A stretch of DNA of 64,000 nt from Asticcacaulis sp. MM231. Its GTDB lineage: Bacteria; Pseudomonadota; Alphaproteobacteria; Caulobacterales; Caulobacteraceae. The notes beneath the pieces are model-generated. The model was not told where the DNA came from. It was given only the letters and a program-made list of their open reading frames with translations, and did no database searches. How positions within the stretch are numbered: the first letter of the stretch is position 1; every line of letters begins with the position of its first letter. Positions 1 through 64,000 of the stretch are shown here, piece by piece. The stretch covers positions 3,113,001-3,177,000 of the forward strand of contig NZ_OZ075108.1 of the NCBI RefSeq assembly GCF_964186625.1, written 5' to 3'. The position numbers and the translations under genes were made by a program.

Positions 1-6
1 TTCGCC

Positions 7-1356
7 ATGACCGCCGCCACGATCCTGTTTATCGACGATGATGACGATCTGCGCGCCGCACACGTGCAGGGGCTCGAACTGGCCGGCTTCACCCTCCGGT
101 CTTTCGCCGGCGGACACGACGCGCTGAAAGGCCTCACGCCTGACTTCGCCGGCGTCGTGGTGACCGATGTGCGGATGCCCGGCATGGACGGTTTCGAGGT
201 CTTCAAACGTATTCAGGCCATCGACGACACCATTCCGGTCGTGCTGATCACCGGGCATGGCGATGTGCCGATGGCCGTCAGGGCGTTGAAAGACGGCGCC
301 TACGACTTCCTCACCAAGCCCTTCGCCATGGATACGCTGAGCGCGGCCCTGCGCCGCGCGCTTGAAGCGCGCCGTCTGATCCTGGAAAACCGCCAGCTTC
401 GCGCGCTCTATACCGCCGCCGGAGACGACGAGGACCGCCTCTTGGGTGAGAGCTCCGTCATGCAGCACCTGCGCCAGACGATCGCGCAGATCGCCGCGGC
501 CGATGTCGATATCCTGATCGCGGGCGAAACCGGGGTCGGCAAGGAACGGGTGGCGCGCACCATCCACCGCCAGAGCGATCGCCGGCACAAGCCCTTCATT
601 CAGGTCAATTGCGCGGTGATGCCGGATTCGATCTTCGCTGCCGAGCTCTTCGGCGTCGACTCGGGCGCACGGCTCGAAGCCGGCGCGCCCTTGTCACGCC
701 GCAGTGTGGGCAAGATTGAAAAGGCCCAGAAGGGCACGCTCTTTCTCGATGATATCGAAGGCCTGAGCCTGCCGCTCCAAGCCAAGTTGCTGCGCGTCGT
801 CGAAGCGCGCGAACTGTGGGTTCTGGGCGCCGATGAACCGAGGCCGGTTGAGTTGCGCATCATCGCCTCAAGCCGCAGCGATCTCAGTCAGGCGATGGAG
901 GCCGGCGCCTTCCGGGCCGACCTCTATTACCGCCTGAGCGGGGTGACCCTCAAAGTGCCACCGCTCAGAAACCGCAAGGACGACATTCTCTTGCTGTTCC
1001 AGCACTGTCTTGTCGCTGCGTCCGCCCGCCTCAAACGCTCCGCTCCGCCCCTAACCGCCGAGCTCAGCCGACATCTGCAGGCGCACGACTGGCCGGGCAA
1101 TGTGCGCGAACTTGAACAATATGCCGAACGCTACGCCCTGGGGCTTGAGGTGGCCACAGCGGCCGAGTTGGATTCCTTCGATGGCGATCAGGGCTTGTCA
1201 GCGCGTGTCGCCGCCTTCGAAGCCGCGCTGCTGCGCGAAACGCTTTCTGGCTGTCAGGGCAGCGCTGCCGAAGCCATGAAGCGCCTCAAGCTGCCGCGCA
1301 AAACCTTTTACGACAAGCTCAACCGCTACAGGATTGATATCCGGGCGTTCCGGTAA
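7..1356 (+). CDS. Sigma-54-type response regulator (DctD/NtrC-like) with degenerate GAFTGA loop
   Basis: The 449-aa protein has a receiver domain (about 5-118; acidic pocket at 10-14, phospho-acceptor D54 in TDVRMPG, K104 in TKPF), an AAA+ domain (Walker A GETGVGKE at 173-180, Walker B TLFLDDI at 244-250, WPGNVRE near 364) and a C-terminal Fis-type helix-turn-helix. In the family it would activate sigma-54 promoters after phosphorylation by a partner kinase. The loop that contacts sigma-54 is normally GAFTGA after ELFG; here the residues are GARLEAG (220-226), and Walker B has DD instead of DE. It may therefore regulate without sigma-54. The ATG overlaps a TGA in the form ATGA, suggesting coupling to an upstream kinase outside the window. 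Family assignment is secure; the DctD subgroup is inferred. Confidence 0.9.
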   Translation: MTAATILFIDDDDDLRAAHVQGLELAGFTLRSFAGGHDALKGLTPDFAGVVVTDVRMPGMDGFEVFKRIQAIDDTIPVVLITGHGDVPMAVRALKDGAYDFLTKPFAMDTLSAALRRALEARRLILENRQLRALYTAAGDDEDRLLGESSVMQHLRQTIAQIAAADVDILIAGETGVGKERVARTIHRQSDRRHKPFIQVNCAVMPDSIFAAELFGVDSGARLEAGAPLSRRSVGKIEKAQKGTLFLDDIEGLSLPLQAKLLRVVEARELWVLGADEPRPVELRIIASSRSDLSQAMEAGAFRADLYYRLSGVTLKVPPLRNRKDDILLLFQHCLVAASARLKRSAPPLTAELSRHLQAHDWPGNVRELEQYAERYALGLEVATAAELDSFDGDQGLSARVAAFEAALLRETLSGCQGSAAEAMKRLKLPRKTFYDKLNRYRIDIRAFR

Positions 1357-1466
1357 GGAAACAAAGCTGCCGAAACAGCCGCCGCATTGTTATTTTACAA
1401 GCCGGCAGCGCATGACTGAAACGGCGTCGTGCCTGGCACGGCCGATCAAAGTTTCAGGAGACGATC

Positions 1467-1724
1467 ATGGTAGATGCAGCAGATATTCATGAACATGCGG
1501 ACGTTATCGGCGCCGATGGCGTTCATGTCGGCACGGTGGACCGCGTTGAAGGCCATCGCATCAAGCTTAAAAAGCTTGAGGTGGAAAGCAATGCGCGCAA
1601 GGGCCATCACCACTTCATCGACCTTGGGCTTGTCGCCGACATAGAAGGCGATCAGGTGCGGCTGTCGGCCAATGCCGATGTCGCTGTGACGCTTGAGGAA
1701 GAAGAAGACGGCGATGGTGTCTGA
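1467..1724 (+). CDS. DUF2171 family small protein
   Basis: An 85-aa acidic protein with a clear AGGAG ribosome-binding site before the ATG. The pattern GADGVHVGTVDRVEG followed by IKL and a HHHFID segment is typical of DUF2171, a PRC-barrel-like fold of unknown function often linked to stress responses in alphaproteobacteria. The C-terminus is a run of acidic residues (EEEEDGDG). It stands alone, 110 bp after the response regulator, and is followed by a palindromic repeat. The biochemical role is unknown. Confidence 0.75.
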   Translation: MVDAADIHEHADVIGADGVHVGTVDRVEGHRIKLKKLEVESNARKGHHHFIDLGLVADIEGDQVRLSANADVAVTLEEEEDGDGV

Positions 1725-1754
1725 CGTGCGGCGTCAAACGGCATTCTGATGCCT

Positions 1755-1858
1755 TAGAGCGTGTTCCGATCTGATTGAATCTGATCGGTGCTCTAATTTT
1801 TTGTTTTGACGCGCTTTTTTATCCGAAAAGTGCGTCACACTTTTCGGAAAGCGCTCTA
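1755..1858. repeat. Intergenic palindromic repeat element with nested hairpins
   Basis: The element is bounded by TAGAGC (1755-1760) and GCTCTA (1853-1858). A first hairpin pairs 1755-1760 with another GCTCTA at 1790-1795 and contains CCGATC/GATCGG. A second hairpin has perfect 10-bp arms, CCGAAAAGTG (1823-1832) and CACTTTTCGG (1838-1847), around a 5-nt loop. The layout resembles the RIME-like intergenic repeats of alphaproteobacteria. It may also end transcripts of the DUF2171 gene and of the convergent XRE gene. Confidence 0.7.
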
Positions 1859-1892
1859 GCGCACGTCATGAGCCGGTGCCGTGAAAACGCCT

Positions 1893-2324
1893 TTAGTGGC
1901 GCTCACGCACCGGTGCATCGTCTGCGTCAAGGCTCATAGCCCGCACCAGTTCGAGGATCTTGCGGCGGCGCAGAGCGCCCTTGATGCGCGGAAAGGCCTC
2001 GGCCAGTTCGATACCCTCACCGGTAGCCAGGAAATCATGGACCGAGCGTTCCGATGCCGATTCCATGAAGGGCTCGCCGTTGCTGCCGGGTACAAAGCCT
2101 TCGTAAAAGAAGCTCACCGGCACTTTCAGGAAGAGCGCCATTTCATACAGCTTCGATGCGCTGATGCGGTTGGCGCCGCGCTCATATTTTTGCACCTGCT
2201 GAAATGTCAGGCCGATCGACTTGGCCAGAGCTTCCTGCGTCAGGCCGAGGGACTTGCGGCGGGAACGCACCCGCATGCCGACATGGAGATCGACGGGGTT
2301 GATATCTTTTACTTCAGTTGACAT
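1893..2324 (-). CDS. PraR-like XRE-family transcriptional regulator
   Basis: A 143-aa protein with a Cro/CI helix-turn-helix at about residues 15-72 (MRVRSRRKSLGLTQEALAKS, then TFQQVQKYERG and RISASKLY). The NPVDLHVGMRVR start and the VPVSFFYEGF segment after the HTH match the alphaproteobacterial PraR/SinR-like group, which represses biofilm or symbiosis genes in rhizobia. The C-terminal 70 residues are less conserved and may mediate dimerisation. It is a single gene; its targets cannot be told from this window. Confidence 0.8.
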   Translation of the reverse strand: MSTEVKDINPVDLHVGMRVRSRRKSLGLTQEALAKSIGLTFQQVQKYERGANRISASKLYEMALFLKVPVSFFYEGFVPGSNGEPFMESASERSVHDFLATGEGIELAEAFPRIKGALRRRKILELVRAMSLDADDAPVRERH

Positions 2325-2501
2325 ACGCTTTAGCCTTACTCCAGTTCGTCGCGATACCCATCAACACGCCGCGAGACTTAAGCAAGCATACGCACGTTTC
2401 AGGCGATTGGATTTTCACTTAAACACGCTGTGAGTTTCTTTTTTGAACTTACAGCCTTTACATGCCAAAATCCAGTACGTCGCCAAAGATAATAGGACGA
2501 A

Positions 2502-2792
2502 TCAGGCTGCCGTCATCTCATGTGCCTCGACAGAGTCGACGGTCCAGCTCGAACTGGTTCCCCGGCACCGCATCAGGAACTGATCGCCATTTTGCCACGG
2601 ACGGCAGATCGCGCGCGACCCCTTGATATCCAGATAGAGCCCGGTGATGTCGAAGCGCTCTACCACGGCCTCGACATTTCGGTTCTCAAGCCTCAACTGA
2701 AGACGATCGCCGCGGTGAAGTCTGCCGCCCTGAACGCAAAAAGTGGTCCCTACAGCGAGATTTTCACACTGACTTGAAGCTGAAAGTTGCAT
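2502..2792 (-). CDS. Small hypothetical protein (beta-rich, possibly PilZ-like)
   Basis: A 96-aa protein with an excellent ribosome-binding site (GGAGGA, then AACC and ATG) fixing the start at 2792; an ATG 12 bp upstream (2804) lies ahead of that site. The reading frame runs further upstream, but that part overlaps the carboxypeptidase gene and is a shadow. The protein looks beta-rich (FCVQGGRLHRGDRLQLRLE, VVERFDITGLYLDIKG) and has four cysteines. The alternating pattern recalls small PilZ or OB-like barrels, but no PilZ RxxxR motif is visible. It lies 86 bp downstream of the carboxypeptidase gene in the same direction. Function unknown. Confidence 0.55.
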   Translation of the reverse strand: MQLSASSQCENLAVGTTFCVQGGRLHRGDRLQLRLENRNVEAVVERFDITGLYLDIKGSRAICRPWQNGDQFLMRCRGTSSSWTVDSVEAHEMTAA

Positions 2793-2878
2793 GGTTTCCT
2801 CCATATTTTGTCCATAAAATATGAGAAAAAACGCATTAAAAAGCCATGTGGTTCGGCATGCCCGCCGAACACGGTCGA

Positions 2879-4003
2879 TCACTTTCGCGGCAAACTGTCG
2901 ATGATATCGGCCAGCGCGACGAGGCACGACACGCCAAGCGCCCGCGAACGTTCGATCGACCAGCCGCGTAAGCTGTCGGGCGCATCGTCGTGATCCTTGA
3001 ACGGCATTTCCAGCGTCATGGCGATGGCGTTGAAACGCTCCGCCACGGCATTGGTCGAGACCTTCAGATTGGCCGCACCGGGGGGGGGAATATCGTAACC
3101 ATAGGTCGTCTGGAAATCGGACGTGCGGGCTTTCAGGCGGTCGAGATAGGATGCGTAGAGCGCGCCGCGCGCCTCGGTCCACGACGGCGTGCCCTCGAAA
3201 CCCGCCATGAAAACGTGCGGGATAGCCTCGTCGCCATGCACATCGATGGCGAAATCGACGCCGCTGGTATCCATAGCCTTGAGCACATAGAGAATTTCGG
3301 GGCTACGCTCCGGCGTGGGGCCGGCCCATTCGCGGTTGAGATCGGTGCCGACCGCATTGGTGCGCAGATGGCCGCGCGCGCTGCCATCGGGGTTCATATT
3401 GGGTACGATGTAGAAGGTGGCCGCCTCGCGCAGCTTCACTGCCACGGGATCATCACCGGTCAGGAAGGCGATGGTGCCCTCCATCCACCATTCGGCCATG
3501 GTTTCGCCGGGATGCTGACGGGCATAGAGCCAGACGCGCTTCATGCCCGTGCCGAGGGTGAAAAGATCGAAGTCGCGGCCATCCAGCGTCTGGCCTAGCA
3601 CGGTGTGCGACACGCCTTCTTTGGCGGCGATTTCGGCCACGAAAGCGCGGTGGCGTTCGCTTTGAAACGGTGCGAAATAGGCGAACCATACCGTATCGGT
3701 CAGGGGCGTGTGGCGGATGGTCAGCACGCCATCGGCATAAGCGGTTTCGGTCTGGAGCCAGTCGGCATGATCGCTGCTGACGCGCGCGCGGTAGTTTTCC
3801 CAGCCGCCGGTATAGGCCGAGCCGCCGGCATTGGTGAGGCGCAGCTCCAGCGGCACGCCGGCGGCGCCATCAACGCGAAAATGGAACCACTGGTAATAGT
3901 GCGAACCGTTATCCGGCCGTATCGCCAGATCCCAACTGGCGCCCTCGCCGCTTAAAACCTCGATATTGCCCCCATCGAAATCGGACGTGATGCTGATGGC
4001 CAT
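2879..4003 (-). CDS. M14-family zinc carboxypeptidase, cytosolic carboxypeptidase type
   Basis: 374 aa without a signal peptide. The N-terminal beta-sandwich (about 1-120) followed by a carboxypeptidase domain is the layout of the M14B/M14D cytosolic carboxypeptidases. Visible motifs are RQHPGETMAEWW (zinc ligands H and E), NPDGSARGHLRTNAVGTDLNREW (substrate arginine and NR), DVHGDE (third zinc ligand H) and TLEMPFK (catalytic E). The family removes C-terminal residues, in eukaryotes polyglutamate tails; the bacterial substrate is unknown. A run of nine C (3080-3088 on the plus strand as G) encodes a Pro-rich turn (IPPPG) and could be slippage-prone. The gene starts 2 bp after the metQ stop, so it may be co-transcribed with metNIQ. 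Confidence 0.88.
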   Translation of the reverse strand: MAISITSDFDGGNIEVLSGEGASWDLAIRPDNGSHYYQWFHFRVDGAAGVPLELRLTNAGGSAYTGGWENYRARVSSDHADWLQTETAYADGVLTIRHTPLTDTVWFAYFAPFQSERHRAFVAEIAAKEGVSHTVLGQTLDGRDFDLFTLGTGMKRVWLYARQHPGETMAEWWMEGTIAFLTGDDPVAVKLREAATFYIVPNMNPDGSARGHLRTNAVGTDLNREWAGPTPERSPEILYVLKAMDTSGVDFAIDVHGDEAIPHVFMAGFEGTPSWTEARGALYASYLDRLKARTSDFQTTYGYDIPPPGAANLKVSTNAVAERFNAIAMTLEMPFKDHDDAPDSLRGWSIERSRALGVSCLVALADIIDSLPRK

Positions 4004-4005
4004 GA

Positions 4006-4800
4006 TCAGGCTCCCTTGGCGGCGATAACCGCTCCGTGATAGGTGCCAGCGATGAAATCACGCACCTTTTGCGACGTCAGGGCCTCGGCCAGCGCCGTGA
4101 TGCGGACGTCGTCCTTGTTGTCCGGACGGGCGACGAGATAGTTGAGATAGGGGCTGTCCGGCCCTTCGATGATCAGGGCATCCTTTTGCGGATCGAGCTT
4201 GGCGTCAAGCGCGTAGTTGGTGTTGATCAGGGCCATATCGACCTCGCCCAGCACGCGCGGCAGCGACGGCGATTCCAGTTCCTTGAAGACGAAGGTCTTC
4301 GGATTGGCGACGATATCCTTTGGCGTGGCGGCGATATCGTTGGGGTCTTTCAGCGTGATCAGGCCGTTCTTGTGCAGCAGGATGAGGGCGCGGCCGGTAT
4401 TGGTCGGGTCGTTCGGCAGGGCAATGACCGCGCCATTTTTCAGGTCGGCGATGGCCTTGACCTTGCGCGAATAGGCGCCAAACGGCTCGACATGGACGCC
4501 CACGATCGGCAGCAGATGGGTGCCGTGCTCGGAATTGAAGGCCTGAAGATACGGCAGGGTCTGGAAATAGTTGGCGTCGATCAGCTTTTGCTCAACCTGC
4601 ATATTGGGCTGGACGTAATCATTGAACACCTTGATCTGCAGGTCGATGCCCTTGGCGGCCAGATCGGGCTGCACCGCTTTCAGGATTTCAGCGTGCGGCA
4701 CGGCGGTGGCGGCCACGGTCAGGACATTGGCCTTCGCAGCGGGTTTGGCGCAGGCCGAAACCGCCAGGGCCGACAACACGAACAGACGACGAGACAACAT
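4006..4800 (-). CDS. metQ: D-methionine ABC transporter substrate-binding lipoprotein MetQ
   Basis: 264 aa with a lipoprotein signal (MLSRRLFVLSALAVSAC, lipobox VSAC), then the NlpA/MetQ fold: VAATAVPHAEIL, FNDYVQPN, LIDANYFQTLPYL, VHVEPFGAYSRK, ALPNDPTNTGRAL and the Asn-rich ligand segment MALINTNYALDA. It captures methionine for the MetNI importer. The start at 4800 is chosen because AAGGA lies 10 bp upstream and the signal peptide begins there; the longer frame runs into metI. Last gene of metN-metI-metQ, 10 bp after metI. Confidence 0.93.
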   Translation of the reverse strand: MLSRRLFVLSALAVSACAKPAAKANVLTVAATAVPHAEILKAVQPDLAAKGIDLQIKVFNDYVQPNMQVEQKLIDANYFQTLPYLQAFNSEHGTHLLPIVGVHVEPFGAYSRKVKAIADLKNGAVIALPNDPTNTGRALILLHKNGLITLKDPNDIAATPKDIVANPKTFVFKELESPSLPRVLGEVDMALINTNYALDAKLDPQKDALIIEGPDSPYLNYLVARPDNKDDVRITALAEALTSQKVRDFIAGTYHGAVIAAKGA

Positions 4801-4810
4801 TGTAATATCC

Positions 4811-5485
4811 TTACTTTCTATGGAAACGCGCCACCAGCGCATCTCCCAACATTTGCAGCCCCTGCACCAGCACCACGATCAGCGCGACCGTGACCACCAT
4901 GACATCGGTCTGGAATCTTTGATAGCCATAACGCACGGCCAGATCGCCCAGGCCGCCGGCCCCGACCACGCCGGCCATGGCGGTATAGGACACCAGCGCG
5001 ATGGCGGTCATGGTGATGGCGGCGATCAGGCCGGGCATGGCTTCGGGCAGCAGGGTATGGACGATGATCTGGCGCTTGCTGGCCCCTAAGGCCTGCGTGG
5101 CCTCGACCACGGCGTGCTCAACCTCGCGCAGAGCGGTTTCGACCAGACGCGCGAAAAAGGGCGCCGCCCCCAGAACGAGCGGCGGAATGGCGCCACGGAC
5201 GCCCAGCGAGGTGCCGACCAGGGCCAGGGTCACCGGAATAAGCAGGATGAACAGGATGACGAACGGGATGGAGCGCAGCACATTGACGATCAGGCTAAGC
5301 ACGCCATAGGTGAAGCGGTTGGGCGCCAGGCCGGTCGGCGAGGTCACCGACAGCCATACCCCGACCGGCAGACCGAGGATAACGCTCAAAACCAGAGAGC
5401 CCAGCAGCATGGCGACGGTTTCCCAGCTCGCCAGCGCGATTTCACCACCGTCTATATGGCTGAAAAACTGCACGAAATCACTCAT
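4811..5485 (-). CDS. metI: Methionine ABC transporter permease MetI
   Basis: 224 aa with five or six hydrophobic segments and the binding-protein-dependent permease loop [13 protein letters not shown] (EAA motif, about residues 128-145) that docks on the MetN ATPase. [19 protein letters not shown] and [23 protein letters not shown] are signatures of the MetI subfamily. The start codon overlaps the metN stop as ATGA (5482-5485), showing translational coupling. It forms the inner-membrane channel for methionine uptake. Confidence 0.95.
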
Positions 5486-6480
5486 ATCAGGCCCTCCACG
5501 CGCACGCCGCGCGTTTTCAGGCGCTCGATCACCAGGGCACGATCCGTGCCCGTGATATCGACGATCAGATGGCCATAGGGCACGGATTTCAGTTCGGACA
5601 CCTGCCCGGCCAGAATACTGAAACGGACATCGGCGCCTTGCGTGGCGGCGCTCAGGGCATCGCCCGTCACCACCTCACCGAAATAGGTCAGGCGCAGGCG
5701 GGTATCGGCCGCGCCGGAGATCGACGGCGCATGCGGCAGAAGGTGTCTGCCAAGCGCGCGCGCCGCATCGCTGACCGGATCGAACAACACCTGCGCCACG
5801 GTCCCTACCTCGGCGAGCCGGCCCTCTTCGAGCACGGCGACGCGGTCGCAGATCTGGCGCACCACGTTCATTTCGTGCGTCACGATGACGACGGTCAGGC
5901 CAAGATCGCGGTTGAGTTCGGCCAGCAGGGCCAGCACGCCCTGCGTCGCTTCGGGATCGAGCGCGCTGGTCGGTTCGTCGCACAACAGGATATCCGGCGC
6001 ATTGGCCAGCGCGCGGGCGATGGCGACGCGCTGCTTCTGGCCGCCGGAAAGCTGCGACGGGTACTTGTCGGCGTGATCGCTCAGGCCCACCCGCGCCAGC
6101 AGATCATCGACGCGCTGATGGTCGGCGTCGGTCAGGCTTTTTTTGGCCAGTTTCAGGGCGAACAGCACGTTCTGGCGGGCGGTTTTCGATGACAGCAGCC
6201 CGAACGCCTGAAAGATCATACCGAGCTTATGACGCACCGCCGACAACTGCGCCGCTTTCAGCTTGCCGATATCGACGCCATTGACCTCGACCGTACCGCG
6301 CGTCGGCGTCTCCAGCCGGTTGATCAGGCGCACCAGGGTTGACTTGCCCGAACCCGACGGTCCGATGATGCCGAAGACCTCACCCAACTCGATGCCGAGC
6401 GAGACGCCGGACAGGGCATCCTGCGTCCGCCCCTTCAGGGCAAACCGCTTGGAAACATCATGGAACCGGATCAGAGACAA
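5482..6480 (-). CDS. metN: Methionine ABC transporter ATP-binding protein MetN
   Basis: 332 aa. ABC ATPase with Walker [10 protein letters not shown] (40-48), Q-loop in MIFQAFGLL, signature LSGGQKQR, Walker [17 protein letters not shown] and switch H in VIVTHEM. Residues after about 250 form the C-terminal NIL (ACT-like) domain, which in MetN binds methionine and shuts down transport. First gene of metNIQ. The 156-bp region upstream is shared with the divergent GH127 gene; I see no convincing SAM riboswitch there. Confidence 0.95.
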
Positions 6481-6546
6481 GGCACACCTAAAGAAAACTT
6501 GGACGGTTGGGTTTAGCGATCTGACCCCGCGAGGTAAAGCGACTTT

Positions 6547-6605
6547 TGAAAGCGCTTTTAAATGTCAGACAATAAACTTGACCGGGCGTGAGCGCCGTCT
6601 ATGCT
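6547..6605 (+). promoter_or_regulatory. Predicted promoter and LacI-type operator of the GH127 gene
   Basis: TGAAAGCGCTTTTA (6547-6560) is a near-perfect palindrome centred on AGCGCT, the typical form of LacI-family operators (consensus-like TGAAAGCGCTTTCA). Downstream, TTGACC (6578-6583) and TATGCT (6600-6605) are spaced 16 bp and fit a sigma-70 promoter about 30 bp before the ATG. The operator also lies upstream of metN on the other strand. The regulator is not identified; the sequence differs from the TGACAGCG-type operators near zwf. Confidence 0.5.
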
Positions 6606-6636
6606 GCGCGCATAAAAACAATATCGGGATGAGATC

Positions 6637-8985
6637 ATGGTTCGCTTGTCACGTCGTCAGGCCATCGCCGCCGGCACAGCGCTTAGCGCTTTAGGTGCAA
6701 TCAAGGCACAGGCGCAAAGCAAGAACGCTCAGGTCACGCCATTTCCACTGACGGCGGTGCGGCTGAAAGCCTCGATCTTCGAAACCGCCAGCGAGGCCAA
6801 CAAGAGCTACCTGCTGGCGCTTGAGCCTGACCGCCTGCTGCACAATTTCTATCTGTTCGCCGGCTTGCCGACCAAGGGCGAGGTCTATGGCGGCTGGGAA
6901 GCGCGCGGCATCGCCGGCCACAGCCTCGGCCACTATATGAGCGCCTGTTCCCTGATGTACGCCCAGACCGGTGATGCGGCTCTGAAACAGCGCGCCGACT
7001 ATATCATCGCCGCCCTGCTCGTCATTCAGGCGAAGAACGGTGACGGCTATGCCGGCGGCACGACGGTGGACCGCGACGGCAAGACGGTCGATGGCAAGAT
7101 CATCTATGAGGAACTGCGCAAGGGCGATATCCGCACGGCCGGTTTCGATCTCAACGGCGGCTGGGTGCCGATCTACACCTACCACAAGGTATTCGCCGGC
7201 GTGCTCGATACCCATGCCCTGTGCGGCAATGCCGACGCCCTGAAGGTGGCGATCGGGCTGGCCGATTATCTCGGCACGATTTTCGAGACTTTAAGCGACG
7301 ATCAGGTCCAGACCGTCCTGATGGCCGAACACGGCGGCATCAACGACACCTATGCCCAGCTTTACGCCCGCACGCAGGACAAACGCTGGCTGAAACTGGC
7401 CGAGCGCATCCGCCACAAGGCCGTGCTCGATCCGATCACCGAGGGCCGCGATGAACTGGCCGGCAAGCACGCCAACACCCAGATTCCCAAGGTCATCGGT
7501 CTGGCGCGCCTCTACGAACTGACCGGCGAACCTAAGCACGCCAAGGCGGCCATGTTCTTCTGGGAGACGGTGACAAAAGACCACTCCTATGTCATCGGCG
7601 GCAATTCCAATTTCGAGCACTTTGGCGAACCGCGCATGCTGGCCAACCGCCTGGGTCAGCAGACCTGCGAGGCCTGCAACACCTACAACATGCTGAAACT
7701 GAGCCGCCATCTCTATGGCTGGAGCGGCGACAAGCGCTATTTCGACTTTTTCGAGCGCGCTCATCTCAACCACATCATGTCGCAGCAGGACCCGGCCACC
7801 GGCATGGTGTCCTACTTCTCACCCCTGGCCTCAGGCTATGGCCGCAAGCATTCGACGCCGGACAACGACTTCTGGTGCTGCGTCGGCTCCGGCATGGAAA
7901 GCCACGCCAAGCACGGTGAGAGCATCTACTGGCAACAGGGCGACCGCATCCTGATCAACCTCTATTACGCCTCGACGCTCGACGCGGCGGATCAGGGCGT
8001 GAAGATCGATATGGAGACGGCCTTCCCTTATGAGGACATGGTGCGCCTGCGCGTTTCCGGCACACCGAAAAAGCCGGTGAGCCTGGGTCTTCGGGTGCCG
8101 GACTGGTGCGCCGCACCGGTGCTGACGCGCAATGGCGTGGCGGTGACCGCCCCGGCGAAAAACGGCTATCTGCTGCTCGATGGCCTGAAAGCCGGCGACA
8201 GCCTCACCCTGAAACTGCCGATGACCATCCGCAGCGATGCCATGCCGGATGACGCCAACCTGATCGCCTTCCTCAACGGCCCGCTGGTGCTGGCCGCCGA
8301 TCTCGGCCCGGTCAGCGCGCCATGGAGCGGTATCGATCCGGTGATCATCGCCGACAGCGAGCACGATATCCTGCGGCCGGCGCTGGAAGGCGCGGCCCAG
8401 AGCTTTACCCCCGGCGACAAGGGCTATCCCGCCCCCCTCACCTTGCGTCCCTATTTCGATCAGCACCACAACCGCACCGCGGTCTATTTCCGCCGCTTTG
8501 GCGTGGTGGAATGGCCGGTGGCCGAGGCCGCCTACCGCGAGGAAGCCCGCGCCAAGGCCGACAAGGAAGCCCGCACGGTTGATGTCATCCGGCTTGGCGA
8601 ACAACAGCCGGAGAAGGATCATAATTTCGACGGCACCGACGCCACCAGTGTCATCACGCACATCAACACGCGCGGCCGCATGGTCAATGGCTATTTCCAG
8701 TTCGACATGCGCGTCCAGCCGGGGCCGCAGACGCTTTACGTCACCTATAACGGCGCCGATCGTAACCGCGACATCCGCATCCTGATCGACGGCCAGCCGT
8801 TCGCCATCGAAAAGCTCGAAGGCGCGCCGACCTCAGCGCTCCAGATCAAGACCTATGCCCTGCCGGAAGCCCTGACCAAGGGGAAAACCAGAGTGCGTCT
8901 GCGCTTCGATGTGCCTGACAATAAGTGGCAATGGACGACGGTCTATGAGTGCCGCATCCTGAAAGCGGGCGGTACAGCGGTTTAG
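6637..8985 (+). CDS. GH127 beta-L-arabinofuranosidase (DUF1680), exported
   Basis: 782 aa. The N-terminus RLSRRQAIAAGTALSALGAIKAQAQS is a Tat-like signal peptide (RR pair, cleavage near AQA). The body matches glycoside hydrolase family 127: an (alpha/alpha)6 barrel followed by beta-sandwich domains. The zinc-cysteine catalytic centre is visible: E345 and C347 in TCEACNTYNML, and C414-C415 in FWCCVGSGMESHAKHGE, equivalent to the Glu/Cys set of HypBA1, where one Cys is the nucleophile. It should release terminal beta-L-arabinofuranose from plant glycoproteins or arabinans in the periplasm. It has its own promoter and LacI-type operator, and the following genes face the opposite way. Confidence 0.92.
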   Translation: MVRLSRRQAIAAGTALSALGAIKAQAQSKNAQVTPFPLTAVRLKASIFETASEANKSYLLALEPDRLLHNFYLFAGLPTKGEVYGGWEARGIAGHSLGHYMSACSLMYAQTGDAALKQRADYIIAALLVIQAKNGDGYAGGTTVDRDGKTVDGKIIYEELRKGDIRTAGFDLNGGWVPIYTYHKVFAGVLDTHALCGNADALKVAIGLADYLGTIFETLSDDQVQTVLMAEHGGINDTYAQLYARTQDKRWLKLAERIRHKAVLDPITEGRDELAGKHANTQIPKVIGLARLYELTGEPKHAKAAMFFWETVTKDHSYVIGGNSNFEHFGEPRMLANRLGQQTCEACNTYNMLKLSRHLYGWSGDKRYFDFFERAHLNHIMSQQDPATGMVSYFSPLASGYGRKHSTPDNDFWCCVGSGMESHAKHGESIYWQQGDRILINLYYASTLDAADQGVKIDMETAFPYEDMVRLRVSGTPKKPVSLGLRVPDWCAAPVLTRNGVAVTAPAKNGYLLLDGLKAGDSLTLKLPMTIRSDAMPDDANLIAFLNGPLVLAADLGPVSAPWSGIDPVIIADSEHDILRPALEGAAQSFTPGDKGYPAPLTLRPYFDQHHNRTAVYFRRFGVVEWPVAEAAYREEARAKADKEARTVDVIRLGEQQPEKDHNFDGTDATSVITHINTRGRMVNGYFQFDMRVQPGPQTLYVTYNGADRNRDIRILIDGQPFAIEKLEGAPTSALQIKTYALPEALTKGKTRVRLRFDVPDNKWQWTTVYECRILKAGGTAV

Positions 8986-8999
8986 GGGAGCCCCGCCCC

Positions 9000-9116
9000 C
9001 CTTCAAAGTCAGGCGCGCCGACGTCCCCCTACTGGAAGACGGTGGCGTTCAAACGTCACCGTCTGGCTGTCTCCGGCGACAAGATCGACATCGGCGACGT
9101 TACGCTTCCCTTTTGA
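9000..9116 (+). other. Possible 3' remnant of a coding sequence
   Basis: Between the GH127 stop and the end of the convergent esterase gene, one plus-strand frame reads as plausible protein (YWKTVAFKRHRLAVSGDK, then IDIGDVTLPF and TGA at 9114) but has no start codon or ribosome-binding site. It could be the tail of a decayed gene or simply GC-rich non-coding DNA. I cannot name its parent. Confidence 0.2.
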
Positions 9117-9178
9117 GGGAGAGACGACTCGCGAACGCGCAGGACCACAAGCGCAGCCAGCGTGTAGCGGTCGAACCT

Positions 9179-10171
9179 TCAGCTCATCAGGCCCTGGCTG
9201 CGGGCGAAATTGACGAAAAGCTGCGGCCAGATATGGTAGGGCTGGTCGAGATCGGGCTTCATGCCAAAGCCATGACCGCCCCGCGCGAACAGGTGGGTTT
9301 CGACCATAATCCCCTTGGCTTTCAGCGCATCGCGGAAGACCGTCGTATTGGCCACCGGCACGGTCGTGTCGTCTTCGGCATGGGTCAGGAAAACCGGCGG
9401 GGTCCGGGCGTCGATATTGTGATCCGGCGCATAACGGGCGATCTGTTCAGCCGTGGCGGGGCCGCCAAAAAGCGAAGGCGCTGTGCCATCATAGGCAATG
9501 GCCGGGTCCAGCGACTGCACCGGATAGATGGGTGCGGCCAGAGACGGGCGAGCGTCGAGCGCATCGGCGTCATCAACGGGCGCGTAAAGCGCTTGCGCGT
9601 GGCGCGTCGCCAGCGAGGCGGTGATGAAGCCGCCGGCGCTGAAGCCGATCACGCCGACGCGCTTGGGATCGAGTTTATACTGCGCAGCATGTTTGCGGAT
9701 CAGACGCATGGCGCGCTGGGCGTCGATCGTGGCGACATCGGCCTTGTTGTCCCAGCCATCATTGGCCAGCCGGTAAAACAGCACGAAACAGGTGATGCCC
9801 TGCTGGTTGAGATAATCGGCGAGCGCATAGCCTTCATGATCGAAATAGTTCCACCAAAAGCCGCCGCCGGGGATGATCAGCATGGCACCACCCGTGGGAT
9901 TGGCAGCCGGAAAAACCGCCATGCGCGGTTTTGTTATGCCCTGCACGCGGCGGAACTTGATCGCAGGATCGGTCGAGGTTTCCTCAACGACTTCCTTCAT
10001 ATCGGGATGAACCTGCCCGGCGACGCCCTTCGGCCACAGGTCGATGGTGGTGGTCGGTGCCGGCCAGCCGGGCACCACCTTGGCCGTATCGGGTGCGGCG
10101 GTCTGGGCAGCGGCGGCCGTAGCGGTCAGCGCCAGGGGAGCAAGCAAGAGCGAACGGCGAAACTTATCCAT
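9179..10171 (-). CDS. Exported alpha/beta-hydrolase (carbohydrate-esterase/xylanase-like)
   Basis: 330 aa with a signal peptide (MDKFRRSLLLAPLALTATAAAAQ). Alpha/beta-hydrolase fold: oxyanion motif IIPGGGFWW, nucleophile elbow GFSAGG, acid D in HAEDDTTVPV and catalytic H in ARGGHGFG. This set is typical of BD-FAE/acetyl-xylan-esterase-like enzymes (COG0657 type) that strip acyl groups from plant polysaccharides. The ATG at 10171 was chosen over a TTG 12 bp upstream because the signal peptide starts there with GAGAG in front. It is last of a minus-strand set of sugar genes (MFS, dehydrogenase, isomerase, esterase), though a repeat separates it from the isomerase. Confidence 0.85.
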   Translation of the reverse strand: MDKFRRSLLLAPLALTATAAAAQTAAPDTAKVVPGWPAPTTTIDLWPKGVAGQVHPDMKEVVEETSTDPAIKFRRVQGITKPRMAVFPAANPTGGAMLIIPGGGFWWNYFDHEGYALADYLNQQGITCFVLFYRLANDGWDNKADVATIDAQRAMRLIRKHAAQYKLDPKRVGVIGFSAGGFITASLATRHAQALYAPVDDADALDARPSLAAPIYPVQSLDPAIAYDGTAPSLFGGPATAEQIARYAPDHNIDARTPPVFLTHAEDDTTVPVANTTVFRDALKAKGIMVETHLFARGGHGFGMKPDLDQPYHIWPQLFVNFARSQGLMS

Positions 10172-10215
10172 ATGATCTCTCAATAACCCTCAATGATGTG
10201 GCGAAAATGGATGGT

Positions 10216-10275
10216 TTTTGAGCATCGCCGCGGAGCGTACTTAAGTACGTGAGCAGCGAAGCGCAGAAAAGTGTC
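10216..10275. repeat. Intergenic repeat centred on CGTACTTAAGTACG
   Basis: A perfect 14-bp palindrome CGTACTTAAGTACG (10236-10249) sits in a longer imperfect dyad (GAGCATCGCCGCGGAGCG on the left, GTGAGCAGCGAAGCGC on the right). Such sequences are dispersed intergenic repeats in many proteobacteria. It lies between the isomerase and esterase genes and may stop or stabilise the transcript. Confidence 0.5.
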
Positions 10276-10288
10276 CATTTGCAGACCA

Positions 10289-11350
10289 TCAGTGGGGCGT
10301 TATTCCCATCAGGTTACGAAGCGACTCCTTTGATGCCCCCGACCCGGCGAAATCGTCAAAGGCTTTTTCGGTGACGCGGATGATGTGATCGCGGATAAAG
10401 GGTGCGCCTTCGCGGGCGCCATCCTCCGGATGCTTCAGGCAGCACTCCCATTCCAATACAGCCCAGCCTTCGTAATTATACTGCGCCAGCTTGGAGAAAA
10501 TGCCCTTGAAATCGACCTGGCCGTCACCGAGCGAACGGAAGCGGCCCGGGCGATCCACCCAGCTCTGATAGCCACCATAAACACCTGAGCGGCCATTGGG
10601 ATTGAACTCGGCATCCTTGACGTGGAACATCTTGATGCGTTCGTGGTAGATGTCGATATAGCTCAGATAATCAAGCTGTTGCAGCACAAAATGGCTGGGA
10701 TCGAACAGGATGTTGGCGCGTTTATGCCCGCCAACTTCATCAAGAAAACGTTCGAAGGTCGCGCCATCGTGCAGATCCTCGCCGGGGTGGATCTCATAGC
10801 AGCAATCGACGCCGGCGTCCTCGAAGGCATTGAGGATCGGCTTCCAGCGCCGGCCAAGTTCGGCAAAGGCTTCCTCCACCAGACCGGCGGGGCGCTGCGG
10901 CCACGGATAGAGATAGGGCCAGGCCAGCGCGCCGGAAAAGGTGGCGTGCGCTTTAAGGCCGAGACGCTGCGAGGCTTTCGCTGCCAGCTTGACCTGCTCG
11001 ACCGCCCAGGCCTGACGCTCCTTCGGTTTGCCATGCAGGGCTAAGGGCGCGAAACCATCGAACAGGCTGTCATAGGCCGGATGGACGGCGACCAACTGGC
11101 CTTGCAGATGGGTCGAAAGCTCGGTCACCGACAGGCCGTACTTGCCCAGCATACCGGTGATCTCATCGGCATAGGTCTGGCTTTGCGCGCACTTTTCCAG
11201 ATCGAAAATCGCCGGTGACGAGGTCGGAATCTGCAAGCCCTTGTAGCCGAGGCCCGACGCCCACTGCGCCATGCTTTCCAGCTTGTTGAATGGGGCGGTG
11301 TCGCCGAGGAATTGCGCCAGGAAAATACCCGGTCCTTTGAGGGTCTTCAC
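10289..11350 (-). CDS. Sugar phosphate isomerase/epimerase (AP endonuclease 2-like TIM barrel)
   Basis: 353 aa, xylose-isomerase-like TIM barrel. Metal-ligand motifs are visible: CCYEIHPGEDLHDG (Glu), NILFDPSHFVLQQLDY (Asp/His), MFHVKDAEF (His/Asp) and AVLEWECCLKHPED (Glu). It should isomerise or epimerise a keto-sugar or inositol derivative using a divalent metal. The true start is the GTG at 11350, which overlaps the stop of the upstream dehydrogenase as GTGA; the longer frame is a shadow. This pairing with a Gfo/Idh/MocA enzyme is common in catabolic sugar operons. Exact substrate unknown. Confidence 0.88.
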   Translation of the reverse strand: MKTLKGPGIFLAQFLGDTAPFNKLESMAQWASGLGYKGLQIPTSSPAIFDLEKCAQSQTYADEITGMLGKYGLSVTELSTHLQGQLVAVHPAYDSLFDGFAPLALHGKPKERQAWAVEQVKLAAKASQRLGLKAHATFSGALAWPYLYPWPQRPAGLVEEAFAELGRRWKPILNAFEDAGVDCCYEIHPGEDLHDGATFERFLDEVGGHKRANILFDPSHFVLQQLDYLSYIDIYHERIKMFHVKDAEFNPNGRSGVYGGYQSWVDRPGRFRSLGDGQVDFKGIFSKLAQYNYEGWAVLEWECCLKHPEDGAREGAPFIRDHIIRVTEKAFDDFAGSGASKESLRNLMGITPH

Positions 11351-12444
11351 AGCAGGGTCTCCCAGCTTTTGTTGCGACTTGAGGTGATGGCGGTCTCGAT
11401 AAAGGCCATGCCGCGCACGCCGTCTTCGATGCCGGGCACGATCGAGGCCTCCCCCGTCGTGACCTGATGAGCGAAATCGCTGTAGAGCGTGGCAAAGGCT
11501 TCGAGATAGCCCTCCGGATGGCCGGCGGGTACGCGCGCGCCGTAAGACACATAGGGCGTGCCGGCGTGCAGGATTTGCGTCGGGGCGTCGTGCCAATTGA
11601 GCGTCAGGGTGTTGGGCGTTTCTTGGCTCCAGTCGAGCCCGCCCTTCTCGCCATAGACACGCAGGCGCAGGCCATTGCGATCCCCGGCAGCGATCTGCGA
11701 CGCCACCAGCACGCCGCGGGTGCCCTTATTGTAGCGCAGCAACACGTTGCAGTCGTCGTCAAGCGTGCGTCCCGGCACCACGATACTGAGATCGGCGCTC
11801 AAACTTTCCACATGCGCGCCACTGACGAATTCGCTCAGGTGAAAGGCATGGACGCCGATATCGGCGATGCAGCCGCCAAGGCCCGACTGGCGCGGATCGG
11901 CCCGCCAGTCTGCCTGTTTTGAATGCACGTCCTGCGACAGCCAGCCCTGGCTGTACTCGACCACGATCTTGCGGATCTGGCCGAGCTTGCCTTCGGCGAT
12001 CAGTTTTCTGGCCTCACGCACCAGCGGATAACCGCTGTAGGTATAGGTCAGGGCATAGTGCTTGCCGGTGGCCCGCACCACATCGCGCAGGCGCAGGGCT
12101 TCTTCGAGATTGAGCGTCGCCGGCTTGTCGCACAGCACATGAAAACCCGCCTCCAGCGCCGCTTTGGCGACCGGGAAGTGGGTGTCGTTGGGGGTGACGA
12201 TCGACAGGACGTCGATGCGGTCCGGGCGGCGCGCCTCTTCGCTGAGCAGGGCCTGCCACGAGGGATAGACGCGATCGGGCGCGAGGCCGTAGCCCTCGCC
12301 CGCCTGACGGTTTTTACCCGCGTCGCGGCTGAAAGCGCCGGCGGTCAGGGCCAGCCGGTCATCGAGCCGTGCCGCCATCAGGTGCACCGGCCCGATAAAC
12401 GCGCCGGGCCCGCCGCCGATCATGCCGAGTTTGAGTTTGGTCAC
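11347..12444 (-). CDS. Gfo/Idh/MocA family NAD(P)-dependent sugar dehydrogenase
   Basis: 365 aa. N-terminal Rossmann fold (KLGMIGGGPGAFIGPVH), the family motif HVLCDKPATL with its lysine, and a C-terminal domain with GGCIADIGVHAFHLSEF supplying Asp and His of the active site. It oxidises a sugar or inositol ring with NAD(P). The GTG at 12444 is chosen because the protein starts VTKLKLGMIGGG and the longer frame runs into the MFS gene. Coupled to the downstream isomerase by a 4-bp overlap, so both act in one pathway. Confidence 0.88.
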   Translation of the reverse strand: MTKLKLGMIGGGPGAFIGPVHLMAARLDDRLALTAGAFSRDAGKNRQAGEGYGLAPDRVYPSWQALLSEEARRPDRIDVLSIVTPNDTHFPVAKAALEAGFHVLCDKPATLNLEEALRLRDVVRATGKHYALTYTYSGYPLVREARKLIAEGKLGQIRKIVVEYSQGWLSQDVHSKQADWRADPRQSGLGGCIADIGVHAFHLSEFVSGAHVESLSADLSIVVPGRTLDDDCNVLLRYNKGTRGVLVASQIAAGDRNGLRLRVYGEKGGLDWSQETPNTLTLNWHDAPTQILHAGTPYVSYGARVPAGHPEGYLEAFATLYSDFAHQVTTGEASIVPGIEDGVRGMAFIETAITSSRNKSWETLL

Positions 12445-12475
12445 AGGTATCGTCTCAACTTTTCTTGTTATGATT

Positions 12476-14002
12476 TTAATGGTCGCCGATGACGACCGGT
12501 TTGTAGCCGCCACGGCGCCGGAACCACAGCACCATGCAAAGGAAGATGACGAAGGTCAGGACCGGCAGCAGGGCCACCTCTTTCAAAGCGTCCTTCTTGG
12601 CGCCGGTTGACAGGCCATCGAGCACCGCCTTGTCGGCTTCGGGGGCAGCCGCCACCTTGGCCTCGTCGAGCGCCTTGTACTTGCCAAAGACGCTGACCTT
12701 TTCCTGCGTCAGATAGGTCTCGGTCAGGGCGCTCTGGTGCTGGGCATCGTGACGCTTCAAGCCTTCGCGGGTCGAATTGTCCTGCGCAGCCCCCAGCAGC
12801 ACCGAGCCGACAATCCCCGCCGCCAGCATACCGCCACCGGCCAGCATGTTGATCGCCACCGCGCCGCCCTTTGGGAACTGCTCCGAAGCGACGCCGAGCG
12901 AGGTGCCCCAGAAGAAGCTCTTGCCGATGCCGTAGAAGGTGGCCGCCGCCAGGATCATGCCACCGGTCGCGCCCGCCATCAGGAAGAGGCCGGCCGCCGC
13001 CAGCGCCGAGGCCATAGCCAGAACACCGAGCGGATTAAGCCACTTGATGAGCGGGCCAGCGAAGATGCGGATCACAAAGACGAGCGCCGAGGTATAGATC
13101 AGCACCCAGCCGGCCTGCAGTCCGAGCTTGGCCATTTCCGGGGCCATCAGCGAGGAAATCCAGCTATCGGTCGAGAGTTCAGTGACCGCCAGCGGCATCA
13201 TCAGCAGCACCAGCAGGATATAGAGCGGCCGGCCCGGTGCGCGTGAGAAGAAGGCATAGATCAACGCCAGCACCACCGCCCCGCCCATGGATATGAGCGT
13301 ACTGAGGCCAAAGACGCGCCCGACTTCGAGCATGATCAGGGCAGCGAGGATAAAGGCCGAGATAAAGCCCGCCTCGCCCAGCATGGTGCGATAATCGACG
13401 CCGGACGCGACGCGCTCCGACACCGGGAATTTGCGGCCGATCAGCAGCACCGTATAGACCAGCACCGGAATGATCATCAGGCCGACCTTCACGCGCCAGT
13501 CAAAGCCGCCGATATTGTCCAGTCCCATGGCCAGCAGGCCACCGAGGATCATGCCGCCCGGCCAGGCGGCGTGCAGGCGGTTCAGCCATTTCGACTTGTC
13601 GTGGCTGAACAGCGTGGCGATCAAAGGATTGGCCGCGGCTTCGACCGCGCCATTGCCCAGCGCCATGATGAAGGTGCCGGCGTAGAGCGACCAGTAACCC
13701 GTGGCGGTAAAGAGCAGGCCTAAGCCGACGATATGACAGATGGCGGCGAACCACAGGGTCAGGCGGAAGCCGATCTTGTCGATGAATAGCGACAAGAGCA
13801 CGATGGTGATCGAGAACGGCCACAGGCCGACACCGAGCAACTCGCCCTTCTGGGTTTCCGACAGGGCGAAATCAACGCCCCAGTTATCGATAACCAGCGC
13901 GCGCAGGATGAAACAGAAGGAGGTGGCGGTGATGGCGGCGAACGAGGTGGCGAACAGCCAGCCATTCCCCGTCTGCCGCGCCGTAGCTGTAGACGTATCC
14001 AT
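12476..14002 (-). CDS. MFS transporter, sugar type
   Basis: 508 aa with about 12 hydrophobic segments and a cytoplasmic/periplasmic insertion near residues 415-475 rich in Ala, Glu and Lys. Segments such as LSLFIDKIGFRLTL and FIMALGNGAVEAAANPLIATLF fit the major facilitator superfamily (FucP/GlcP-like or nucleoside/sugar MFS proteins). It starts a three- or four-gene minus-strand unit with the dehydrogenase and isomerase and probably imports their substrate. AGGGG lies before the ATG at 14002. A symmetric operator lies 74-90 bp upstream. Confidence 0.82.
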   Translation of the reverse strand: MDTSTATARQTGNGWLFATSFAAITATSFCFILRALVIDNWGVDFALSETQKGELLGVGLWPFSITIVLLSLFIDKIGFRLTLWFAAICHIVGLGLLFTATGYWSLYAGTFIMALGNGAVEAAANPLIATLFSHDKSKWLNRLHAAWPGGMILGGLLAMGLDNIGGFDWRVKVGLMIIPVLVYTVLLIGRKFPVSERVASGVDYRTMLGEAGFISAFILAALIMLEVGRVFGLSTLISMGGAVVLALIYAFFSRAPGRPLYILLVLLMMPLAVTELSTDSWISSLMAPEMAKLGLQAGWVLIYTSALVFVIRIFAGPLIKWLNPLGVLAMASALAAAGLFLMAGATGGMILAAATFYGIGKSFFWGTSLGVASEQFPKGGAVAINMLAGGGMLAAGIVGSVLLGAAQDNSTREGLKRHDAQHQSALTETYLTQEKVSVFGKYKALDEAKVAAAPEADKAVLDGLSTGAKKDALKEVALLPVLTFVIFLCMVLWFRRRGGYKPVVIGDH

Positions 14003-14075
14003 GAAAACCCCTGTCTTTGGCCGATCGCGGAGAGCCATCCCTGCCCCGGCCTTTTTAATGTTTGTCGTGAGACTA

Positions 14076-14092
14076 TTGGTAATCGATTACAA
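14076..14092. promoter_or_regulatory. Palindromic operator TTGGTAATCGATTACAA
   Basis: A 17-bp near-perfect palindrome with core GTAATCGATTAC lies upstream of the MFS-dehydrogenase-isomerase unit. Symmetry and position suit a LacI- or GntR-family sugar regulator. No such regulator gene is adjacent in the window, so the binding protein is unknown. Confidence 0.5.
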
Positions 14093-14141
14093 TCGACTTG
14101 GGAAGAGGCTAGTTTTAGCACACCCTTTCGTGCTCAAGCCT

Positions 14142-14170
14142 AAAAAAAGGCGGGACCATAAGCCCCGCCT
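14142..14170 (-). terminator. Rho-independent terminator of the TonB receptor gene
   Basis: On the minus strand AGGCGGG and CCCGCCT pair around a 9-nt loop and are followed by seven T. It starts 8 bp after the stop of the TonB-dependent receptor gene and separates that gene from the MFS promoter. Confidence 0.8.
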
Positions 14171-14178
14171 CTTCCATC

Positions 14179-16449
14179 TTACATAGGACCGCCGCCAGGG
14201 CCGCCCCAGCCGCCACCAGGGCCACCCGGTCCGCGTGGCCCGTTCCAGCGCTGCTGATCGCCGTCCTTCTGGGTGCTCGGGCCGCCCAGCGTATAGCTGA
14301 GGCCCACCATAAACACCTGACCTTGCAGGCTGCGATAGGATTCGCTGTGGATGCTGTCGGTATCCACCACGGTGCGGAACTTGGCCGTGCGGAACGGGTC
14401 CTGCACGGTCACGACCAGCGCCGCCTTGGGCGTATACTGATGGCGATAGGACATATTGCCCATGCCGAACGGGCCGGTATAGCCCTGGCCGGTCAGTTGC
14501 TTGCCGCGACCGAAATAGCTGATCTGGAAGCGATCCTTGGTCGTGGCATTATAGTCCATGCTGACACGGCCGCTCAAGGTGGTGGCTTCCTGCTCACCCG
14601 TGGTCGGCGTGGTCAGCTTGTTCCAGGCCAGGTTGGCATTGACGCGCACACTGATCTTGTCGGACAGCTTGCCGTCGAAATTGCCTTCGAGGCCGCCGGC
14701 TTCACCCGAACCGAGATTGCGCTTGGTGGTCAGCAATACCGGCGTATCGCTCGGATTGGCCACCGGCAGGAAGTAGCTGTAGCTGGTGATGCTGTCTTCG
14801 GTTTTGCGGTAATAGGCGCGGATCTGATAATTGACCTTGCCGCTCTTTTCATAGCCCGCCTCAAACGAGTCCGTTTCCGCCGGCTTCAGGTCGGTGTTAC
14901 CGGCCGAAACGTTCTGCGGATCCTGATAGGTCTGGAACGGATTCAAGTCCTGCGGACTTGGGCGCTGCAGGCGATGCGAATAGGAGAAGCGCAGCTTGGT
15001 CGTGTCGTTCAGCGTATAGGTGGCGAAGGCGCTCGGATTGAACTTGGTGTAGCTGATATGACTGGTGGTATCATCGGCCGTACCGGGAACGCCGAAATTC
15101 TGCGTGTCGAGATCGAGCGCCTCGGCGCGCAAACCGCCCATGACGATCCACTTTTCACCTATCGGCGTCTGCCAGGTCATATAGGCGGCGCTGATCGTTT
15201 GTTTATAGGCGAAGCTGTTGGTCAATCGGTCGTTGTCTGTGGCAGGCACGCCCAATACATCAGGCCCCGTCGCCGTATTATTAAAGCTGTTGTCATCCTG
15301 GGTGATCTGGAAACCGGTGGTCATTTGCGCGCCACCGAATGGCCGCACATAATCGACCGTCAGAACGGCATTGTGGAAATCACTCTGTACCTTGCGGGTT
15401 TCGCGTGTTGTGTCCGAACCATCGGTCGGATAGTTCAAGGCATCGGTTGCCGTATTGCCGGTCGAACGGCCCAGCCGCAGATCGGTTTTGAGTGTCTCGC
15501 CGGTCAGATCGCCGGTGTGATCCCAGCGCACGCCAAAGCTGAAGTCATCGCGCGGGCCGGTCACCGCCGAATGACGGGTGTAGCCACTGGTGAGGTCGCC
15601 ATCCGCATTATAAAGCGCGTAGGTGTCGTCGCTGGTATTGTCCATCTCGCGGCGCGAATAGCTGGTCTGCGCACCGATCTGATCCTTGTCGGACAGGTTA
15701 TAGTCGATACCGGCATTGGCCGAAATGTTGTCGTTCTTGCCTTCCGAGGCGCCGACTTGCTCCGTCGTCGATAGGGGATCGCCATTGGCGTCGAGGCGTG
15801 ACTGGACCGAGCCCGAACGGCTGGGACGCACATCGTGGCGGATGTTAAGGCCGCCGCTGATGGTGTATTTACCGCTGTTGCGCGCGCCGTTGATCGAGGC
15901 GTTGTAGCGCCCGTCACCGACATTGGCGTTGAAGGCGCCGGTGTTGCCGGGCTTGCGGTTCTTGCGCATCACCAGATTGATAATGCCGCCGGAGCCTTCG
16001 GAGGAAAACTGCGCACCAGGATTGGTCATCACCTCGACCGAGTCGATATCGCCCGACGACATGGATTGCAATGCGCCGGCGCGGTTATCGCCCTGCATCA
16101 TCACCGACGGCTTGCCGTCGATATAGACCTGCACATTGGAATTGCCACGCAGGGTGACATTGCCCGTCGGGTCGACATTGACCGACGGCACCTTGTTGAG
16201 CGCGTCCGCCGCCGTGCCGGTGGCGCTGTCGATATCCTTGGTGTTGTCATAGACCTGACGGTCAATCTTGTTCTGCGGCTTCTTTCCCGTCACGGTCACC
16301 GTCGTGGTCGGATCGGCGGGCGGCTCCGCCGCCTGAGCTGGGGCAGCCGCTGGCGGCGCTTCCTGCGCCAGCGATTGTGTCACGCCGGACACATATCCGC
16401 CGAGGATAAGGACACCCAGGCCGGTGGTTGTGAAAAACGTCTTACGCAT
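14179..16449 (-). CDS. TonB-dependent outer-membrane receptor
   Basis: 756 aa. Signal peptide (MRKTFFTTTGLGVLILGG... to SLAQEA), an Ala/Pro-rich linker, then a plug domain: TVTVTGKK (TonB-box-like), ATGTAADALNKVPSVNVD, NVTLRGNSNVQVYIDGKPS, DSVEVMTNPGAQFSSEGSGGIINLV. The rest is a long OMP_b-brl_3-type beta-barrel. It takes up a large substrate, here probably an oligosaccharide, with energy from TonB. The last 25 or so residues are a Gly/Pro-rich tail ending in PGGGPM rather than the aromatic residue usual for barrels. The ATG at 16449 starts the signal peptide; the longer frame is not needed. Confidence 0.88.
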   Translation of the reverse strand: MRKTFFTTTGLGVLILGGYVSGVTQSLAQEAPPAAAPAQAAEPPADPTTTVTVTGKKPQNKIDRQVYDNTKDIDSATGTAADALNKVPSVNVDPTGNVTLRGNSNVQVYIDGKPSVMMQGDNRAGALQSMSSGDIDSVEVMTNPGAQFSSEGSGGIINLVMRKNRKPGNTGAFNANVGDGRYNASINGARNSGKYTISGGLNIRHDVRPSRSGSVQSRLDANGDPLSTTEQVGASEGKNDNISANAGIDYNLSDKDQIGAQTSYSRREMDNTSDDTYALYNADGDLTSGYTRHSAVTGPRDDFSFGVRWDHTGDLTGETLKTDLRLGRSTGNTATDALNYPTDGSDTTRETRKVQSDFHNAVLTVDYVRPFGGAQMTTGFQITQDDNSFNNTATGPDVLGVPATDNDRLTNSFAYKQTISAAYMTWQTPIGEKWIVMGGLRAEALDLDTQNFGVPGTADDTTSHISYTKFNPSAFATYTLNDTTKLRFSYSHRLQRPSPQDLNPFQTYQDPQNVSAGNTDLKPAETDSFEAGYEKSGKVNYQIRAYYRKTEDSITSYSYFLPVANPSDTPVLLTTKRNLGSGEAGGLEGNFDGKLSDKISVRVNANLAWNKLTTPTTGEQEATTLSGRVSMDYNATTKDRFQISYFGRGKQLTGQGYTGPFGMGNMSYRHQYTPKAALVVTVQDPFRTAKFRTVVDTDSIHSESYRSLQGQVFMVGLSYTLGGPSTQKDGDQQRWNGPRGPGGPGGGWGGPGGGPM

Positions 16450-16623
16450 GGCGCTTTGCCCCAAAATAATCGCAGGAAATCCGTCGCATACAGGCATTGG
16501 CAACCTTTTACACGACAGCTAGGTGCCTTTCTAACGACCTTGTCAGACAATTCCGTCGCCCTTTTTATACAACGTCGTTATAAAATCGGGACGTGACTTT
16601 CAGGACACACGCGCCCCGGCAGG

Positions 16624-17070
16624 TCAATCGGACATGGCATTGGCCAGATCGTTGAGGATGGCGCGTAATTGCGACATGCGCTCGGGCCCGATCCTGGCGC
16701 TATAGTGTGCCTCGGCATCAAGGCTCAGTTCGACCAGGGCTTCCCAGACCGCGCGGCCGCGATCCGTCAGAACCGCCAGCTTGGCGCGGGCGTCACTCGG
16801 ATCGGGCGCTATGGTGACATAGCCCAGATCCGTCAGGTTGGCGGTGAGATAGGCCATGCTCTGCTTGGTCATGTCGGCCCGCTCGGCCAGGTCGGAAACG
16901 CGCGATCCCTCAGGCTTGATATAGCGGAAAACGCTGGAATGGGCCGGGCGGACATCGCTGAAACCGCGTTCGGCAAGGGCTGCATAGACCTTCGTCTGTA
17001 AGGCTTCGTAGGGCTTACGCAACAAGGCGCCCAGAGTAACGCGGGCTTCGGAAATAGTGGTATTGTTCAT
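16624..17070 (-). CDS. MarR-family transcriptional regulator
   Basis: 148 aa. Winged helix-turn-helix: VSDLAERADMTKQSMAYLTANLTDLGYV is the recognition region and DPSDARAKLAVLTDRGRAVWEA the wing with the conserved Asp-Arg pair. Helices at both ends form the dimer. The family represses divergent genes and is released by small aromatic or stress compounds. It is divergent from the NTF2-like gene at 17162, with two tandem operators between them, so it probably represses both. The ATG at 17070 is used because the upstream extension crosses these operators. Confidence 0.88.
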   Translation of the reverse strand: MNNTTISEARVTLGALLRKPYEALQTKVYAALAERGFSDVRPAHSSVFRYIKPEGSRVSDLAERADMTKQSMAYLTANLTDLGYVTIAPDPSDARAKLAVLTDRGRAVWEALVELSLDAEAHYSARIGPERMSQLRAILNDLANAMSD

Positions 17071-17090
17071 TTTTCCGCTTATGCCATGTT

Positions 17091-17132
17091 GACAGTCCAT
17101 CTGTCTATATGTATTTGGACAGTCATTCTGTC
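17091..17132. promoter_or_regulatory. Two tandem MarR-type operators
   Basis: GACAGTCCATCTGTC (17091-17105) and GACAGTCATTCTGTC (17118-17132) are two inverted repeats, GACAG-N5-CTGTC, with centres 27 bp apart. They fill the gap between the MarR gene and the divergent NTF2-like gene and overlap the likely promoters of both. This is the classical arrangement of an autorepressor site. Confidence 0.7.
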
Positions 17133-17161
17133 TATATTCATATGTCTGAGGAGACTTAAAC

Positions 17162-17569
17162 GTGATGACCCTGACACCCGCCGAGATCAACCTGGCCGTC
17201 GTCAACGCCCATATGCAGGGCGAAGCAAGCGATCCGGCTTCGATCATGAACCTGTATGCCGACGGTATCGTGCTCGACATGCCCTGCCGCGACATGCGCC
17301 TGACCGATCTGAAAGACATTGAAAACAATTACCGCGCCCTGTTCGGCGCCATTGAAATTCTGTCGATGCAGCCGCTCGATCGCTTCGCCACCCATGATCG
17401 CGTGGTCGATGACTGCATCGTGCAGTTCACCGTCACCGGCAAGGGCTACGCCAAGCTGCCCTATCCGGTGGGCGCCATCATCGAGCTGCGCCTGCTGCAC
17501 GTTTTCCACATGAGGGACGGCAAGATCGCCCGCGAAAACGTTTTTGAAGCCTGGAAACCCATTCAATAG
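17162..17569 (+). CDS. NTF2/SnoaL-like protein
   Basis: 135 aa, cone-shaped alpha+beta NTF2-like fold: NAHMQGEASDPASIMNLYADGIVLDMP, then ENNYRALFGA and HVFHMRDGKIARENVFEAW at the C-terminus, where SnoaL-like enzymes keep the pocket residues. Members are polyketide cyclases, dehydratases or binding proteins. The start is GTG 17162 (8 bp after GAGGAG) or ATG 17165. It is the first gene of a pair under the MarR operators, followed 11 bp later by a membrane protein. A detoxification role is inferred. Confidence 0.75.
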   Translation: MMTLTPAEINLAVVNAHMQGEASDPASIMNLYADGIVLDMPCRDMRLTDLKDIENNYRALFGAIEILSMQPLDRFATHDRVVDDCIVQFTVTGKGYAKLPYPVGAIIELRLLHVFHMRDGKIARENVFEAWKPIQ

Positions 17570-17580
17570 GAGCCTGATCC

Positions 17581-17958
17581 ATGACCTCCGCATGGTTTCT
17601 GCGCTTCGGCGTCATCTTCGCCCTCATCGGCATCGCGCTTGGCATCTACATGGGCAAGGCGCATGACTTCACCCTGACGACGGTCCACGCCCATATCAAT
17701 CTCGTCGGCTGGGTATCGTTCTTTCTGGCCGGCCTGTTCTATGCGGTCAGACCCGCCGCCGACAACAGACTGGCTGTGGCCCATATCGCCGCTGCCCTGC
17801 CGGGCATGATCTCGCTCACCACCGGCATCTTCGGATCAGTGACAGGTCAGGCTTGGGGACCGCCAGTAGCCATTCTCGGCGCGTTTCTGGTGCTGGCGGG
17901 CTTTCTTCTGTTGACCATCAATGTCTTCCGCCATGGCGAGGGTCCGCGTCAGGCATAA
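17581..17958 (+). CDS. Small four-helix membrane protein, cytochrome oxidase subunit I-like
   Basis: 125 aa with four predicted membrane helices (about 6-25, 36-58, 68-88, 94-115). The segment TVHAHINLVGWVSFFLAGLFY is the hallmark of a short family annotated as cytochrome c oxidase subunit I-like; its histidines could bind a heme or metal. It lacks the remaining helices and ligands of a real oxidase. It follows the NTF2-like gene with 11 bp between and probably shares its MarR control. Confidence 0.6.
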   Translation: MTSAWFLRFGVIFALIGIALGIYMGKAHDFTLTTVHAHINLVGWVSFFLAGLFYAVRPAADNRLAVAHIAAALPGMISLTTGIFGSVTGQAWGPPVAILGAFLVLAGFLLLTINVFRHGEGPRQA

Positions 17959-17960
17959 AA

Positions 17961-17988
17961 AACGCGGCAGAGTGTCCCCTGCCGCGTT
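17961..17988 (-). terminator. Rho-independent terminator of the SSS transporter gene
   Basis: Perfect 10-bp arms AACGCGGCAG (17961-17970) and CTGCCGCGTT (17979-17988) around an 8-nt loop. The minus strand continues with a T run, so it ends the transporter transcript; the hairpin may also stop the convergent plus-strand pair. Confidence 0.82.
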
Positions 17989-18013
17989 CAATAAGGATAG
18001 CCGAAGCGCTACG

Positions 18014-19618
18014 TTACCAGAACAGCGTGTAGAGCGCTATCAGGATAACGATAACGCCCACAGCCAGCACGTTGAAGCTGGTCGTCGTCTTGAAGCTGAC
18101 TCCTTCCAGCGACAGGGTCGAGACCGGCTTCTTGTTCGGCACAACCAGCGACACCAGCACGCACAGCAGGGTGGTGGCGACGAAGACCCAGCCGACACGG
18201 TTCATGAACGGATAGTCAGGCTGAAGATAGGACCAGATGGCTGAGATCAGCACGCCGCCAAGAATGGCCGCGAAGGCGCCCGCGGTCGAACACCGCTTCC
18301 AGAACATGCCGAGCGCGAAGATAACCACGATGCCCGGCGTAAAATAGCCGGTGAAGTTCTGGATAAACTGGAAGGCCTGATCGGTCTTACCGAGCAGCGG
18401 TTGCGCCACGGCGATGGCGATGGCGACCGCGATGACCGAGACGATGCGACCGACCGTCACCAGCGATTTTTCGGTCAGTTCCGGCTTGAGCGGCTGAATG
18501 ATATCGATGGTGAAGATGGTGGCGATAGAGTTGATCTTGGAGGCGGTCGAGGAAATGACGGCAAAGGTCAGGGCTACGAAGACGAGGCCGAGAAGGCCGG
18601 TCGGCAGCAGCTTCATCATTTCCGGATAGGCATGATCGGCCACTTCCAGATTGGGCGCCAGAAGCAGGGCGGCCATACCGGGAACGACAACGATCAACGG
18701 CATCAGCAGCTTAAGATAGGCGGCAAAGGCGATGCCCTTTTGTGCTTCCTGAAGCGACTTGGCGGCCAGCGCCCGTTGGATGATGTACTGGTTGAAGCCC
18801 CAGTAGGAGATGTTCATGATCCACATGCCGCCGACGAGCACGGCGATGCCCGGCAGGTCCTTGTAGAAGGGCGACGACTTGTCGAGGATCATGTGGAAGT
18901 GTTCGGGGAAGTTGGCGCGCAGCTTGTTGAAGCCATCAGCGAAACCGGTGATATTGGCCTGGCCGCCGATCTGGGTCAGGGTGATACCGGCGATGATCAG
19001 GCCGCCCAGCACCAGCAGGGTCACCTGCACAATGTCGGTCAGGGCCACGGCCTTCAGGCCGCCGGAAATCTGATAGAGCAGCGCGAAAACACCCAGCGCA
19101 ATCAGCACCGGGACAGGATCAATCCCCGTCACCGTCGTCACCGCCGTGCCGCCGAGCCAGAGGATCGAGGTCAGGTTGACGAAGACGTAGAGGATCAGCC
19201 AGAAAATGGCCATCAGGTATTTCACCGACGGGCCGAAACGCTGTTGCAGGAAGCCCGGCATCGTCATGACGCCGTTCTTCAGGAAGACCGGCAGGAAGTA
19301 TTTGCCGACGATGATCAGGGTGATGGCCGCCATCCATTCATAGGAGGCGATGGCCAGACCGATGCGGTAACCCGAACCCGACATGCCGATAATCTGCTCG
19401 GCGGAGATATTGGCGGCGATCAGCGAGGCGCCGATGGCCCACCACGGCAGGGTGTTGCCGGCCAGAAAGTAGCCCTTGGACGAGGCTTCTTCCCCCGCCT
19501 TACGGCGCGAAACGACCTGAGCCAGGACGAAGATGGAGACGGCGTAGAAAAGCACGATCCAGATATCGAGACTTTTCAAAAAATTCGCCGATGGCAGGTA
19601 TTGAGCTAAATCAGGCAT
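18014..19618 (-). CDS. Sodium/solute symporter, SSS family (SglT-like sugar transporter)
   Basis: 534 aa with about 14 membrane segments. Family features: SLIAANISAEQIIGMSGSGYRIGLA in helix 1-2, LLYQISGGLKAVALTDIVQ (the SSS sodium-site signature) and WGFNQYIIQRALAAKSLQEAQKG. It imports a sugar with sodium, like Vibrio SglT. The ATG at 19618 has AGAGGGG 6 bp upstream; the longer frame is not supported. It is downstream of the GH3 gene in the same direction but has its own upstream palindrome and terminators at both ends, so it is probably a single unit. Confidence 0.87.
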   Translation of the reverse strand: MPDLAQYLPSANFLKSLDIWIVLFYAVSIFVLAQVVSRRKAGEEASSKGYFLAGNTLPWWAIGASLIAANISAEQIIGMSGSGYRIGLAIASYEWMAAITLIIVGKYFLPVFLKNGVMTMPGFLQQRFGPSVKYLMAIFWLILYVFVNLTSILWLGGTAVTTVTGIDPVPVLIALGVFALLYQISGGLKAVALTDIVQVTLLVLGGLIIAGITLTQIGGQANITGFADGFNKLRANFPEHFHMILDKSSPFYKDLPGIAVLVGGMWIMNISYWGFNQYIIQRALAAKSLQEAQKGIAFAAYLKLLMPLIVVVPGMAALLLAPNLEVADHAYPEMMKLLPTGLLGLVFVALTFAVISSTASKINSIATIFTIDIIQPLKPELTEKSLVTVGRIVSVIAVAIAIAVAQPLLGKTDQAFQFIQNFTGYFTPGIVVIFALGMFWKRCSTAGAFAAILGGVLISAIWSYLQPDYPFMNRVGWVFVATTLLCVLVSLVVPNKKPVSTLSLEGVSFKTTTSFNVLAVGVIVILIALYTLFW

Positions 19619-19650
19619 GTTTCCCCTCTTGGCTCGTTGACAAGCCTTAG

Positions 19651-19663
19651 ATGATATTATCAT
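19651..19663. promoter_or_regulatory. Palindrome ATGATATTATCAT upstream of the SSS transporter
   Basis: A perfect 13-bp palindrome (ATGATA-T-TATCAT) 33 bp before the transporter ATG. It could be an operator covering the promoter. No regulator can be assigned. Confidence 0.4.
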
Positions 19664-19742
19664 ACAATTGACACAGCTTGACGGCTGAATCAATCTCAAA
19701 TCCCAACACGCCAACGGCGGCGATTTTTTCGCCGCTCTGTGA

Positions 19743-19776
19743 AAAAAGCCTCTCCGCGTTTAAGGGGAGGCTTTTT
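19743..19776 (-). terminator. Rho-independent terminator downstream of the GH3 gene
   Basis: AAAAAGCCTCTCC pairs with GGGGAGGCTTTTT around a short loop; T runs occur on both strands. It starts 4 bp after the GH3 stop on the minus strand. Confidence 0.8.
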
Positions 19777-19780
19777 CTAT

Positions 19781-22435
<2,655 letters not shown>

Positions 22436-22584
22436 AGTGCTCCTTTAGCGTTCTTCCACAGCGTTTTTTTTCTTTGACCTGTAACACGACCGAGACGCGA
22501 TAAACAGTCGCGTCAAAGACCTTATGCGGCACGTCTCCCTTATCCGGGCAACCTCTTTGTAACAAGGGTTGGAAGCCAGTTTAA

Positions 22585-22598
22585 TGACAGCGCTATCA
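22585..22598 (-). promoter_or_regulatory. LacI-type operator upstream of the GH3 gene
   Basis: TGACAGCGCTATCA differs from the perfect palindrome by one pair and matches the zwf operator TGACAGCGTTGTCA in 12 of 14 positions. On the minus strand TTGACG precedes it and an AT-rich -10-like stretch follows, so the site would lie inside the GH3 promoter. The leader would be about 140 nt. Confidence 0.6.
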
Positions 22599-22707
22599 GC
22601 CAGCGTCAAGTGTGGATAACTTTGTCGGGACAACGAACGGCCGCCGTATACGTTTACATGAAGCGCAAGCCGGAGCGTCAAAAATATATTTGTTTTCATA
22701 ATCTATT

Positions 22708-22721
22708 TGACAGCGTTGTCA
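22708..22721 (+). promoter_or_regulatory. LacI-type operator, identical to the zwf operator
   Basis: TGACAGCGTTGTCA, 14 of 14 identical to the site before zwf (32896-32909). It overlaps TTGACA (22707-22712), with GATATG at 22727. No protein-coding gene follows on the plus strand before the strong terminator at 22908-22942. It could instead be a second site for the GH3 gene, with centres 123 bp apart suited to looping. Confidence 0.6.
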
Positions 22722-22732
22722 GATTTGATATG

Positions 22733-22942
22733 AAGAAGAGGACTTATTCATCCGGCCTGACGAATTCTATGATTTTGGCGGTTCGGGTTCTCTGTTTAAA
22801 ACCATTGCGCGTTATGGCTTCTTTCCCTTTTTCATAGCCATTTCACGTCCGTGGTTTTAAAGCGTCTTCTTAAATGTGGCATTATTTGGAAGACACTGGC
22901 CTTATATCCCGATGAACCTTTTTGGTTCATCGGGTTTTTTTT
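22733..22942 (+). ncRNA. Candidate small RNA between a LacI operator and a strong terminator
   Basis: The plus strand carries an operator/promoter-like site at 22707-22732 and a textbook intrinsic terminator at 22908-22942, with no supported gene between. The only small frame (22730-22837, 35 codons) has no ribosome-binding site. A transcript of about 200 nt ending at the T run would be a regulatory RNA under the same control as zwf and GH3. The 5' end is approximate and no homology is claimed. Confidence 0.35.
22908..22942 (+). terminator. Strong intrinsic terminator, plus strand, without an upstream gene
   Basis: CCCGATGAACC (22908-22918) pairs perfectly with GGTTCATCGGG (22924-22934) around a 5-T loop, followed by eight T (22935-22942). 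The T run exists only on the plus strand, so it does not end the minus-strand gene at 22945. Confidence 0.85.
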
Positions 22943-22944
22943 GC

Positions 22945-23169
22945 TTATTCCGACGATGGCGCCTGATGACGCACATTCAAATGATCCACGGTGAGCGTTC
23001 CCACGGACAGATTATCAAGACGTGCTTCCAGAATGCGCACGCGACCGATCGCCAGAGCACCGATGGCAATCGCGCCGATGCCCAGCGCGCCAAGCGCAAA
23101 AGCCCCGACCGCGATGGCGCCAACCTCCGCGCCGGCCAGGGTGGTTGTGTTCTTCTTTATTTGCGTCAT
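22945..23169 (-). CDS. Small Gly/Ala/Ile-rich hydrophobic protein
   Basis: 74 aa. The middle (about 12-42) is a quasi-repeat of the form GAIAVGAFALGALGIGAIAIGA, then IGRVRILEARLDNLSVGTLTVDHLNVR, which reads like a regular beta-helix or a membrane segment followed by a short repeat with a five-residue period. A strong AAGGAAGG site precedes the ATG, so the gene is real. Similar short proteins are common and uncharacterised in alphaproteobacteria. Function unknown. Confidence 0.65.
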   Translation of the reverse strand: MTQIKKNTTTLAGAEVGAIAVGAFALGALGIGAIAIGALAIGRVRILEARLDNLSVGTLTVDHLNVRHQAPSSE

Positions 23170-23314
23170 GGCCTTCCTTTCGCGTCATTTCCGCCTCCAG
23201 ATTTTACTCCAAATGAGATCAGAGGGTTGACGGCACTATACCAAACCTATCCGATAGACATTATGCGGTAATCCAGCCTATAGTTTACGCGATATAGGGT
23301 TGAAAGGAAATCTG

Positions 23315-24838
23315 ATGCGTTGGACGTCGATCATATTGGCTGGGCTAATGGCGGCAAATCTCGCGGCTTGCCAGCGCCATCCCTCCGACAAGGCGCAGAT
23401 AGAAAGTGCACAGACCCAGCAAATCGCCTGGCGCGAAGGCGATGTCGATGACGCGCTTGCCGAGGCCAAAGAGAGCGGCAAGCCGGTGCTGCTGTATTGG
23501 GGCGCCAAGTGGTGCCCGCCGTGCAACCAGCTCAAGTCCACCCTGTTCAAGGACCCGGCCTTCATCGCCCAGACGCGCAACTTCATCCCCGTCCACCTCG
23601 ACGGCGACACGACCGGCGCGCAGAAGTGGGGCGAGCGCTTCGGCATCAGCGGCTACCCAACCGTCATCGTGCTGAACGCCGACGGCGCCGAGATCACCCG
23701 TTTGTCGACCGCCGCGCGCCTGCCGGAAGTTTTGCGGGTCGCCGCCGCCCGCACCACGCCGATCGACGCCCTGTTTGACAAGGCCGAGAAAAGCCCGACC
23801 GCCCTCTCCCCGGATGAATGGCAAATCCTCGGTGCCTTTGACTGGCAGAACGACCCCAAGCGCGATCACGCCCGTACAGCGTCATTGCTGGAAAAACTCG
23901 CCGGTGCCGCTCCCGAAGGCGCGGTCAAGCGCCGCTTTTCCCTGCTCGCCCTGACCGTACGGGCCGAACCGGGCGCGGATGGCAAGTACGCGCTGAGCCC
24001 CGCGCAACAGGCGCAGGTCGAGCAGCTCGTGCCGGCTATTCTCGCCAACAGCGATGAGGTCATTGTCAATCGGCAGGAGCTTAGCTATGCGATTCCGTCG
24101 CTTGTGGCGGCCTTGCCGGATACAGCCCGGCGCACGACGCTTGGCGCCTCGCTGATCAAGGGGCTTGATCGTGTCTACCGCGATGACAGCCTGCCCCTGC
24201 CCGACCGTCTGGCCACGGTCAATGCCGATATCGAACTCGGCAGGACGGGCGAACACGTCTCAAAGACCGTGCTGACCAAGGTGCGTGAGCGCGCCGCGTG
24301 GGCCGACAAGACCGCCAAGGACGCCATGGTGCGCCAGTCGGTTATCTCGAACGCGGCCGGTCTGCTCCATGAAGCGGGCGATGACGCCGGGGCGAAAAAA
24401 CTGCTGGAAGCCGAGCTGAAACGCTCAGCCTCGCCCTATTATTACATGCTCGATCTGGCGAGCCTCGCCGAGGATAGCAAGGACGGTCCGGCGGCGATTG
24501 CGTGGGCGCGCAAGGCCTATGAGACGGCGGAAGGCGACGCCACGCGCGTCCAGTGGGCCATCGCCTATTCCAAGACCGTGCTGCGTCAGGCGCCCGGCGA
24601 CAAGGCGGCGGTGGAGGCCAGCGCCCAGGCGGTGATCGACGAACTCGGCAAGAATTCCGGCGACTATTATCAGCGCACGCGCGTCAAGGTCGATGCCTGG
24701 GGCAAGCTGCTGCGCACCTGGAGCGACGGGTATGACGGCAGCGCCATTCTCAAGCGCCTTGATGCCAGAATGATCGAGGTTTGCGCCAAACAAGGCGAAG
24801 CGGCGGCGACCTGCCGGACATGGGGCAAGGCGGCGTAA
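23315..24838 (+). CDS. Thioredoxin-fold lipoprotein with C-terminal helical repeats
   Basis: 507 aa. Lipoprotein signal with lipobox LAAC (C19). A thioredoxin domain follows (about 38-150) with active site WCPPC (C67 and C70) and cis-Pro in SGYPTVIVL, as in DsbD-gamma/thioredoxin_7 proteins. Residues 160-507 are helical and repeat-like, probably TPR-type. It would act in the periplasm as a thiol-disulfide reductase or chaperone. ATG 23315 is preferred over TTG 23300 because AAAGGAAA precedes it. Not clearly in an operon. Confidence 0.8.
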   Translation: MRWTSIILAGLMAANLAACQRHPSDKAQIESAQTQQIAWREGDVDDALAEAKESGKPVLLYWGAKWCPPCNQLKSTLFKDPAFIAQTRNFIPVHLDGDTTGAQKWGERFGISGYPTVIVLNADGAEITRLSTAARLPEVLRVAAARTTPIDALFDKAEKSPTALSPDEWQILGAFDWQNDPKRDHARTASLLEKLAGAAPEGAVKRRFSLLALTVRAEPGADGKYALSPAQQAQVEQLVPAILANSDEVIVNRQELSYAIPSLVAALPDTARRTTLGASLIKGLDRVYRDDSLPLPDRLATVNADIELGRTGEHVSKTVLTKVRERAAWADKTAKDAMVRQSVISNAAGLLHEAGDDAGAKKLLEAELKRSASPYYYMLDLASLAEDSKDGPAAIAWARKAYETAEGDATRVQWAIAYSKTVLRQAPGDKAAVEASAQAVIDELGKNSGDYYQRTRVKVDAWGKLLRTWSDGYDGSAILKRLDARMIEVCAKQGEAAATCRTWGKAA

Positions 24839-24949
24839 TATCGGGGCATAGATCACTCCGCAGACGGAAGCGCCTTTTTTCGGTGCCTATTTGTCGCTTT
24901 AGTGACAGGGCTGGGTGAAGGGCGAATTCGAAAACAGAGAGGTTTTTCG

Positions 24950-25512
24950 ATGAACTATGTCAAATCTGGCGCCTTGCTTCTTGCACTCCCCCTTATGCTG
25001 TCAGTCTCAGCCTGTCCAGCCACAAATATGTCGATGACAAGATCGCCACCGCCAATGGCCGCATGGACCAGCAGGACGCGCACCTGGGTCTGCTCGATCA
25101 GACTACACAGTATGCACTCAATCGCGCCACCGCCGCCGGCAAGCTGGCCGAAGGCAAGTTCGTCTATTCGATCGTGCTGACCGACAATTCGGTGAAATTC
25201 GATACCGGCAAGGTGGTGCTTTCCGATGGCGCCAAGGCCAGTCTGGCGCAGCTCGCCGACCGACTGAAGAGCGACAACAAGAACGTCTATCTGGAAATTC
25301 AGGGCTATACCGATGCCACGGGCACGGACGCCATCAATTACAGCCTCGGCGCCGATCGCGCCGACAGCGTCCGCCGCTTCCTGAATACGCAAGGTGTGGC
25401 GCTGAACCGCATGGCGTCGATCTCCTACGGTTCGGAACAACCCATCGCCTCGAATGACAATGCCGTCGGCCGCTCGGCCAATCGCCGCGTCGTCATCGTC
25501 GTGCTGTCATAA
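24950..25512 (+). pseudogene. OmpA-family peptidoglycan-binding lipoprotein, frameshifted after the lipobox
   Basis: The ATG at 24950 (AGAGAGG upstream) encodes a lipoprotein signal (MNYVKSGALLLALPLMLSVSAC). The mature part KYVDDKIATANGRMDQQDAH and an OmpA domain (VKFDTGKVVLSDGAK, IQGYTDATGTD, LGADRADSVRRFL, GRSANRRVVIVV) follow in another frame. One base is missing just after the TGT of the lipobox Cys (25013-25015); adding one base gives a continuous 187-aa protein. The OmpA domain binds meso-diaminopimelate, tethering the outer membrane. Either a sequencing error or a real recent mutation; translation could restart at ATG 25063 but would lack the export signal. Confidence 0.75.
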
Positions 25513-25540
25513 ACGAGCGCTTTTCGGCTCAAAAAGCGTG

Positions 25541-25589
25541 CAAAAATAAAAATTAAAGCGCCGCGCCCTGGTCTTCGGACCAGGCGCGG
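25541..25589 (-). terminator. Rho-independent terminator of the LacI-family gene
   Basis: Hairpin at 25561-25589 (CCGCGCC and TGGTC pair with GACCA and GGCGCGG, one bulge) directly after the stop codon, followed on the minus strand by a T-rich stretch (25541-25557). Confidence 0.7.
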
Positions 25590-26669
25590 TCAAACAGCCC
25601 TGGCCGAATCGCGCGTCACCAGTTCGAACGGCAGTTCGCGGCGGGTATCGGTGAAGCTCGGCGCATCGTCATCGACATGGGCGCGTGACAGCAGCATGTC
25701 CGCCGCCGCATAGGCCAGATCGGTGACCGGCTGGCGGATAGTGGTCAGGTGCGGCCAGATGACCATCGAACCCGGCGTATCGTCGAAGCCGACCACCGAC
25801 ACCTCATCGGGAATCCTCACCCCCGCCTGCTGCGCATAGGCCATGACGCCAAAGGCCATTTCGTCGTTGGAAGCGAAAATGGCCGAGGGCAGATCGCCGC
25901 CCTGACCAAACAACGCCTTGCCGGCCTCAAGCCCGGAGGCAAAGCTGTTCTGCCCCTGCTTGATCCACGCCGGTCGCGGTTCCAGCCCGCCTTCGTGCAT
26001 CGCCTTGAGGAAACCGTCATAGCGACGATGCGAGGAGCCGTGTTCCGGATGGCCGCGCAGGAAGCCGATGTCTTTGTGGCCCAGACCAAGCAGGTGCTTC
26101 GTCATCTCATAGGCGGCCAGGGTATCATCCATCTCCACCAGCGCCGAACGGCCGGGGAAAAGCGACGGCGACACACGCACATAGGGCACGCCCGCGGCCT
26201 CGACCGCATCGAGCACCACCGCCATATCGCACAGGGGCGGCGTCAGGATCACGCCATCAAGGCGGATGGTGGCCAGCAGGCTGGCGATGGCGCGGCCGAT
26301 ATCCGGCGCCAGGCTGTCCTGCGGCTCGCTCAGCACATGGTAGCCACTCTCGCGGCAGCGCGCGATGACGCCGGCCTGCATATCGATGACATAGCTGGAA
26401 GACGGATTATCGTAGAGCAGGCCCACAAGAAAGCTGCGCGCGCCCGCCAGTGATCGCGCCAGCAGGTTCGGCCGGTATTTCAGCAGGTTGGCGGCGTCCT
26501 TGACCTTGGTGCGGGTTTCCTCGCGCACATTCGGCTCATTGTTCATGACGCGCGACACGGTCTTGATCGACACCCCGGCGAGGCGCGCCACATCGTTGAT
26601 GGTGGAAACCGCAGGCGCGGCAGGAATCGGCTCTTTGACGCGCTCGGCCGTCGTCTTGCTCTGCGTCAC
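25590..26669 (-). CDS. LacI-family transcriptional repressor, likely regulator of the glucose cluster
   Basis: 359 aa. N-terminal LacI helix-turn-helix (about 20-65): TINDVARLAGVSIKTVSRVMN, then hinge helix PNLLARSLAGARS. Periplasmic-binding-protein-like sensor domain with FASNDEMAFGVMAYAQQAGVRIPDEVSVVGFDD at its end. GTG 26669 is chosen because AGGA lies 8 bp upstream and the HTH begins soon after; the longer frame crosses repeats. Lies on the same strand just after eda, so it is the likely binder of the TGACAGCGTTGTCA sites at zwf, GH3 and 22708. The inducer is unknown, plausibly a glucose derivative or KDPG (inference). Confidence 0.9.
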   Translation of the reverse strand: MTQSKTTAERVKEPIPAAPAVSTINDVARLAGVSIKTVSRVMNNEPNVREETRTKVKDAANLLKYRPNLLARSLAGARSFLVGLLYDNPSSSYVIDMQAGVIARCRESGYHVLSEPQDSLAPDIGRAIASLLATIRLDGVILTPPLCDMAVVLDAVEAAGVPYVRVSPSLFPGRSALVEMDDTLAAYEMTKHLLGLGHKDIGFLRGHPEHGSSHRRYDGFLKAMHEGGLEPRPAWIKQGQNSFASGLEAGKALFGQGGDLPSAIFASNDEMAFGVMAYAQQAGVRIPDEVSVVGFDDTPGSMVIWPHLTTIRQPVTDLAYAAADMLLSRAHVDDDAPSFTDTRRELPFELVTRDSARAV

Positions 26670-26710
26670 GCGGACAGTCCTGTGCGGGGAAATGGGGTCA
26701 ACGTATAAAC

Positions 26711-26931
26711 CAGAAAGCTGGAAATGGGTATATGCAGCTTTCTGCCCCAATAGCAGCTTTGTCAATCCTAAAGAAACAGCGTTTTCAAATGCTTGTTTCT
26801 TTAGGGCATTGTTTGCGCTCATCCCGCTAGGGCATGCCTCGCAAAGGCTCAGGCGGCCATAAAACGAGAATATGGTGCCCTTGCCAAATCCCAAGGGATT
26901 TGGAGGTTTGCGCTCATGCCGCTAGAGCATG
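26711..26931. repeat. Cluster of hairpins and short repeats between eda and the LacI gene
   Basis: Three structures: arms CAGAAAGCTG (26711-26720) and CAGCTTTCTG (26735-26744); arms CTAAAGAAACA (26768-26778) and TGTTTCTTTAG (26794-26804); and CCAAATCCC/GGGATTTGG (inside 26877-26905). A 26-bp direct repeat starting GTTTGCGCTCAT and ending in GCATG occurs at 26811-26836 and 26906-26931 with two differences. The region is the leader of the LacI gene or spacer DNA after eda; no gene is seen in it. Confidence 0.6.
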
Positions 26932-26943
26932 TCGTCGTGGTAT

Positions 26944-27576
26944 CTATTTCTTGCCGAAGGTCGCCACGGCTTCTGCAGCCAGACGGGTGATTTCCGCCCA
27001 GTTGCCTTCGTCCATCGCCTTGGACGGCGCGACCCACGAACCGCCGACGCACAGCACGTTATCGAGTGCGAGGAATTGCGCGGCGTTCTTGGCGTCGATG
27101 CCGCCGGTCGGACAGAACCTGGCCTGCGGCAGCGGACCGCCGATGCCCTTGAGGTAGGGCACGCCGCCCGCGGGCACGGCCGGGAAGAATTTCAGATGGG
27201 TGAAGCCCCACTCCAGCGCCTTCATCACTTCCGATGAGGTGGCGACGCCCGGCAACAGCGGCAACGCGTCCTGATGCGCCAGGGTCTTGGTAAGGCCGGG
27301 CGAGACAAGGAACTTGGCGCCGGCCTTGGCGGCCTTTTCGGCATCCTTGGGCGTCAGCACCGTGCCGGCACCGACGATCGCTTCCGGGCGTTCCTTGGCG
27401 ATCAGCTTGATGGCGTCGAGCGCGCAATCGGTGCGCAGGGTGATTTCGAGCACCTTGATGCCACCGGCCAGCAGGGCGTCGGCAAGAGGCAGCGCCTGAT
27501 CGAGCGACGGAATGACCATCACCGGCAGGACGGGGCCCATGGTCATGAACTTGGGGATATCGGGATGCGTGGACAT
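26944..27576 (-). CDS. eda: 2-dehydro-3-deoxy-phosphogluconate (KDPG) aldolase
   Basis: 210 aa, class I aldolase TIM barrel. Catalytic E44 in VLEITLRT and Schiff-base K129 in THLKFFPA are visible, with GAGTVLT and CPTGGID phosphate-site motifs. It splits KDPG to pyruvate and glyceraldehyde 3-phosphate, the last step of the Entner-Doudoroff pathway. The ATG at 27576 begins the conserved sequence. It follows glk in the same direction; a 111-bp repeat has inserted between them. Confidence 0.95.
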   Translation of the reverse strand: MSTHPDIPKFMTMGPVLPVMVIPSLDQALPLADALLAGGIKVLEITLRTDCALDAIKLIAKERPEAIVGAGTVLTPKDAEKAAKAGAKFLVSPGLTKTLAHQDALPLLPGVATSSEVMKALEWGFTHLKFFPAVPAGGVPYLKGIGGPLPQARFCPTGGIDAKNAAQFLALDNVLCVGGSWVAPSKAMDEGNWAEITRLAAEAVATFGKK

Positions 27577-27594
27577 GGGTGTTTCCTTATCTAA

Positions 27595-27705
27595 TTTTCT
27601 CCTCCCCATCGCGATGGGGAGGTGGCATTGAGCAAAGCGAAATGACGGAGGGGCGCCCCTCCACCGCTTCGCGGTCCCCCTCCCCACTTCGTAGGGAGGA
27701 GAAAA
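27595..27705. repeat. Palindromic repeat element (111 bp) with 12-bp terminal inverted repeats
   Basis: Ends TTTTCTCCTCCC (27595-27606) and GGGAGGAGAAAA (27694-27705) are perfect inverted repeats. Inside are hairpins CCCCATCGCGATGGGG and ACCGCTTCGCGGT and the motif GGTCCCCCTCCCC shared with other copies in the window. It ends 2 bp after the glk stop and lies in front of eda. Same superfamily as the flanks of the DUF559 cassette. Confidence 0.75.
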
Positions 27706-27707
27706 AA

Positions 27708-28724
27708 CTAAGCCGTAATCTGTATGTCCGTCAGTGCGTTCGCCGAACCGAGCAGCGCTGCATACGGATGGATAATAATGCTCGACGGGATGGCGGCCAC
27801 CATGGCCGACAAAGGTGCCTTGGCCTCCATACGGGCACGGAAACGCAGTTCGTCGATATGCTTGATCAGGCGCGGGGCCACGCCGCCAGCGATGAACATG
27901 CCCGCCGTGGCGCCATGCGCCAGCGCCAGATCACCACACACCGAGGCCATGATGTCGAGGAAGGCCTCGACCGTGTAGCGTGATCCCGTGGCGTCTTCGC
28001 CTTCGAGATGGGTAATCTGCGCCGGCGTCAGATTCTCGGCGAACTCACCGCGTATCGAAGAGATAGCCTGATAGAGATTGACCAGACCCGGGCCCGACAG
28101 CAGCATTTCGACCGTGACTCGGCCATGCTTCTTGCGCAGGAAACGCAGGATTTCCAACTCATAGTCATTGACCGGCGCAAACGAGATGTGGCCGCTTTCG
28201 GTCGACAGGCAGTACGGTCCGAACTCACCGCCCACCAGCACCGAGGCGCCAAAGCCGGTGCCCGCGCCCATGACGGCATGGACATTGCCAAAGCCCTTGC
28301 TGACCGGCCCGATCGTCTTGGTGTCACTGTCGGCCAGGTGCGGCAAGGCGAAGGCCAGGCCGGCGTAGTCGTTGATCAGGCGCGCCTTGCGCACCCCCAC
28401 GGCTTGCGCCAGCAGGTCTTCGCGCACTTCCCAGTCAAGGTTGGTGAACTTGATCCGGCCGTCCTTGACTGGACCGGCCACAGCCACCACGGCGTAATCC
28501 AGATCGGGCCTGCCGCCAATCAAGGTGAAATAGGCCGCCAGGGCCGCGTAGCAATCCTTGTGGTCGACTGTTTCCAGCGACTTGAAGTCCGCAAGCGTTG
28601 TCTTGCCGTCAATGCGTTCGGCAATGGCGAAGCGGGCATTGGTGCCGCCGATATCACCCACCAGTCCGCGCAGGGGCCGGTTATGCGATGTGATGACCGA
28701 ACTGGTCTCGAAATGCGCTGTCAT
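27708..28724 (-). CDS. glk: Glucokinase
   Basis: 338 aa, ROK-unrelated bacterial glucokinase family: ATP-binding LVGDIGGTNARFA near the N-terminus, VAVAGPV, KFTNLDWEVRE, LINDYAGLAFALP (catalytic Asp region), GAGTGFGASVL, STESGHISFAP and GMFIAGGVAPR. It phosphorylates glucose to glucose 6-phosphate for zwf. The ATG at 28724 is 4 bp after the edd stop; an ATG at 28754 would overlap edd and lacks a better ribosome-binding site. Fourth gene of zwf-pgl-edd-glk. Confidence 0.94.
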   Translation of the reverse strand: MTAHFETSSVITSHNRPLRGLVGDIGGTNARFAIAERIDGKTTLADFKSLETVDHKDCYAALAAYFTLIGGRPDLDYAVVAVAGPVKDGRIKFTNLDWEVREDLLAQAVGVRKARLINDYAGLAFALPHLADSDTKTIGPVSKGFGNVHAVMGAGTGFGASVLVGGEFGPYCLSTESGHISFAPVNDYELEILRFLRKKHGRVTVEMLLSGPGLVNLYQAISSIRGEFAENLTPAQITHLEGEDATGSRYTVEAFLDIMASVCGDLALAHGATAGMFIAGGVAPRLIKHIDELRFRARMEAKAPLSAMVAAIPSSIIIHPYAALLGSANALTDIQITA

Positions 28725-28728
28725 ATAT

Positions 28729-30543
28729 CTACCAAAAAACTGCGCCACCTTCATCGGCGGGTCCTACCGCTCGACGCATGTGCGCAAAAAGTTCCCGTCC
28801 CATGCCGTCCGCCTCTTTGGGCCGATCGGCATTTGTTCTTTGTGAAAACTCGGCGGCATCTCCGAGGAAGTCTATGGTGCCGGCCACGCAATCCACGCGC
28901 AGCACGTCGCCGTTTCGCAGTTTAGCAATCGGTCCGCCGTCCACCGCTTCCGGTGTCAGGTGGATGACGGCGGGCACCTTTCCCGATGCCCCCGACATGC
29001 GGCCGTCCGACACGAGCGCGACCTTGCGGCCGGCATCGAGAATGGACGACAAAGACGGAGTCAGGCTGTGCAGCTCCGGCATTCCGTTGGCTTTTGGCCC
29101 CTGGAAGCGGACCACGCAAATGAAATCGCCTTCCGGCAGTTGTTTCGCCTTGAAGGCCGCCAGGAAATCGTCCTGATCATCGAACACCACGCACAGCGCC
29201 TCAACGATCTGATGCTCCAGCTTGACGGCCGAGACCTTGGCGACGGACTTGCCAAGGTTGCCCTTGATTTCGCGCAAGCCGCCCTCGGGCGAGAAGGGAT
29301 TGGAGACCGGACGCAAAATGTTCTCGTCAAGGCTGGTCTCGGGCGCATCGCGCCACACCAGTTGACCATCCTGAAAGATCGGCTCCTTGGCGTAATCGGC
29401 CATGCCCTGCCCCCAGATGGTCTGGACATCGGCGTGTATCAGGCCGGCGCCCAGCAGTTCCTTGATCACGAAGGCCATGCCGCCAGCGGCGTGGAAGTGG
29501 TTCACATCGGCCGAACCATTGGGATAGACGCGCGCCAGCAGCGGCACCACGGACGAGATCTTGTCCATGTCTTCCCAGGTCAGGATCACGCCGGCGGCGC
29601 GGGCCATGGCCGGCAGGTGCAGGGCGTGGTTGGTCGAGCCGCCGGTGGCCATCAGGCCGATCACGCCGTTGACGATGGCGCGGGCGTCGATGACATCAGC
29701 CATGCACGACGGGGTCTTGGAATTTTCGGCCGAACGGGCGGCGCGCATCACGGCGGCCTGCGTCAGGGCTTCGCGCAGCGGCGTGCCCGGATGCACGAAG
29801 GCGGCGCCCGGCACGTGCAGACCCATCATTTCCATCAGCATCTGATTGGAATTGGCCGTGCCGTAAAAGGTGCAGGTGCCGGCGGAATGATAGGAGGCCA
29901 TTTCGGCGGCCAGAAGCGCATCGCGCCCCACCTGACCCAGCGCATATTGCGTGCGGACCTTGGCTTTCTCGGGGTTCGGCAGGCCGGAGCCCATCGGGCC
30001 GGACGGCACGAAGATGACCGGCAGGTGCGCGAACGACAGGGCGCCCATGACAAGGCCGGGCACGATCTTGTCGCAGATGCCGAGCATCAGGGCGGCATCG
30101 AAAGCGTCATGGCTGAGCGACACGGCGGTGCTCATGGCGATAACATCGCGCGAAAACAGGCTCAGTTCCATACCCGGACGGCCTTGCGTCACGCCGTCAC
30201 ACATGGCGGGCACGCCGCCGGCGACCTGGGTGGTGGCGCCGTAGCCGCGCGCCATGACGCGCAGCTTTTCGGGATAATCATGGTACGGCTGGTGCGCCGA
30301 CAACATGTCGTTATAGGAGGTGACGATGCCGATATTGGGCACGGCGTCGAGCGCCTGCTGCAGCTTTTCATCGGGGCTCGAAGCCGCCACGACGTGCGCA
30401 TAGTTGGCGCAGGACAGCTTCTTGCGGCGCGGCTCATCGGCCTTGTAGCGGTCGGCGCGTTCCATGAACTGCGCGCGCAGATCCTTTGAGCGCTCGATAA
30501 TGCGGTCGGTGACTTCGGCGATGACGGGATGCAGTTGAGTCAT
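28729..30543 (-). CDS. edd: 6-phosphogluconate dehydratase
   Basis: 604 aa, IlvD/Edd family. Iron-sulfur cluster cysteines lie in GGVPAMCDGVTQGRPGMEL and MLGICDKIVPG, with FHAAGGMAFVIKELL and DGRMSGASGKVPAVIHL near the C-terminus as in all Edd proteins. It converts 6-phosphogluconate to KDPG. Length is standard for the family. It lies 10 bp after pgl. Confidence 0.96.
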   Translation of the reverse strand: MTQLHPVIAEVTDRIIERSKDLRAQFMERADRYKADEPRRKKLSCANYAHVVAASSPDEKLQQALDAVPNIGIVTSYNDMLSAHQPYHDYPEKLRVMARGYGATTQVAGGVPAMCDGVTQGRPGMELSLFSRDVIAMSTAVSLSHDAFDAALMLGICDKIVPGLVMGALSFAHLPVIFVPSGPMGSGLPNPEKAKVRTQYALGQVGRDALLAAEMASYHSAGTCTFYGTANSNQMLMEMMGLHVPGAAFVHPGTPLREALTQAAVMRAARSAENSKTPSCMADVIDARAIVNGVIGLMATGGSTNHALHLPAMARAAGVILTWEDMDKISSVVPLLARVYPNGSADVNHFHAAGGMAFVIKELLGAGLIHADVQTIWGQGMADYAKEPIFQDGQLVWRDAPETSLDENILRPVSNPFSPEGGLREIKGNLGKSVAKVSAVKLEHQIVEALCVVFDDQDDFLAAFKAKQLPEGDFICVVRFQGPKANGMPELHSLTPSLSSILDAGRKVALVSDGRMSGASGKVPAVIHLTPEAVDGGPIAKLRNGDVLRVDCVAGTIDFLGDAAEFSQRTNADRPKEADGMGRELFAHMRRAVGPADEGGAVFW

Positions 30544-30553
30544 AATCTATACC

Positions 30554-31357
30554 TTAAGCCGCCCAGACAAACTCGACGGGAACAGGACACTGGGCGAGAA
30601 ACGCGCCGATCGGCGACGTGTAAGGATCGGTGTTTTGCGAGGCCGCCTTCAGGGCATCCAGCTTGGCCTGGCCGGTGATGTAGAAGACGATACAACGCGA
30701 ACGGTTGAGGGCCGGCACCGACAGGGTGACGCGCGGCAGGGCCGGCTCCGAACCATCGCTGTGCGGCCTGACCGGCAGGACGAGGCGATCCGTTGTGTAG
30801 ACCTCGGCATTGACCGGATTGTTGGGAAAGATCGATGCATAGTGCGAATCCGGCCCCATGCCCATCAGGGCGAAATCGAAGAGCGGGGCCTGACCGTCAT
30901 TGAGGTCGAGCAGGGTTTGCTCAGCCTTTAGGGCGCAGGCGTCCTGATCGGTGATGTCCTGAATCAGCGTCAGGAAGGTCATGCCCGTATGGTCGGCATC
31001 AGCCAGCACCGGCGCCAGGGCCTCGCGCATCATGCGCGTGTTCGAGGCAGCGTCATCGACCGGCACAAACCGTTCGTCGACCTGGGCCAGGGTGATCTTC
31101 GTCCAGTCGAGTTCGGCATGGATCAGGTTCTGGTAGATCGGCTTGGGCGTGGTGCCACCACAGCCGATCCATTGCGCCTTGCCGCGCGTATCGATTGCCT
31201 GTTTCAGCGCACCCGAAATCAGGCCGGAGATATAGACGCCCGCCTCGCCGGTCGTATCGAAGGCATGGACGGTCACGGTCTTGCCGTGGGCATCCCAGGT
31301 CAGAACGTTATCGACGACGTTTGCGGCGGTATTAATCATTCCCAAATCTTCAATCAT
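30554..31357 (-). CDS. pgl: 6-phosphogluconolactonase
   Basis: 267 aa, SugarP_isomerase fold of the DevB/Pgl family: QWIGCGGTTPKPIYQNL, LAQVDERFVPVDDAASNTRMMREAL and FDFALMGMGPDSHYASIFP. Hydrolyses 6-phosphogluconolactone made by Zwf. The ATG (31357) overlaps the zwf stop by 8 bp, so the two genes are translationally coupled; a second in-frame ATG exists at 31339. Confidence 0.92.
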   Translation of the reverse strand: MIEDLGMINTAANVVDNVLTWDAHGKTVTVHAFDTTGEAGVYISGLISGALKQAIDTRGKAQWIGCGGTTPKPIYQNLIHAELDWTKITLAQVDERFVPVDDAASNTRMMREALAPVLADADHTGMTFLTLIQDITDQDACALKAEQTLLDLNDGQAPLFDFALMGMGPDSHYASIFPNNPVNAEVYTTDRLVLPVRPHSDGSEPALPRVTLSVPALNRSRCIVFYITGQAKLDALKAASQNTDPYTSPIGAFLAQCPVPVEFVWAA

Positions 31358-32840
31358 TCCACGTACGGCCTCCCTCGCGCTCGATCAGGCGGAAAGCACT
31401 AACCGGGCCGAACGTGCCGGCGGGATACATTTGCGGCTTCATGTGGGTGTCGGTCCAGGCCTGCACGATGCCGTCGACCCAGGTCCACGCGGCCTCAACC
31501 TCATCGCGGCGCACGAACTGGGCGTTGTTGCCATTCAGGGCATCAAGGATCAGGCGTTCATAAGCGATGCGGCGGCGCGGCGGCTTGCCGTCACCGTTCC
31601 CGTCAAAGGCCTTGATCAGCGACAGGCTGAGATCGAGCGCCTGCAGGTGCATGCCTTCCGAGGTCAGGCCGGGCGCCTTGTTCATCAGGGTCAGCGAGAT
31701 ATCTTCATCGGGCTGCAAGCGGATCAGCAGGCGGTTGGCGTGAGCCTCGGCACCGAAGATCGAGTGCGGCAGCGGCTTGAACTGGATCACGATCTCGGTC
31801 GAGCGCGACGGCAGGCACTTGCCCGTGCGCATGTAGATCGGCGTGCCGGCCCAGCGCCAGTTGGCGATCTCGGCCTTGATGGCCACGAAGGTTTCGGTGT
31901 TCGAGGGCGAACCCTTTTCCGCTTCGTAGCCGGCGATCGGATGCCCATCGGCGAAGCCCGGACCATACTGGCCGCGCGCGGTCGAGGTCTGGACGTTTTC
32001 GGCGGTGATGGGTTTCAGCGAACGCAGCACCTTGACTTTTTCGTCGCGCAGGGCGTCCGACGTGATGGCCGAGGGCGGTTCCATGGCCAGCAGGCAGAGC
32101 AGTTGCAGCAGATGGTTTTGCAGCATGTCGCGGATGGCGCCGTATTCGTCGTAATAGCCGAGGCGCTCGCCGACGCCGACGGTTTCGGCGATGGTGATCT
32201 GGATGTGGTCGATCGACTGCGCGTTCCACAAGGGCTCGAAAACGATATTGCCAAAGCGCAGGGCGATCAGGTTCTGCACCGTCTCCTTGCCGAGATAGTG
32301 GTCGATGCGGAAGGTGCGCGATTCATCAAACGCATGCGCCACCGAATCGTTGATGATCTTCGAGGTGGCCAGATCGCGGCCGATCGGCTTTTCAATAACG
32401 ACACGGTTCGGCGCCTTGCTCAGGCCGGCGCGCTCGATATGCTCGCAAATAGGCTTGAACAGCGACGGCGACACCGACAGGAAGAACACGATGTCGAGCT
32501 TATCGATATCGCCGAGTTCAGCGTTCAGCTTGTCGCCCCAATCATCGTGCGCGGCATCGAGAGCGAGGTGGACAATGCGCTTACGGAAGCGCGACAGGGT
32601 TTCCGGCTCAAGCGATTCACCCACGCGCTTTTGCACGGCCTCACCGATGCGGTCGACGCAAACCTCCGTGCCGCAATCCTCGCGCGCCACCGAAATGATG
32701 CGCAGATCGGAACTGAGGAAACCGTCCTGATCGAGCATGGCCAGCGATGGCCACAGCATGCGCATGGCGAGATCGCCCGTGCCGCCGACGAGAACAAAAA
32801 CCGGTTGGCGTGCGCCATTACTTGCAGAAGATGCCGACAT
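31350..32840 (-). CDS. zwf: Glucose-6-phosphate dehydrogenase
   Basis: 496 aa. Rossmann motif GGTGDLA (19-25, here lacking the usual S of GASGDLA), VVIEKPIGRDL, and the substrate-binding signature RIDHYLGKE (178-186). Oxidises glucose 6-phosphate to the lactone with NAD(P). First gene of zwf-pgl-edd-glk-eda; the ribosome-binding site AAAGG lies 5 bp before the ATG, and an operator overlaps its promoter. Confidence 0.96.
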   Translation of the reverse strand: MSASSASNGARQPVFVLVGGTGDLAMRMLWPSLAMLDQDGFLSSDLRIISVAREDCGTEVCVDRIGEAVQKRVGESLEPETLSRFRKRIVHLALDAAHDDWGDKLNAELGDIDKLDIVFFLSVSPSLFKPICEHIERAGLSKAPNRVVIEKPIGRDLATSKIINDSVAHAFDESRTFRIDHYLGKETVQNLIALRFGNIVFEPLWNAQSIDHIQITIAETVGVGERLGYYDEYGAIRDMLQNHLLQLLCLLAMEPPSAITSDALRDEKVKVLRSLKPITAENVQTSTARGQYGPGFADGHPIAGYEAEKGSPSNTETFVAIKAEIANWRWAGTPIYMRTGKCLPSRSTEIVIQFKPLPHSIFGAEAHANRLLIRLQPDEDISLTLMNKAPGLTSEGMHLQALDLSLSLIKAFDGNGDGKPPRRRIAYERLILDALNGNNAQFVRRDEVEAAWTWVDGIVQAWTDTHMKPQMYPAGTFGPVSAFRLIEREGGRTWND

Positions 32841-32885
32841 GAGACCTTTTCGTTCCGAAACCTGCGACCTGCCCCTTAAACAGGG

Positions 32886-32909
32886 CTTATAGTTATGACA
32901 GCGTTGTCA
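32886..32909 (-). promoter_or_regulatory. zwf promoter with LacI-type operator TGACAGCGTTGTCA
   Basis: The 14-bp palindrome (32896-32909) lies directly upstream of a -10-like TATAAG (minus strand, 32891-32886), about 45 bp before the zwf ATG. A repressor bound there would block polymerase. The same sequence is at 22708-22721 and a 12/14 match at 22585-22598. In the rest of the spacer up to 33178 I see no gene or clear structure. Confidence 0.65.
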
Positions 32910-33178
32910 TAGACCCTGTTTTCCGGCAGGTCAATCGTGAAAATAAACCGCGTGACCAAGGGCGCCAGAGTGCTGTCGCCCGCACGGGCCATATAGGCCA
33001 TGAGGCGCTAAAGATACAAGGTGGAAACGTCAGACCTTGAAACACGAACCTCACGAACAAAACACAAACTCTGAGGCTCATAATTTAACACTTAGACGCA
33101 ACTTTGCGGGCAAAGTCTCTAACCGCGACGCCCCTTCCCGCGTTTAGTAATAAGACGCAGGTGCTCATAGGTCTTGGC

Positions 33179-33613
33179 CTAGTTGACCTGAAGCCCGGCG
33201 CTATGCCCTAACTCTGTAAAACTACGCAGATCGATAACATCGAAATACCCCACATATCCTTTATAGAGGCGCCTCTCATTTTTGGCATATTGATGAAACT
33301 CGCCTATGAATTCAATGTAATAGGCAGAGCCATTCATACGTTGCTGGTCATCATGCGCCGCTCTGAAGCGCTGGGCAGCCTGCCCCGTATCGGTACCACG
33401 CACTCTTAAATGATACCATTGCTGCTGACAGGCCTCCGAAGCGAGATAACTCATGTGATAGGACGTTCGATAAGTTCCGAGGGTCTGGACAACTTCGCCC
33501 GAACTTACATGACACAAAGGCACCACCTGAGGCGCTTTTGCAGATGCGCTCTGACTGCCCCATACAACAAGTCCCACGCCAATAATTAGCCCAATTTTCA
33601 CCCTCACCCTCAT
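33179..33613 (-). CDS. Hypothetical secreted protein
   Basis: 144 aa. The start MRVRVKIGLIIGVGLVVWG... ends in SASAKA, a typical Sec signal peptide. The mature part has two cysteines (PLCHVSSGE, SEACQQQW), which may form a disulfide, and is rich in Tyr, His and Gln. No known domain recognised. Base composition is lower in GC than the neighbours, which may point to recent acquisition. It is 71 bp after ppc on the same strand, and its ribosome-binding site is weak. Confidence 0.55.
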   Translation of the reverse strand: MRVRVKIGLIIGVGLVVWGSQSASAKAPQVVPLCHVSSGEVVQTLGTYRTSYHMSYLASEACQQQWYHLRVRGTDTGQAAQRFRAAHDDQQRMNGSAYYIEFIGEFHQYAKNERRLYKGYVGYFDVIDLRSFTELGHSAGLQVN

Positions 33614-33684
33614 GTGAAACCCATGCCTCCAGCGGTCAAAGACTGTGCCGGCCGGCTCTCCGGTCAGTACCACTTCGCGGTCGA

Positions 33685-36367
33685 TCAGCCCGTATTGCGC
33701 AACGCGCTCGCAATCCCGTTGACGGTAAGCTGCATCGCCAGTTGCACCAGCTTGTGGCGATTGCCATGGCGGCGGATGCCAAGCAGATAAACCTGCAAGC
33801 GGTTGAGCGAGTTGAGCAGCGGATTGGCGCGCTCGATCTGGTTGCGCAAACGCTCATGCGTCGACAACAGATAAGGCGCGTTGCGGATGCGCAGGATCAG
33901 CGCCACCGTGTCGTCGAACTCCGACTTGATCTTAGCATAGATACGGTTGGCTTCTTCCGGCTCACCGGCCAGATCGGCATATTGACGCGCGATCTCCATA
34001 TCGGCCTTAGCCAGCGCCATTTCCATATTGGCGATGAACACCTCAAAGAAATCCCATTGGATCATCGCCTGCAGCACGCTGTCCTCGATCTTCAGTTCGC
34101 GCACAGCCGCCGCGAAACCGTACCAGCCGGGCAGCATGAAACGCGTCTGCGACCAGGCGAAGACCCACGGAATGGCGCGCAGGTCTTCGATCTTGCCCGA
34201 CGCTGTGCGCGAGGCCGGCCGCGAACCGATCTTCAGGTGGCTGACCTCATCGACCGGTGTCACCGTATGGAAGAAGTCGAGGAAGTACGGATCGTCATAG
34301 ACCAGCCCGCGATAGGCCTCGAACGAGACCGTGTTGATCTGGTCCATGATCGGCGCAAACTGTTCTTCCAGCTTGGCGTCATGCGAAGGCCCATGGTCAC
34401 GACATTTCGGCACCGTGGCGAGGAAGGTCGCCGCCGCGAAGCTGTCGAGCGTCTTGTGCGCCGTGACGATATTGCCGAACTTGCGCGCAATCATCTCACC
34501 CTGTTCAGTGACGCGGATCTGCCCGCCCACCGTGCCTTTTGGCTGGGCCAGGATCGCTGCGAAGGCCGGACCACCACCGCGTCCGACCGAGCCACCGCGG
34601 CCGTGGAACAGGCGCAGGCTCACGCCCGCCTTGTCGCATACCGCCTTTACCGCTTTCGACGCCTTGTGCAGCGACCAGCGCGACGAGGTATAGCCGCCGT
34701 CCTTGTTCGAGTCGGAATAGCCGAGCATGACTTCCTGGATGGCCGGCCGCCCCATCAGCGAGCGCACGGCGAAATTGCCCAGCCACTTCTTCATGATCTC
34801 GGGCGCCGCTTCCAGATCGCCGATGGTCTCGAACAGGGGCGAGATTTTCAGCATACAGTGCGGCTGCGGGCCGCCGCGCACCAGCCCGGCCTGTTTCAGC
34901 AACACCAGCGGCTCCAGGATATCCGACACCGACGCCGCCTTAGAGATGACATAGGCACCAAAAGCCTCCGGCCCAAAGATCTTGACGATCTCGGCCGCCG
35001 CATCAACGATACGCAGTTCGCGGCGCGTTTCATCTGAATACTTGCCAAATTCCCAGCGCAGAATTCGGTCGTTGGCCAGTTCGGCATACAGCAGCGAACA
35101 TCGCTCACTTTCCGACATGCCGAGATAATCGACCAGTTCCGACGACTGGGTGAAAAGCTCGGCGATGACGCGCTCATGAACATCGGAATTCTGGCGCAGA
35201 TCGAGCGACAGCAGGTGGAAACCGCACGACCGCGCGATGCGCATCAGGGTCTTGAGCGTGGTGCCGATCAGGCGACGGCCGCCGTGCGAGGCGAGGGAAT
35301 CACGGATCACGCGCAGGTCGCGCACAAAGGCCTTGCTGCTCTCATAGGCCAGGGCGGAGGTATCGGTGGCGCGGCTGTTCTGCGTTTCGCCGAGGATCTG
35401 CGCCCGCGTGCGCGCCAGACGCTGCTTGATGTGGGCGATGGTGCGGCGATAGGGCTCATCGACGCGGTGGATGTCGGTGTTGAGCGACTTGCGCGCCAGT
35501 TCCTGCAGAGCATCGCTGACCGGTGTCACCTCGTCCGACACCGTCAGTTCGGTATCGAGCTTGTCCATCTGGCCGGCATAGAAGGCGAAGGCGACGCGCG
35601 CCTGTTCCTTGAAGGCATAGTTCAGCGTGATCTCATCGACGTGCGGGTGACCGTCGCGGTCGCCACCGATCCACGAGCCGAGCTTGAGCACGTTCGGCAG
35701 GGCGCCGTCATGCGGGATATCGCGGCCCCATTCACTGTAGAGCGTCACCAGCGCCGGCAGGACTGAACGCTGGACCGCGCTGACCAGATTGTTGATCTCG
35801 TCCTGCACGGTGATGCGTTCGGGGCGATTGAGGCGCGTGTTCCACAGCAGCGCCACTTCACGATAGAGGTCATCTTCGATCTGGCGTTTTTCAGAGGGGT
35901 TGGCGGCCTTCTCATAGGCCTGCAACAGGTTGGCGATCTCGGTTTCGCGCTCCACCACCGAGGCACGGCGCATCTCGGTCGGGTGGGCGGTGAAGACCGG
36001 GGAAGCCAGCATATCCCCCAGAATGGTGTCGATCTCGGTGCGGTCCAGCCCTTCCTTGCGCGCCGAATTCCACCGCATTGGCCAGGCTGATCGGCTGCAT
36101 CGAGCCGTCGGCGCTCTCAAACGTATCGATCTGGCCAAGTTGGCCGACATCTTCTGAAATCACCGACAGCATCGACATGCAGGTCATGATGCGCGCGGCA
36201 TGGGCGGCTTCGGATTCGCTGAGACTACCGAAATCGAAATCCTTGTCCTTCAGCGCCTCAACCTTGTCCATCACCTCGGCCTTGCCGAATTCATGGACGG
36301 CTTCGCTGAGGAAGCCATCGAGCAGGGCGGTGTGTTGCTTGACGTGGTTGAGGACGGTGTCGGTCAT
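33685..36367 (-). pseudogene. ppc: Phosphoenolpyruvate carboxylase, interrupted by a one-base frameshift
   Basis: The N-terminus starts at ATG 36367 (MTDTVLNHVKQHTALLDGF) and reads to VEF; the frame then breaks near 36058-36070 and continues as ARKEGLDRTEIDTILG to the end. Removing one G/C in the TTCGGCGCGC tract gives VEFARKEGLDR and a continuous 893-aa protein, normal for the family. Catalytic motifs are intact: VFTAHPTEMRR, GYSDSNKDGG, FHGRGGSVGRGGG and C-terminal NGIASALRNTG. The enzyme carboxylates PEP to oxaloacetate to refill the TCA cycle. The break lies in a GC-alternating tract, so a sequencing error is likely. Confidence 0.9.
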
Positions 36368-36489
36368 GATGTCAGATCTTCCAGAGTGCCCGTTTATCGG
36401 CGCATACCCGGCATTTTTCGCCACACAAACAAAGACTTAAAGATCAGTTTGTCCGACGACGTTATGCTCAGGGTCAAGCCGGTTTGTAA

Positions 36490-36522
36490 TTTATCCGAAA
36501 CGCAACCCGATTTTCGGATAAA
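36490..36522. repeat. Inverted repeat TTTATCCGAAA/TTTCGGATAAA in a 450-bp gene-free spacer
   Basis: Perfect 11-bp arms (36490-36500 and 36512-36522) around an 11-nt loop. The core ATCCGAAA matches the second hairpin of the repeat at 1818-1848. It lies in the 36368-36821 spacer between ppc (minus) and the gene at 36822 (plus); the rest of that spacer is AT-rich, so probably promoters, but no other element is clear. Confidence 0.5.
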
Positions 36523-36821
36523 ATTGCGCTCCGAACAGAGACTTTAGCGTCATTTTTGTGCGCTGCAAGACGACAATTTCATGCTCAAAACTATCCCCAA
36601 TCATATGATAAAGGATTCCAGAGACTTGCTTATTATTGTCTGATTTAATAATTTTTATGGATGCGACTTTTCGGGCAAATGTTTCATTAGAAACAAAGCC
36701 TTGTACGATCTTCCGCGTTGCAAACGGACTTAAGGTTTAAGGAAGGCGAAGATACCCCGTTTGGCCAGTTGTTAAGACTCTTGCGCTATAACAGCCATCA
36801 AATAGCTCGGGAACATGTCCA

Positions 36822-37385
36822 ATGGCAAAAGCGACCTACCACCGCCATCAGAGAGTCTATGTCGAACCCGTCGGCACCTGGGCGGTGATCGACAAGGTCA
36901 ATCCGGTCTGGGTCAAGGGCTTTGATGAGCCCGTCCGCGTCACCTATGACTGCGGCCTTGGCCGTGATTTCGCCGCCGAAGAACTGACCCCTGAAAACGC
37001 CCGCGACGCCAAGGGCGACGAACGCCACCTCAGCCACTGGCGCCTGATGCGCGCCCGCAACAAGTGGCAGACTCCCGAAGAGAGCCGCAACCACCCCTTC
37101 CCCGGCACCTATCCGATCGTCGTCACCGACGAGAACGACTGGGGCGGCTGGCGCGTGCCTGGCGCCGAATACGAACGCGATCCGGCGCTGATCGAAATGC
37201 AGGCCCGCCTGATCGCCTACGCCCCGCACCTGCTCAAGCTGGCCAAGGATCTGCGCGAATATGCCAGCCAGAACAGCGAACTCGACGATGACCTGATCGC
37301 CCTGGCGCGCCGCGCCGGCCAGTTGCGCAAGCAAATCGAGGCTGAGGAACAGGTCGAAGCGCCCAAGGCCCGTCAGCCAGGCTAG
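36822..37385 (+). CDS. Conserved hypothetical protein
   Basis: 187 aa, soluble, with no signal peptide. The first half (HRHQRVYVEPVGTWAVIDKVNPVWVKGF, VRVTYDCGLGRDFAAEEL) looks like a small beta-barrel, and the C-terminal 60 residues are a helical coiled-coil-like tail (LLKLAKDLREYASQNSELDD). Codon use and an intact frame support a real gene. No domain is recognised with confidence. It converges on the chemoreceptor gene with 3 bp between the stops. Confidence 0.65.
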   Translation: MAKATYHRHQRVYVEPVGTWAVIDKVNPVWVKGFDEPVRVTYDCGLGRDFAAEELTPENARDAKGDERHLSHWRLMRARNKWQTPEESRNHPFPGTYPIVVTDENDWGGWRVPGAEYERDPALIEMQARLIAYAPHLLKLAKDLREYASQNSELDDDLIALARRAGQLRKQIEAEEQVEAPKARQPG

Positions 37386-37388
37386 ACG

Positions 37389-39089
37389 TCAGGCGACCCG
37401 CACGATGTTATCGGCCTCATCTGACGCGACCTGCATGTTGCGCGCCATATCCTGTGACGTGGCGCTCTGCTCTTCAATGGCACCCGCCGTGACCACGACC
37501 TGCTCCTGAACGGCGTCGACCGTTTTGCGGATGGTCTCCAGTGCTTCCAGAACGGACAGGGTCCGTGTTCTGACGCCCGAAATTTCAGCGCCGATCTGCT
37601 CACTGGCATGCCTGGCCTGACTGGCGAGGTTTTTGACTTCGGTGGCAACAACCGCAAACCCGCGCCCCGCCTCACCGGCCCGCGCCAATTCAATCGTGGC
37701 GTTCAAAGCCAAAAGGTTGATTTGACTGGTGATGTCGGTAATCATGACCACAATGCCGTCCATGGCGGTCGTGGCAGTTGACAAGGCCTGGGCGCTGGCG
37801 TCCGCCTCGGTCACACAGGCGGTGGCCTTATCTGCGGCAACGCGTGTTTGTTCCATCGTGTCGGCGATGGAGCGACCTGTCGCGGCCATCTCTTCGATCG
37901 CGGCTGAGAGGCTTTGCAACGAATGTGACAACTCAGTAGTGCGGTTTAAGGCCTGTCTGCGCTTGGTCACGTCCGAGGCGTATTTGACGACCTTGTAGGG
38001 CTTGCCATTGAGATCAAGGATCGCATTATAGGAGGCCTGGATAAAGACATCGTGTCCGTTCCGGGCGTAACGATGGAACTCACCGGAGACATACTCCCCA
38101 GACGCCAGACGGCGCCAGAAATCTTGATAGTCCTGACTTAGCCGCGTGGTGTCATCAACGAAAAGGCTGTGGTGCTTGCCCTTTATCTCGGCAAGGCTGT
38201 ACCCCATCACCTTCAGGAAATTGTCGTTGGCGGTCAGGATTGTGCCATCAAGCTCAAATTCAATAACGCCCTGCGCGCGCGAAATAGCCGAGATCTGCCC
38301 CGAAAAATCGGCATCCTTAAGCACGCGCTCCGTCACATCGGAAGCAAATTTGACCACCTTGACCGGCGCGCCGTCAGCGCCGATGATAGGGTTATAGGTC
38401 GCCTGGATATAAACCTCCTTGCCGCCTTTTCCGATGCGCTTGAACTGGGCTGAAACATAGTCTCCCGCATTCAGTTTGCGCCAGAAGTCCGTGTAGGCCT
38501 GGCTGTCGCGCTGGGCCGTTTCGACGAAAAGGCTGTGGTGCTTACCTACGATCTCAGCCGCTTGATAACCCATGACGGCCAGGAAGTTTTCGTTGGCGCG
38601 TAAAATTGTGCCGTCCAGGGAGAATTCTATAACCGCCTGAGCCCGTTCAATAGCGGCCACCTTGCCTTCGAGATCAAGGTCACGCAGCTTGCGTTGCGTG
38701 ACATCATAAGCAAACTTGACGATCTTGGTGACACGACCGGCCTTGTCGAGGACAGGCATATAGGCCGCTTCGATAAACACATCCTTATGGCTTTTTGTCA
38801 GACGTTTAAACTCACCCGACTGGGCCTCGCCGCGCCTGAGCCTGGCCCAAAAATCGGCGTAGTCGGCGCTGCCGGCATAGGCAGGCTCCAGGAACATCCG
38901 GTGCGGCTGGCCTTTAAGCTCGCCCAAGGTATAGCCCATGATGTTCAGAAAATTATCATTGGCTGTCAAAACCAGCCCTTCGGGGTCGAATTCGATGATG
39001 GCCTGCGACTGGTCTAACGCTTTATTGAGCGCGTCGAACGCATTCTTGGATCCCTGTCCTTGCTGGCCCATAAGATTTAAAAACGCCAT
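37389..39089 (-). CDS. Soluble chemoreceptor with three tandem PAS domains
   Basis: 566 aa without membrane segments or HAMP. Three PAS repeats of about 122 residues each (near 22-140, 144-266, 266-388): each has ANxNFLxxMGY, a HxLF segment, DFWxxLxxGEY and VKFAxDVT, so they arose by duplication. The MCP signalling domain fills 395-566, with the hairpin tip [36 protein letters not shown] proteins of this type (Aer2-like) sense redox, oxygen or heme in the cytoplasm and control CheA. The ATG at 39089 has GGGGAG 9 bp upstream. No CheR pentapeptide is present at the C-terminus. Confidence 0.88.
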
Positions 39090-39170
39090 CGTTTCACTCC
39101 CCGTTTCAGACATTTGAAGGCGTTGTCCTTCCCGGTCCGAATCTTAAGTAACGTCGTTTTACTTAATGGT

Positions 39171-39270
39171 GCGTTTATAAACGCAACTCTTTGAACGATT
39201 TATGCCGCACACCTTTGACGGTATCAGCTCAAATCCTTGCGGTTTGCCGTAACCCGTTGCGTTTATAAAA
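39171..39270. promoter_or_regulatory. Divergent promoter region with two GTTGCGTTTATAAA inverted copies
   Basis: Between the chemoreceptor (minus) and pepN (plus), GCGTTTATAAACGC (39171-39184) is a perfect 14-bp palindrome. Its extension GTTGCGTTTATAAA (minus strand) recurs on the plus strand at 39257-39270. Two half-identical palindromic boxes about 80 bp apart between divergent genes suggest an operator pair. No regulator assigned. Confidence 0.4.
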
Positions 39271-39348
39271 CCGATTTGTATTGAATGGCTTGAGTTTAGC
39301 TGAAAGAGTCCCACATCGACTCCTATTCGACGTTTCAGCGAGACTACC

Positions 39349-41967
39349 ATGCTCACCACCACGCCCCAGCCGATCCAGCTCAGCGATTACAAGGCTCCTG
39401 ACTTTCTTATTGCCACCACGGAACTTGATTTCGATCTGGCGCCGGAAACGACACGGGTCACGGCAAGGCTGACAATTACCCGGCAGGGCGCGAAGGATGC
39501 GCCGCTCGTGCTGATGGGTGAACGCCTGAAACTGCTCAGCGTCACGCTCGATGGCCAGCCGGTGACCGATTACACACTGAGCGATGAAACCATGACCCTC
39601 GCCAGCGTACCCGACAGCTTCACGCTGGAAACCGAGGTCGAGATCAACCCGCTCGGCAACAAGACGCTGGAAGGGCTCTACATGTCCTCCGGCCGCTACT
39701 GCACCCAGTGCGAGGCCGAGGGCTTCCGCAAGATCACCTATTATCTCGACCGCCCCGACAGCCTGTCGAAGTACCGCGTGCGCATCGTAGCGCCGAAAGA
39801 GGGGTTCCCGCACCTGCTGTCCAACGGCAATCTGCTGGAGACGGGTGATCTCGATGACGGCAAACACTATGCCCTGTGGGAAGACCCCTTTTTCAAGCCG
39901 TGCTATCTCTTCGCGCTCGTCGCCGGCGAACTCGACGTGCTCGAAGACAGCCTCACCACGATGTCGGGCCGCAAGGTCGAACTGAAAATCTATGTCGATA
40001 CCGGGATGCGTGACCGCAGCCTCTACGCCATGGACGCCCTCAAGCGCTCGATGCTGTGGGACGAGCAGGTCTATGGCCGTGAATACGATCTCGACCTGTT
40101 CATGATCGTCGCCGTGCGCGATTTCAACTTCGGCGCCATGGAAAACAAGGGCCTGAACGTCTTCAACGCCTCGCTGCTGCTGGCCGATCCGACCACCGCC
40201 ACCGATATGGACTACGAGCGTATCGAGTCGGTGATCGCCCACGAATATTTCCACAACTGGTCAGGCAACCGCGTCACCTGCCGCGACTGGTTCCAGCTCT
40301 GCCTGAAAGAAGGCCTGACCGTCTTCCGCGATCAGGGCTTCTCGGCCGATCAGCGCGGTCACGCGGTTGCGCGCATCAAGGACGTGCGGGCGCTGCGCGC
40401 CCGTCAGTTTCCGGAAGATTCCGGCCCGCTGGCCCATCCGGTGCGCCCCTCGTCCTACGTCAAGATCGACAACTTCTACACCGCCACCATCTATGAAAAA
40501 GGCGCCGAGATCGTCGGCATGCTGAAGACGTTCGTCGGCCCCGCCACCTATCGTCAGGCGCTTGATCACTACTTCGCCACCAATGATGGCACCGCCGCCA
40601 CGCTGGAAGATTTCCTCACCGCCTTCGAAGCCGTCACCGGCGATGACTTTTCGCCCTGGCTGCAATGGTATACCCAGGCTGGCACACCACGCCTGCACGT
40701 CACCAGCGCCTATAACGCCGATGCGAAAACCCTTACCCTGTCGTTCACCCAGGCCACCGCGCCGACACCCGGCCAGCCTGACAAATCCGCCCTGCCCATC
40801 CCGATCCGCTTCGGCCTGCTGACCGCCGAGGGCGAAAAGCAGATGTTCACGCGCGATGGCATACTGGCGGCCGAGTCCCTGTTCATTTTGCGTGACGCCA
40901 GTGCCGAACTGGTCATGACCGACGTCATGCACGCGCCGGTCCTGTCGATCCTGCGCCACTTCTCGGCGCCGGTGGTCCTCACGGTTGAAGAACCGACCAG
41001 CCACGCCTTCGCCCGCTTCAAGGGTGACAGCGATCCGTTCAATCGCTGGGAGGCCGCGCAGGGTCTGGCCAAGGCGATCATCCTGTCCGAACCCCCTGAC
41101 GAAGATCTGATCGACGCCTTCGCGCAAGGGCTTGAGGCCAGCCTGCTCGATGAACACCTCGATCACGCCTTCAAGGCCCTGATCATGGGCCTGCCGACCG
41201 AATCCGACCTGGCGCAGAGCCTGTCGCCTATCGATCCGGCCTTCATCCACCGTAACCGCAAGGCCTTCAAGACGGCGCTTTCCCTGCGCCTCTATGAGAC
41301 CATTCGCGGCCTCTACACGTCCCTCACCCCGGCCGGAACCTTCTCGCCCGACGCGGACGCCGCCGGCACCCGCGCCCTTCGCAACGCCTTGCTCGACCTG
41401 ATGCTGGCCGGTCATAACCGCGGCGCCGATAACGCCACCTCGGTCAATCTCGCCTTCCGCCATTTCGAGACCGCCAGCAACATGACCGATATGGTCGGTG
41501 GGCTAGGGGCCCTGATGCACGTGCAGGATCGCCCCTACAAGGACGCGCTCGATATCTTCTATGCCCGCTTCAAGCATGAACCGCTGGTGATCGACAAATG
41601 GTTCGCCCTGCAGGCCGGCTGCGCCCATCCCGATACGCTGGCGCGCGTCAGAACGCTTAGCCAGCATCCAGATTTCGACGCCAAGACGCCCAATCGCTGG
41701 CGCGCCCTCGTCCAGAGCTTCGCCAACAACCAGAGCGTTTTCCACGCCCCCGATGGCAGCGGCTATGACTTCCTGGTTGGTCAGGTCCTGGCGGTTGACG
41801 CCTTCAACCCCATGACCGCCTCTCGCCTGATCGAACCCTTAAGCCGCTACCGCGTTTACGCCGAACCCTATCGTACCAACATGAAAAAGGCACTGCAGAC
41901 GATCACCCTGTCGCCCGATTTGTCGAAGAATGTGCTCGAACTGGCGACGAAAGCGCTCGCCGATTAG
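39349..41967 (+). CDS. pepN: Aminopeptidase N (M1 family)
   Basis: 872 aa. M1 zinc metallopeptidase of the long PepN type. The exopeptidase motif GAMEN lies in FNFGAMENKGLNVFN and the zinc site HEYFHNW spans 298-304 (H298, E299, H302), with the third ligand E in LKEGLTVF. The C-terminal third is the helical DUF3458 region of PepN. It removes N-terminal residues from peptides in the cytoplasm. Length is standard. It has its own promoter region shared with the chemoreceptor. Confidence 0.95.
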   Translation: MLTTTPQPIQLSDYKAPDFLIATTELDFDLAPETTRVTARLTITRQGAKDAPLVLMGERLKLLSVTLDGQPVTDYTLSDETMTLASVPDSFTLETEVEINPLGNKTLEGLYMSSGRYCTQCEAEGFRKITYYLDRPDSLSKYRVRIVAPKEGFPHLLSNGNLLETGDLDDGKHYALWEDPFFKPCYLFALVAGELDVLEDSLTTMSGRKVELKIYVDTGMRDRSLYAMDALKRSMLWDEQVYGREYDLDLFMIVAVRDFNFGAMENKGLNVFNASLLLADPTTATDMDYERIESVIAHEYFHNWSGNRVTCRDWFQLCLKEGLTVFRDQGFSADQRGHAVARIKDVRALRARQFPEDSGPLAHPVRPSSYVKIDNFYTATIYEKGAEIVGMLKTFVGPATYRQALDHYFATNDGTAATLEDFLTAFEAVTGDDFSPWLQWYTQAGTPRLHVTSAYNADAKTLTLSFTQATAPTPGQPDKSALPIPIRFGLLTAEGEKQMFTRDGILAAESLFILRDASAELVMTDVMHAPVLSILRHFSAPVVLTVEEPTSHAFARFKGDSDPFNRWEAAQGLAKAIILSEPPDEDLIDAFAQGLEASLLDEHLDHAFKALIMGLPTESDLAQSLSPIDPAFIHRNRKAFKTALSLRLYETIRGLYTSLTPAGTFSPDADAAGTRALRNALLDLMLAGHNRGADNATSVNLAFRHFETASNMTDMVGGLGALMHVQDRPYKDALDIFYARFKHEPLVIDKWFALQAGCAHPDTLARVRTLSQHPDFDAKTPNRWRALVQSFANNQSVFHAPDGSGYDFLVGQVLAVDAFNPMTASRLIEPLSRYRVYAEPYRTNMKKALQTITLSPDLSKNVLELATKALAD

Positions 41968-42085
41968 AGCCTTTTTACATCAAACGTGAAGGTGCATTAA
42001 TCTATCTTAAGGGTTCGCTAACTAGAATGATGCGCTTAACACGGGCGCGCACAGTCCTTTTTAGTTAGCCTACCAGGAGACAGTA

Positions 42086-42661
42086 TTGGCAAGCCTCGAA
42101 CGGGTCAGGTTCCTGGTGGTGGACGACAACGCCCACATGATCAACATCGTCAAGACTCTGCTGCGCGGGTTTGGCGCCACGCACATTTTTGAAGCGCGTG
42201 ACGCCACCGAAGCCTTCCATCGCCTCAAGCACGACGCGATCGATATCTGCATCAGCGACTACCAGATGGAGGTGCTCGATGGCGTCGAGTTCGTCCAGCT
42301 TGTGCGCAATTCATCGGACAGCCCCAACCGCTACGTGCCGATCATCATGCTGACGGCGCACTCGGAACGCTCAAAAGTGGTGGCCGCGCGCGACGCCGGC
42401 GCCAACGAATTCTGCTGCAAGCCGGTCACGGCCATCGAACTGCGCCGCAAGATCGTCGCCATTGTCGATTTCCCGCGCCCGTTTATCAAGACCAGCAGCG
42501 GCAACTATTTCGGCCCCGATCGTCGCCGCAAGCAGGACAGCAAGTATCACGGCCGCGAGCGCCGCGAAGGCTGGAGCGAAGACCATCAGCCGCCGCAACC
42601 CGTCGCTAAAAAGTCAGGCGAGGCCAGCAGCGGCCACCATGAAGAGGATGAACACACCTGA
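42086..42661 (+). CDS. CheY-like single-domain response regulator
   Basis: 191 aa starting at TTG 42086, fixed by AGGAGA ending 5 bp before it. Receiver domain (about 8-125): acidic pocket VVDDN (12-14), phospho-acceptor D58 in ISDYQM, T in MLTAHS and K in CCKPV. The tail (130-191) is basic then acidic (FGPDRRRKQD, HGRERRE), common in alphaproteobacterial regulators, with no DNA-binding domain. It is 163 bp before the PleC-like kinase gene, which may be its partner. Confidence 0.85.
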   Translation: MASLERVRFLVVDDNAHMINIVKTLLRGFGATHIFEARDATEAFHRLKHDAIDICISDYQMEVLDGVEFVQLVRNSSDSPNRYVPIIMLTAHSERSKVVAARDAGANEFCCKPVTAIELRRKIVAIVDFPRPFIKTSSGNYFGPDRRRKQDSKYHGRERREGWSEDHQPPQPVAKKSGEASSGHHEEDEHT

Positions 42662-42715
42662 AGCTGACACGTGAGGGGCGCGGCGTTGAAAACAGGCAAG
42701 TTATTTAAGTTTATA

Positions 42716-42729
42716 AAGTCTTAAGACTT
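42716..42729. promoter_or_regulatory. Palindrome AAGTCTTAAGACTT before the PleC-like kinase gene
   Basis: A perfect 14-bp palindrome in an AT-rich stretch in the 163-bp gap between the response regulator and the kinase. It could be an operator or part of a promoter. It is not a CtrA site (TTAA-N7-TTAA is not present here). Confidence 0.3.
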
Positions 42730-42824
42730 CTCGACAACAGGTTAACGCCGCGCTTACCCTGACAGAATATGCCGAATCAGGGGGCAAGCGAACCCGTTGG
42801 CTGATCTGTTCGTCTAATTCACGG

Positions 42825-45547
<2,723 letters not shown>

Positions 45548-45548
<1 letters not shown>

Positions 45549-45671
45549 AGCAAGAAACCCCACCACCATTTCGCCTTCGGCTCATGGTCCCCCTCCCCAT
45601 CAAAGATGGGGAGGTATAAGTCTATTCTTGTACCGCGCCTCCTTTGAGGCGGGGTGGTTGGTTTCTTGCTT
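45548..45671. repeat. Palindromic repeat element with 12-bp terminal inverted repeats
   Basis: AAGCAAGAAACC (45548-45559) and GGTTTCTTGCTT (45660-45671) are perfect inverted ends. The inside carries a unit of the family GGGGAGG-GGACC-hairpin-GGTGGTGGGG in reverse. It begins on the last base of the pleC stop codon and ends 29 bp before the GreB-like ATG. It is a gene-less relative of the DUF559 cassette. Confidence 0.7.
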
Positions 45672-45700
45672 CTTTACAATGCCCGATGCTACAATCCCCC

Positions 45701-46180
45701 ATGAGTGTAGCCTTTACCAAAGACGAAGATCACGAAGCCGCGGCCGCCAACCTGCCCGATCGTCCGATCTCGCCCCATCCCAACCTCGTCACGCCCGAAG
45801 GCCTGGCTTTTCTGGAAACCGCCTTCGCCGAGGCCAAGGCCGCCTATAGCGCCGCACAGGCCTCAGGCCTGATCAACGCAGACCGTACCGCCATGGCGCG
45901 CGCCGCCCGCGACCTGCGCTATTACACCGCCCGCCTGGGTTCGGCGCAGCGCATCGATCCGGTAACATCGCCGCAAAAGGTGGTGTTCGGCTGTGAGGTC
46001 ATCATCGCCCGCGAGGATGGCCGCCAACAGACCTTCCGGATCGTGGGCGAGGACGAGGCCGATCCCAATAAGGGCAGCATTTCCTACGTGTCGCCAATGG
46101 CGCGCGCCCTGCTCGGCAAGGAAATCGGCGACGAGGTTCAGGTGGCTGGCGCCGGTGTCGAGATTACCGCGATACGCTAA
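45701..46180 (+). CDS. GreA/GreB-family transcription elongation factor
   Basis: 159 aa. N-terminal coiled coil (TPEGLAFLETAFAEAKAAYSAAQASGLI...ARAARDLRYYTARLGSAQRID) that would enter the RNA polymerase secondary channel, and C-terminal FKBP-like domain (VVFGCEVIIAREDGRQQTFRIVGEDEADPNKGSISYVSPMARALLGKEIGDEV). The opening KDEDHEAAAANLPDRPISPHPN is typical of the GreB-like alphaproteobacterial group. ATG 45701 starts the conserved sequence. The last codons ACC GCG ATA CGC TAA belong to a 14-bp repeat that is copied at 46682. Confidence 0.85.
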   Translation: MSVAFTKDEDHEAAAANLPDRPISPHPNLVTPEGLAFLETAFAEAKAAYSAAQASGLINADRTAMARAARDLRYYTARLGSAQRIDPVTSPQKVVFGCEVIIAREDGRQQTFRIVGEDEADPNKGSISYVSPMARALLGKEIGDEVQVAGAGVEITAIR

Positions 46181-46695
46181 GTAATTCTCTTCGCCCGCCC
46201 CGTTTACGGGGAGGGGGGACCGCTGTCAGGCGGTGGGAGGGGCCTTAAGCGCCTTGACGCGCTCCCAAGCCAAAATAATAACACCCTCGGCAGCCTCATC
46301 AGGTCTCATCAGTAGATCACGCGCTATAATACGATAGGTGAGAATGTTCCGATCCATCAGCCAACGACCACGCTTGGAGTCATGCTCCCTTTGATGATCA
46401 AGCGTATGAATTTCGCCATCAACCTCAACACATAACTTCGCTTTGGGGCAGTAGAAATCCAGCACATAGGGGCCCAGCGGATGCTGATTACGAAAAATAA
46501 GACCATCAGCTTCACGCTGCTTCAAGCGCAACCAAAGCCATAATTCCGGCTTCGTCAAATTCCGGCGCAAGTGACGCGCAACCCCAATTCTAGCACCTTT
46601 TCTTAGGTTTCGCACTAAACTCCCCTCCCACCATCGCAAGCGATGGTCCCCCCTCCCCGTAAACGGGGCGGGCGAAGAATCACCGCGATACGCTA
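46166..46695. mobile_element. DUF559-nuclease cassette flanked by inverted palindromic repeats and a 14-bp direct repeat
   Basis: ACCGCGATACGCTA occurs at 46166-46179 and again at 46682-46695. Between them (46180-46681, 502 bp) lie imperfect terminal inverted repeats of about 50 bp: TTCGCCCGCCCCGTTTACGG, then AGGGGGGACC, a hairpin and GGTGGGAGGGG, with the mirror copy at 46616-46680. A DUF559 gene fills the middle. The layout is that of a transposable element with a target-site duplication. Without the insert, GreB would end CGC TAG and the opposite gene CGG TAA; with it they end TAA and TGA, and both proteins are unchanged. Confidence 0.8.
46226..46615 (-). CDS. DUF559 endonuclease-like protein (Vsr/PD-(D/E)XK fold)
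   Basis: 129 aa. HLRRNLTKPELWLWLRLKQRE and FRNQHPLGPYVLDFYCPKAKLCVEVDGEIH are DUF559 signatures: D in VLDFYC, E and D in VEVDG and a following His form the likely metal site, as in Vsr mismatch-nicking enzymes. GTG 46615 is preferred: GGGAGGGGAG from the flanking repeat lies right before it (a TTG at 46639 would start inside the repeat). The last residues APPTA come from the other repeat. GC content is visibly lower than in the neighbouring genes. Putative role: DNA nicking or cleavage for mobility of its repeats (inference). Confidence 0.75.
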   Translation of the reverse strand: MRNLRKGARIGVARHLRRNLTKPELWLWLRLKQREADGLIFRNQHPLGPYVLDFYCPKAKLCVEVDGEIHTLDHQREHDSKRGRWLMDRNILTYRIIARDLLMRPDEAAEGVIILAWERVKALKAPPTA

Positions 46696-47213
46696 GCCGC
46701 AGCGCTCATATCACCACCGCCGACCTGTACCGGCGGCTTGTCGTCCTTTTCGATAAAGCGATCGAAACGGCCGCTTGGCCGCAGCAGCGTCTTGCTGAGG
46801 AAGCTGCGCTCGCGCGCCGGCAGTTCCTTCATGTTGAGGATCAGGGTGTTCTCGATCTTGCCCCGCGCATCGTTCTCGGCGCTGCGGGCCTGCTCCGACA
46901 GCATGGCGACCTGTGCCGCGTCAAATGGGTCCTTCGCCGCCAGATCATTGGCCTGGGCGCGCAGGGACCGCGCCTTGGTCATGTCAGCCTCGCCACTCAG
47001 GGCCGCCGATTTGAGCAGCAGATAGATGTGATGGCGCTCTTCCTTCGTGGTGTTCTTGCTGGCGTCATGCCACGCCTTCGACATCGCCAACGGGCGCTGG
47101 AAATCACGCATATGGCGCTTGAACACGATGCCGGCGCCGATACCGGCGGCAATCAGGAACAGGTTCAGCACCAGCGAAATCACCAGAGCCCATTTCAGGC
47201 GACGATCCGTCAT
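46680..47213 (-). CDS. Membrane-anchored periplasmic sensor-like protein (heavy-metal/CnrX or Spy-like)
   Basis: 177 aa. A membrane helix at about 8-30 (ALVISLVLNLFLIAAGIGAG) and a helical periplasmic part with AMSKAWHDASKNTTKEERHH, ALSGEADMTKARSLRAQANDLA and LSEQARSAENDARGKIENTL. The four-helix pattern resembles CnrX and Spy/CpxP-type (LTXXQ) proteins that sense metals or misfolded protein. It is 2 bp after the anti-sigma-like gene in a three-gene unit. The C-terminal SVSR plus stop is encoded by the 14-bp repeat flanking the DUF559 cassette. Confidence 0.7.
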   Translation of the reverse strand: MTDRRLKWALVISLVLNLFLIAAGIGAGIVFKRHMRDFQRPLAMSKAWHDASKNTTKEERHHIYLLLKSAALSGEADMTKARSLRAQANDLAAKDPFDAAQVAMLSEQARSAENDARGKIENTLILNMKELPARERSFLSKTLLRPSGRFDRFIEKDDKPPVQVGGGDMSAAASVSR

Positions 47214-47215
47214 GC

Positions 47216-47665
47216 TCAGCGATCCCCATCAATCATGGCCACCTGTTCCAGCACGGTCTGCACGCGCAGATCGCTCAGGCTCATCAGGCTGAGATTAACA
47301 CCAAAAATCGCGCCGGCAAGACAGGCGGCGAGACCAAAACCGATGCCCCACACAACCGCCCGGTGGCTGCCGCTCACGGCGCGCGCCGGACGAAGGGCCA
47401 CCACCGTATCGACCGGCACAAACTGCGCCAGCACGTTCTCAAACAGCGCCTGATCGGCCTCGGCATGGCGATGGTCGGCAACCCTCACCGCCTCCATCAT
47501 ATCGTCCAGCGCCCGCGCCTCGGCCAGCACACCCTGCGCTTCGGTCGGATGTGCGGCGATAAAGGCGTGCATGGCCGCGCGTATGTCTTCGGGCCAGCGC
47601 GCGGGTGTCGCGCCATAGGCCTCGATAATCGTCTGGAAACGCTGGTTATCTACTGTACGTGTCAT
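47216..47665 (-). CDS. Membrane anti-sigma-like protein
   Basis: 149 aa with a cytoplasmic N-terminal region (about 1-98: RFQTIIEAYGATPARWPEDIRAAMHAFI) and one membrane helix (about 102-125, VVWGIGFGLAACLAGAIFGVN). The helical N-terminal segment with one membrane anchor and its overlap with the sigma gene (ATGA, 47662-47665) suggest it holds the ECF sigma factor at the membrane. No ZAS zinc motif (H-x3-C-x2-C) is present, so assignment rests on position. Confidence 0.6.
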   Translation of the reverse strand: MTRTVDNQRFQTIIEAYGATPARWPEDIRAAMHAFIAAHPTEAQGVLAEARALDDMMEAVRVADHRHAEADQALFENVLAQFVPVDTVVALRPARAVSGSHRAVVWGIGFGLAACLAGAIFGVNLSLMSLSDLRVQTVLEQVAMIDGDR

Positions 47666-48372
47666 ATCTCACCTCCCGCTTTCGACGGGTTTACGCTCGC
47701 GGCTCTTACTCTGGTATCGCCAGATACATGTTTGTCATCACGCATCAGGCTGCGCAAGGTGCGCCTCGCCCGCGCCAGCAGGCTTTCCATCGCCTCGATG
47801 CTCACCCCCATAGTGGCGGCCGCTTCAATATTCGACATCTCCTGATAATAGTTCAGGGTGATGGCGGTACGCTGACGCTCGGGCAACTGCGCCAGGGCCT
47901 TCTGCAAGGCCTGAGTGGCCTGGGCCTGCTCAAGCTGAGCTGACGGCCCTGCTGCATCATCCATAATCTCGATATCATCCGTGTTCACCGTATCCTTACG
48001 GCGTCGCAGGCGATCATAGCACAGATTGAGCGCCACGCGATGCATCCAGGTATCGATGCGCGCCTTGCCGGGCACCCAGGTCGCCGCCTGCTTCCAAGTC
48101 CGCAACAGGGTCTCCTGCGCCACGTCCTCGGCCTCGGCCGGATCGCTCAGCATACGGCGCCCCAGCGACAGAATCCGCGGCAGCTTGCGCGAGACAAGCG
48201 CCGACACCGCTGCCATATCGCCGCGTCCGATCCGCTCCAGCAAAACCTCATCCGGGTCCGTCGTCACACTGTTCCCCGCCACGTTGCTTCTAGAAAGCAC
48301 AAGTGCCAACTGCGCCCGCCTGCGCCGCTCGGTTTCGAGATCAACCACTTTTAAAGCAAGCATCTGCGGCAT
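47662..48372 (-). CDS. ECF-type RNA polymerase sigma factor
   Basis: 236 aa. Region 2 (AEAEDVAQETLLRTWKQAATW, RIDTWMHRVALNLCYDRLRRRK) and region 4 (LPERQRTAITLNYYQEMSNIEAAATMGVSIEAMESLLARARRTLR) are clear. The N-terminal 35 residues are an extension before region 2; ATG 48372 or ATG 48363 may be used. It overlaps the anti-sigma-like gene by 4 bp and is followed by a periplasmic sensor-like gene: the CnrH-CnrY-CnrX type of module. The signal is unknown; metal or envelope stress is possible. Confidence 0.88.
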   Translation of the reverse strand: MPQMLALKVVDLETERRRRAQLALVLSRSNVAGNSVTTDPDEVLLERIGRGDMAAVSALVSRKLPRILSLGRRMLSDPAEAEDVAQETLLRTWKQAATWVPGKARIDTWMHRVALNLCYDRLRRRKDTVNTDDIEIMDDAAGPSAQLEQAQATQALQKALAQLPERQRTAITLNYYQEMSNIEAAATMGVSIEAMESLLARARRTLRSLMRDDKHVSGDTRVRAASVNPSKAGGEI

Positions 48373-48557
48373 GGGCTAGTGTCCTTTAGCACGCCAAACG
48401 GGCTTGAAATATGTCTGTATCATAGGTCAGAGCAGCTTTGACGATGAAGTGACGAACAGATGACCCGCCGCTCACCTTCATCTCTTTCACGCCAGATGCG
48501 CCTTTATCCGTCGCTGGGCGTCACAATCTTTTCAAACGCCCCCGTCCGCCCGCCAAT

Positions 48558-51500
48558 CTATATATCGGCAGGGCGGACGATTTTTTCGAAAGCAATGCGG
48601 GCCTTCTTGCGGATATCACGCAGCTTCTTCTCCAGCGTATCCAGCCGGCGGGTATGGACCGCGCGCGCCAGCTTGCGCTGAAAAGCTTCCGGTTCGTTGT
48701 GCGGATCATCCTGCGCGGTCAGCGACACCCGCATGACCTGAGCCAGCGATTGCTGCACCTTCCACGCCGTACTCAGCGCCTCGATCTCGGCCGCAGGCGC
48801 CAGACCAGCGCGCTGCATGGCCGAAAGCGCCGCCAGCGTGCCGACGCGCAAAGGCCCGCCCGCCTCGGCATGGATCAGTTGCAGATACTGCGCGGCGAAT
48901 TCGGCATCGACCTGCCCGCCGACTGACAGCTTGAAATCCCAGAAGCCCTTGGCCGGACGTTCCTTTTCCATCAGCGCCCGCATGGCCAGCACATCGAGCG
49001 CCGTATGGCTGCGCGAACGCTGACGACGCAGGATGGTCTCAACCTTCAGCCGCACCAGATCGGCGAAATCGGCCGAGGTCGACCAGACGATGCGCGCCCG
49101 CGTCAGGGCCTGGAATTCCCAGGTGTCGGCGTCCTTGGTGTAATAGTTCTCGAACGCCGCCAGCGATACCGCCACCGGCCCCTTGGCGCCGGTCGGCCGC
49201 AGCTTCATGTCGATTTCGTAGAGCTGGCCTTCGTGCGTCGGGGCCGAAAGCGCCGAGATCAGTCTCTGGGTAAAGCGGCCAAACCACGTCTCCGCCGCCC
49301 AGCCCTTGACCGATGAGCCGGTGCTCGGATCATCGGGCAGGTAGATCGCCATAAGATCGAGATCGGAGGTGGCGGTCATTTCCTGCGAACCGAGCTTGCC
49401 GAGCGCCAGAATCGCCACCTGACCATCAAGCCGGCCGGCCTGACGGACAATATCTTCCAGCGCCAGCGGCGCCAGATGATGCACGCAGGCATCGGCCAGA
49501 CGGGCATAGGCGGCGCCCGCCGCCTCGGTGCTGAGGCGACCCGAAAGGATCTGCATGCCGATACGGAACTGCTGCTCGCGGCCGATACGGCGCAGCGCAT
49601 TCATCACCGCTTCCAGATCGGGCGGCACGCGCTCGACCTCGCGGCTGACCAGATGATCGAGTTCTTCGCCAAGCGGATCAAAGAAACCGGCGTCGAGCAT
49701 GGCGTCGAATGAGGTCGGATGACGCGCCAGCATCTGGGCAAGACGCGGCGAGAAGCCCATGATCTCGACAATGGTGTGGAACAGCTTCGGATTGGCCAGG
49801 AACAGCGACTGGATCTGCACCCCGGCGGTCAGGGCCGAGAAGAAGACCGAAAAGCGCGTAAAGGCGATCGACGGAGTCCCGGTTTCGTTCAACGCCTCTA
49901 ACAGGCGTGGAACTAATCTCGTGAACAGCTCGCGGCCACGCTCGGAGCGCGTCGCCGGGATGCGGCCATGGTGCCAGGCGCGGATGGTCGAGGCCACCTG
50001 CTCCGGTTGGTCGAATCCCATGCGCGCCAGCGTCTTGATCGTTTCGGGATCGTCCTCGACGCCGGTGAAGACCAGCGAGCCGAAGGATGACGACAGGGGC
50101 TCGGATTCGGAGAACAACTCGCCATAGTGGGCATTGACCAGCCGCAGGGTGCGCGACACGGCCAGATCGAACCGGCTGAGATTGGAGAAGCCGGCCAGCA
50201 CCGCCACGCGCATCCGTTCGTCGTCGTTTTCCGGCAGTTCGTGGGTCTGCTCGTCCTGGATCATCTGGACGCGGTGTTCCCAGTCGCGCAGGCGGACATA
50301 GGCCTGCTTCAGTTCCTTGGCGACGGCGGGGGCCAGATGACCAGCGCGGCGCAGGGCATCAAGAGCATCGAGTGTGCGTTTCGACCGCAGGGAGGGATCA
50401 CGCCCGCCAAGAATCAACTGTTGAGTTTGAGCGAAAAACTCGATCTCGCGGATGCCGCCGGCGCCCAGCTTGAGATTGGCGCCCGCCGCTTCCAGCCGTT
50501 CATCGACCTTGTAGACGTGGATCTGGCGCTTGATCGAATGGACGTCGGCGATGGCCGGATAATCAAGACTGCGCCGCCAGATAAAGGGCGACAGATCGTT
50601 CATGAAGGCCTTGGCCTCGACCCTGTCGCCCGCTACCGCCCGCGCCTTGATAAAGGCGGCGCGTTCCCAGTTCTGCCCGACCAATTCGTAATAGTGGAGC
50701 GCAAACGGCACGCTGACCACGGTGGGCGTCGAGGACGGATCGGGACGCAGGCGCAGGTCGACACGGAAAACATAACCATCACCGGTGCGCTCGGACAGGA
50801 GGGTCGAAACCCCGCGCGCCACCCTGTCAGCAAAGGTCTGCGGATCGACCTGATCCTTGACCGGCAGACGATCGAGATCGCAGAAGAAGGTGATGTCGAT
50901 ATCGGAGGAATAGTTCAGTTCACCGGCGCCATGCTTACCCATGGCCAGCACGAACATGCCGGGCAGGATGCCGCGTTCGCCGTTTTCATAGGTGGACAGA
51001 CGTCCCTTGTCGCGCTCCTCACGCACCACCAGCGCCAGCGCCGCGCTGGTGACCGCATCGGCAAAGCGCGTCAGGGCGGCGGTGACGTGATCGAGGCTCC
51101 AGACATCACCGAGATCGGCAAGCGCGGTCAGCAGGTGGGTATCGGCCTTGAGGTGACGCAGAATCTTCTTGGCGGCAGGGATATCGAGCGTATCGACCGT
51201 GGCGGCCTGTGCTTCCAGCGCCTCGGTGGCGAGCAGAATGGCTTTCAGGCGGGCTTCCGGCGCCGAGATCAGGGTTTCGCGCAGGCGCTGCGGATCGCGC
51301 CGCATCAGGCCGGCCAGATAGGGCGAGGCAGAGACCACGGGGCGCAGGGCGGGTTCGGCCTGTTGCAGCACATCGCGCCAGCCCTCGGCCGTGGCGACCT
51401 CATACAGGGTCTCGAAGACGTAATCCGCCGCGCCCGCGTTCAGCACCGGCCCGCAACTATGCAGCCGGTCCACCAGAGAAGAGAATAAAACGTCAGCCAT
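48558..51500 (-). CDS. glnE: Bifunctional glutamine synthetase adenylyltransferase/adenylyl-removing enzyme
   Basis: 980 aa, normal for GlnE. Two nucleotidyltransferase domains are visible: GKHGAGELNYSSDIDITFFCD near residue 190 (adenylyl-removing) and LGKLGSQEMTATSDLDLMAIY near 700 (adenylyltransferase), each followed by a GlnD-associated helical domain. VDLRLRPD and YEIDMKLRPTGAKGP give the metal-binding Asp residues. It switches glutamine synthetase on and off with nitrogen supply. Its position after the degP and two-component genes is also seen in rhizobia. Confidence 0.95.
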   Translation of the reverse strand: MADVLFSSLVDRLHSCGPVLNAGAADYVFETLYEVATAEGWRDVLQQAEPALRPVVSASPYLAGLMRRDPQRLRETLISAPEARLKAILLATEALEAQAATVDTLDIPAAKKILRHLKADTHLLTALADLGDVWSLDHVTAALTRFADAVTSAALALVVREERDKGRLSTYENGERGILPGMFVLAMGKHGAGELNYSSDIDITFFCDLDRLPVKDQVDPQTFADRVARGVSTLLSERTGDGYVFRVDLRLRPDPSSTPTVVSVPFALHYYELVGQNWERAAFIKARAVAGDRVEAKAFMNDLSPFIWRRSLDYPAIADVHSIKRQIHVYKVDERLEAAGANLKLGAGGIREIEFFAQTQQLILGGRDPSLRSKRTLDALDALRRAGHLAPAVAKELKQAYVRLRDWEHRVQMIQDEQTHELPENDDERMRVAVLAGFSNLSRFDLAVSRTLRLVNAHYGELFSESEPLSSSFGSLVFTGVEDDPETIKTLARMGFDQPEQVASTIRAWHHGRIPATRSERGRELFTRLVPRLLEALNETGTPSIAFTRFSVFFSALTAGVQIQSLFLANPKLFHTIVEIMGFSPRLAQMLARHPTSFDAMLDAGFFDPLGEELDHLVSREVERVPPDLEAVMNALRRIGREQQFRIGMQILSGRLSTEAAGAAYARLADACVHHLAPLALEDIVRQAGRLDGQVAILALGKLGSQEMTATSDLDLMAIYLPDDPSTGSSVKGWAAETWFGRFTQRLISALSAPTHEGQLYEIDMKLRPTGAKGPVAVSLAAFENYYTKDADTWEFQALTRARIVWSTSADFADLVRLKVETILRRQRSRSHTALDVLAMRALMEKERPAKGFWDFKLSVGGQVDAEFAAQYLQLIHAEAGGPLRVGTLAALSAMQRAGLAPAAEIEALSTAWKVQQSLAQVMRVSLTAQDDPHNEPEAFQRKLARAVHTRRLDTLEKKLRDIRKKARIAFEKIVRPADI

Positions 51501-51695
51501 GAGGTAGAGATACAGGTCCCTGCGTCTTTTGTCCTACATGTTTAACCCTGAATCGCGGACAATACCAAGCTTTCCAACATGTTTTTGAGATTAGAAGCTG
51601 ACGCTGGGGCAGATTTGGTGAGTTTTAATCCATTCCTACTGTGACACAGGAAGGTTTTGCCGCGGATGAGGCACGCCTATCGCAAAGCGCTTATG

Positions 51696-51830
51696 TCTTC
51701 TCCTCCCCTGCGAAGCGGGGAAGCGGGGCGGCCCGTGCCGTGGCAGCACGAAGCCCTTTAGGGCTGGTGTCGGTGACGGAAGGGGCCTCTTGACTTACTT
51801 CGGGTCGGCCCCTCCGTCACGGGCTTCACT
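51696..51830. repeat. Palindromic repeat element, family of the DUF559 flanks
   Basis: Starts TCTTCTCCTCCCC and contains GGAAGGGGCC and GGCCCCTCCGTCACGG inverted to each other plus shorter hairpins. It lies in the 340-bp gap between glnE and the tRNA-like gene; the rest of that gap shows nothing else. The borders are approximate because the copy is degenerate. Confidence 0.5.
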
Positions 51831-51842
51831 AGGAGTGATAAC

Positions 51843-51926
51843 CGTCAACGGCAGGGATTGAACCTGCACCTGAGTTTTAATTCAGGATCGCTGTAGCGAT
51901 ATGTCTACCCATTCCACCACGTTGAC
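51843..51926 (-). tRNA. tRNA-Leu-like gene with atypical anticodon region
   Basis: 84 nt on the minus strand. Acceptor arms GTCAACG and CGTTGAC pair perfectly with discriminator G; TGGTGGAATGGGTAGACAT is a leucine-type D arm; GCAGG-TTCAATC-CCTGC is a perfect T arm. Between D and T arms stand two hairpins: ATCGC-TACA-GCGAT with only a 4-nt loop, and CCTGA-ATTAAAAC-TCAGG with an 8-nt loop containing TTAA, as in UAA anticodon loops. No register gives a standard 5-bp/7-nt anticodon arm plus variable arm. CCA is not encoded. It could be a functional tRNA I cannot fold by eye, or a degenerate one. Confidence 0.6.
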
Positions 51927-51986
51927 GTGACAATGATACCTGACTAATTTTTAAAAATCACAGGCCAAGTTCGCTTCATCGCAAAC

Positions 51987-53507
51987 CTAAACCGGCGGCA
52001 AAACCAGCGCCGTACGCAGACCCGGTCCCTTGCCGTCGAATTCGCCCGGCCCTTCGGCCACCGTCAGGCGGCCCTTGTGCGCCACCGCCACGGCCTCGAC
52101 CATCGACAACCCCAAACCAACCCCCGGCAGGGTGCGCGAATTTTCCAGCCGCACAAACCGTTCGGCGATGCGCTTGCGGTCCTTTTCCGGCACGCCGGGC
52201 CCGGTGTCGGTGATCGAGAACTCGATTTCCCGCTGCGAGGTGTGGCGCATCCGGAAGGTTACGCCACCCGGCACCGGCGTATATTTGATGGCATTATCGA
52301 GCAGATTGGCCAGGGCCTGCGCCAGAAAATCGCGGTTGCCCATGGCGCGCACGTTCTTCTCGATTTCGGATTCGAACTCGAGCCCCTTGTCCGACGCCAC
52401 CGCCTCGAACAGTTCGGCCATGTCCTCGGCCAGTTCGGTGGCGGAGAACAGCACCTGATCCGGCGCCTGCCCCTGCGCCTGCAGACGTGACATCGAGAAC
52501 ACCGTCTGGAAGGTGCGCAGGAGCTGATCGGTCTCTTCCAGCGCCTTGGCCAGGGCATCGCGGGCCACCTGCGGCGCCTCGGCGGTGTCCTTCTCGACCT
52601 CGAACAGGCTGACCTCCAGCTTGGTGCGCAGGCGTGACAGCGGCGATCTGAGATCGTGCGCGATGGCGTCGCCGGCATATTTCAGATTGCCCATGGTCTT
52701 TTCCATGCGGTCGAGCGTCTGGTTGATGCGTAAAGACAGCGCGTCGAACTCATCGCCGGAATCGCGCACCGAAATCCGCGCCTTGAGGTCACCCTCCTGT
52801 ACCTGGGTCAGCACCGAGGTCACCCGCGCCACCGAGCGCGTCACCTCCTGATTGATCAGGGTGCCAGCGAAAAGGCCCAGGATCACCACCAGCAGGCCAC
52901 CGCCCGCCACGGCCTTGATCTCCTGCTGGAAACCATGATCGGCCCACGACATATCCATGGCGACGTAGAGATAGAAGTTGTCATCGAGCCGCACCACGCG
53001 GCCCTGGAAACGGCAGCAGTTCGGATCGCTCGGAGACAGTGAGAAGAAGTTGATCGAGGCGATCGGATTGTCGGCGCTGACCTGCTTGAGCCCTTCGCGG
53101 ATCACCGTGTCGGGCAGGTTGCGGCCTTCCATGCGGGCGCGGCCGTTCTGCGCCAGCACCTGACCGGAATTGTCGAACGCGCCCTTGGCGAACACCCATT
53201 CCACCGCGTCATCGCCCAGGATCTTGGCCACCACCGCGGCGTGGCCTTCGCGGGCGTCGATATCCTGCAGGCTCTTGATGCGGGCGTCGACCGAGACATT
53301 GCCCCAGGCGCGCGATTCCGTCGAGGTGGCGAGGTAGATGTAGCCAAAGACCAGCGCCGCCACGAAGACATAGACGCACAGAAAGACCATGGTCAGGCGG
53401 AAAGGCGTCTGCCGGAAGAAGTTCGGTCGCAGGATGGCGAGCGCATCGACGCGCCGCCATACGGCGTCGATCAGGTCCTTGCGGTTATTGGAAGATGCGT
53501 CGGTCAT
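51987..53507 (-). CDS. Sensor histidine kinase with HAMP domain
   Basis: 506 aa. Two membrane helices (about 38-60 and 198-220) flank a periplasmic sensor domain with a Cys pair (PSDPNCCRFQGR). HAMP follows (about 220-272), then HisKA with H284 in AIAHDLRSPLSRLRTKLE and HATPase_c (NLLDNAIKYTP, DTGPGVPEKDR, GVGLGLSM). It phosphorylates the regulator encoded just upstream, about 165 bp away with a repeat between. Envelope or metal sensing is typical of the family (inference). ATG 53507 begins the protein; the longer frame enters the repeat. Confidence 0.88.
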   Translation of the reverse strand: MTDASSNNRKDLIDAVWRRVDALAILRPNFFRQTPFRLTMVFLCVYVFVAALVFGYIYLATSTESRAWGNVSVDARIKSLQDIDAREGHAAVVAKILGDDAVEWVFAKGAFDNSGQVLAQNGRARMEGRNLPDTVIREGLKQVSADNPIASINFFSLSPSDPNCCRFQGRVVRLDDNFYLYVAMDMSWADHGFQQEIKAVAGGGLLVVILGLFAGTLINQEVTRSVARVTSVLTQVQEGDLKARISVRDSGDEFDALSLRINQTLDRMEKTMGNLKYAGDAIAHDLRSPLSRLRTKLEVSLFEVEKDTAEAPQVARDALAKALEETDQLLRTFQTVFSMSRLQAQGQAPDQVLFSATELAEDMAELFEAVASDKGLEFESEIEKNVRAMGNRDFLAQALANLLDNAIKYTPVPGGVTFRMRHTSQREIEFSITDTGPGVPEKDRKRIAERFVRLENSRTLPGVGLGLSMVEAVAVAHKGRLTVAEGPGEFDGKGPGLRTALVLPPV

Positions 53508-53535
53508 GAAATGGACGTTACCTTGTCGAGGCTCA

Positions 53536-53669
53536 TCTCGCCTCCCCCGTTTATGGGGAAGGTGGCATTTGCGCAGCAAATGACGGAAGGGGCCATTCCA
53601 CCGCCCTTAGCCCCTCCCATCATCGCAAGCGATGGTCCCCCCTCCCCGCTTCGCAGGGAGGGCGAAAAG
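53536..53669. repeat. Palindromic repeat element between response regulator and kinase
   Basis: Ends CTCGCCTCCC and GGGAGGGCGAAAAG are roughly inverted. The right half CCCCTCCCATC-ATCGCAAGCGAT-GGTCCCCCCTCCCC is nearly identical to the right flank of the DUF559 cassette (46621-46657). It splits a regulator-kinase operon, ending 5 bp before the regulator stop. Confidence 0.7.
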
Positions 53670-53673
53670 TGGA

Positions 53674-54345
53674 TTACGCCTTAAGCTGATAGCCCTCGCC
53701 TCTGACCGTATGCAGCATTGGACGGTCGAAATCCTTGTCCAGCTTGGAGCGCAGGCGCGAGATATGGACGTCGATGACATTGGTCTGCGGGTCGAAATGA
53801 TAGGCCCAGACCTTCTCCAGCAACATGGTGCGGGTGACGCTCTGACCGACATGGCGCATCAGGAACTCCAGCAACTGGAACTCGCGCGGCTGCAGGTCGA
53901 TCACCTTGGTCTGGCGCTTCACCACACGCGAGATCAGGTTCATTTCCAGATCGCCAACGCGCAGGATGGTCTCGACCTGATCCTTTTCCTTGCGACGACT
54001 GAGCGCTTCAACGCGCGCTACCAGTTCGGTCAGGGCATAGGGCTTGACGAGATAATCATCGGCGCCGGCGCGCAGGCCCGACACGCGGTCTTCCAGTTCG
54101 CCAAGCGCGGAGAGAAACAGCACAGGCACATCAACACCCTCGGCGCGCAAGGTTTGCAACATGGTGACGCCGTCCATCACCGGCATCATGCGGTCGAGGA
54201 TAATGACATCGGGCACTTCCGCCTTGATCGCCGCCAGGCCTTGCGCGCCATCACCGGCCAGACGCGCTTCGATACCGGCCTCTTTCAGTCCTTTTTGCAT
54301 GTTTTGCGCGGCTTCCACATCATCTTCGACGATCAGGACATTCAT
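53674..54345 (-). CDS. OmpR-family response regulator
   Basis: 223 aa. Receiver domain with D51 in IILDRMMP and K in LVKPY; winged helix C-terminal domain (LQPREFQLLEFLMRHVGQSVTRTMLLEKVW, NVIDVHISRLRSKLD, HTVRGEGYQL). ATG 54345 begins MNVLIVEDD; the longer frame is not needed. It precedes the kinase gene and follows degP; the same degP-regulator-kinase-glnE order occurs in Sinorhizobium. Confidence 0.92.
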   Translation of the reverse strand: MNVLIVEDDVEAAQNMQKGLKEAGIEARLAGDGAQGLAAIKAEVPDVIILDRMMPVMDGVTMLQTLRAEGVDVPVLFLSALGELEDRVSGLRAGADDYLVKPYALTELVARVEALSRRKEKDQVETILRVGDLEMNLISRVVKRQTKVIDLQPREFQLLEFLMRHVGQSVTRTMLLEKVWAYHFDPQTNVIDVHISRLRSKLDKDFDRPMLHTVRGEGYQLKA

Positions 54346-54372
54346 TCTCGACTCTCGCTTAAGGCCAATAAG

Positions 54373-54405
54373 AAAAAGGGTCATAACATGCGTTACGACC
54401 CTTTT
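54373..54405 (-). terminator. Rho-independent terminator of degP
   Basis: On the minus strand AAAAGGGTC and GACCCTTTT pair, with an added inner helix GTAAC/GTTA, and are followed by a T run. It lies 30 bp after the degP stop and in front of the regulator gene. Confidence 0.8.
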
Positions 54406-54435
54406 CCTCTAAAATATTGGCAATAAACCGAGGGC

Positions 54436-55989
54436 CTACTTCTTGACCTCGTCCTTAAGCGTCAGCGGCAGCGGAATATTGCGGCCGTCACGGCTGACCA
54501 GAAGCAGGATGCTCGGACGACCGGCCTTCTTAAGTTCCGCCACGATGCTGGCGAAATCGGCCTGGCTGGTAACCGGACGGTTGTCGGCGCGCATGATGAC
54601 GTCGCCGGGCTTGAGGCCCTTTTGCGCACCATCGGAATTGGTGTCGAGGTCGGTGATCACCAGACCATTGACCGTGTCTTCTAGACCGAAGGCCTTGCGA
54701 ACGTCCGGCGTGATCGCCTTGACCGACAGGCCGATGACCGGCGCACCGGCACCGGGCGTTGCGCTCGACAACTCGTCATCGGTCGTGCTGCCGCCGTTGA
54801 TGCCCTTGGCCAGGTCGTCTTCCGAAGGCCGCAGCGCCGCCGTGACCGTCACATTGACGATCTTGCCATTGCGCAGCACGCCGAGCGTGACCTTTTCGCC
54901 CGCCTTGATATCGGCGATGCGGCGGGTCAGTTCGGTCGGGCTCTTGACCGCGGCGCCATTGACGGTTTTCACGATATCGCCAAGCTGAACGCCGGCCTTG
55001 TCGGCCGGACCACCACGGGTGGTTTCAGCGATATAGGCGCCGGTCAGGTCGGTGATGCCGAGCGCTTCGGCGGTATCCTTGGTCACCGGCAGGATCGACA
55101 CGCCGATATAGCCGCGCGAGATCGAAACGCCCTTCATGAGCTGGGTCGTGATCTTGTCAGCCACATCGGCCGGGATGGCGAAACCAACGCCGGCATTGGC
55201 GCCCGAAGGCGTGACGATGGCGGTATTGACGCCGATGACGCGACCGTAGAGGTCGAAGGTCGGGCCGCCGGAGTTGCCTCTGTTGATGGCGGCGTCGATC
55301 TGCAGGTAATCGACGTAATCGGTGCCGGATTCCTTCAGGTCACGGCCATAGGCCGAAACGATGCCCGCGGTGGCGGTGTTGGAGAAGTTGAACGGATTGC
55401 CGACCGCGATGACCCAGTCACCCACGCGCGGCTTGCGATCGAGTTCGAAGCGCACGAAGGGGAAATCGTTGCCCTCTACCTTAAGCACCGCCAGGTCGGT
55501 GGCGACGTCACGCCCGATGACCTTGGCCTTCAGTTCCTTGTCATTGGTCAGCTTGACGATGATTTCGTCAGCGCCGTCGATGACGTGATTGTTGGTGACG
55601 ACATAGCCATCGGCGGTGATGAAGAAGCCGGAGCCCGCGCCGCGCACTTCCTGTTCCTTCGGCGCCGCGCCATCCTGGCCGGGGAAGGTGAAGCCGGGCA
55701 GGTTCGGCAGACCGGTGTCGATCTTCATCTTGCCCTTGGTCTCGATCGAGACGACGGCTGGCGATACGCGCTGGATCAGGTCCGCGAACGACATCGGCGC
55801 GCCTGCGGGCGGCTTGACCGGCGTCAGGTCGGCAGCCTTGATCAGCGAAGCGCCGTCATAGTTGGCACCGTGCGTGCCGAAGCCTGTGATGGCCGCACCA
55901 GCCACACCGGCGCCGAGCACCAGACCGGCGACAGCACCCGCCACGGCCGAGCGGTTCTTGAGCAGAACCTTGAAATTCCAATTCCCCAT
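54436..55989 (-). CDS. degP: Periplasmic serine protease DegP/HtrA
   Basis: 517 aa. An N-terminal membrane anchor or signal (about 12-36), a trypsin-like domain with catalytic triad H135 (VVTNNHVI), D165 (ATDLAVLK) and S240 (INRGNSGGP), and two PDZ domains (about 280-375 and 415-510; GYIGVSI, GPADKAGVQLGDIVKTVNG, GAQKGLKPGDVIMRADNRPV). It degrades misfolded periplasmic proteins. It follows ccmH by 146 bp, as degP follows cycHJKL in rhizobia. Confidence 0.94.
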   Translation of the reverse strand: MGNWNFKVLLKNRSAVAGAVAGLVLGAGVAGAAITGFGTHGANYDGASLIKAADLTPVKPPAGAPMSFADLIQRVSPAVVSIETKGKMKIDTGLPNLPGFTFPGQDGAAPKEQEVRGAGSGFFITADGYVVTNNHVIDGADEIIVKLTNDKELKAKVIGRDVATDLAVLKVEGNDFPFVRFELDRKPRVGDWVIAVGNPFNFSNTATAGIVSAYGRDLKESGTDYVDYLQIDAAINRGNSGGPTFDLYGRVIGVNTAIVTPSGANAGVGFAIPADVADKITTQLMKGVSISRGYIGVSILPVTKDTAEALGITDLTGAYIAETTRGGPADKAGVQLGDIVKTVNGAAVKSPTELTRRIADIKAGEKVTLGVLRNGKIVNVTVTAALRPSEDDLAKGINGGSTTDDELSSATPGAGAPVIGLSVKAITPDVRKAFGLEDTVNGLVITDLDTNSDGAQKGLKPGDVIMRADNRPVTSQADFASIVAELKKAGRPSILLLVSRDGRNIPLPLTLKDEVKK

Positions 55990-56135
55990 AATCTTACCTT
56001 TTATCCATCCGCATAAACCTTGTGTCTCCAGATATCAGAGCTTTTACGTCTGATTACAACCATTAAGGCTTAAAGACACATCAATACCTGTTGTCAGCGC
56101 TTAGCTAATCAAAGCCCTAAGGCAAAATCGTGACA

Positions 56136-56798
56136 TCAATCGCGTTTCTTCATGATTATGCGAAGCTTATTTTCTTCCTCGTCGCTCAGGGCATATTGCG
56201 TTGATTCAACTAAATTTTTACGTCTGGTGAACATGAAAACGCCACCAACCCCGACGATCAGCAGTGGCAGGGTCCACAGAATGAGGTTGCTTAAGGTCAA
56301 TCGCGGCCGAAAAAGAACATAATCGCCGTAGTGATCAAAGAGTTCCTTGCGGATTTCAGCGTCCGTGCGCCCGGCAGCGATATCGGCACGAATCTCGCGG
56401 CGCATGTCGCCGGCGATCTGGGCGTCGGAGTCGGCGATGCTCTCGCTCTGGCACTGGACGCAGCGCACCTCGGTGAACAATTGCCGCGCACGGGCTTCGT
56501 CCTTTTCCGTCGCCGCAAAGGCATGGAGGGGGAGAAACAGGAGGCACAGCAAAGCAAATATCTTGTACCTCCCCGCTTGCCGGGGAGGGGGACCGACGCG
56601 CCCTTGCGCGTTGGTGGTGGGGTTACTTGCTTTTTTGAGTTTGGCGAGAGGATTGGAAAGTAAGATACCCCGCCACCACAACTCACCGCTTCGCGGTTCG
56701 TGCGGTCCCATGGCTGGCGAACGGCATGCGTTCGCTGGCGCCAAACCCCGGCAAGCGGGGAGGTATAAAATTGGAGCTTCCTGCTGTGTGAGCATCAT
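56136..56798 (-). CDS. ccmH: Cytochrome c maturation protein CcmH (CycL), 5' end invaded by repeats
   Basis: 220 aa if read from ATG 56798, which overlaps the ccmF stop as ATGA. The CcmH core starts with the signal FALLCLLFLPLHAFA and has RCVQCQSE (redox CxxC), ADIAAGRTDAEIRKELFDHYGDYVLF and a C-terminal helix (ILWTLPLLIVGVGGVFMF). CcmH reduces apocytochrome cysteines and works with CcmF in heme ligation. Between the start and the signal, about 70 residues are encoded by two inverted palindromic repeats (56562-56770) that keep the frame open. Start by reinitiation at TTG after GGGAGG is possible. The extra N-terminus would be unusual for the family. Confidence 0.85.
   Translation of the reverse strand: MMLTQQEAPILYLPACRGLAPANACRSPAMGPHEPRSGELWWRGILLSNPLAKLKKASNPTTNAQGRVGPPPRQAGRYKIFALLCLLFLPLHAFAATEKDEARARQLFTEVRCVQCQSESIADSDAQIAGDMRREIRADIAAGRTDAEIRKELFDHYGDYVLFRPRLTLSNLILWTLPLLIVGVGGVFMFTRRKNLVESTQYALSDEEENKLRIIMKKRD
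56562..56770. repeat. Two inverted palindromic repeat units inside the 5' end of ccmH
   Basis: Unit 1 (56562-56632): TACCTCCCCGCTTGCCGGGG, AGGGGGACC, hairpin GACGCGCCCTTGCGCGTT, GGTGGTGGGG and CTTGCTT. Unit 2 (56658-56770) is the same family in reverse, from AAGTAAGATACCCCGCCACC to GGGGAGGTATAA. A 25-bp spacer separates them. They read through in the ccmH frame. Confidence 0.75.
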
Positions 56799-58801
56799 GC
56801 CTTCACCGCCTTTTTCACAATTCCCAGGCGCAAACGCCGGTCGCACAGGCTAAAGACACCCCCCAGCGCCATCAGCAGCGGCCCCAAGAAGATTAGCCGC
56901 ACCCAGGGATTATAGAAGAACCTAACCTGCCAGGAGGCCTTGCCAGCATTTGGGCCATCAGCTGCCATCTGCGGTTCGGCCATCACGATATAGAGATCAT
57001 CAAGCGGCGTGAAACACAGCGCAACCTTGCTCTGCACCTGATTGGAAGCCGGATAGAAACGGCGCTGCGGGCGCGGTTCGCATACCAACTTACCCTTGGC
57101 GTCGGTGATTTCAAACGCACCGCCCTGCGCATCGTAGTTGGGACCGGCCTGCTTATACAGTGATGTGAAGGTCAGGTTATACTGACCGAGCTTCAGCGTA
57201 TCGCCGATGGCCACGCTCTGCATGACGCTGAGCTTCTGGTGGCTTTCCACCACCGCCCCCAGCACGAAAACGCCCAGCCCGATATGGGCGAACAGCATGC
57301 CCCAGGTGGCGAGCGGCACGGCCGGCAGCCGGCGCAGCGCCTTGCCCACGCGGTTCAGGCGGAAGTCGAGATGTTGCATCAGGGTGCGCAGCGACCCCAG
57401 GATCAGCCAGAAACCGGTCAGGAGGCCGATCATATATTCCGCCTGAGATAACAGGGTAGGCCCGCGATAGAGTATGGCGCCGATTGCCGCCGCCAGCGCC
57501 GCCACGGCAAACGACGCCATCAGCCTTTGCAGCACGCCTTTCAGGTCGGCGCGTTTCCACGCCATCAGGCCTGAGATCGGCACGATGGCCAGGGCCGCAA
57601 TCATGATCGGCCCGAAGACCGCCAGATAATAGGGCGCCCCCACCGACATGGTCTTGTTAAACAGGGCCTGCATCAGGATCGGGTAGAGCGTGCCGAGGAA
57701 GACCGAGCACAGCGCCGCCGACAGCAGCAGATTGTTCAGTACAAGGGTCGCTTCGCGGCTGACCGGAGCAAACAAGCCTCCCGGCGAAAGCGTCGGCGCG
57801 CGCACCGCGAACAGGGTGAAACCGGCTCCTGACGTCATCAGAAGGATGGTGGCCAAAAGGATGCCGCGCTGCGGATCGACCGCGAAGGCGTGCACCGAGG
57901 TGAGCAGGCCGGAGCGCACCAGAAACGCCCCCATCATCGAGAAGGTGAAGGCGAGGATGGCCAAAAACACCGTCCACGCCTTCAGGGCGTCGCGCTTTTC
58001 CATGACGATGGCCGAGTGCAGCAAGGCGGTGGCGGCCAGCCACGGCATGAAGGAAGCGTTCTCGACCGGGTCCCAGGCCCACCAGCCACCCCAGCCGAGT
58101 TCGTAATAGGCCCAGAAGGCGCCAAGCGTGATACCGATGGTCAGAAAGCTCCAGGCCAGCAGCACCCACGGCCTGATCCAGCGAGCCCAGGCACGATCCA
58201 GCCGGCCCTCGATCAGGGCGGCAACGGCGAAGGAGAAGACCACCGACAGGCCGACATAGCCGAGATAAAGCATCGGCGGATGGAAGGCGAGCGCCGGGTC
58301 CTGCAAGGCCGGATTGAGCGATTGGCCTTGCAGCGGAGCATCGGCCAGCCGCCACAAAGGATTGGAACTGAACAGGGTGAAGCCGACGAATGCCGCGCCA
58401 AGAAGCCCTTGTACGCCCAGCGCCTTGTGCTTGAGGCCGGGCGGCAAACCGCCGCCTCTCAAGGTGATCATGGCGCCGAAGACGAGCAGGATGGTGCACC
58501 ATAACAGCATCGAGCCCTCGTGCGAGCCCCAGGCGCCGGAGATCTTGTAGAGCAGGGGCTTGTCGGTATGCGAATGTTCAAAGACGTTCACCACCGAGAA
58601 ATCTGAGCGGATGAAGGCGAAGATCAGCACGCCAAAGCTGATGATGACGGCGAGCGCTGCCGCCAGCGACAGGCCCTCGGCATAGAGCGCCAGTCCGCGT
58701 AAGGGTTTGGTCTGTCCCGCCGCCACGACCAGCGCCTGACCGAGCGACAGGCTGAAGGCCAGCACGAGACAATAGCTGCCGATTTCATTGATATGGGTCA
58801 T
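56795..58801 (-). CDS. ccmF: Cytochrome c heme lyase subunit CcmF (CycK)
   Basis: 668 aa with about 15 membrane segments. The tryptophan-rich heme-handling motif is present (YYELGWGGWWAWDPVENASFMPWLA), with GSHEGSMLLW near residue 80 and HIGLGVFVLGAVVES near 490, which supply conserved histidines. CcmF with CcmH ligates heme to apocytochrome c in the membrane. ATG 58801 (MTHINEIGSYCLVLA) is preferred; the sequence before it is a repeat that supplies GGGGAGG 11 bp upstream. Third gene of ccmI-E-F-H. Confidence 0.95.
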   Translation of the reverse strand: MTHINEIGSYCLVLAFSLSLGQALVVAAGQTKPLRGLALYAEGLSLAAALAVIISFGVLIFAFIRSDFSVVNVFEHSHTDKPLLYKISGAWGSHEGSMLLWCTILLVFGAMITLRGGGLPPGLKHKALGVQGLLGAAFVGFTLFSSNPLWRLADAPLQGQSLNPALQDPALAFHPPMLYLGYVGLSVVFSFAVAALIEGRLDRAWARWIRPWVLLAWSFLTIGITLGAFWAYYELGWGGWWAWDPVENASFMPWLAATALLHSAIVMEKRDALKAWTVFLAILAFTFSMMGAFLVRSGLLTSVHAFAVDPQRGILLATILLMTSGAGFTLFAVRAPTLSPGGLFAPVSREATLVLNNLLLSAALCSVFLGTLYPILMQALFNKTMSVGAPYYLAVFGPIMIAALAIVPISGLMAWKRADLKGVLQRLMASFAVAALAAAIGAILYRGPTLLSQAEYMIGLLTGFWLILGSLRTLMQHLDFRLNRVGKALRRLPAVPLATWGMLFAHIGLGVFVLGAVVESHQKLSVMQSVAIGDTLKLGQYNLTFTSLYKQAGPNYDAQGGAFEITDAKGKLVCEPRPQRRFYPASNQVQSKVALCFTPLDDLYIVMAEPQMAADGPNAGKASWQVRFFYNPWVRLIFLGPLLMALGGVFSLCDRRLRLGIVKKAVKA

Positions 58802-58809
58802 GCGACTAC

Positions 58810-58972
58810 CATCCTCCCCTGCAAAGCGAGGGAGGTGTCGCCGCGCAATCGGCGATGGAGGGGGCGACCCCGAAGTCAGATAAGAGGCCCCTTCCGTCAG
58901 CGACACCAGCCCTGCGGGCTTCGCGCTGCCACCTTGCCTCACAACGAAGTTGCCGCTTCGCAGGGAAGGATG
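58810..58972. repeat. Palindromic repeat element between ccmE and ccmF
   Basis: Ends CATCCTCCCCTGC (58810-58822) and GCAGGGAAGGATG (58960-58972) are inverted with one mismatch. Inner dyads include GGGGGCGACCCC and GGCCCCTTCCGTCAGC. Together with the next element it fills the 264-bp gap between ccmE and ccmF. Confidence 0.65.
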
Positions 58973-58980
58973 AAGAAATC

Positions 58981-59050
58981 TTATACCTCCCCGCTTGCCG
59001 GGGAGGAGGACCGCGCCGATTTATCGGCGTGGTGGTGGGGTGTCTTGCTT
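58981..59050. repeat. Single 70-bp palindromic repeat unit
   Basis: TTATACCTCCCCGCTTGCCG, GGGAGGAGGACC, hairpin GCGCCGAT/ATCGGCG, GGTGGTGGGG and CTTGCTT in the same order as in ccmH and near pleC. The second hairpin differs in sequence from the other copies but keeps its pairing. Confidence 0.75.
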
Positions 59051-59065
59051 CCTTAATCAACAAAC

Positions 59066-59578
59066 TCATTGAAACGGCCTCTGCACCGTCGCAGGCGGCT
59101 TGTCCATGCCTGACTCCGGCCGCCATTCGCCCTGCTTTTCCAGCTCTTTCTGGACGTTCTTCGGAATATATTTCTCGTCGTGCTTGGCCAGAACCTGCGT
59201 CGCCTTCAAGGCCGTCACGCCGGTAACCTCGCCCTCGCAGACAACCCCCTGCCCCTCACGGAACAGATCCGGCAGGTCGCCCCGATAGACCACGGTCACC
59301 TCTTTCAGCTTGTCCTGAACGGTGAAATGCGTCGCGCCATCTGGGGTTTTGACCACGCTGCCCGGCTTGACCAATCCGCCGAGCCGAACCGTCTTGCCAA
59401 CCGGCACCTTCGCCTCGACCCACTGCGCCGGCGTGTAGAAATAGATCGCCGTGCCTTTCAGCGCATAGAGGCTCAAGGCCACGGCGGCGATAAACACCGG
59501 CGCGGCAATGAGAAAGATCGTCAGGCGACGACGCGCCTTAACAGACTTAGGCCACATTCTAAAGTTTTTTGGCCACAT
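59066..59578 (-). CDS. ccmE: Heme chaperone CcmE (CycJ)
   Basis: 170 aa. N-terminal membrane anchor (about 19-41), then an OB-fold beta-barrel (VRLGGLVKPGSVVKTPDGATHFTVQD, VVYRGDLPDLFREGQGVVCEG) and the heme-binding H133 with Y137 in LAKHDEKYIP. It carries heme covalently from CcmC to CcmF. The ATG overlaps the ccmI stop by one base (TAATG). The N-terminus contains a small tandem duplication, MWPKNFR-MWPKSVK, so ATG 59557 is an alternative start. Confidence 0.95.
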   Translation of the reverse strand: MWPKNFRMWPKSVKARRRLTIFLIAAPVFIAAVALSLYALKGTAIYFYTPAQWVEAKVPVGKTVRLGGLVKPGSVVKTPDGATHFTVQDKLKEVTVVYRGDLPDLFREGQGVVCEGEVTGVTALKATQVLAKHDEKYIPKNVQKELEKQGEWRPESGMDKPPATVQRPFQ

Positions 59579-60663
59579 TATTTCGCCTCCCCTTCCGAAC
59601 CGACGCGGGTCTGCGCCTTGGTCAGGATATCGGCGATGATCTCAGGCCGGCGGGCATAGTGCGCCCGCATGGCCGCCTCCGCCTTGGCGCGTGCGGGCTT
59701 ATGCCCCAGCACATCATAGGAACGCAGCAGACGCGCCCAGCCATCGGCATTCTCCGGATCGGCCGCCAGTTGCGCCTCAAGCGACGCCACCATGCCGGAG
59801 ATCCGTTCGCTCATCGCCTTGGCCGCCGCTTCCGCTGGCGCCACCGCCGCCAGGGCCTGCTGAACCTGCGGGCGGCTGACATCACCCGGCGCCATGGCAT
59901 TCAGCGCCGCGTTGAAATGACCGCGCGAGTCTTCGTACCGGCCGTCCTCAAGCGCCTGTTGACCGAGATAATAATGGGCGCGCGGATCGTTCGGATTTAG
60001 CTTTAGCGCGTTATGCAGCGCCTGTTGTGCTTCCGGACCGCTGGTGCCGTTACCGACAAAGGTCAGGGCCTCGCCCAATTCCGACCACGCCGTGAAGGTC
60101 TCCGGCGACAGGGCGCGCGCCTTTTGATAGTCCTGCGCGCCATCGTAATTATTGCCGGCCATCATGTCGATGCGACCGAGAAACAGCCAGTAATCGACCT
60201 CCCGGGCGTGCTCGACCTGGCCCTGACGCAGCACCGCCGCCATCTTTTGCGGTGACAGGCTATCCGGATCGGACTTGGCGATCGTCGTCCAGGCCTGCAG
60301 ACGCTGACGGTAGGGCTGATCGGCCAGGTCGGGATGGCCGGTAAAAAGATAGAGCCAGACGCTTAACACCGCCACGAGCCCCAGCGCAACATAACCATAG
60401 AGCGGCTTGAAGCTTGCGGTCTCCTCTGCCGTATCGCTGACCTTCAGCAGGGCGCGGGCGGCCTGCGCCTGTTCTTCCTGCCCCTGCTCGGCATCGATCT
60501 CGCCGGCGGCAACGCGCCGTTCGACATCGGCGACGAAACCCCTGTAGAGCGCCTTTTCATGCGCCAGTTCCGGCGCCGGCACGCTGAAGCGCTGCCACAG
60601 CGCCGCCAGGGCGATCAGCGCGGCGCATATCAGCACACAGATCAAGGCAAGTATGAGCATCAC
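59578..60663 (-). CDS. ccmI: Cytochrome c biogenesis protein CcmI (CycH)
   Basis: 361 aa. Two membrane helices (about 3-22 and 90-108) flank a cytoplasmic loop with the CcmI signature EKALYRGFVADVERRVAAGEIDAEQ. The periplasmic part has TPR repeats (TAWSELGEALTFVGNGTSGPEAQQAL, NPNDPRAHYYLGQQALEDGRYEDS) that hold apocytochrome c for the CcmF/CcmH ligase. First gene of ccmIEFH; ccmABC and ccmG are not in the window. Confidence 0.92.
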   Translation of the reverse strand: MMLILALICVLICAALIALAALWQRFSVPAPELAHEKALYRGFVADVERRVAAGEIDAEQGQEEQAQAARALLKVSDTAEETASFKPLYGYVALGLVAVLSVWLYLFTGHPDLADQPYRQRLQAWTTIAKSDPDSLSPQKMAAVLRQGQVEHAREVDYWLFLGRIDMMAGNNYDGAQDYQKARALSPETFTAWSELGEALTFVGNGTSGPEAQQALHNALKLNPNDPRAHYYLGQQALEDGRYEDSRGHFNAALNAMAPGDVSRPQVQQALAAVAPAEAAAKAMSERISGMVASLEAQLAADPENADGWARLLRSYDVLGHKPARAKAEAAMRAHYARRPEIIADILTKAQTRVGSEGEAK

Positions 60664-60745
60664 GCCTCAATAGAGCAATTTCCAGCAATGCCAAGAGGGC
60701 TTTATTTTACGCGTCCGCGCAAGCAGGGTCGCGGTGCCCGCAAAG

Positions 60746-62113
60746 TCAGGCCACGCTACGAGAGGGGTTGAAAAGATCGGAGGATGCGACACGGCGTCGC
60801 GCCACGCTGGCCTTTTCCTCGCCGCACAGCGATTCCATCAGGCCGGTCACCATCTCGAACATGGCCAGAAGCTGTTCCTGATCATAGGGTTCCTGATCAT
60901 TGGCCAGGGTGAGCAACTCGGTGAAATAGGTGTCGAGCATGGTTTCCAGGGCCAGCAATGTCTTGGCGTGCAGGCTGGCAAAACCGCCCGCCATGGCGAT
61001 ATTGCGCACCTTGCGAATAAAGTTGTGCGTCTGGCGCACGTTGTTCAGCGCCTCTTCGGCAGGATAGCCGGCGATATCGGGCACCTCGGTCTGTACCCGC
61101 CCATAGACACGCTCGCGGCGCCGCACCAGAACCTTTTCCAGCTTTTTCTCAGCGCTCTTGAGTTGCTGCTCGACCAGATCGGCGATGGTGCGATTGGCCT
61201 GATGCACGCGCTTGCCCCAAGGTCCGTCGCGCGCCAGTTCGATATACTGCCCAAAAAACTGGAGTTGCCCCAGACACTGAGTCACGCGATCGCCGGCCAA
61301 TTCGAGATCATCGCAGACCTGATTCTTGCCACCCATGAAGACTTTGAGTTCGGCCAGTTGCTCCTCGATCTGATCGAGGATACGGGTGCCAAAATCGGCC
61401 AGTTCGGAGGCGGCGAGGAAACGGTCCTTGGGCCGGTCGGACACGGTGGCCATGAACTTAATGATATGGGCGCCGTCTTCGAGATTGGCGAAAATGATCT
61501 CCAGAAAGCGATAACCGCTCTCCGGATCGAACTCGCAGGCGTCCTTGAACAGCACGCGCAGGGCGGCCGCCTTTTCGGCGTCGATGCGTCCCATGAAATC
61601 GTAAAGCTTGGCAAGCACCTGCCTGGCAAGGCGATGAAGGTCGAGATAGTTGGCAAATTCGGCGACCTCGTCGCGCGCCTCATCCCCGCCGCCCCGCGGC
61701 AGGATGACATCCGGCGTGTCGCGGCAGATTTCGGCGGCGGCGGTGACCAGGCGAAAAAAGACCACCGGCGTCGGGTCGTCGCTGCGCAGGCTGCGCAGCA
61801 CGAAACCCGCCTGCGCCTGCAAATCCGGCTCGCGCTTTTCCAGTTCGTTCCAAAGGTTGTTGACGATCCACGGCTCGAACTCGATATGATCAAGGCCATC
61901 GTCGCGGCCGCGAAATAGCGGCATGAAAGGCTCGAAAACAGCCTCGCGGACATGGCGGAACTCAATCTCGGTCGAGATCAGGTTGCGCACCTCGGTCATC
62001 TTGGCGTCATTGCTCAGACCCAGCGCCATTTCAAGCGAGCGCAGGGCGGAGGCGGGCAAGGTCTTGACCAGCCCCTTAAGCATGGTTAGGCGATTTGCAG
62101 CAATGGCGCTCAC
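60746..62113 (-). CDS. Conserved hypothetical helical protein
   Basis: 455 aa, soluble and almost entirely helical, with no signal peptide or membrane segment. Recognisable stretches include SLEMALGLSNDAKMTEVRNLI, DLHRLARQVLAKLYDFMGRID, ELAGDRVTQCLGQLQFFGQYIELA and EQQLKSAEKKLEKVLVRRRER (coiled coil). The layout suggests an adaptor or signalling protein, but I recognise no family. It lies between the FeuPQ-like pair and the ccm operon, 101 bp after the kinase gene. Confidence 0.75.
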   Translation of the reverse strand: MSAIAANRLTMLKGLVKTLPASALRSLEMALGLSNDAKMTEVRNLISTEIEFRHVREAVFEPFMPLFRGRDDGLDHIEFEPWIVNNLWNELEKREPDLQAQAGFVLRSLRSDDPTPVVFFRLVTAAAEICRDTPDVILPRGGGDEARDEVAEFANYLDLHRLARQVLAKLYDFMGRIDAEKAAALRVLFKDACEFDPESGYRFLEIIFANLEDGAHIIKFMATVSDRPKDRFLAASELADFGTRILDQIEEQLAELKVFMGGKNQVCDDLELAGDRVTQCLGQLQFFGQYIELARDGPWGKRVHQANRTIADLVEQQLKSAEKKLEKVLVRRRERVYGRVQTEVPDIAGYPAEEALNNVRQTHNFIRKVRNIAMAGGFASLHAKTLLALETMLDTYFTELLTLANDQEPYDQEQLLAMFEMVTGLMESLCGEEKASVARRRVASSDLFNPSRSVA

Positions 62114-62214
62114 GGGACGCTCATGGGGTGTGGGAAATCCTTACGCCGCAATATCTTCGGGAACCGCATCATAGGAAGGCTTTGGTTAATTTTCTCCTGA
62201 CGGACAGGCAATGC

Positions 62215-63729
62215 TTATAAAACAGAAGCTTCCCGGTTGGCCGGCAGCCGGGCCAGCACCATCAGCCCGCCCAGAGCGGCGCGCTCGAACTGCAACTGGC
62301 CACCATAAGCGCGCACCAGTTCATCGACAATGCTGAGGCCAAGGCCCGATCCCGGCACGCTTTCATCAAGACGGGCGCCCCGTTTCAGCACCTCGTCGAA
62401 ACGCGCCTCATCAAGCCCCGGACCATCATCCTCGATACCCAGAGTCATGGTCTGGTCGGCATCATGAAAAGCCGCCGTGATCCGTACCTTGCGCTTGCAC
62501 CAGATACAGGCGTTTTCGAGCAGATTGCCGGCGATTTCCTGCAAATCCTGTTTCTCACCCCGGAATGCCAGATCATCGGGCGCGCGCCAGTCGATGATGA
62601 CGCCCTTGTCGTGAAACACCTGCTCCAGCATGACCGCCAGTTCATCGAGCACCGGTTCGACCGGGGTGCGTTCGCCCATGGACTGAGAGCGCGCGGCGGC
62701 GCGGGCGCGGCGCAGATGGTGATCGACCTGCGCCCGCATGGTTTCGGCCTGCTTGCGCATGGTTTCAGGCAGCGTCCCCTCGGCTTCGCCCGCCGTGGCC
62801 ATCAGCACCGACAGCGGCGTCTTCAGCGCATGGGCCAGATTACCGACGTGCATGCGCTGGCGCTCTACCACCTCCTGCGAATAGTCGAGAAAGGCGTTGA
62901 GCTGGGTCGCCACCGGGGTGATCTCGGCCGGATAGGTTTTGAGCAGGCGCTGCTGCCGCCCGCCCTGCACGCTGGCGATTTCGTCGGTCAGGTCGAACAG
63001 CGGCCGCAAACCGACGCGCACCTGCAGGAAGATGGCGATCAGAGACCCCAGCGCCAGAACGATCAGCGCCGCCGCTGTCAGCAGGGCGAAGGTGCGCACG
63101 TCCTTATTGACCGGGCTGGCGTCCTCGCCGGCCATGAAGACATAGGCCTTCTTGCCGACCATCGAATAGATGACGGCGACGCGCAAAGGCTCGCCCACCG
63201 GCCCGAGGCCATCATAGAAAACACTGGTGCCGGTCGACTTGCGCGCTTTTTCCAGCACCGCTGGCGGCAGGGGTAACTGCTCGTTCCATAGCGAGCGCGA
63301 GGTTACGGGGCCGACAAGCGCGCCCTTGGCATCGACCTCGCCGACCTGCCAGTAAAGTCCAGAATGAATAATGCTCGACCTCGCATCGACAAAGCGCGCT
63401 GTATCAATACCCGACGGCCCCAGAGTGTCGTCGATATTGGTGACCGAGAAGAGATTGTCAGCGAACTGCCCGACCCCGACCTCAAAGCGGTGCATCGTCA
63501 CCTGATGAAAATAGGCGGTAAGCGCGAGGCCGGTGACCACCAGCGCGAAGAAGAACCACAGCGAGGCCAGCCCGATCAGGCGAGTGACCAGCGAATCCTT
63601 ACGCGTCAGCCGACGCCACAGCTTGCTGAGTATGTGCTCAGGTGCCGCACCGGCTCCTCGCAAAGCCTCGGGCGGGCGGTCGCCCTTGCCAAATGCTGAC
63701 GCATTTGGAGATGAATCGTTCTGCGTCAC
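62215..63729 (-). CDS. FeuQ/PhoQ-like sensor histidine kinase
   Basis: 504 aa. Membrane helices at about 52-75 and 214-236 flank a periplasmic sensor domain; then HAMP-like linker, HisKA with H300 in GNLAHALKTPLSVLMATAGEAEG and HATPase_c (NLLENACIWCKR, DDGPGLDEA, GSGLGLSIVDEL). The HALKTPLSVL form marks the PhoQ/FeuQ group, which responds to periplasmic glucans or divalent cations. ATG 63729 overlaps the regulator stop (ATGA). Residues 7-16 (SPNASAFGKG) are encoded by a short hairpin repeat. Confidence 0.88.
   Translation of the reverse strand: MTQNDSSPNASAFGKGDRPPEALRGAGAAPEHILSKLWRRLTRKDSLVTRLIGLASLWFFFALVVTGLALTAYFHQVTMHRFEVGVGQFADNLFSVTNIDDTLGPSGIDTARFVDARSSIIHSGLYWQVGEVDAKGALVGPVTSRSLWNEQLPLPPAVLEKARKSTGTSVFYDGLGPVGEPLRVAVIYSMVGKKAYVFMAGEDASPVNKDVRTFALLTAAALIVLALGSLIAIFLQVRVGLRPLFDLTDEIASVQGGRQQRLLKTYPAEITPVATQLNAFLDYSQEVVERQRMHVGNLAHALKTPLSVLMATAGEAEGTLPETMRKQAETMRAQVDHHLRRARAAARSQSMGERTPVEPVLDELAVMLEQVFHDKGVIIDWRAPDDLAFRGEKQDLQEIAGNLLENACIWCKRKVRITAAFHDADQTMTLGIEDDGPGLDEARFDEVLKRGARLDESVPGSGLGLSIVDELVRAYGGQLQFERAALGGLMVLARLPANREASVL
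63682..63710. repeat. Hairpin repeat within the kinase 5' end, second copy of 26877-26905
   Basis: GCCCTTGCCAAAT-GC-TGAC-GC-ATTTGGAG. The copy at 26877-26905 is identical outside the stem tip but has CCC-AA-GGG there, so the pairing is kept by compensating changes. Here it lies in frame inside the FeuQ-like gene. Confidence 0.6.
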
Positions 63730-64000
63730 AGATCGCTGATCTCGTCGTGCAGCGGCTTGAGCCTATAGCCAAGCCCGCGCACGGTCTCGATGCGGTCGGT
63801 GCCAATCTTCTTGCGCAGACGGCCCATAAAAACCTCGATCGTATTGGAATCTCGGTCGAAATCCTGATCGTAAAGGTGTTCGACCAGCTCGGTGCGCGAG
63901 ATCACGCGGCTCTGGTGCATCATCAGGTAATGCAGCAGGCGGTATTCCAGCGAGGTCAGGCGCAGAGGTTCGCCATTGACCGAAGCGCGTGCCGCACGCG
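63726..64000 (-). CDS. FeuP/PhoP-like OmpR-family response regulator, C-terminal part
   Basis: Partial gene running off the right edge of the window; 90 codons of the DNA-binding domain are visible. The frame continues beyond the ATG at 63923: VNGEPLRLTSLEYRLLHYLMMHQSRVISRTELVEHLYDQDFDRDSNTIEVFMGRLRKKIG and IETVRGLGYRLKP are typical of the PhoP/FeuP winged helix. The receiver domain lies outside. It precedes and overlaps the FeuQ-like kinase gene. Confidence 0.9.
   Translation of the reverse strand, partial: RAARASVNGEPLRLTSLEYRLLHYLMMHQSRVISRTELVEHLYDQDFDRDSNTIEVFMGRLRKKIGTDRIETVRGLGYRLKPLHDEISDL

Follow-up and report, generated by a model that had tools for sequence, protein, structure and literature searches.

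A DUF559 nuclease gene between inverted double-hairpin repeats in Asticcacaulis: a candidate REP-type mobile unit

The window, a stretch of 64,000 nucleotides from the genome of Asticcacaulis sp. MM231, contains a unit of 489–491 bp that consists of a single DUF559 gene with a repeat arm at either end. The unit lies between the 3' ends of two genes: the left neighbour (45701–46180, + strand) encodes a GreA/GreB C-terminal domain, and the right neighbour (46680–47213, − strand) matches Metal_resist (PF13801). A preliminary description of this DNA had called these genes GreB-like and sensor-like; the second gene is not clearly a sensor. Exact copies of ACCGCGATACGCTA, read directly in the sequence, bracket the unit at 46166–46179 and 46682–46695, in agreement with that description to the letter. 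When one mismatch is allowed, the direct repeat extends to 17 bp, with the left copy (46163–46179) at the 3' end of the GreA/GreB-like gene and the right copy (46679–46695) at the 3' end of the Metal_resist-like gene. On the right side, the unit directly adjoins the duplicate; on the left side, eight additional bases, AGTAATTC (46180–46187), intervene, the first of which completes the TAA stop codon of the left gene.

The left arm (46188–46252, + strand) and the inverted right arm (46612–46678, − strand) are each built from two hairpins, an outer one (CCCCGTTTACGGGG) and an inner one containing GGACC...GGTGG; in the left arm, these are represented by CTTCGCCCGCCCCGTTTACGGGG and by a hairpin ending in GGTGGGAGGGG. 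The outer parts of the two arms (46188–46221 and 46645–46678) form an inverted repeat of 34 bp with 100% complementarity, and the inner parts (46232–46252 and 46612–46632) one of 21 bp with 81% complementarity. When the arms were folded as single strands of DNA, the right one was more stable than all 200 of 200 shuffled sequences, while 13 of 200 shuffles were as stable as the left arm. The DUF559 gene (46226–46615, − strand) most likely starts at the GTG at 46615, giving a protein of 129 amino acids, just after the inner end of the right arm, GGGAGGGG, which occupies the expected position of the ribosome-binding site; a TTG at 46639, giving 137 amino acids, is also possible. The stop codon lies within the left arm, which supplies the last residues, APPTA, as well. 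Thus, the inverted terminal repeats around one gene, and their donation of the ribosome-binding site and the last residues to it, are borne out by the sequence. The gene is also richer in AT than its surroundings, as previously noted, with a GC content of 51.0%, compared to 64.6% and 62.2% for the neighbours. An Rfam search of the window gave no match, PADLOC returned only a weak match to DpdF (1.4e-6), and a match to NCBIfam PRK09767 fell below its cut-off.

The protein matches the DUF559 profile (PF04480) with an E-value of 4e-21 and 75.4 bits, against a cut-off of 20.6; beyond DUF559, the profile search of the unit gave just a sub-threshold match to MTES_1575. An AlphaFold2 model had a mean pLDDT of 84.6, and the closest solved structures to this model were 3hrl, an endonuclease-like protein (E 2.2e-4), and the homing endonuclease I-Bth0305I (E 8.8e-4), while the match to the Vsr structure was weak (E 0.64). 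The catalytic fold of I-Bth0305I (3r3p) was matched with a TM score of 0.78–0.79, normalized by the length of I-Bth0305I; unlike that enzyme, the gene in the window is associated with no intron or intein and no fixed homing site. Thirteen columns were invariant across 19 aligned sequences, including E33, D62, E73, H79 and D88 (19/19), and we take these acidic and histidine residues to have the roles that they have in PD-(D/E)XK, Vsr-like nucleases. By its predicted fold and conserved residues, the protein is most readily classified as a nuclease of this kind, from which we infer catalytic activity. The pN/pS ratio was 0.08–0.30 over 11 pairs, indicating that selection preserves the protein. 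The same domain is found in E. coli YcjD, assigned earlier to the PD-(D/E)XK group (PMC1189080), and in Caulobacter VsrA. VsrA is responsible for the DNA-damage response seen in a methyltransferase mutant, works with a cytosine methyltransferase in the cell, and is discussed as a mismatch-repair enzyme (PMC12907096). VsrA thus indicates that proteins of the DUF559 family are able to act on DNA inside cells.

The preliminary description had proposed that an empty site with a single 14-bp copy be sought in related genomes. Such a site is present in G002, the closest relative compared (97% protein identity in the neighbour gene), where the junction of the two genes contains one ATCACCGCGATACGCTA and neither insert nor filler. 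In G023 and G011, too, both genes are joined at this junction without the insert. A recent insertion is therefore backed by both the empty site and the duplication, and the comparison shows that the unit arrived here only once this lineage and its closest relative had diverged.

The duplication itself is exceptional. Of the 101 elements whose inverted arms were strong, the one in the window alone was flanked by a direct repeat of at least 12 bp, while none of 2020 mismatched flank pairs had one; at a threshold of at least 10 bp, there were two of 101 elements and eight of 2020 mismatched pairs. The duplication in the window is therefore more than a chance repeat. Neither of two clean gene-less insertions in G002 (see below) had a target duplication. 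A regular target-site duplication was therefore rejected as a trait of the family, and, by the refuting test that the preliminary description had set, its suggestion of transposition with target duplication fails, whereas the link between gene and repeats passes. Read by eye, the filler AGTAATTC agrees at six of seven bases with the right junction, GAATCAC, when the latter is reverse-complemented; this is a hint that repair involved fold-back synthesis.

The arrangement recurs widely around DUF559 genes. Inverted arms were called at a score of at least 40, with the outer flanks as control. In the genus set (95 of 113 matches fetched, 92 testable), 66 of 92 loci reached this score, compared to 1 of 92 controls. 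The set from other organisms comprised 55 loci (80 kept of 594, minus 25 Asticcacaulis records, many of which duplicated loci of the genus set), including Caulobacter, Phenylobacterium, Brevundimonas, Sphingomonadaceae and Rhizobiales; 52 were testable, and 35 of these reached 40, compared to 0 of 48 controls. Among the best 30 loci from 299 genomes in a phylum-wide search, 11 of the 29 testable loci did so (control 0/29). Nine further loci were picked by hand from matches in a plasmid collection: three reached 40 (Azospirillum lipoferum, Deinococcus and Sphingobium), and the others scored 16–34, with hairpins of the CTCCCC or CTCTCCC type near several, including E. coli ycjD. The stop codon lay at a median of −2 nt relative to the inner end of the arm (n = 92). 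The supposition that DUF559 genes elsewhere would have inverted flanking repeats, and that gene and repeats travel as one unit, is thus supported across the genus and far beyond, while direct repeats of 12 bp or more were absent from all the other elements. Two to three DUF559 genes or pieces are clustered like small arrays at three places in the genus (G011:C12:95017-96820, G012:C29:72970-74098 and G019:C52:16952-17818).

The type of repeat is coupled to the type of protein. Over 77 independent sites, arm similarity was correlated with protein similarity (Mantel rho 0.22, 0/1000 permutations), and the arm score of nearest neighbours was 55.9, compared to 29.8 ± 1.5. Genus loci alone gave a rho of 0.17 (5/1000 permutations), and there was no correlation within single genomes (59 pairs, rho 0.02). 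By comparison, gene and arms occur together at almost all places, and similar proteins carry similar arms even where the sites are unrelated. The number of repeats also followed the number of DUF559 genes, with a rho of 0.69 over 149 genomes and 0.66 outside the genus (n = 124), both uncorrected for kinship, and a weak relationship within the genus (rho 0.37, p 0.07, n = 25). The median number of repeats was 0 in 38 genomes without DUF559, 18 of these zeros being genomes absent from a count listing, and 14 in 111 genomes with DUF559; G024 and G006, which have no DUF559 gene, are exceptions with 46 and 34 repeats, respectively. Counting the gene-bearing arms, the repeat type of the window had 139 copies in the nine genus genomes with a DUF559 gene of that arm type (70 in G009, 29 in G010, 22 in G022 and 9 in G003, for example) and 32 copies in the other 16, among which G017 had seven copies and no matching gene was found. 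A second repeat type (GGGGGAGCTTYTATTTGA) was restricted to 5 of 25 genomes, all five of which have the corresponding gene or a remnant of it.

There are seven DUF559 genes in this genome, all with repeats on both sides by eye; by score, four of seven reach 40. At the six loci other than that described above (L001–L006), the gene is missing in G002, with a flank identity of 93–97%. The matching G002 site has a repeat or a simple palindrome at L003, L004, L005 and L006, that is, at four of the genome's seven sites, and neither at L001, L002 and the site of the window unit. With both flanks aligned, G011, G017 and G023 likewise lack the gene at L002 and L006; there was no prior repeat at L002 or in the outgroups of L006. 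The L001 gene is present in G017, indicating that G002 lost it. This gene lies upstream of ribD (L001:1465-2500), in the same place in 14 genomes of the genus; some copies are thus stable. In the present genome, its frame reads through the right repeat, which encodes PHPSPLPVNGERG, into the next gene. A 14-bp direct repeat at this locus (L001:614-627 and 1941-1954) has one copy beside the right repeat and the other about 700 bp upstream. At L005 (compared with L082 and L085), about 400 bp that are retained in G002 and G011 are gone here, where the DUF559 unit stands.

Gene-less repeats are also present in the window. A facing pair at 53533–53668 is missing at the matching G002 site; its right half corresponds to the inner hairpin ATCGCAAGCGAT plus the CCCCCCTCCCC arm of the element, while its left half is similar to the L006 arms. 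At 45550–45622, where G002 differs, there is a unit of GGGGACC...GGTGGTGGGG type. Palindromic insertions at 26838–26906 and 63629–63726, which also differ from G002, belong to another repeat type (GGCGG...TTGCCAAAT).

Comparison of stretches between G000 and G002 showed that gene-less pairs are polymorphic, with the two clean insertions in G002 mentioned above. The fresh insertions in G002 are of a pair type for which the gene is absent from that genome today. By comparison, such pairs have been gained and lost. Whole units have been copied as well. G132 contains two copies of a unit at unrelated sites, with identical protein and 98.8% identity over 672 bp. One of these sites, inspected by eye in 11 relatives, was empty in four, occupied by a gene-less pair in four and by another palindrome in one, and was not resolved in two. 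Two copies in A. solisilvae are alike from CTTCGCC, the unit end in both, to GGCGAAG, and unlike outside. These copies are old, with 76% base identity and saturated synonymous sites, and one arm is nevertheless 98% identical, so that arms can be renewed independently of the gene. A recent duplication was considered for L172/L181 and rejected because the synonymous sites are saturated. A single intergenic hotspot (L331–L343), which we take to adjoin the start of a recO-like gene, is empty or occupied by differing repeat pairs or by a whole unit among related genomes.

The closest parallel to this organization is the RAYT/REP system (REPtron), in which one gene likewise lies between inverted REPs, gene-less dimers are found genome-wide, and the repeat type is tied to the enzyme type. 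The preliminary analogy to RAYT and REP pairs was apt in this shared layout. However, RAYTs belong to the HUH tyrosine transposases, with GTAG carried by the REPs (PMC3733652), whereas the window unit has a PD-(D/E)XK nuclease, with no HUH tyrosine transposase found in the profile search, and its arms have no GTAG tag. The same text describes, as of 2013, a class of CGTC REPs that are palindromic, form opposed pairs, occur mostly in alphaproteobacteria, and are apparently without a dedicated transposase; their features are a CGTC (or TGTC/CCTC) end tag, an A-T stem base and a CCA tail (PMC3733652). The window's arms are likewise palindromic, opposed and alphaproteobacterial, but, set against that textual description, have none of these three features. 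The terminal inverted repeats recall a DDE insertion sequence, but there is no DDE transposase, DUF559 being the sole gene, and no regular duplication. In our best reading, the unit parallels the RAYT/REP system with an unrelated enzyme and an unrelated repeat. We consider it fairly probable, from the sequence comparisons, that it is a REP-type mobile unit whose enzyme is the small Vsr-like DUF559 nuclease encoded between two inverted double-hairpin repeats. A search of an open-access full-text library listed no paper that describes DUF559 or YcjD as a mobile gene linked to repeats.

In the mechanism that we propose, the nuclease would recognize hairpins that belong to its own type of repeat and nick or cut a hairpin at the unit ends or at the target, thereby mobilizing the gene-bearing unit and, in trans, gene-less pairs, and host repair or replication would complete the insertion. 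Completion by host repair would explain why the duplication is mostly missing and was found once as 17 bp with an 8-bp filler. The earlier idea that the protein moves its own palindromes is thus retained as the best inference from the coupling of gene and repeat, but not in its version based on target duplication.

The strongest rival is homing, in which, in the manner of homing endonucleases, the nuclease cuts pre-existing hairpin repeats, and the gene is then copied in by recombination with a unit that bears it. The repeats or palindromes at the G002 sites for L003–L006, the gene-less pairs in some relatives at one G132 site, the rarity of target duplications, and the presence of homing endonuclease I-Bth0305I among the nearest solved folds are consistent with this scenario. 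However, there was no earlier repeat at the site of the window unit, at L002, or in the outgroups of L006, and the G002 palindromes may equally be remnants of deletions that ran between short direct repeats within the arms. We regard homing as unlikely. A second explanation is that another enzyme or replication slippage moves the repeats, and that the DUF559 gene either travels with them as a passenger or is retained by the host for repair. The action of VsrA with a cytosine methyltransferase indicates a host role for some members (PMC12907096), several genomes have repeats without the gene, and the ribD-side gene is stable. But no other gene was seen inside the unit at the loci read, and a random passenger would not explain why arm type tracks protein type or why one type of repeat is limited to those genomes that carry its gene. 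We regard this explanation as quite improbable. That these are ordinary intergenic palindromes (terminators) beside a small host gene, with the genome differences due to recombination between repeats, fits the intergenic sites and the simple palindromes at some of them, but is largely refuted by the clean insertion with its empty site and duplicated target and by the identical copies at two unrelated G132 sites, and we give it very little credence.

In E. coli, the DUF559 gene ycjD lies between sapF and fabI with CTCTCCC-type repeats downstream (L277:2488-3067), and a ycjD query matched 5097 of 5426 genomes, with a median of four places in each. The three genomes inspected with other content at this place, H94, H101 and H105, lack ycjD and carry an efflux operon there, so that they offer no clean empty site; a further genome had ycjD. 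The repeats beside ycjD presumably resemble E. coli BoxC, a possible link. BoxC is listed as 56 bp long, with 32 copies (PMC2267715).

Since the unit is mobile and matching hairpins are scattered in many bacterial genomes, the nuclease is a strong candidate for spreading them. What spreads REPs other than the GTAG type is an open question, and for the CGTC class a 2013 survey of tagged REPs came to the conclusion that a dedicated transposase is apparently absent (PMC3733652). One small nuclease family is now tied, type by type, to another large class of hairpin repeats. More tentatively, and with some doubt, a PD-(D/E)XK nuclease without a transposase might run REP spreading across several phyla, as the missing enzyme for the GC-rich CTCCCC/CTCTCCC hairpins, including those beside ycjD. 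The question becomes testable with one protein and one oligonucleotide. The finding offers a candidate function for a domain of unknown function, DUF559, and would place a transposase-free nuclease among the few enzymes able to move DNA.
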